Under the pieces are notes generated by a model that saw only the letters and a program-made list of their open reading frames with translations, was not told the DNA's origin and searched no databases. 21,292 bases of DNA from positions 1-21,292 of IMG/VR virus record IMGVR_UViG_3300046460_000307. One strand, 5' to 3'. Origin of the DNA: a virus. The position numbers and the translations under genes are program-made. Shown here one piece after another: positions 1-21,292 of the stretch (its first letter is position 1; each line of letters begins with the position of its first letter).

Positions 1-74
1 GGGTGCTTCACGCCGTTGATGGTCAGTTCGCGGGTCGATGCTTGGGACAGCTTGTCCAGGTTCAAAATCTTCAT
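1..74 (-). CDS. Partial phage tail gene after the tail tube, possible tail assembly chaperone (N-terminus only)
   Basis: Only the first 24 codons are in the window (MKILNLDKLSQASTRELTIN and on); the gene runs off the left edge. The start is an ATG preceded by AAGGAG with a 9 base gap. It is the next gene after the tail tube gene in the direction of transcription. In siphophages that slot usually holds the tail assembly chaperone, which binds the tape measure protein during tail assembly, and the N-terminus (short, acidic/basic, 'RELTINGVKH') fits proteins in that slot. This assignment is positional inference. The gene has its own copy of the dispersed 18 bp operator upstream (148-165) and a hairpin in its leader (96-122). 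Confidence 0.5.
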   Translation of the reverse strand, partial: MKILNLDKLSQASTRELTINGVKH

Positions 75-95
75 TTCTTGTTGCTCCTTGCGAAC

Positions 96-122
96 AAGCC
101 CCGCTTATTGGCAGCGGGGCTT
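96..122 (-). terminator. Hairpin between operator 1 and the next tail gene
   Basis: AAGCCCCGC (96-104) and GCGGGGCTT (114-122) form a perfect 9 bp stem with a 9 base loop. On the minus strand the stem is followed by TGTTCG, so the U-tract is poor and intrinsic termination would be weak. It lies after the tail tube stop and the operator but before the ribosome binding site of the next gene. It may lower downstream expression, or protect or fold the leader. Confidence 0.5.
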
Positions 123-147
123 GAGGTTGGTCGAGCGGCAACTTGAT

Positions 148-165
148 TAAGTCACCGGTGACTTA
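148..165. promoter_or_regulatory. Dispersed 18 bp operator, copy 1 (perfect palindrome)
   Basis: TAAGTCACCGGTGACTTA is a perfect 18 bp palindrome directly after the tail tube stop codon and upstream of the gene starting at 74. It is the best copy of a family of ten sites in the window. No convincing -35/-10 pair is seen here, so any promoter would be weak or activator dependent. Confidence 0.85.
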
Positions 166-166
166 T

Positions 167-679
167 TTACTGGCCGACGATAAACAGCTTGCCAGTTACC
201 GGGTCTGGGTAGCCGGTGAAGTCGCAGTCGAAGATGCGCTCGTTTTCCAGCTTGTAGGCGAACTTCAGGCCGCCGGCGGTAGCCGCCAGGGGAATCACGA
301 AGTCTTCCGACACATCGCTGTCCGGCAGGCTTTTCGGGTGCAGGCGCAGCTCTTTGGCGATCGCCAGCAGGTCGGTGCCGACGCCGTTGGTCACTTCGAC
401 GGAGCGCTTGGTCGGATCAACGCCGTCCACAACCAGGGTCGCGCCAGGCATAATCGCTACCATGTTGTCCAGGGTGGTTTCCGCCAGCGGCACCTTCACG
501 GTGACGTCGCGACCCATGATGTATTCGTTGATGGTGGTTTTGCCGAACTGGTCGACGTTAACCTTGTGCGTGTCCGTCTTCACGGTCACTTCAACGCCGC
601 CCTGGGTGTAGCCAAGATCTTTCTCATCGAAGAAGACCTTGCAAACGCCCAGCTTGACGTTCTTGGTATCACTTGCCAT
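167..679 (-). CDS. Major tail tube protein
   Basis: The 170 aa product is of the size and type of siphophage major tail proteins, which polymerise into the tube through which DNA is ejected. The N-terminal part (NVKLGVCKVFFDEKDLGYTQGGVEVTVKTDTHKV) and the C-terminal ending 'FTGYPDPVTGKLFIVGQ' match what I recall of a tail-tube family in proteobacterial siphophages. The ATG at 679 follows an AAAGGAG ribosome binding site. The gene stands alone as a transcription unit: an extended -10 promoter with operator 2 lies just upstream and operator 1 just downstream. It is one of the most expressed phage structural genes in general, which fits a dedicated promoter. Family assignment is from remembered sequence pattern. 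Confidence 0.8.
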   Translation of the reverse strand: MASDTKNVKLGVCKVFFDEKDLGYTQGGVEVTVKTDTHKVNVDQFGKTTINEYIMGRDVTVKVPLAETTLDNMVAIMPGATLVVDGVDPTKRSVEVTNGVGTDLLAIAKELRLHPKSLPDSDVSEDFVIPLAATAGGLKFAYKLENERIFDCDFTGYPDPVTGKLFIVGQ

Positions 680-706
680 TTAAAACTCCTTTGCAAAGGG
701 GAAAGA

Positions 707-739
707 TAAGTCAGTGCTGACTTAGCGCCGACTATACCA
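707..739 (-). promoter_or_regulatory. Tail tube promoter (extended -10) with operator 2 at +1
   Basis: On the minus strand TGG-TATAGT (739-731) is an extended -10 element. No good -35 is present, as is usual for extended -10 promoters. The predicted start is near 724, exactly the first base of the operator TAAGTCA-GTGC-TGACTTA (707-724). The arms are perfect and only the central four bases differ from the consensus. A bound protein here would block the start site. Confidence 0.7.
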
Positions 740-763
740 CAAAAGTGCCATTTTTGATAGGCG

Positions 764-1237
764 CTACAGCATGCCGTCGAAAATGTCCAGCATTGCTTCT
801 TCCAGCGTGGCGTCGATCGCCGCGGCCGCGCGCGTCATGAAACCGCCGCCTACCTGCTCCGACTGACCCGCCTGTTTCGCTTGGGACTCCTCGCCGAGAC
901 GCCAGGGGCCGACTGGCTCCAGCTGCTCATGGATGAAGTAGGCATAGTCGCCCACTGTCTTGCCCGGCCGCTGCGGCACCTCCATGTCGAAGTCGATGTA
1001 GATTTCCACCTCGATACGAGTGAAGCGACCCAGCTCGTCCCGCGCGCCAGTTTCGTCGCCCCGCACCTGGATTGCGCTCTCCAGGTTGCCCTCGTCCCGC
1101 GGCGCCATCTTGCGCGCCAGGTCACGGAGCTGGTATGCCTTCTCGACCAACTTGTTTTTGGCGCGCTTCTTCGCGGTGCTGTCCATGCGCATGAACATCT
1201 CCTCGACAGAGAACAGCCCGGCCACGGTCACTGGCAT
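764..1237 (-). CDS. HK97 gp10-like neck / tail completion protein
   Basis: The 157 aa product carries the hallmarks of the HK97 gp10-type family: a lysine/arginine-rich first helix (TAKKRAKNKLVEKAYQLRDLARKMAPRDEGNLESAIQ) followed by beta strands and 'YAYFIHEQLEPVGPW'. These proteins sit at the head-tail or tail-completion interface. It is the last gene of the connector operon (3907 to 764) and starts 2 bases after the stop of the upstream gene. The ribosome binding site is weak, suggesting translational coupling. Family call is by motif pattern and position. Confidence 0.7.
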   Translation of the reverse strand: MPVTVAGLFSVEEMFMRMDSTAKKRAKNKLVEKAYQLRDLARKMAPRDEGNLESAIQVRGDETGARDELGRFTRIEVEIYIDFDMEVPQRPGKTVGDYAYFIHEQLEPVGPWRLGEESQAKQAGQSEQVGGGFMTRAAAAIDATLEEAMLDIFDGML

Positions 1238-1238
1238 G

Positions 1239-1625
1239 TTAGCCCCGCACGAAGCAGCAGTCGAACATCACGTTGAACTCCAGCAGGTTCCCCTTCGACA
1301 GCGGGAAGGCCACTGGCTCGGTGCGCGGGCGGCTGTAGTTGAAGGCATGATCCTCCACCTGGACGTTCTCCATCGTCAGCGCAGCGATCACCCGCTCGAT
1401 CAGCGCCTCGCCGTCGTCATACTGGGTTGCCGGCGTGCGCACGATCACCTGGAACTCGGTCTGGAAGAAGCCAGGCAGCTCGTGGTTGATCTTCGTGCCG
1501 GCCAGCGGGTTGCGCAGCAGGATGCCCTCCTCCGCCGCGGCCGGCATCATGCCAACGAACAGGGTATCGCCCTTGACGCCGAGCGCCGCGGCTTCGAGCA
1601 GGTTCGCGAGTGGCATCAGCTTCAT
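1239..1625 (-). CDS. Minor capsid / tail terminator-like protein
   Basis: The 128 aa product (MKLMPLANLLEAAALGVKGDTLFVG...) resembles small phage minor capsid or tail terminator proteins with an alpha/beta fold and the stretch 'FQVIVRTPATQYDDGEALIERVIAAL'. The start at 1625 is preferred over an upstream ATG at 1637, because GGAG lies 6 bases before it and it overlaps the previous stop as ATGA. Position between the stopper-like protein and the gp10-like protein supports a neck or tail terminator role. The function is inferred from gene order. Confidence 0.6.
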   Translation of the reverse strand: MKLMPLANLLEAAALGVKGDTLFVGMMPAAAEEGILLRNPLAGTKINHELPGFFQTEFQVIVRTPATQYDDGEALIERVIAALTMENVQVEDHAFNYSRPRTEPVAFPLSKGNLLEFNVMFDCCFVRG

Positions 1626-1972
1626 TTTTGACTCCACATGGTAGCGTGAATTTCGAAGTGGTCGAACCGGCCCGCCACGTCGTAGCGCTGGTGCCGCGCC
1701 ATGATGCGCAGCTTCACGCCCGACACGGCGATGATGTCGTCAATATTGGCCTGGCTCGTCCGCTCCAGCAGGATCACGGAGGTTGCTTCCATCTCCATCG
1801 CGTTGCCGCGGGAGGCGGACGAGTCGGCGCGCACCGACGATTTCTCGTTGGAGATGACCAGCTTGACGATGGCGCAGCGCTCGTTGACGAACCTGCCGGG
1901 GATCGGCTGGCCGTGAACGTCGTTCTTGCCACTCGCGAGCTGGATGCGGCACTTCAGGTTAGGTCGGAACAT
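1622..1972 (-). CDS. Putative head closure / head-tail joining protein
   Basis: The 116 aa product starts at MFRPNLKCRIQLASGKNDVHGQPIPGRF, with the ATG inside the end of the upstream gene (14 base overlap). It is a small, probably beta-rich protein ('AIVKLVISNEKSSVRADSSASRG', 'GVKLRIMARHQRYDVAGRFDHFEIHATMW'). Size and place in the operon match stopper or head closure proteins that plug the portal-adaptor channel. A longer reading back to 2050 lacks a better ribosome site and would overlap the neighbour heavily. Function is inferred from synteny. Confidence 0.55.
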   Translation of the reverse strand: MFRPNLKCRIQLASGKNDVHGQPIPGRFVNERCAIVKLVISNEKSSVRADSSASRGNAMEMEATSVILLERTSQANIDDIIAVSGVKLRIMARHQRYDVAGRFDHFEIHATMWSQK

Positions 1973-2615
1973 AAGGCACCAATCGGGCGTGGGAATTGGG
2001 GTGGAAAATGGACTTGCGCACCAGGCCCACTTCATCCAGGCGCATGGCAAGGCCGTGTTGTGCGTGCGTCGAGTCCGGATAGGCGACCATCACCATCTCC
2101 ACGCCCTCTGCATCGAAACGCTCGATTTCGGCGTCCAGGTATGCTTGGTAGGCGAAGTCGCGCGTCATGACGGCGACCAGCTTGTCAGCCGGCCACTTGC
2201 GGCCACTCTTGTCGTTCGCGACCAGTTCCGGCTTGGCGAGCTTCTGCTGCAACAGGAGGCCCACGGCGCCGGCGGGCCGGGTCAGGGTGTCTGCCAGGCG
2301 GTTGCCGCCACCCATCAGCTGCACGATCAGGTCGTTCAGGTTCTTGATTGCGAGCTGACGCAGCGCGTTCAGATAGGGCTGCTCACGCGCGTCTCTGAAG
2401 CCGCCTCTGCCCAGCGGTGCGAGGTAGTCGTTGGTCAGCGCGGTGGCGCGGTCTACAAAGCGCGCAACGAGCGCCAGGCCCGACATGCGGAAGGTGCCGA
2501 CGGCATGCAGATCGAGGCGGCCGGCGGAACTGTGCGCCAGGTAATCGGCGATCAGGGCGTGCGCAAAGCTCTCATACTCGGAGCGCGCCTGACTCGCATA
2601 TTGGTCGTAGTTCAT
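1959..2615 (-). CDS. Phage virion protein, possible degenerate MuF-like minor head protein
   Basis: The 218 aa product starts at MNYDQYASQARSEYESFAHAL, with the ATG overlapping the previous stop (TGATG). It is largely helical at the N-terminus. Its C-terminus (VMVAYPDSTHAQHGLAMRLDEV, ending HPNSHARLVPYVP) recalls the end of MuF-type minor head proteins, which have D-x-R-T-C..C and HPNCR motifs, but the cysteines are absent. It lies between the adaptor-like and stopper-like genes. Whether it is a true MuF relative or an unrelated neck protein cannot be settled here. Confidence 0.5.
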   Translation of the reverse strand: MNYDQYASQARSEYESFAHALIADYLAHSSAGRLDLHAVGTFRMSGLALVARFVDRATALTNDYLAPLGRGGFRDAREQPYLNALRQLAIKNLNDLIVQLMGGGNRLADTLTRPAGAVGLLLQQKLAKPELVANDKSGRKWPADKLVAVMTRDFAYQAYLDAEIERFDAEGVEMVMVAYPDSTHAQHGLAMRLDEVGLVRKSIFHPNSHARLVPYVPT

Positions 2616-3457
2616 CAGGCGCGTCCGATCCGCTTCGAAAAGGTGATGAAGTAGGACAGGTAGCCCAGCGCGCGGCGGCACACCGGCAGCTCCAGTGGTT
2701 TGCTCTGGCGGAAGGTCTGCCGGGACTCGCCGATGTTGTCCTGCACCAGACCCTCGCGGCGCTTGGCCTCGACACTGTTCCCGCCGAGGATTGCGTCGGC
2801 TTCAACCACTTGGGCCTTCTTGAGCGCGTCAACAAAGCGAGTCGGCAGCGATGCGAACTGGTCAGGGCGCAGCAGATCCAGGTTCCCGTTAAACAGGAAC
2901 ATCGAGCTGTCGCCGACGTAGCTGGTGTCGTAGACGCCTTCGGGGATGAAGTTCAGGCTGTCCTGGCCCCAGTTCACGTTCGAATTGAGCGGCGTGAAGG
3001 AAAGCTGGACGATGTGCGAGCGCGCATCCATCAGGGCGGCGATGCGCGACTGTTCGTCGGCGCCGTTCCAGCCGTCCAGGTTGGGCAGCGAGAGAGCGGT
3101 GAATTCGGCCTGAGCATAGGTCATGAACGAGTTGGTGCCGACTACAAGCGGGTCGCCCTCCTCGATCGCGTAGGAGGCACGCAGGTAAATGCTGTTGCCA
3201 CCCACAGTGCATGCGAGGACGACGTTGCGCATGCCGCGCGCTACGCCGCCGCCCAGAGTGTTTTCCGCCGCAGCGACGGTGATCACGGCCGTGTCCGAAC
3301 CAGCAATGAAGCCGGCCAGGGGCATTGCCGCCACCAGCTCGACGTTGCTCTCGTCCGTCACACGGTATTCGATCGCCGACACAGCCAGCGGATTGCCGCT
3401 TTTATCTTGCAGCGGCACCGACAGCGTTACATCCGTCCCTGCGGAGAAAACGTCCAT
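2615..3457 (-). CDS. Head-tail adaptor / connector-type virion protein
   Basis: The 280 aa product seems to have two parts. The N-terminal ~100 residues look like a beta-sandwich ('DVTLSVPLQDKSGNPLAVSAIEYRVTDES'). The C-terminal part is helical and resembles gp6-type adaptor proteins: 'NSFMTYAQAEFTALSLPNLDGW', a DnaT-like '...ALKKAQVVEADAIL' and the end 'RQSKPLELPVCRRALGYLSYFI...GRA'. Adaptors of this type form the ring under the portal. The start at 3457 has AAAGG at proper distance inside the end of the previous gene. The two-part build may be a fusion of a decoration-like and an adaptor domain, which is an inference. Confidence 0.65.
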   Translation of the reverse strand: MDVFSAGTDVTLSVPLQDKSGNPLAVSAIEYRVTDESNVELVAAMPLAGFIAGSDTAVITVAAAENTLGGGVARGMRNVVLACTVGGNSIYLRASYAIEEGDPLVVGTNSFMTYAQAEFTALSLPNLDGWNGADEQSRIAALMDARSHIVQLSFTPLNSNVNWGQDSLNFIPEGVYDTSYVGDSSMFLFNGNLDLLRPDQFASLPTRFVDALKKAQVVEADAILGGNSVEAKRREGLVQDNIGESRQTFRQSKPLELPVCRRALGYLSYFITFSKRIGRA

Positions 3458-3460
3458 GCT

Positions 3461-3907
3461 TTACGCCTTTGCTTGCTTGTCGAGGATGGCCTTGACCAGA
3501 TCCGAAATCGAGTTGCCCTTGATGCCCAGCGGCTCGGCGATAGTGCGCAGACCCTTGATGCCGTGTTCGTCAGCGATCAGGGCCAGGTCGTCGGCGGTGT
3601 AGGTCTTCTCGATGCCGCGATCGGCGTTCTGTGCGGTCAGGATGCCGGCGTCAGCCGCCTGCTTTGCGAATGCCTGGTCGGCGTTCTGCTCGACCGGGAT
3701 CGAGAACGTGGTTGCCTTGGCGTGGTCGAGAATGGACTGGGCCACCGATGCAGTGGTGCCGTCTTCCCATTCACACAGGAATTGGGCAGCGATACGCACC
3801 GCGTCTTGCGGCTTCACGTCGGTGGTGGAAATGCCGTCGACGAACTGGGTCACGCCCATTTGAGCGGTGAAGGTTTCGTAGCCAGGCTGGGTGAGGCGGA
3901 GTTTCAT
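3461..3907 (-). CDS. Small capsid-associated protein with C-terminal SAP/HeH-like domain
   Basis: The 148 aa product begins MKLRLTQPGYETFTAQMGVTQFVDGIS, a pattern shared by small proteins encoded just after the major capsid gene in many phages, perhaps head or decoration proteins. The last ~45 residues (TADDLALIADEHGIKGLRTIAEPLGIKG...LVKAIL) look like a helix-extended-helix, SAP or Rho-N-like fold that can bind nucleic acid. AAAGGA precedes the ATG at 3907. It is the first gene of the connector operon, with its own promoter/operator (3956-3984) and a strong terminator in the leader. Confidence 0.6.
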   Translation of the reverse strand: MKLRLTQPGYETFTAQMGVTQFVDGISTTDVKPQDAVRIAAQFLCEWEDGTTASVAQSILDHAKATTFSIPVEQNADQAFAKQAADAGILTAQNADRGIEKTYTADDLALIADEHGIKGLRTIAEPLGIKGNSISDLVKAILDKQAKA

Positions 3908-3926
3908 GCTATTCCTTTCAGATATG

Positions 3927-3950
3927 AAAAAAGGCGGGCCGAAGCCCGCC
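3927..3950 (-). terminator. Strong intrinsic terminator between operator 3 and the connector operon
   Basis: On the minus strand GGCGGGC-TTCG-GCCCGCC (3950-3933) with a UUCG tetraloop is followed by six T (3932-3927). It is a textbook Rho-independent terminator for the capsid transcript. It lies downstream of the promoter at 3956-3984, with the predicted start near 3949 at the base of the stem, and upstream of the gene at 3907. Confidence 0.9.
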
Positions 3951-3955
3951 TCCCT

Positions 3956-3984
3956 ATTCTAAGTCATCGGTGACTGATCACCAA
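3956..3984 (-). promoter_or_regulatory. Connector operon promoter with operator 3 in the spacer
   Basis: On the minus strand TTGGTG (3984-3979), a 17 bp spacer and TAGAAT (3961-3956) form a sigma70-type promoter. The operator TAAGTCA-TCGG-TGACTGA (3960-3977) fills the spacer and touches the -10. The predicted start is near 3949. A bound dimer would exclude RNA polymerase. Confidence 0.7.
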
Positions 3985-3987
3985 GGA

Positions 3988-4923
3988 TTAAACGTTGGTC
4001 ACGCCTTGCAGACCGGCGATCGAACGGGTGGACTTCAGGGCCAGGCCGGAATACCACTTCAGACGGATGCGGGTCGCGTCTTTGTTCTGCACGGTGCCGA
4101 TGTTCTCGACCACGATGCCGGCGTTGTCGCCGCCATACAGGCCATGCAGACCGTCCAGTTCGTTCAGGCGCAGGGCGTAGACCGAAGTGGTGTTGCCGAT
4201 CGAGGTGCCCTTGGTTTCGGTGCCGGACAGGAACTCGTTCATGATCACCGGGATGCCGTTGTGGGTCAGCATCGGACGACCGAAGTTTTCCGACATCTGC
4301 ATCACTGCGTCGGTGCCGTAGGTGGCGCGCAGCAGAGCGCGGAATGCACGGATGGTGCCGCGGCGCATCACCAGAACGTCAGCGCCGTTCGGGATCGCAT
4401 CGCACAGCTCATCCAGCATGGTCAGGGTCAGCGGGTTGCCGTTGGCACCAGCAGACACGATCTGCGAGCCGCCCGAGGTGGCCGAGTAGGCTTGCGCGTC
4501 AGCCAGCAGCTTCGGCAGACCGTCGAACATCTTGGCGTTCACGGTGGAGTCACCGGTCGCCAGGGCGCGGTGGAATTCGCGACCAACAGTCTTGGCCTTC
4601 TTGGCGATCTGAACGGCCATCTGGCTGTTCGTGTCGCTCAGGGTTTGGGCCAGGAACTTGTCGATGTCCACGTCACCAGCCAGGATGCGCAGCTTCGCCA
4701 CGACTTCCTGGAAGGTTGCGGCCGACTCGTTGATCGGGTCGTTCGGGTCCAGCCAGTCGGCGCCGCCGATGGTCTTCTCGCGGTTGTAGACATACGCCTT
4801 ACCTTCGGTCTTCACGAAAGGCAGGATGGAGAACATATCATCGCGGTCGATGATTTCGTCGATAACGCCGGAGATGAGCTGGTTATTGCTCAGGTGTTCG
4901 GCTTCAGTGCGCAACAGAGGCAT
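3988..4923 (-). CDS. Major capsid protein (HK97 fold, gp7-type)
   Basis: The 311 aa product has the features of the gp7-like branch of HK97-fold capsid proteins. The N-terminus (MPLLRTEAEHLSNNQLISGVIDEIIDRDDMFSILPFVKTEGKAYVYNRE) matches the 'EA..LS.N.l..gVie.ii..d.mf..LPF' pattern of that group. It continues with the A-domain stretch 'ADVLVMRRGTIRAFRALLRATYG' and C-terminal 'RIRLKWYSGLALKSTRSIAGLQGV'. It forms the icosahedral shell and is assembled on the scaffold encoded just upstream. AAGGA precedes the ATG. The gene is a one-gene transcription unit with the best promoter in the window, bracketed by two operators, and is closed by the terminator at 3927-3950. Confidence 0.9.
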   Translation of the reverse strand: MPLLRTEAEHLSNNQLISGVIDEIIDRDDMFSILPFVKTEGKAYVYNREKTIGGADWLDPNDPINESAATFQEVVAKLRILAGDVDIDKFLAQTLSDTNSQMAVQIAKKAKTVGREFHRALATGDSTVNAKMFDGLPKLLADAQAYSATSGGSQIVSAGANGNPLTLTMLDELCDAIPNGADVLVMRRGTIRAFRALLRATYGTDAVMQMSENFGRPMLTHNGIPVIMNEFLSGTETKGTSIGNTTSVYALRLNELDGLHGLYGGDNAGIVVENIGTVQNKDATRIRLKWYSGLALKSTRSIAGLQGVTNV

Positions 4924-4975
4924 TTCTCAATTCCTTAAAAGAATAAAACGGGGATTTGTGGTGCCTAAGTCGCTC

Positions 4976-4993
4976 TAAGTCACCGGTGACGGA
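4976..4993. promoter_or_regulatory. Operator 4 at +1 of the capsid promoter
   Basis: TAAGTCA-CCGG-TGACGGA lies directly beside the -10 box of the capsid promoter and covers the predicted start near 4987. A further half-site-like TAAGTCGCTC (4966-4975) adjoins it on the left. Confidence 0.8.
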
Positions 4994-5022
4994 ACAATAC
5001 TCCAAATTGGCAGTTTTGTCAA
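4994..5022 (-). promoter_or_regulatory. Major capsid gene promoter
   Basis: On the minus strand TTGACA (5022-5017), exactly 17 bp and TATTGT (4999-4994) form a near-consensus sigma70 promoter. It drives the capsid gene at 4923 with a leader of about 64 bases. Operator 5 overlaps the -35 and operator 4 covers +1, so both sides of the polymerase site are guarded. Confidence 0.88.
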
Positions 5023-5036
5023 TCAGCGGTGACTTA
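5019..5036. promoter_or_regulatory. Operator 5 over the -35 of the capsid promoter
   Basis: TCAATCA-GCGG-TGACTTA has one perfect arm and one degenerate arm. The degenerate arm merges with the -35 TTGACA on the other strand. The same TCAATCA arm variant recurs in operator 8. Confidence 0.75.
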
Positions 5037-5048
5037 CTATTGAGCGAC

Positions 5049-5921
5049 TTACAGAGGCTTTTCGGCCAGCAGGTTCGACAGCTTCAGGCCCGCGCCGATC
5101 TTCGACAGCGAGTCGGTTGCTGCCTCCTTCTGGGCTGGCACTTTAGCGACAGACTTGCTCTCGCTACCGGCACCAGACTTGACCTTGCTTCGCAGCAGGG
5201 AGTCTTTATCGGGATCGGCTTCAACGATCTTGCGCATCGCGTCTTCGAACGCGACGTTGTTGCCGAGCTGGTCGACCAGGGGCGCGCGATTGGCTTCGCC
5301 GCGCGGCTTGTCGAAGGCGACCACCTTGCCTTCCACCACATCGAAGTGATCGCCGAACAGCTTACGGGCCTTGGCCGGCGCCATCGTCGATTCTTCGGTG
5401 ATGAATTTGGACTGCGAGAACTGGGTGCCGATCGACAGCTCGTCGACAACCTTGTCCTTCGAAGCCAGCTGCGCGGTCAGGGCGGTGATCTGCTCCTGGA
5501 GGGACGCGGTCACGCGGGTATGCTCCTCGGCCATGCGGGTGCGCAGAGTTTCGAACTCGCCCTTGGCAGCCAGTTGGGCTTCTTCCGCATCCTTCTGGTC
5601 TTTCAACAGCTTGCGGATCGCGGCGGGATCGACGCCGTCGAATTCAGCCAGGCGGGCCTGGGCGGCGGCAAGCGTCGCTTCGGTGGCCTTCAGAGCTTCT
5701 TTCTTCTGCATCACTTCCTTCAGCAGCTTGGCCTCCTCGTCGGATGGCTTTTTGCCGCCGGCAGCTGCGGCTGCGGCTGCCGCCTCGGCCGGGGCGGCTT
5801 TTTCCGCTTCGGTCGGCTCGGCCGAGCCGCCACCGCCGCCAGCGGACTTGCCGCCTTCATCGCCGGTTGCGGTGTCCATGAAGCGGCGACCGCCAGGGAA
5901 TTTCCAGTATTTCGGGTGCAT
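5049..5921 (-). CDS. Capsid scaffolding protein
   Basis: The 290 aa product lies between portal and capsid genes, the usual place of a scaffold. It starts MHPKYWKFPGGRRFMDT and has a low-complexity Gly/Ala/Glu-rich stretch (residues ~25-60). A long coiled-coil helix rich in A/E/K/Q follows (~65-165), and a C-terminal segment may contact capsid. Scaffolds act inside the procapsid and leave before DNA packaging. The ATG at 5921 is chosen because AGAAAGG lies 7 bases upstream; an in-frame ATG at 5972 has a poorer site. The stop codon is part of a TAAGTCGCTC sequence related to the operator half-site. Confidence 0.8.
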   Translation of the reverse strand: MHPKYWKFPGGRRFMDTATGDEGGKSAGGGGGSAEPTEAEKAAPAEAAAAAAAAGGKKPSDEEAKLLKEVMQKKEALKATEATLAAAQARLAEFDGVDPAAIRKLLKDQKDAEEAQLAAKGEFETLRTRMAEEHTRVTASLQEQITALTAQLASKDKVVDELSIGTQFSQSKFITEESTMAPAKARKLFGDHFDVVEGKVVAFDKPRGEANRAPLVDQLGNNVAFEDAMRKIVEADPDKDSLLRSKVKSGAGSESKSVAKVPAQKEAATDSLSKIGAGLKLSNLLAEKPL

Positions 5922-5992
5922 CGTCGTGCCTTTCTGACCAGTCTCTAGGTCATGGGTTAAAGTGCCGGTCATTCTCTTGGCCGGCGGGTGGG

Positions 5993-7615
5993 TTAATTCT
6001 GGGAGAGCGTTTCTTTGGCTGTTTGGCTATTGGCGCCCTTTTGGAGCGCCTGCTGATCCGGGGCAGTCGCGGCAGCCATGTCGGCCGCCAGCTGCACCGG
6101 GTCAATCGGCCAGTCCTTCAGTTCGGCCAGCATCTTGGCTTTCAGATCCTTGGCGAGCTGCGGGAACAGCTTGTCGATCACGATTTCCATCTGCTTCTGG
6201 CGAACCGCTTGCGGTGCGTCGATCAGCATCAGGCGGGCCGCGATGTCGAACTCGTCATACAGGCCGCGGGTGTCGAAGTTGTCCGGATACGAAATCAGAT
6301 CCGCATCGATCTTTGCTTCTTCGCCATTCCACAGCGCGACCAGCTTGGCAACCTTGTTTTCGAACACTTCCAGCGAATCGGCTTTCGCTTGCAGAAGCGC
6401 ATTCACGCGTTCGAAGTCATAGGCTTTGGCAACGCCGGAGCTGTTGTCGATGCCCATCGAGTTGTCCTGCTTGGTGCGTTCGCCGGCCAGGCCGACGGTG
6501 TGGTAAATCTCGTTGATGATCTTGTTGATCACCGCCAGGATCATCTGGGCCTGCTTCGGGTCGGGCGACAGATAGAACGGCGCCGCGCCGCCCTCCCCGT
6601 CATAAAGGAAGACGCGCTTGGTGCCCATCTCCATCAGGGTGTTGTAGTTGTCCGAGCCTGGCAGCACGTTCTGCGCCGGCATGGCGAGCTGGCTGTAGGT
6701 CTGATCCTGGATGATCGCATCCAGGTTGGACAGGTAGTTCGCCACGGCGCGGTCGAGGTAGGCGATGTCGTCGATCAGGGCCGGCGCAACGTATTCCTCG
6801 TCCGTGATGATGTTGTCGTGCAGGATTACCGGCACTTGGCCCAGCGCGTGCGCGCCGTTACCAATCTCAACGATCCGGGTCTTGTTGGTGCGACCGATGC
6901 GCTGTTCTTCGAACAGGCGCCAGTTCTGCTTATCCCACAGGCGGAAGCGCGGGATTTCCGCGCCCGAGCTGGTCATCGGATCGGCGGCGTCGCGGGCGAC
7001 CTCCTGGATCAAGACCCAGTTCAGGTCGCCGTTGTCGTCGAAGTCGAAGTCGAGCAGCTGGGTCGGGCCGACAATGTAGGCATATGTGCGCACACCGGCA
7101 GCCTTCTCGTCCGCTTTCGACACGGCGCCGGCGGCAGCCGCGTTGTTGTCGACGACGACGCCGATGCGACCGTAAATCGACGCTTTCTTGCTCGCCTGAC
7201 GCGAGAAGTCCCGCATCTTCAGACCGTTCTTTGTGGACTTCGCCCAGAACGCTTTGACGCTCTCAGGGGCGTCTACCTCGTTGCGGGTGATGTTCTGCTT
7301 GAACAGGTATTTGTTCAGCAGGTCAACCACCTCGCGGGAATGGTTGAAGCGGTAGCAGCGCTCCAGGCGATCGTTGTATTCGTTATTGCCTTCCTTGATG
7401 TAGCGGAAGATGTTCCCGTTTTTGAACCACTCGCGGCCGCCTTCGTAGGTCGCGTCCAGGAACTCCCAGTGCTTCAGGTTCTCCTGGTATTCAGGATGCC
7501 GGCGGCTGATCAGCGCGCGCAGCTTCTTCTGGTCGTCCGTCAGCACCGCGATCGACAGGGAGTCGATCGTGGTCGGGTCAATTACGGCAGTTGCGCCTGG
7601 TGAGGCAATGTTCAT
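5993..7615 (-). CDS. Portal protein
   Basis: The 540 aa product is of portal size and is placed directly after the large terminase gene. The wording 'LKHWEFLDATYEGGREWFKNGNIFRYIKEGNNEYNDRLERCYRFNHSREVVDLLNKYLFKQ' and later 'GQVPVILHDNIITDEEYVAPALIDDIAYLDRAVANYLSNLDAIIQDQ' is typical of the portal fold, which makes the dodecameric ring at one capsid vertex that docks terminase. Two ATGs are possible (7621 and 7615). 7615 is preferred because GGAG lies 8 bases before it and only 2 before 7621. Operator 6 and a promoter lie immediately upstream, leaving almost no leader. Confidence 0.88.
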   Translation of the reverse strand: MNIASPGATAVIDPTTIDSLSIAVLTDDQKKLRALISRRHPEYQENLKHWEFLDATYEGGREWFKNGNIFRYIKEGNNEYNDRLERCYRFNHSREVVDLLNKYLFKQNITRNEVDAPESVKAFWAKSTKNGLKMRDFSRQASKKASIYGRIGVVVDNNAAAAGAVSKADEKAAGVRTYAYIVGPTQLLDFDFDDNGDLNWVLIQEVARDAADPMTSSGAEIPRFRLWDKQNWRLFEEQRIGRTNKTRIVEIGNGAHALGQVPVILHDNIITDEEYVAPALIDDIAYLDRAVANYLSNLDAIIQDQTYSQLAMPAQNVLPGSDNYNTLMEMGTKRVFLYDGEGGAAPFYLSPDPKQAQMILAVINKIINEIYHTVGLAGERTKQDNSMGIDNSSGVAKAYDFERVNALLQAKADSLEVFENKVAKLVALWNGEEAKIDADLISYPDNFDTRGLYDEFDIAARLMLIDAPQAVRQKQMEIVIDKLFPQLAKDLKAKMLAELKDWPIDPVQLAADMAAATAPDQQALQKGANSQTAKETLSQN

Positions 7616-7630
7616 GGTCATATCTCCGAT

Positions 7631-7660
7631 ATAGTAAGTCATTGGTGACTGATGTGTCAA
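7631..7660 (-). promoter_or_regulatory. Portal promoter with operator 6 in the spacer
   Basis: On the minus strand TTGACA (7660-7655), 18 bp and TACTAT (7636-7631) form a promoter. The operator TAAGTCA-TTGG-TGACTGA (7635-7652) occupies the spacer. The predicted start falls around 7625, inside or next to the Shine-Dalgarno GGAG, so the transcript would be nearly leaderless. Confidence 0.72.
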
Positions 7661-7662
7661 GG

Positions 7663-8907
7663 TCATCGAGACATGCCGCCGATTTCTACCTTGCGCACTG
7701 GGAATTCCAGCTCGATGCAGTAACCGCCTGCGTCGGCGCTGTGCTCAGTGCCGCCTGACTTGTCCACGTCACGCGAGCCAGGTTTGTAGATCGTTTGTTC
7801 CAGGGCGTTGACGAAGTGCTTGCACTTTTCGTCCACGCGCAGGCGCACGCTGCCGTCGGCGGCGCGCAGCATCCGGTTCACGGCATTGACGCGGTCGGCC
7901 ACGGCCGGGTGCTTCTTGCGGAACTTCAGGCGCTTGAAGCCCTTCTCGCGCAGGATGTCCAAGTCGGTTTCGCCACGCGCGTGCTGCCGCTGTCCGCCGG
8001 CCGGATCGGGGTAGACGACGATCTGCACCTGATGGCGCCAGTAGCGCTTCTCCAGCTCGTCGCAAATCTCCTCGGTGTTCGACGAGAACAGCACAACCTC
8101 GTCCACCGCCCAGATCGAGCCATCGTGCTGCGGTTGGAAGATCACGGTGGACATCGGGTCGATGTTGAAGTCCATGCCGACCCAGATCGGCAGCTTGGGG
8201 TTGAACGGGTAGGCGCCGACGTGCTCGTTACGGTCGAACGGATAGTAGACGCGGCCGGACATGGTTTCGAAGGAGGCTTCGAATTCCTGCTTGAACGATT
8301 TCTCGTCCATATCCTGCTTGGCGGCCTCAATCTCGCTGATCGGAATGAAGGGCGAGGTGATCGTCGGGAACTGCCACGACTCCCACAGGTTTCGCGCCTG
8401 ATTGGACGCCTCCTGGCCGCGCTTATACAGCTCGTAGAGGTAGTTGTATGCCTTCGGGGTGCCGATGAAGATCGCGTCGCCCTGTCGGTCGGCCAGCGTC
8501 GGGCGCAGAACCTTCGTCCAGGTTTCCGCGTCGATGTCCTGGAACTCGTCGAGCACCAGGAAGTCCACGCCCACACCACGCAGGGAGTCGCCTTTGTCGG
8601 CGCCCTTCAGTTCGATGACGGTGCCGTTGACCAGCGTGATTTTCAGGCTCGTCTCGTTGACCTTGCGAATCCACCGCTTCGGGATGGCTTCCAGCAGGTC
8701 GGTCCACATAATCTGCTTCGCCATCTTGTAGGTCGGGGCGACATACCAGATTTTGCGCTTGCGGATCTTGGCGCGCGTAATGATCAGCACCCGCGAGAGC
8801 GCGGTCTTGCCCCACCGGCGGCCAGCGACAACGACCCGGAATCGGGCCTTCGACTGATAGACGACCATCTGCTTGGTGTGCAGACTGAGCTTGGCTTTCG
8901 CGGCCAT
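7663..8907 (-). CDS. terL: Terminase large subunit (packaging ATPase and nuclease)
   Basis: The 414 aa motor protein translocates DNA into the procapsid and cuts concatemers. Motifs seen: Walker A AGRRWGKT (residues ~28-35), Walker B FLVLDEF (~116-122), coupling motif IGTPK (~148-152), and RNase H-like nuclease acidic residues in GMDFNIDP (~D246), VYPDPAGG (~D301) and a late Asp in EHSADAGGYCIE (~D392). Length is normal for a compact TerL. The start overlaps the small subunit stop (TGATG), so the two are coupled. The stop codon is 11 bases from operator 6. Confidence 0.93.
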   Translation of the reverse strand: MAAKAKLSLHTKQMVVYQSKARFRVVVAGRRWGKTALSRVLIITRAKIRKRKIWYVAPTYKMAKQIMWTDLLEAIPKRWIRKVNETSLKITLVNGTVIELKGADKGDSLRGVGVDFLVLDEFQDIDAETWTKVLRPTLADRQGDAIFIGTPKAYNYLYELYKRGQEASNQARNLWESWQFPTITSPFIPISEIEAAKQDMDEKSFKQEFEASFETMSGRVYYPFDRNEHVGAYPFNPKLPIWVGMDFNIDPMSTVIFQPQHDGSIWAVDEVVLFSSNTEEICDELEKRYWRHQVQIVVYPDPAGGQRQHARGETDLDILREKGFKRLKFRKKHPAVADRVNAVNRMLRAADGSVRLRVDEKCKHFVNALEQTIYKPGSRDVDKSGGTEHSADAGGYCIELEFPVRKVEIGGMSR

Positions 8908-9554
8908 CAGCTCTCCTCCACCACTTCGTCGCCGTCGTCTTCCAGGTCTTCGTCGTCGGCATCGTCACTGCCGGCCGGCGGTGCTGCTTTCGCAGCAATC
9001 TCGTCCAGCTCGGTCAGGTCACGGTCACGCAGCTCCTTGATCTGCTCCGCGGTCAGCTCGGTGATCAGCAGTTCAGGCAGGTCATCTGGGTCAACAGCAT
9101 CAGGACGGTCCAGGCCCAGCACCTTGTAGCGCTCCTCGCCAGCCTTCTTGATGACGTTCATCGCCGCGTCGAGCGACTTGAGGTTGTTCAGGGCAACGGA
9201 CACAGGATTGCCGTCCTTCTTCGCCTGGAGGATTTCGTTGAAGGCGAGCTGGGCCAGGCCCGACGCCATCTTGTAGTGGGATTCCTTGGTTTCACGGATG
9301 CGGGCGGCGATCAGTGTTACTTCGTCCACGGCAGCTGCGGCCAGGCGCTCCTCGACCTTCTTCTTCGCGGCGGCAGCCGCGGCACCCTTCACGATCTTGT
9401 GCTTCTTGAAGTGGCGTTCGAAGGTTGAAGTGGAGCAGCCGAACTTCTTCACCAGATCCTCGTAGATCACGGTGCCGGATTCCCACAGCGCTTCCGCCTC
9501 GGCCCACTGCTTCGGGGTCAGGTTTCGCTTCTTGGTCGGTGGTGCTGCTGTCAC
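8907..9554 (-). CDS. terS: Terminase small subunit
   Basis: The 215 aa product is a DNA-recognition subunit. The N-terminal helix-turn-helix (LTPKQWAEAEALWESGTVIYEDLVKKFGCSTSTFERHFKKHKI) recalls small terminases. A long helical oligomerisation region follows, with an acidic tail (DDADDEDLEDDGDEVVEES) that may contact the large subunit. The GTG at 9554 is chosen because AGGA lies 7 bases before it; an upstream start would run through the terminator hairpin. It is first in the terS-terL unit and is driven by the operator-controlled promoter at 9626-9654. Confidence 0.82.
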   Translation of the reverse strand: MTAAPPTKKRNLTPKQWAEAEALWESGTVIYEDLVKKFGCSTSTFERHFKKHKIVKGAAAAAAKKKVEERLAAAAVDEVTLIAARIRETKESHYKMASGLAQLAFNEILQAKKDGNPVSVALNNLKSLDAAMNVIKKAGEERYKVLGLDRPDAVDPDDLPELLITELTAEQIKELRDRDLTELDEIAAKAAPPAGSDDADDEDLEDDGDEVVEES

Positions 9555-9571
9555 TGCTCTTTCCTTCGGGC

Positions 9572-9600
9572 AAAAAAAATGGGCGCGGGAAAGGCGCCCA
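9572..9600 (-). terminator. Intrinsic terminator inside the terminase leader
   Basis: On the minus strand TGGGCGC (9600-9594), a 7 base loop and GCGCCCA (9586-9580) are followed by eight T (9579-9572). It lies at about +20 to +48 of the transcript predicted from 9626-9654 and before the terS start. It would stop transcripts from the accessory region, and also most transcripts of the terminase promoter unless read-through is allowed. Confidence 0.88.
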
Positions 9601-9625
9601 AGGAGGAACAATCATCTAAGGCGCC

Positions 9626-9669
9626 ACTGTATTGCAGATTCTTCATTTTGTCAAGTCACCGGTGACTTA
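9626..9669 (-). promoter_or_regulatory. Terminase promoter with operator 7 over the -35
   Basis: On the minus strand TTGACA (9654-9649), 17 bp and TACAGT (9631-9626) form a strong sigma70 promoter. Operator CAAGTCA-CCGG-TGACTTA (9652-9669) overlaps the -35 and also encodes the last codons of the upstream gene. The predicted start is near 9619. Confidence 0.85.
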
Positions 9670-9989
9670 CCTTCAAGCACAAAATGAAGCGCACACGTTA
9701 CAGCGTGCGGGGCCGTATCTTGGGGTTCTGTGATCGCCGGCTGGCCGCCCGATTCGAAGATGCAGACGAACTTGCCGTCAGCCGTCACTTTCACGTAAGG
9801 CACCTGCCCGAGAGCTACCATAGCCTCCGCTGCCGCAGCATGGTGGTTCAGGAAGTCAGGGGCCGCAGTCTTCTTCAGCTTCAGACGCTTCCGGATTTCC
9901 GCGAGGTGTTTCGCTCCCGGTATCCAGCTCTCCCCAACCACTTGGGCTTCCAACTCGCTTCCCAAATTACTTTGTATATTATCATTCAT
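9651..9989 (-). CDS. Unrecognised 112 aa phage protein
   Basis: No family is recognised. The product (MNDNIQSNLGSELEAQVVGESWIPGAKHLAEIRKRLKLKK...) has a basic KRLKLKK stretch and a short hydrophobic C-terminal part (AVTCALHFVLEGKSPVT). Its last codons (GKSPVT) are the operator 7 sequence. The ATG follows AAAGG with a 10 base gap in a very AT-rich leader (about 9985-10030). It is flanked by the hairpin at 10033-10065 on the upstream side. It lies just before the terminase genes, but nothing else suggests a packaging role. Confidence 0.6.
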   Translation of the reverse strand: MNDNIQSNLGSELEAQVVGESWIPGAKHLAEIRKRLKLKKTAAPDFLNHHAAAAEAMVALGQVPYVKVTADGKFVCIFESGGQPAITEPQDTAPHAVTCALHFVLEGKSPVT

Positions 9990-10032
9990 TACTTACTTAC
10001 CTTTTATATATATAAGTATTTATAGAAAGAGC

Positions 10033-10065
10033 TTGGGAGTCCCAAGTGAAAAAGTGGACTCCCAA
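10033..10065 (-). terminator. Hairpin / nested palindrome after the winged-helix gene
   Basis: TTGGGAGTCC (10033-10042) and GGACTCCCAA (10056-10065) make a 10 bp stem with a 13 base loop. On the minus strand it is followed by GCTCTTTCTATAA, a weak T-rich tail, so it may end the accessory operon. The left arm alone is also a palindrome (CTTGGGA-G-TCCCAAG, 10032-10046), giving three half sites, so an operator role for the next promoter is possible. Confidence 0.6.
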
Positions 10066-10074
10066 ACAACCTTT

Positions 10075-10404
10075 TCAGTCGAGAATTCCCATCGCGGAAT
10101 CCAGCTCGTCGTCTTCAACGGTGGACACAATCGGGTTGTCGGGCGGCGCGGAAGCCTTGCCGGCGAAGATCCGACCCTGCTCGGTCAAGGCAATCACCTG
10201 CCGCTGGCGCCCGCGACGCTTCTCCACGCCCTTCTTCTCGATCAGACCACGCCCAATCAGCGCGCGGATCGAGAACTGAAGGCTTTGCTTCGTCGTTTCG
10301 TAGCGCACGGCAGCCAGAATTTCATCTAGGTCGGTGGCCGAACCATCGTCATTGCCGGCGCCGATCACGCGCAGCAGTTCAATTTGCTTGTTCGTCAGGT
10401 GCAT
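10075..10404 (-). CDS. Winged-helix (MarR-like) DNA-binding protein
   Basis: The 109 aa product is a single winged helix-turn-helix domain: MHLTNKQIELLRVIGAG, the helices 'DEILAAVRYETTKQSLQFSIRALIGRGLIEKKGVEKR' and a basic wing 'RRGRQRQVIALTEQGR'. It is likely a transcriptional regulator. The start at 10404 is used because GGA lies 8 bases upstream; ATG 10413 is possible. It overlaps the end of the GNAT gene by 26 bases and is the last gene of the accessory operon. Possible targets are the palindromes at 10032-10065 just downstream, which is unproven. Confidence 0.65.
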   Translation of the reverse strand: MHLTNKQIELLRVIGAGNDDGSATDLDEILAAVRYETTKQSLQFSIRALIGRGLIEKKGVEKRRGRQRQVIALTEQGRIFAGKASAPPDNPIVSTVEDDELDSAMGILD

Positions 10405-11359
10405 CTTCTTCATCCAGGTCAGGGTCAATCAGGGTCGTCATCGGGGTGATGGCGTTCATCGCGGCCGCCGCGGCTTCCAGGTTCAGCTTTTCGTCGAGCG
10501 CCTGGGCGTCAAATGCGCTGATCGGCAGCCGGAGAGGCATCGCCACGCCGAAATCAGGGTTCTGGTAGATGCCATAGAGCGGCGAGGCCAGAACGAGCTG
10601 CTGGAGGCTCTTGAGCAGGTAGGTCACTTCCATCGCATCGACGCGGCTGGTGCCATTGGCGCGGTTATCGCCCGATTTCTCCATCGACGAGCAGGTGTAG
10701 TAGAACTTGCGCATCTCGGCCACGCACTTGGCGTAGACAGCCGGGTGCATCGCGTCCAGCTCCAGCTTGATCCCGACGTAGTCCATCGGCATGGATTCAA
10801 ACCAGCGTTTGAAAAAGGCCAGGCCCTTCGCGTAGTTCGCCGAGCGGCGCGGCTTCGTAAAGCGCATGCCAGCCTTGGCCGCGAACGGGTTGAACTTTGA
10901 CATCGACGACTGGAACTCCACGTAGCGACACGCGGTCATGCGCATCATGAGGTTCTGCATCCGGTAGGCGATGCCGGCGCCGCGATACATGGTGTCGAGC
11001 ACGAGGCGCGAGTTGGTGCAGGAGTGGGCGTTCAACCAGAGCGCGCGGTGGCGGTTCATCAGCTTGCTGTCGCGTCCATCCTGGTTGGGGCGCATGTGCT
11101 TCATGGCTTCGTTGCGACCGCTCAGGAGCATCTTCGGCACGGTCATGACACCGACGCCGATCACCTGGCCGTCCAGAATGCAGCGGTAGATTTTTGGCCC
11201 GATGCCCAGGTTCTCCGCCTTGTAGTGCAGCTCGTGCAGCAGATCCCAATCTTCCTTGGTGCCGCGCTCGACGTAAATCTGACTCAGGAGCGACATCGCG
11301 TGCTTGGCCGGCACCGCGCGGCGCTCGACCAGCATGTCCGGGGTGTCGGCGACGATCAT
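10379..11359 (-). CDS. GNAT-fold acyltransferase-like protein, paired with an ABC-type ATPase
   Basis: The 326 aa product contains a GNAT-like core. 'KIYRCILDGQVIGVGVMTVPK' (~57-76) and the acyl-CoA binding type motif 'RLVLDTMYRGAGIAYRMQNLMMRM' (RGAGIA at ~126-131) are visible. The stretch 'YVEFQSSMSKFNPFAAKAGMRF' (~147-167) is one I recall from phage proteins next to ABC ATPases. The rest is an extra C-terminal helical region of ~150 residues. A COG is known in which an ABC-type ATPase is fused to a predicted acetyltransferase (COG2401), and here the two halves seem to be separate neighbours. The ATG at 11359 overlaps the thioredoxin stop (ATGA) and has GGGAG 7 bases before it. Substrate unknown; nucleic acid or a DNA base is a possibility by analogy to Mu Mom, also a GNAT-fold protein. 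Confidence 0.65.
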   Translation of the reverse strand: MIVADTPDMLVERRAVPAKHAMSLLSQIYVERGTKEDWDLLHELHYKAENLGIGPKIYRCILDGQVIGVGVMTVPKMLLSGRNEAMKHMRPNQDGRDSKLMNRHRALWLNAHSCTNSRLVLDTMYRGAGIAYRMQNLMMRMTACRYVEFQSSMSKFNPFAAKAGMRFTKPRRSANYAKGLAFFKRWFESMPMDYVGIKLELDAMHPAVYAKCVAEMRKFYYTCSSMEKSGDNRANGTSRVDAMEVTYLLKSLQQLVLASPLYGIYQNPDFGVAMPLRLPISAFDAQALDEKLNLEAAAAAMNAITPMTTLIDPDLDEEDAPDEQAN

Positions 11360-11688
11360 GCGGGCGCTCCCACGCCGCACTTCGCCAGGAATTCGCGAAT
11401 CTGACCTTCGGTCTTGCCGCCCGACAGCATCAGGCCGCCGTATTTGCCGTTCTTGTAAGTGAAGATGGTCGGCACGGCGCGCACGCCCTCGCCTGCCGCC
11501 AGCTCTTTTTCGACGCCGCCGTCAATCCCGACCAGCACGAAGCCCAGCTCGGCCGCGAGGCGTTCGACGATCGGCTTGACCGACTTGCAGGGGCCGCACC
11601 AGGAGGCGTGAACCATGACGACTACTGGCGCCGTGTAGCTTGGCGCCACGACATCGTCGATAAATTTCAGGTGGGTGGTGTTATACAC
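11356..11688 (-). CDS. Thioredoxin
   Basis: The 110 aa product has the classical active site WCGPC (residues 30-34), the cis-proline VPTIF (P73) and normal thioredoxin length, with no signal peptide, so it is a cytosolic disulfide reductase. Start is GTG at 11688 with AAGGA 8 bases before; it overlaps the ABC gene stop by 8 bases. It lies between the ABC ATPase and the GNAT gene in one operon. Phage thioredoxins may support ribonucleotide reductase or serve as partners of other enzymes. No reductase is seen here, so it may serve the neighbouring cluster. Confidence 0.9.
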   Translation of the reverse strand: MYNTTHLKFIDDVVAPSYTAPVVVMVHASWCGPCKSVKPIVERLAAELGFVLVGIDGGVEKELAAGEGVRAVPTIFTYKNGKYGGLMLSGGKTEGQIREFLAKCGVGAPA

Positions 11689-12337
11689 TTTTCATTCCTT
11701 CAGGTGCGCGGACGATCTGGATCTTCTCGCGGTAGCGTTTTTCGATGTAGAGGGTTGGCGCCAGGTCGGCGACCATGTCGGTGTGGGTGGTGGCAACCAT
11801 CAGCGTGGCGCCGCGCTGGCGGGCGACCTTCTGCAAGTTGAAGGCCAGCACCTTGGCGGTGGTGCGGTCGAGCACGGCCAGAAATTCGTCAGCGACCCAG
11901 ACTTTGGCGCCGGACTCGATTAGCTTCGCCAGGCGGAAGCGGTAGCGCTGGCCGTCCGACAGCTCGGCCGGTTTGCGAATGAACAGGTAGGCGTCGTTCA
12001 GGCCGGCCACGGACAGCAGGTTCAGAGCCTCGGTCGTGTTGGAGCCGATCTGGTCGATCAGGGGCTTGTCCAGGAGCGGCACCTCGTCGATGTTGACCAC
12101 GGCCAGGCCGGCAGCAGTCATCTGGGTTTCCAGCTCGCGCAGCACGGTGCTCTTGCCGGCGCCGGACTGGCCCGTCACATACACCACGTCGCCCTGCTCG
12201 ATGTCGAGCGGCTGGTTGTCGAACACGACAAACTGCTTGTCGTCCAGGCCCAGGCCAAACGCTTCAGCAATCTCCAGGACTCGCGGAGTGCGGTCGACGG
12301 ACGTGTTGAAGCGCTTGTCTACGGTAAAAGTGGTCAT
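11681..12337 (-). CDS. ABC-type ATPase, soluble, no transporter partner
   Basis: The 218 aa product has a complete ABC ATPase core: Walker A GQSGAGKS (56-63), a signature LSDGQ in place of LSGGQ (126-130), Walker B VWVADE (146-151), a D-loop-like AVLDR and an H-loop histidine (~185). The N-terminus (FTVDKRFNTSVDRTPRVLEIAEAFGLGL) resembles the linker found before the ATPase in ABC-acetyltransferase fusion proteins. No membrane partner is encoded nearby, so a transport role is unlikely. The ATG at 12337 forms an ATGA overlap with the upstream stop and has GGAAG before it; ATG 12346 is an alternative. It likely works with the GNAT-like and ParB-like products. Confidence 0.8.
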   Translation of the reverse strand: MTTFTVDKRFNTSVDRTPRVLEIAEAFGLGLDDKQFVVFDNQPLDIEQGDVVYVTGQSGAGKSTVLRELETQMTAAGLAVVNIDEVPLLDKPLIDQIGSNTTEALNLLSVAGLNDAYLFIRKPAELSDGQRYRFRLAKLIESGAKVWVADEFLAVLDRTTAKVLAFNLQKVARQRGATLMVATTHTDMVADLAPTLYIEKRYREKIQIVRAPEGMKSV

Positions 12338-12492
12338 TTCTTCCATGCTTTCAGGCAGTCGGCCGGCGATAGCGCGCCGACCTCGGTTGTTGGGTTCACC
12401 ACACTGGCGTGGGCCATGACGCGCACCGCAGCCCAGTAGGCCAGGCGGCGCGGCAGTCGGTAGGCCAGCCAGCAGCAAATATTCTCGATCAT
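12334..12492 (-). CDS. Small conserved phage protein, 52 aa
   Basis: MIENICCWLAYRLPRRLAYW starts a 52 aa protein of a type common in phage genomes: two tryptophan- and arginine-rich segments of the form 'CWLAYRLPRRLAYWAAVRVMAHA', then 'LSPADCLKAWKK'. It may be amphipathic and membrane- or nucleic acid-associated; no function is known to me. It overlaps the ParB-like gene before it (ATGA) and the ABC gene after it (ATGA). Operator 8 lies 4 bases upstream of its ATG. Confidence 0.75.
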   Translation of the reverse strand: MIENICCWLAYRLPRRLAYWAAVRVMAHASVVNPTTEVGALSPADCLKAWKK

Positions 12493-13166
12493 GCATCAAT
12501 CACCGGTGACTTATTAACGCCAGCGAACGGACGGATGAATTCCATGAAGGCTTCCGCACCAGTCTTGCCGGACTCGGCCTCGATCTGGGCCATGAACATG
12601 GCGATCGCGCGCTCGTCGGCGCCCTTGACGGACTTGAAGCCCAGCGCCTTGGAGATGGCAACGTCCTTCTCGCCGGCCGCAATGATCGAGGCGGTGGTTT
12701 CGACAGCCTGGTCGGCGATGGCGGATTCCAGATCCGCGACGAAGGCGTCGGTGTTCAACTCGCCCAGATCAGCGACCATGAACTCCAGTTCCTTCTTGTC
12801 GAAGAAGCCGTCCAGATCGAACTCCAGCGACGCCAGCTCGCGCTGCAAGATGTCGGTGTCCAGGTTCGAAATGGCGACACGGTTGTCAGCCAGGCGCGAC
12901 GCGCGCACCTGTGCATCGGTCAGATCGTCACGCACCCACACCGGCACCTTCTTCATGCCCAAGGACAGAGCGCCCAGGCGGCGGCCGTGGCCCTTGATGA
13001 TCACGCCGGCTTTGTCCACGACGATCGGTTGATCCCAGCCGAAGTCCTGGATGGATTTGGCGATCTTCCTCACCTGCGCTTCGTCGTGCGTCTTGGCGTT
13101 CAAGTCGTAGGGCGTTACGCGCTCGATGTCCCAAACGGCGATATTCGGTTTCACTACTTCGGTCAT
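12489..13166 (-). CDS. ParB-like N-terminal domain protein 2
   Basis: The 225 aa product has a ParB/Srx-type domain: 'NAKTHDEAQVRKIAKSIQDFGWDQPIVVDKAGVIIKGHGRRLGALSLGMKKVPVWV', with the GHGRR nucleotide-binding motif at residues ~59-63. Such domains bind CTP in true ParB and are found in phages next to DNA modification genes. The C-terminal half is specific and helical, without the usual HTH. It is in an operon with an ABC ATPase, GNAT and a second ParB-like protein, and no methyltransferase is seen. Its last codons (NKSPVIDA) contain operator 8. Start overlaps the membrane gene stop (ATGA). Confidence 0.8.
   Translation of the reverse strand: MTEVVKPNIAVWDIERVTPYDLNAKTHDEAQVRKIAKSIQDFGWDQPIVVDKAGVIIKGHGRRLGALSLGMKKVPVWVRDDLTDAQVRASRLADNRVAISNLDTDILQRELASLEFDLDGFFDKKELEFMVADLGELNTDAFVADLESAIADQAVETTASIIAAGEKDVAISKALGFKSVKGADERAIAMFMAQIEAESGKTGAEAFMEFIRPFAGVNKSPVIDA
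12496..12513. promoter_or_regulatory. Operator 8, inside the 3' end of the second ParB-like gene
   Basis: TCAATCA-CCGG-TGACTTA on the plus strand. It is encoded within the last codons of the ParB-like gene and lies 4 bases before the ATG of the 52 aa gene. No clear -35/-10 pair is seen, so it may act as a roadblock (stoperator-like) or serve an internal promoter I cannot identify. Confidence 0.75.
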
Positions 13167-13348
13167 GGCAGGAATGCTTTCAGGATGGTGCAGATCAGCG
13201 TCACCGCAAACACGGCCCCGAAGGACGTGACGCCAATGACGGCGACGAACAGCCCGCGGAACGGGAACTCGCCGGTCATGCAGTTGTAGGAGAAGATCAT
13301 CGCCAGGAACGAGGCGACGACAGGCAGGAGGAAGATTTCGCTCAGCAC
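13163..13348 (-). CDS. Two-helix small membrane protein
   Basis: The 61 aa product has two hydrophobic spans: IFLLPVVASFLAMIFSY (about 5-21) and GLFVAVIGVTSFGAVFAVTLICTIL (about 32-56), joined by a short polar loop (NCMTGEFPFR). Start is GTG, one base after the Acb2-like gene stop; the ribosome site is weak, so coupling is likely. It overlaps the next gene (ATGA). It could be an inner-membrane accessory such as a superinfection or lysis helper, but no family is recognised. Confidence 0.65.
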   Translation of the reverse strand: MLSEIFLLPVVASFLAMIFSYNCMTGEFPFRGLFVAVIGVTSFGAVFAVTLICTILKAFLP

Positions 13349-13349
13349 G

Positions 13350-13646
13350 TCAGAAGCTCGCTGGCTGTGCGACCGCGCGGGTCAGGAACATCAACGCTTC
13401 CTGGAGGTGGGTGCGGGCCAGCGCGGTCCAGCGTTCCGGCTCGGCGGCGGTCAGGCGGGCCAGCTCGGCATCACCTTCTTCGGTCGGCAGCTCGCGGGCG
13501 GCGGCGCGCTGGCCGGCGACGTGCAGCTTCACTTCCTGCACCAGTTCTTCAAGCACCTGGCCGTGCAGCTTCACCTTGTTCATCAGGTCGATAGTGTCCT
13601 GATTAAGATCGCGGTAGCCGGTGATCTTGGTGTGTTGGTCTTTCAT
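13350..13646 (-). CDS. acb2: Acb2-like anti-CBASS cyclic nucleotide sponge
   Basis: The 98 aa product matches the Acb2/Tad1 hairpin family pattern: MKDQHTKITGYRDLNQDTIDLMNKVKLHG at the N-terminus and '...ERWTALARTHLQEALMFLTRAVAQPASF' at the C-terminus. Known Acb2 proteins form hexamers that trap cyclic di- and trinucleotides made by CBASS (and bind related signals), so defence effectors stay off. Counting from the Met at 13646, Tyr11 and Lys26 fall at positions I recall as ligand contacts. The middle (KLHVAGQRAAARELPTEEGDAELARL) is longer than typical. AAGG lies 7 bases before this ATG; a Met directly before it (13649) is the alternative. It lies in the operator-controlled accessory operon. 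Confidence 0.85.
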   Translation of the reverse strand: MKDQHTKITGYRDLNQDTIDLMNKVKLHGQVLEELVQEVKLHVAGQRAAARELPTEEGDAELARLTAAEPERWTALARTHLQEALMFLTRAVAQPASF

Positions 13647-13816
13647 CATGCAGCCTTCTTCAAAGTCATAAATTTCAGTTCATGGACGGTGAGCTGCTGT
13701 TCGGTGTCCTCACCTTCCCAGTTGCTCCCGTCCTCGCATTCGTCGCACTCGTAGTCGATTTCCTGGTTGACGCAGGACTCGCAAAAGTCATGGCCCTGCC
13801 CGGCGCAGCGCGGCAT
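13646..13816 (-). CDS. Small CxxC zinc-ribbon-like protein, 56 aa
   Basis: MPRCAGQGHDFCESCVNQEI begins a 56 aa protein with five cysteines: C4, the pair C12/C15 and the pair C24/C27 (FCESC...ECDEC). The two CxxC pairs suggest a small zinc ribbon. The remainder is acidic with a basic tail (LKKAA). Start ATG has GGAGG 7 bases upstream. It lies between the first ParB-like gene and the Acb2-like gene. Function unknown. Confidence 0.7.
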   Translation of the reverse strand: MPRCAGQGHDFCESCVNQEIDYECDECEDGSNWEGEDTEQQLTVHELKFMTLKKAA

Positions 13817-13818
13817 GC

Positions 13819-14472
13819 TCAGACCTCCACTTCGTTAAAGATGTGAACCAGCGCATTGCCGGCGTTGGTCAGGCTGTCCTCGTCGGAAAAGCGCTGCCGT
13901 TTCATGATCAGCTCGATCTTGTCGGTCACGGTTGCCACGTCGCCCACCGGCACCTTGAAACGCATGATGGCGTGCGTCTGCGGTGCCTTCGTGGTCGGTG
14001 CAGTTGGGGCGGCAGTGTCGTCGTCGTCCAGAGAATCAAGATCGTCGAGAGCTATATTCCCGCTTGAGAAGATTGATTCGAAGTCGGTAGCGGTGAAAGG
14101 CAGGAAGGCGGCCAGTTCGTCGGGGGTTCCCAGCTCGTCGAGCAGGGCGGCCAGGCTGATGGAGTCGTCATTACCGTAGCGGCCGTTGTCCACCAGACCA
14201 ATCTCTTTGGCCTTCTTGTCGCTGATGGTGCCGAGGTTGATGACCGGGATTTCTTTCATACCCAGTCGGATGGCCGAGTCGCGACGGTGCGCGCCGCCCA
14301 GGATTTGCAGGGTGCCGTCAGCGAGGGTGCGAACGATCACCGGCTTGAACATGCCGAGCCGTTTCAGCGAAGCGTCGATCTTGGCTTCGTTGTCGGGCGC
14401 GACCACGTTGGTATTCCAGGGGTTCGGCGTCAGCGACTTGGGGTCGAGCTTCAAAAGGTCGGGTGTATTCAT
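13819..14472 (-). CDS. ParB-like N-terminal domain protein 1
   Basis: The 217 aa product opens with a ParB-like domain: 'LDPKSLTPNPWNTNVVAPDNEAKIDASLKRLGMFKPVIVRTLADGTLQILGGAHRRDSAIRLGMKEIPVINLG' with GGAHRR at 59-64. The C-terminal half is acidic (DDLDSLDDDDTAAPTAPTT) and then has a mixed alpha/beta segment (HAIMRFKVPVGDVATVTDKIELIMKRQ). No HTH is visible, so it is unlikely to be the plasmid partition ParB. It is the first gene of the accessory operon, started from the divergent promoter region at 14487-14541. The ribosome site is weak (TAAGA). Confidence 0.8.
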   Translation of the reverse strand: MNTPDLLKLDPKSLTPNPWNTNVVAPDNEAKIDASLKRLGMFKPVIVRTLADGTLQILGGAHRRDSAIRLGMKEIPVINLGTISDKKAKEIGLVDNGRYGNDDSISLAALLDELGTPDELAAFLPFTATDFESIFSSGNIALDDLDSLDDDDTAAPTAPTTKAPQTHAIMRFKVPVGDVATVTDKIELIMKRQRFSDEDSLTNAGNALVHIFNEVEV

Positions 14473-14486
14473 TCTTATAGAATCTG

Positions 14487-14515
14487 TTGAAAATAAGTCA
14501 GTGATGACTTATACT
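14487..14515 (+). promoter_or_regulatory. Helicase promoter with operator 9 in the spacer
   Basis: TTGAAA (14487-14492), 17 bp and TATACT (14510-14515) face the helicase gene. The operator TAAGTCA-GTGA-TGACTTA (14494-14511) fills the spacer. The predicted start is near 14522, leaving a 26 base leader without a good Shine-Dalgarno. Confidence 0.8.
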
Positions 14516-14541
14516 TTACTCCAACATAATTTACTTGGCAA
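14513..14541 (-). promoter_or_regulatory. Accessory operon promoter, sharing operator 9
   Basis: On the minus strand TTGCCA (14541-14536), 17 bp and TAAAGT (14518-14513) form a moderate promoter. Its predicted start near 14506 falls inside the same operator (14494-14511). One operator would therefore shut both divergent units. Confidence 0.6.
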
Positions 14542-14547
14542 GCCCCT

Positions 14548-16284
14548 ATGACGAAAACCATCACCATCCTGTCGAACGCGACGGTCGCAAAGCTGCACAA
14601 GCCCGACCGCGACGCGAAGCTGGCCGTCCAGGCGATTCTGTCGTATGCGGTCGACGGCGCCGAACACGCGATCGCCTTCAAGCGCGGCAACTGGGATGGT
14701 CGCAGCTCGTTCATGGACTTCAAGGGCGCAACCTTCCCGGCCGGCTTCGTCCACTTCGTCGCGGCGAAGTTGCGTCAGCAAGGCTACGAGGTGCGCCTGG
14801 CGCGCAAGCCGCTGCCGACCCCGATGGGGCCAGAGCTGCCGGTCATCGACGCGTTCGGCTACGAGGGCCGCTACGACTACCAGCCCGAGGTCATTCGCCG
14901 GCTGCGCAAGCACGGCCAGATCATTGCCCAGGTGGCAACCGGCGGCGGCAAGAGCCGGATCGCCCGCATGGCCTTCGCAAGCCTGAATATGCCGACCCTG
15001 TTCCTGACCACGCGCGGGATTCTGATGTATCAGATGCGCGATACGTTCGAAAAAGACCTGAAAGTGGGTGTATCGGTGCTGGGCGACGGCCAATTCGGTC
15101 ACACGATCGTCGAGAACGGTGTCGAGCGCCAGGCGGTCAAAAAGATGTGCGTCGGCATGGTGCAAACCCTAATCGCCCGCCTGGAAGAAAAGACGGTCGA
15201 TGGCGAGATTGAACGCATGGTCGATCTGCGGCTGGCGAAGGAGGCGCGCGAGACGAAAGCCCTGCTGAAGAAGTGCGGGGACGCGAAGATGTCGCCGGCG
15301 GATACCGCGCGCGCGCTGGACGCGCTGGACAAGAACCACGACGCGGTGCGCCCGACGGCCAAATACCTGACCGAAGTGGCGTCCGTGAAGGTGAACGCCC
15401 ATATGCGCGACCGTGCGAAGACTATCCAGCTGCTCGGCATCTTCGGCCTGGTCATCCTTGAAGAAGCGCACGAAGCCTCTGGCAACAGCTACTTCGAAAT
15501 CCTCAAGCACTGCAAGAACGCCCACTATCGGATGGCTCTGACCGCTACGCCGTTCATGAAGGACGATGAAGAGTCGAACATGCGCCTTATGGCATGCTCT
15601 GGTCCGATCGCGATCAAGGTGCCGGAGATTACGCTGATCGACCGAGGCATCCTGGCGCAGCCGCACTTCAAGTTCATTCGCCTGGCTCATAAACCGAAGG
15701 GCCTGCTGCGCCACACCGGCTGGGCCGCCGCATACCGGCTTGGCATCGTGGATAACGAGTATCGGAACGGCCTTATCGTCGACGAGTGCGTGCGCTTCGC
15801 CGGCTACGGTCTGTCCTCCATGGTGCTGATCCAGCAGACCGCGCATGGCAAGAAATTGGACGCCCAGATGACAAAGGCAGGGCTGCGCGTCGAGTTCATC
15901 CAGGGCGAGGATGACCAAGAGGGCCGCAAAGCCGCTCTGGGGCGCCTGGCGCGCGCTGAAATCGATGTCCTGATCGGCACAACCATCTTGGATGTGGGCG
16001 TTGACGTGCCGGCCGTGGGTCACGTCTGCCTGGCCGGCGGCGGCAAGGCCGAGGTCGCTCTGCGTCAGCGGATTGGTCGCGGTCTGCGTGAGAAGAAGTC
16101 CGGCCCGAACCTGTGCTTTGTCACCGACTTCGCCGACGACTTCAACGAGCACCTGAAGACCCATGCCAAGCAGCGGCAGGCCATTATCAAAGGGACGCCA
16201 GGGTTCGACCGCTACATCCTGGAGCACGGCGCCGACTTCGACCTGGAAGCGCTCGGCTACAGCAAAATGTTGGAGGCCGCGTAA
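14548..16284 (+). CDS. SF2 DEAD/DEAH-type helicase (UvsW-like)
   Basis: The 578 aa product is a DNA/RNA-dependent ATPase of helicase superfamily 2. Motifs: I ATGGGKS (130-136), II LEEAH (304-308), III LTATP (331-335) and VI QRIGRGLR (507-514). Motif II reads EEAH rather than DEAH. An N-terminal ~100 residue region (NWDGRSSFMDFKGATFPAGF) resembles the T4 UvsW N-domain. A ~110 residue helical insert (about 190-300) sits between motifs Ia and II. UvsW-like enzymes unwind branched DNA and R-loops and help switch from origin-driven to recombination-driven replication. It is a single plus-strand gene, closed by the bidirectional hairpin at 16295-16321. Confidence 0.9.
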   Translation: MTKTITILSNATVAKLHKPDRDAKLAVQAILSYAVDGAEHAIAFKRGNWDGRSSFMDFKGATFPAGFVHFVAAKLRQQGYEVRLARKPLPTPMGPELPVIDAFGYEGRYDYQPEVIRRLRKHGQIIAQVATGGGKSRIARMAFASLNMPTLFLTTRGILMYQMRDTFEKDLKVGVSVLGDGQFGHTIVENGVERQAVKKMCVGMVQTLIARLEEKTVDGEIERMVDLRLAKEARETKALLKKCGDAKMSPADTARALDALDKNHDAVRPTAKYLTEVASVKVNAHMRDRAKTIQLLGIFGLVILEEAHEASGNSYFEILKHCKNAHYRMALTATPFMKDDEESNMRLMACSGPIAIKVPEITLIDRGILAQPHFKFIRLAHKPKGLLRHTGWAAAYRLGIVDNEYRNGLIVDECVRFAGYGLSSMVLIQQTAHGKKLDAQMTKAGLRVEFIQGEDDQEGRKAALGRLARAEIDVLIGTTILDVGVDVPAVGHVCLAGGGKAEVALRQRIGRGLREKKSGPNLCFVTDFADDFNEHLKTHAKQRQAIIKGTPGFDRYILEHGADFDLEALGYSKMLEAA

Positions 16285-16294
16285 GCCTGAAATG

Positions 16295-16321
16295 AAAAAG
16301 GCCGGGTTCTCCCCGGCCTTT
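16295..16321. terminator. Bidirectional terminator between helicase and 66 aa gene
   Basis: AAAGGCCGGG (16297-16306), loop TTCTC and CCCGGCCTTT (16312-16321) form a 10 bp stem. The minus strand carries TTTTT after it and the plus strand TTT, so it serves both convergent genes. Confidence 0.85.
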
Positions 16322-16326
16322 CTCGC

Positions 16327-16527
16327 TTAGAAGAAGCCCCGTTCGACTTCCATCAGCTGAGTGATCATCAACACCTGGATCGGCGGCGTCACACCCTCAT
16401 AAATCTTGCGCACCGCGGCGGCCCGCTCCTCCGGAGTCTGGAATACGCTCGATTTGAGCGTGACTACATCGTTGAAGTAGGTGTCGTTGGATGGTTTGTG
16501 GCATGCAACATTGAATTTCGATTCCAT
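16327..16527 (-). CDS. Small protein, 66 aa, paralogue of the 67 aa protein at 17117-17320
   Basis: MESKFNVACHKPSNDTYFND starts the protein, which ends ITQLMEVERGFF. The 67 aa product at 17117 has the same layout (MNIKLKLSCYVAANDAGFTEDVT ... ITQMIEVERGYC). AAAGGA lies 6 bases before the ATG. No family recognised; it is a compact alpha/beta-looking protein. The leader contains AACAAAAACGTC, also found in front of its paralogue, so the whole cassette (leader, gene, terminator) seems duplicated. Confidence 0.7.
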   Translation of the reverse strand: MESKFNVACHKPSNDTYFNDVVTLKSSVFQTPEERAAAVRKIYEGVTPPIQVLMITQLMEVERGFF

Positions 16528-16579
16528 TTCTATTCCTTTAAAGACGTTTTTGTTGATATATCGGCAAAACGACCCCCGA

Positions 16580-16595
16580 CCACTTAGTAAAGTGG
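16580..16595. repeat. Short inverted repeat upstream of the 66 aa gene
   Basis: CCACTT-AGTA-AAGTGG lies about 55 bases upstream of the 66 aa gene, in the 267 base intergenic stretch 16528-16794. It could be an operator. It is different from the dispersed TAAGTCA family. Confidence 0.4.
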
Positions 16596-16735
16596 CGACG
16601 ATCTAAACAATTCACTTTGCGGACCCAATACCGGTCGAACAATTTCCTAGGCCCGGCAAAGGCAATTTCGATATGTCATAACGTCATTAACAGTTGCATA
16701 GAGACATCCATTTTATCACAGGAAGCAATCTGAGC

Positions 16736-16764
16736 TTGGCAAGACCCAAAAGTCGTGATATTGT
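16736..16764 (+). promoter_or_regulatory. Promoter of the small membrane protein gene
   Basis: TTGGCA (16736-16741), 17 bp and TATTGT (16759-16764) form a clear sigma70-type promoter with predicted start near 16771, inside operator 10. Confidence 0.75.
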
Positions 16765-16782
16765 TCACTCACCGATGACTTA
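16765..16782. promoter_or_regulatory. Operator 10 at +1
   Basis: TCACTCA-CCGA-TGACTTA abuts the -10 box, the same geometry as operator 4 at the capsid promoter. The right arm is perfect and the left is degenerate. Confidence 0.72.
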
Positions 16783-16794
16783 TCGAAGGATGCC

Positions 16795-17019
16795 ATGAAC
16801 CAGACTGTCTTGATCAACCTTGCCATCATCGCTTTAGTCGCTTTGGGCCTCATCCTCACCGGCAATCCGCTGTTCGTGCTGGCCCTTCTGTTAATGCCCC
16901 AGCTGCCATACGGCTTGGCCCAAGAGCAAATGCGTATGAACGCGATGCTCGGTGACAATGAAGACGACTTTCCGGCCCAGCCGGTCGGCTTCACCCAAGA
17001 CGTGAAATCCAAGCGCTAA
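16795..17019 (+). CDS. Small membrane protein, 74 aa
   Basis: The product has a hydrophobic N-terminal half (VLINLAIIALVALGLILTGNPLFVLALLLMPQLPYGLA, about residues 5-42), probably two short spans, then a polar acidic/basic tail (NAMLGDNEDDFPAQPVGFTQDVKSKR). GAAGGA precedes the ATG. It is a one-gene unit with its own operator-controlled promoter and a strong terminator. Control by the same operator as the virion genes suggests a lytic-phase role such as a holin-like or envelope protein, which is an inference. Confidence 0.7.
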   Translation: MNQTVLINLAIIALVALGLILTGNPLFVLALLLMPQLPYGLAQEQMRMNAMLGDNEDDFPAQPVGFTQDVKSKR

Positions 17020-17048
17020 CGCGCCGCCCCTATACCTCTGTGACTCCT

Positions 17049-17074
17049 AGCGCCCTTCGGGGCGCTTTTTTTTT
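17049..17074 (+). terminator. Intrinsic terminator of the small membrane protein gene
   Basis: AGCGCCC (17049-17055), TTCG tetraloop and GGGCGCT (17060-17066) followed by nine T make a strong Rho-independent terminator. Confidence 0.93.
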
Positions 17075-17081
17075 AGGATAT

Positions 17082-17110
17082 AAAAAAAGGCCGAGTAGTT
17101 CTCGGCCTTT
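17082..17110 (-). terminator. Intrinsic terminator of the 67 aa gene
   Basis: AAAGGCCGAG (17086-17095), loop TAGTT and CTCGGCCTTT (17101-17110). On the minus strand the stem runs into a T-tract (17088-17082). It shares the GGCCG/CGGCC core with the terminator of the paralogous cassette at 16295-16321. Confidence 0.88.
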
Positions 17111-17116
17111 GACGTT

Positions 17117-17320
17117 TTAGCAGTAGCCCCGCTCCACCTCAATCATTTGCGTAATTTGAACTACTTCCAACCCTGGACTGGCGTTTTCGTAGAGTGTGCG
17201 CAGGCCGGCTGCTAATTGCTCTGGTGAGCTAAACACGGCGCTGTTGGAGATGGTAACGTCCTCAGTGAAGCCCGCGTCATTGGCGGCTACGTAGCAAGAC
17301 AGTTTGAGTTTGATGTTCAT
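17117..17320 (-). CDS. Small protein, 67 aa, paralogue of the 66 aa protein at 16327-16527
   Basis: The product (MNIKLKLSCYVAANDAGFTE and on) has the same length, start and end pattern (ITQMIEVERGYC) as its neighbour 600 bases away; roughly a third or more of positions look alike. AAGGA precedes the ATG. The leader contains AACAAAAAACGTC as in the paralogue. An inverted repeat (17347-17393) and two boxes of the CGGTA..CCGCAA type (17420-17441, 17516-17537) lie upstream. Function unknown. Confidence 0.7.
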   Translation of the reverse strand: MNIKLKLSCYVAANDAGFTEDVTISNSAVFSSPEQLAAGLRTLYENASPGLEVVQITQMIEVERGYC

Positions 17321-17346
17321 GAGAGTCCTTATGTCGACGTTTTTTG

Positions 17347-17393
17347 TTACCCTGAAGCCAAGAAAAAATTCTAAAAAGAAACACGCAGGGTAA
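17347..17393. repeat. Inverted repeat upstream of the 67 aa gene
   Basis: TTACCCTG (17347-17354) and CAGGGTAA (17386-17393) are perfect 8 bp inverted arms 31 bases apart, around an A/T-rich centre that includes TAGAAT on the minus strand. They may be paired protein sites flanking a promoter, or a stem. Confidence 0.5.
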
Positions 17394-17519
17394 AAAAAAA
17401 ACGTTGTGGGTGCAAAACACACTTTGCGGCATCTGCTACCGCCACCCAAACATAAAGACCCCTTCAGACAAGATTGATGATGGAACTACAAATTGAGCTT
17501 ATCACATCTTAGTGGCTTG

Positions 17520-17537
17520 CGGCAACATCTGTTACCG
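17520..17537. promoter_or_regulatory. Imperfect palindrome, candidate operator upstream of the 17610 operon
   Basis: CGGCAACA-TC-TGTTACCG has 8 bp arms with one mismatch. It lies 29 bases upstream of a perfect TATAAT (17567-17572) that faces the operon starting at 17610. It is unlike the TAAGTCA operators, so it may be bound by another protein, perhaps the first product of that operon. Confidence 0.55.
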
Positions 17538-17566
17538 TAGGGATGGGTGCAAACTTACGGTTGCGC

Positions 17567-17572
17567 TATAAT
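17567..17572 (+). promoter_or_regulatory. -10 box of the small-gene operon
   Basis: A consensus TATAAT lies 37 bases before the ATG at 17610. The -35 at 17 bp spacing (TGGGTG) is poor, which suggests activation or dependence on the nearby palindrome-binding protein. Confidence 0.5.
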
Positions 17573-17609
17573 GAAATTGCACCGTTTTCAAAAACCGCAC
17601 AGGGAAAAT

Positions 17610-17912
17610 ATGACTGAAATTACCACACCGGAGCCACGCCCCCGCTTCTCGATCGACCTGAACGAGCCGCAGCGCGCGGCGCTCAACGCCTTGGCAAAAG
17701 AGCACAAGATCACCCAAGGCGAGGTGGTCGAGGTGCTGCTGGACCGCGCCGTGCTCGACAACGGTCTGTCGGCCGCCCTGACCGCCAGGCGTGAAGCAAA
17801 GGTGGCCCGTCGCGCGCCGAAGAAGGAGCTCTATAAGCAGTTCAAGAACCTGACGCCCGATCAGCTTCAGGCGGCCTTGGAAGCGGCACATAAACTTCAA
17901 CAGGCGCAATAA
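17610..17912 (+). CDS. Possible ribbon-helix-helix DNA-binding protein, 100 aa
   Basis: The product starts MTEITTPEPRPRFSIDLNEP, followed by 'QRAALNALAKEHKITQGEVVEVLLDRAVLDNGL'. A short strand (PRFSIDL) followed by two helices is the layout of a ribbon-helix-helix domain. A basic stretch follows (TARREAKVARRAPKKELYKQFKNL) and then a helical tail rich in A/Q. AGGGAAA precedes the ATG. It heads a four-gene operon with three short related proteins and may autoregulate through the palindrome at 17520-17537. This is inferred from the pattern only. Confidence 0.55.
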   Translation: MTEITTPEPRPRFSIDLNEPQRAALNALAKEHKITQGEVVEVLLDRAVLDNGLSAALTARREAKVARRAPKKELYKQFKNLTPDQLQAALEAAHKLQQAQ

Positions 17913-18160
17913 TGGCCCGCGAACGCTACTTCCAGAAGCCCAACGAGCAGCACATCAACGAGAACACCGTCGCGGTGATCTTCGACCTGTCGGGCGACAG
18001 TGTGCGAGCCTTCAGCCTGGGTCGTGATGGCAACCGCCGGCCGGGTGCGAACTGGACACTTCGCCAGGCGCTTCAGCTGGTCGAGTCCGGACATTGGGTC
18101 GAGCTGCGGCAGAAGGATGAGCCGACCAGCGTCGCCGAGATGGATACGGGCGCCTGGTGA
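17912..18160 (+). CDS. Short related protein A of a tandem trio, 82 aa
   Basis: MARERYFQKPNEQHINENTV begins the protein and 'LRQALQLVESGHWVELRQKDEPTSVAEMDTGAW' ends it. The pattern RYF at the start, 'AL.LVE.GHWVE' near residue 60 and a final W recurs in the next two proteins, so they look like paralogues. Start overlaps the previous stop (TAATG). No known family recognised. Confidence 0.65.
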   Translation: MARERYFQKPNEQHINENTVAVIFDLSGDSVRAFSLGRDGNRRPGANWTLRQALQLVESGHWVELRQKDEPTSVAEMDTGAW

Positions 18161-18411
18161 TCCGATACTTCAAACAAGGCCCGGCCGGGAACTGGCGCGC
18201 GTCCGTGGGTGCCATCCAGCTGACCGATACCGAAGGCGCGCTCATCGGGCGCCTGCTCTACACGAACGGCCAGAAAAGTCACCCCGTCGCCTACGAGAGC
18301 GAGACGATCGAGCGCAACCTGGCCGCCGGCGCCTGGCGCGAAGCCTCTGCCGACGAGGCGCTGCGCTGGACGGGTGATAAACCAAGCACGGCCGCGGGGA
18401 GCGCCTGGTGA
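18157..18411 (+). CDS. Short related protein B of a tandem trio, 84 aa
   Basis: Start GTG overlaps the previous stop (GTGA). MIRYFKQGPAGNWRASVGAI begins it; 'ETIERNLAAGAWREASADEALRW' corresponds to the 'L..VE.G.WVE' part of its neighbours, and it ends with W. This copy is the most divergent of the three. Function unknown. Confidence 0.62.
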   Translation: MIRYFKQGPAGNWRASVGAIQLTDTEGALIGRLLYTNGQKSHPVAYESETIERNLAAGAWREASADEALRWTGDKPSTAAGSAW

Positions 18412-18659
18412 GCCGCTACTTCACCCGCAACTGCCTGGAGCTGCACTTCCCCAACGATTGCAGCCACATTGAGGTCACGGACGACGGCCGCTACCTGCAC
18501 GTCAAGGATGACGGCAGCGTCCACCAGAGTGATGGCCTGAAGGTGCCGGCTCTCGATGCGTGTTTGCGGCATGTGGAAAACGGTTCGTGGGTGGAGATTG
18601 ACGCCGCGCGGCGCCCGCTGCTGCCGACCGGTTCATACATCGGCGCCGATCACTGGTAG
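18408..18659 (+). CDS. Short related protein C of a tandem trio, 83 aa
   Basis: Start GTG overlaps the previous stop (GTGA). MSRYFTRNCLELHFPNDCSH begins the protein and 'LDACLRHVENGSWVEIDAARRPLLPTGSYIGADHW' ends it. It shares RYF, 'L..VE.GSWVEI' and final W with protein A. Function unknown. Confidence 0.65.
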   Translation: MSRYFTRNCLELHFPNDCSHIEVTDDGRYLHVKDDGSVHQSDGLKVPALDACLRHVENGSWVEIDAARRPLLPTGSYIGADHW

Positions 18660-18709
18660 CGTTCCCGCTGCCAGTGGCGAACAAACAAACGAATGCGAAG
18701 GAGTGGAAT

Positions 18710-19453
18710 GTGGAATTGGTATCACTCTGCAAACTTGCGGCAAAAAATATGCAAGAAACAGTGGACCGCCTCGCGTCTAGAGTTACCCCGCCCCAGCTAA
18801 TGAAGATTAACGGGCATCCCCAGATGCGATACCCGGAGAAGACGATTCACCAGGCAATCGTTCTGAAACTTGCCAGGCTGGTAAGCAATCTCAATGCGGC
18901 ACAACTGCTGCTGGATAGAGGATATGTCACTGAGCAGGCCGCCATTCAGCGAATGCTTGACGAAGGAAGTGAAGACGTTACCTTCCTTTCATTTGCCGCG
19001 ATTGATGGTGAGGTCTCGGATTTGCATAAAAACTTCCTTGATGCCTTTTGGGAAGAGGAATTCGACGCGCCGACGCCAACTGCGTCTACTCAAAAAAGGC
19101 AGAGCATTCCCAGATCCAAAATAAACGGCTGGATCGCTCGACATAGATTCTCCGGCCAAGATGAGAGTAGCGGGATCGCGGTTACAAAGACGGTTCACAA
19201 AACGTATTCAGGATATATTCACGGTGCGGCCCCACACATATTGGACCTTTATGGCGGTCTACCGCCGCGATTTCATATGACAGGGATGCTCGGCACGCCG
19301 CGGCACAGGGACCATTCAGATGATCTGCTAAATTATTATTATCGAGTCATTGCGGCCATGGCGTTAGCTGCGAAGTCATTTGGCGACGATAAGTTATTTC
19401 GCGATATCCGCACCTTCTCGATGGAGTTTTCTCGAACTGCGGGCTTGGGCTAA
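18710..19453 (+). CDS. Accessory protein of unknown function, 247 aa
   Basis: The start is taken as GTG 18710 because AAGGAG lies 6 bases before it; a GTG at 18674 has no ribosome site. The product is helical, with 'AIVLKLARLVSNLNAAQLLLDRGYVTEQAAIQRMLDEGSEDVTFLSFAAI' followed by 'KTVHKTYSGYIHGAAPHILDLYGG'. The helix pattern with a late Y-S-x-Y-I-H-G reminds me loosely of DUF5677-type proteins, but this is not secure. Base use is visibly more AT-rich than its neighbours (e.g. AAAAATATG, ATTATTATTATC), which suggests separate acquisition (a moron). It converges with the LexA-boxed gene; their stop codons overlap and no terminator is seen. Confidence 0.6.
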   Translation: MELVSLCKLAAKNMQETVDRLASRVTPPQLMKINGHPQMRYPEKTIHQAIVLKLARLVSNLNAAQLLLDRGYVTEQAAIQRMLDEGSEDVTFLSFAAIDGEVSDLHKNFLDAFWEEEFDAPTPTASTQKRQSIPRSKINGWIARHRFSGQDESSGIAVTKTVHKTYSGYIHGAAPHILDLYGGLPPRFHMTGMLGTPRHRDHSDDLLNYYYRVIAAMALAAKSFGDDKLFRDIRTFSMEFSRTAGLG

Positions 19454-19788
19454 ACTTGCGGACTGTCGATGGATGGCGCCTCGTCCGGAATGAATTGCAG
19501 GCGCCAGGACATCGCGGTGAACTTGCGCGACACATCGTCCAGCTCTAACCCGCTGATCGTCAGCTCGACACCCTCTCCATAGCGCAGCACCGCATCGTAG
19601 AGCGGCGGCACCATGTTTTCGCCACCTGGCCCCAACAGAGTGGCCAGGTAGGTCGTGCGGAGACACTGCTTCAGGTAGTGCTCCTGATAGCGGAAAACCC
19701 CAATCGCGAGCTTTGGCGGCATGGCGAGCCGGTGCCTTGCCAGCGGTCTACCGCCATCCTCAAAAAGTAGCCGAACGACCGCACGCAT
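19450..19788 (-). CDS. SOS-controlled small protein, 112 aa
   Basis: The product (MRAVVRLLFEDGGRPLARHR...) has no domain I recognise. It seems to be alpha/beta with 'YQEHYLKQCLRTTYLATLLG' as a helix and 'AMSWRLQFIP' as a strand. GGAGG precedes the ATG, and a LexA-type box (19803-19824) lies 15 bases upstream, so expression is expected to rise on DNA damage. In temperate phages small LexA-controlled genes often encode antirepressors or repressor inactivators (e.g. 186 Tum, N15 AntC type). That role is a reasonable hypothesis here but not shown by sequence. Confidence 0.6.
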   Translation of the reverse strand: MRAVVRLLFEDGGRPLARHRLAMPPKLAIGVFRYQEHYLKQCLRTTYLATLLGPGGENMVPPLYDAVLRYGEGVELTISGLELDDVSRKFTAMSWRLQFIPDEAPSIDSPQV

Positions 19789-19802
19789 ATTGCCTCCTGC
19801 AA

Positions 19803-19824
19803 ATACTGTATAAAATCACAGTAT
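19803..19824. promoter_or_regulatory. LexA (SOS) box
   Basis: ATACTGT, 8 bases (ATAAAATC), ACAGTAT: CTGT (19806-19809) and ACAG (19818-19821) with N8 and extended symmetric flanks fit the gamma/betaproteobacterial LexA consensus very well. It lies 15 bases before the ATG of the 112 aa gene; TATACT/TATACA elements inside it may be the -10. Confidence 0.88.
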
Positions 19825-19996
19825 AGACTACCCACCCTTGGGCCGCCACTTCCCTTTCAGCATGGCGATGGAGGCCATAGTGCTGACCCGGACACATTTT
19901 CTCACTCATTACAATGTGTGTATTTTTCAATGAGCATCGCCGCCTATAGTGAAAGTCAGCCTTTCGATAATCGTTTGTTTCTATAGGGAGAAGATC

Positions 19997-20395
19997 ATGA
20001 ACAGAAATGTTATCGAAAAAGACATTACGCCTGACAGTATCCAGGTAAATGCAGTCGACATCGTTCCAGGAAAAGTCATCTACTCGAAGGTAAATACGCA
20101 CTACCATATGGTCCGCGCGTTCATTTCCCTTGCTGTGAAGGCCACAGTCAATATCCAGTCCGAAACCGGAGTTGCGGCGAATGGCGATGGTTCCGGCGCC
20201 TCCCATCGGCTAAAAGTTGACAATGTTCAGAAAGACATCGCCGTTGCGACAGACGGTTTTAATGATTGGAATGGCACGGTGCAAACGACAATGGTTTTTG
20301 AAGCCGGCAAAACTTACGACATTCTTGCCCAGGCAGAGTTTCATGATGCTGATCCGATCAATACCAATCTTATAATTAAGGTGCTCAATCTCTAA
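19997..20395 (+). CDS. Beta-rich accessory protein, 132 aa
   Basis: MNRNVIEKDITPDSIQVNAV begins a protein that alternates short strands ('VRAFISLAVKATVNIQSETG', 'TVQTTMVFEAGKTYDILAQAEF', 'NLIIKVLNL'), as in a jelly-roll or Ig-like fold. No signal peptide. AGGGAG lies 6-7 bases before the ATG. It is isolated, with AT-richer codons than the phage core. Function unknown; an accessory gene is likely. Confidence 0.6.
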   Translation: MNRNVIEKDITPDSIQVNAVDIVPGKVIYSKVNTHYHMVRAFISLAVKATVNIQSETGVAANGDGSGASHRLKVDNVQKDIAVATDGFNDWNGTVQTTMVFEAGKTYDILAQAEFHDADPINTNLIIKVLNL

Positions 20396-20415
20396 TTTTG
20401 CGACTCAAGACCACC

Positions 20416-20676
20416 TCAGTCATCCACGGCGGTCACGCCTTCTTGGGGGCGCCAGCGCGCCTCCAGCAGGGCCACAACCTCATGCCCCATTTTCACCTTG
20501 CGCCGCGCGCAGTCGATCTTCATCGCGGTATGCAAGCTCTCGGGAACATCGAACGTCAAGCGCTTGATGGGCTCTGGGGCGTCGCCAGTCGCCCGGTTCT
20601 CGACCCAGTTGTCACTCGCGGGTGGCGACTCGACGCGCGCGGTCGGGCGAGTCCCAAAGGTCACTTTCTTGTTCAT
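20416..20676 (-). CDS. ParA partner, putative ribbon-helix-helix centromere-binding protein
   Basis: The 86 aa product starts MNKKVTFGTRPTARVESPPA and overlaps the ParA stop (ATGA). After an unstructured N-terminus it has 'IKRLTFDVPESLHTAMKIDCARRKVKMGHEVVALLEARW' (residues ~37-76): a strand then two helices, the ribbon-helix-helix layout of ParG-like partners. Such small proteins replace ParB in type Ib partition: they bind the centromere and stimulate ParA. Its target could be upstream of parA, outside the window, or, less likely, the dispersed palindromes. Confidence 0.75.
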   Translation of the reverse strand: MNKKVTFGTRPTARVESPPASDNWVENRATGDAPEPIKRLTFDVPESLHTAMKIDCARRKVKMGHEVVALLEARWRPQEGVTAVDD

Positions 20677-21292
20677 GCCAGATACTCCAAAATTTCCGTG
20701 GCGAGGGCGTGCGTCTCGGTGCTGGCCGGGCTGTCCGGATCTACCTCCCACACCGCCTGGCCGGCCGCAGCCGCCTCGGCAAACACCACGCGCTGCGTCA
20801 CCGCCGAGCCAAGGACGTGCAGCGGGTAGGCGGACAGGGCATCACGCACGTCACGCCCGATGGCCGTATTCACGATTTTGCGGTTAATCGCAAAGCAGGC
20901 TTTCAGGTTTTCCTTAAATACGCGCGCCTCGTCGACCAGCTTGATGATTTCCTCGGCCGCCCAGATGTCGTAGGGTGAGGGCTGCACCGGCACGACGACC
21001 AGATCCGACGCCAGGATGGCAGAGCGGGCCAGGTCAGTCACACGCGGCGGGCCGTCCAGGATCACGATATCGTAGCCGGCGCCGATCGAGACAATCTCCT
21101 TGTGGACCGATGCACGCGGCAGTCCGACAACGGAGAACAGGGCCTCACCCTCGCGCGCCGCCGCCCAGTCCAAGGCACTGCCTTGCGGGTCGATGTCCAC
21201 CAGGAGGACGCGGTGGCCCATCAGGGCATAGCACGCGGCAAGGGCGATGGCGAGCGTGGTCTTCCCCACTCCACCTTTCTGGTTCAGCAGTC
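20673..21292 (-). CDS. parA: ParA partition ATPase (5' end beyond window)
   Basis: About 205 residues are visible and the gene runs off the right edge; probably only a few N-terminal residues are missing, as the first visible codons read LLNQKGGVGKTT, the deviant Walker A. Then 'VLLVDIDPQGSALDW' (Walker A') and 'YDIVILDGPPRVTDLARSAILASDLVVVPVQPS' (Walker B region) follow. It is a small ParA without N-terminal HTH, matching type Ib systems. It moves plasmid copies over the nucleoid with its small partner encoded next. A partition pair next to phage structural genes argues for a plasmid-state prophage. Confidence 0.9.
   Translation of the reverse strand, partial: LLNQKGGVGKTTLAIALAACYALMGHRVLLVDIDPQGSALDWAAAREGEALFSVVGLPRASVHKEIVSIGAGYDIVILDGPPRVTDLARSAILASDLVVVPVQPSPYDIWAAEEIIKLVDEARVFKENLKACFAINRKIVNTAIGRDVRDALSAYPLHVLGSAVTQRVVFAEAAAAGQAVWEVDPDSPASTETHALATEILEYLA

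Follow-up and report, generated by a model that had tools for sequence, protein, structure and literature searches.

The LexA-boxed gene of the stretch analysed here, a viral DNA of 21,292 nucleotides referred to as the window, is best read as a stand-alone, LexA-controlled accessory of SOS damage tolerance in Burkholderiales mobile elements, whose 112-aa product would be a partner in the SRAP/ImuAB pathway. We give this reading a probability of about one half. A damage-response accessory gene is more likely than a switch that wakes the phage, which is what the first-pass annotation had proposed. Small SOS-induced genes of mobile elements decide the outcome of DNA damage, which may be repair, mutation or the release of phage. 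The gene belongs to an uncharacterised family with close ties to LexA boxes and to SRAP and ImuAB. This family, found in 25 of 62 genomes of the genus Massilia, is a candidate for an unrecognised part of damage tolerance.

The LexA box and the 112-aa gene

The LexA (SOS) box is located on the minus strand at positions 19804 to 19823. These 20 bp read TACTGTATAAAATCACAGTA on the plus strand and TACTGTGATTTTATACAGTA on the gene strand. They contain an exact CTGT-N8-ACAG core and agree with the E. coli consensus TACTGTATATATATACAGTA at 16 of 20 positions, including 12 out of 12 in the outer part, TACTGT...ACAGTA. Most Betaproteobacteria use CTGT-N8-ACAG as their LexA box (PMC6595937; PMC3323433), and as in a LexA-regulon gene it stands here at the gene start. 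The spacer between the box and the ATG at 19788 is exactly 15 nt (19789–19803). Within it, a perfect Shine-Dalgarno sequence, AGGAGG, can be read from the sequence at 19793 to 19798 (minus strand), 4 nt ahead of the ATG. Both the near-perfect box 15 bases from the start and the strong ribosome site, as first annotated, are hereby confirmed. A scan for sigma-70 promoters between 19400 and 20100 found none.

A LexA weight matrix was trained on the boxes of the relatives, with the window's own site left out. It gives the box 28.1 bits, while the runner-up site in the window obtains 3.8 bits and the top site in 100 Markov-1 random windows 11.9 bits. The window contains a second exact match to the core, at 3192 (CTGTTGCCACCCACAG), which scores -1.2 bits and is a chance match. 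The earlier remark that no other LexA box exists in the window is thus right in substance.

The gene itself runs from 19450 to 19788 on the minus strand and belongs to an unnamed, SOS-controlled protein family, as judged from its ORF, its relatives and its predicted all-beta fold. The next gene encodes a 259-aa protein of unknown function (18674 to 19453, plus strand), for which scans of profile libraries gave no family match. As this gene is convergent and overlaps the 112-aa gene tail-to-tail by 4 nt, the latter has no downstream operon partner and is a single transcription unit.

Conservation of the LexA box

An exact CTGT-N8-ACAG box is present at the gene start in 32 of the 51 family members with upstream sequence, mostly within 20 nt of the start, and 15 of the 24 clusters at 50% identity contain a boxed member. 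The other ORFs of the same loci were used as a control; only 4 of 640 have an exact box, and one of these four is the ORF of an ImuA-like gene (L138). In 19 of the 51 members, among them those of the P2-like prophages L087 and L104, the exact box is missing. All three copies on Massilia plasmids carry an exact LexA box just ahead of the start, and each of the two divergent members found in SSU5-like relatives lies behind a box of its own. Because the relatives retain the exact box at the start (32/51 versus 4/640), the 112-aa gene very probably belongs to the SOS regulon, and the LexA control that had been proposed for it is well supported at the sequence level.

In a chromosomal subfamily (L178, L181 and L185) the start codon lies within the LexA box, TACTGTACGC-ATG-TACAGTA, which as a whole reads TACTGTACGCATGTACAGTA. 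The proteins begin with MYS; these first residues are encoded by the operator, the same letters serving as box and as N-terminal codons.

A simple course of events can be proposed from the conserved box. Host LexA, bound to the box beside the ribosome site, would keep the gene off. Upon DNA damage RecA would become active, LexA would cleave itself and a burst of the 112-aa protein would follow.

A family of Burkholderiales mobile elements

A tblastn search reveals relatives of the window protein on three Massilia plasmids, at 33–39% identity, and further members are found on viral contigs. Stepwise profile searches join these proteins into one coherent family. Its members are about 105 aa long, have near-invariant G, A, L, G, Q and W residues and occur in Burkholderiales phages, in plasmids, conjugative or mobilizable ones included, and in chromosomes. 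The branches of the family were united via profile searches (E 5e-7 to 2e-5) and common residues, as the SRAP-linked branch shares just 16–19% identity with the window protein.

The window protein has no match in Pfam, NCBIfam, PHROGs or PADLOC. PHROG 5560, of unknown function, is matched by 20 of the 27 scanned family members (best E 1.2e-11) but not by the window protein by itself; its entry holds neither a function nor a mention of LexA control. A search of the class with phrog_5560 gave two marginal matches only. When phages were searched with tblastn, the window protein, L150 and L138 gave zero matches, while L105 gave a single weak match in phage PG1, which the family HMM confirms at 73 bits. 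Nothing was found by a profile search of PDB sequences. Apart from the unnamed PHROG, the family is undescribed in the libraries and in the papers found. It is a new family of a known kind, the SOS accessory genes of mobile elements. The hypA and hypB genes, described as LexA-regulated hypothetical genes of Betaproteobacteria (PMC3323433), could be related to it. In one locus (L160, 3839–4594) two family domains are fused in tandem within one ORF, with an exact LexA box ahead of it.

SRAP and ImuA/ImuB neighbourhoods

On the Massilia plasmids, the family gene comes first and lies 5–7 nt ahead of imuA (L003) or of an ORF for an ImuB-type Y-polymerase (L002, from Massilia sp. WG5; assigned by PF00817), an arrangement that points to co-transcription with imuA/imuB. 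In the window, however, the next gene is convergent. Beside the family gene of the plasmid L001 a polymerase relic remains.

A gene for SRAP (PF02586) adjoins the family gene in at least 10 loci and in several arrangements, e.g., divergently around the LexA box in L157–L159 and, in L149, with both genes on one strand. The annotated Pseudomonas phage PG1 (L168) has a SRAP gene that ends 2 nt upstream of the family gene, and an integrase adjoins. The family gene is also often located at the edge of prophage contigs, where its neighbours encode a tyrosine integrase and SRAP. Many members stand alone (L105–L110), so the link to SRAP or Imu is frequent, not universal. The 21-kb window contains neither SRAP nor imuAB, while about 90 kb of the element lies outside the record.

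Aravind et al. (2013, PMC3765255) present the SRAP and ImuA/ImuB neighbourhoods as established SOS-mutagenesis contexts, and a word search of their paper shows no comparable small family. The relatives share with these systems a LexA-boxed place beside SRAP or at the head of an imuA/imuB operon. However, the family is distinct from both SRAP and ImuB-C, and the window gene stands alone.

The SOS damage-tolerance pathway in which the relatives are housed is the abasic-site shield SRAP (HMCES/YedK type) together with the ImuA-ImuB translesion module. We suggest that the 112-aa protein is probably a protein-binding partner in this pathway; we infer both the partner and the molecular step. With its help the element, or the host, would replicate past lesions. 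More tentatively, and with somewhat less confidence than for the window gene, it can be speculated that the whole family is a new general SOS component of Burkholderiales mobile elements. Its proteins, small beta-domains, would partner either SRAP or the ImuA-ImuB mutasome, and the gene would travel with its own LexA box among phage-plasmids, prophages, conjugative plasmids and chromosomes, giving each of them its own lesion bypass or abasic-site protection.

The position ahead of imuA/imuB on plasmids is also what a modulator of the SOS response could show. ImpC, which is DinI-like, heads the plasmid impCAB operon in a similar position. A small protein of the DinI/PsiB/ImpC kind would bind RecA filaments or LexA and tune the duration of the SOS response, and hence mutagenesis and prophage induction. 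The small size of the family proteins, their presence on many kinds of mobile elements and a tight LexA box of their own, as for dinI, agree with such a role. However, neither the window protein nor the 27 family members match a Pfam SOS modulator, the DinI family included, and the predicted fold, described below, is all-beta, while DinI has an alpha/beta fold. We consider a modulator unlikely.

A different role is suggested by the members without a partner gene, of which there are several. A gene that is small, stands alone, is tightly repressed by LexA and has a strong ribosome site often encodes an inhibitor of growth or cell division. An SOS-induced protein of this type, or one for host takeover, comparable to SulA or to Fil/Dhr of phage 186, would halt division during repair or during replication of the element. 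However, no similarity to known inhibitors exists in the libraries searched, and the position in imu operons and beside SRAP suggests repair. The chance that the protein is such an inhibitor is slight.

Predicted structure

The AlphaFold2 model of the window protein is an all-beta domain with a pLDDT of 79.6, and that of a SRAP-linked member is likewise all-beta, with a pLDDT of 87.1. The two separate models concur on a six-stranded all-beta domain. No enzymatic or DNA-binding motif is recognisable in the 112-aa protein, and the model would agree more with protein binding than with an enzyme or with a helix-turn-helix regulator. We propose that this small, probably all-beta domain binds a protein of the damage-tolerance pathway discussed above.

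Foldseek searches with both models against PDB and BFVD gave no match under E 0.001. Weak matches to PH-like/Ran-binding domains were not taken as a sign of function, as the best DALI-scale Z-scores of the two models, 6.3 and 6.7, are tied with many other rows and fall below the stated noise level of the tool.

The host element and its operators

The terminase of the element is at most about 90% identical to those of the nearest viral contigs, 75% to those of A. baumannii phage-plasmids and about 61% to that of SSU5. Judged by its terminase, portal and ParA genes, the element falls within the SSU5-like phage-plasmid group. By these genes it is a temperate-type SSU5-like phage-plasmid, and the temperate nature assumed earlier is borne out. 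Since full SSU5-like members are about 105–120 kb long, the 21-kb record is a fragment. The element resembles SSU5-like and Acinetobacter-type phage-plasmids in its terminase and in the ParA-type partition gene in the window. It differs in its LexA-boxed gene, which is an accessory there, with a divergent member in only 2 of 34 relatives.

The palindrome AAGTCA-N4-TGACTT (AAGTCANNNNTGACTT) occurs 10 times in the window with at most two mismatches, at 149, 708, 3961, 4977, 5020, 7636, 9653, 12497, 14495 and 16766, while 0.36 copies are expected. In 10 of 16 relatives (G459–G486) there are 17–30 copies per genome with at most one mismatch, compared to 0–1 for a control pattern. The ten dispersed operators of the first-pass annotation do exist, and the palindrome is a putative genome-wide operator set. 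The copy nearest to the LexA-boxed gene is that at 16766; none is close to the gene.

The proposed antirepressor role

The same annotation had suggested that the gene encodes the missing link between DNA damage and these operators, i.e., an antirepressor. After cleavage of LexA, the protein would bind the phage repressor, the AAGTCA-N4-TGACTT operators would be freed and the lytic cycle would start, as for Tum of phage 186, AntC of N15 and GftA/GfoA of the Gifsy phages. These precedents are small LexA-controlled proteins (PMC3121763; PMC11652158), and the 112-aa gene resembles theirs as a small phage gene right behind a LexA box. The dispersed operators of the element are real. Further, no self-cleaving S24 repressor (Peptidase_S24) is present in 16 relatives, so another link to damage may be needed.

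However, the family does not travel with a repressor and operator system. It has members in only 2 of the 34 related phage-plasmid records, many of which are fragments, though the full-size ones are enough for the argument from absence; full-size relatives with 25–30 operators lack the family. Unlike the known antirepressors, its members do not sit beside a repressor. Where they head imuA/imuB operons, in chromosomes or on plasmids of the conjugative or mobilizable type, there is no phage repressor to lift. In prophages their neighbours are SRAP and an integrase, and no phage immunity repressor was seen next to any family member, the one exception being a small XRE-type regulator that precedes L105. 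In the window itself, no operator lies near the gene.

Sequence comparison points the same way. The family HMM had no match under E 0.29 in a very small set limited to 186 Tum and certain N15 proteins. Moreover, sister phage-plasmids carry LexA boxes directly ahead of other, unrelated small genes (L196, 105 aa; L204, 77 aa). From these unrelated boxed genes and the occurrence in 2 of 34 records, the SOS gene resembles cargo that can be exchanged rather than an obligate partner of the operator system.

We therefore regard an antirepressor as improbable. Of the proposed SOS-induced lytic switch, the LexA control, the temperate-type element and the operators stand, but the antirepressor of the ten operators is unsupported. 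The 112-aa protein may have a secondary effect on induction. As a caution, not every LexA-boxed phage gene is a lytic switch.

The operator regulon is a puzzle apart from the LexA-boxed gene. One exact copy of the palindrome, at 14495, lies just upstream of a gene for a UvsW-like helicase (14548–16284). The ParA gene (20416–21269) is followed by a small gene whose product weakly resembles a 56B-like ribbon-helix-helix protein, and the two are probably the partition pair of the phage-plasmid, cut at the end of the window.
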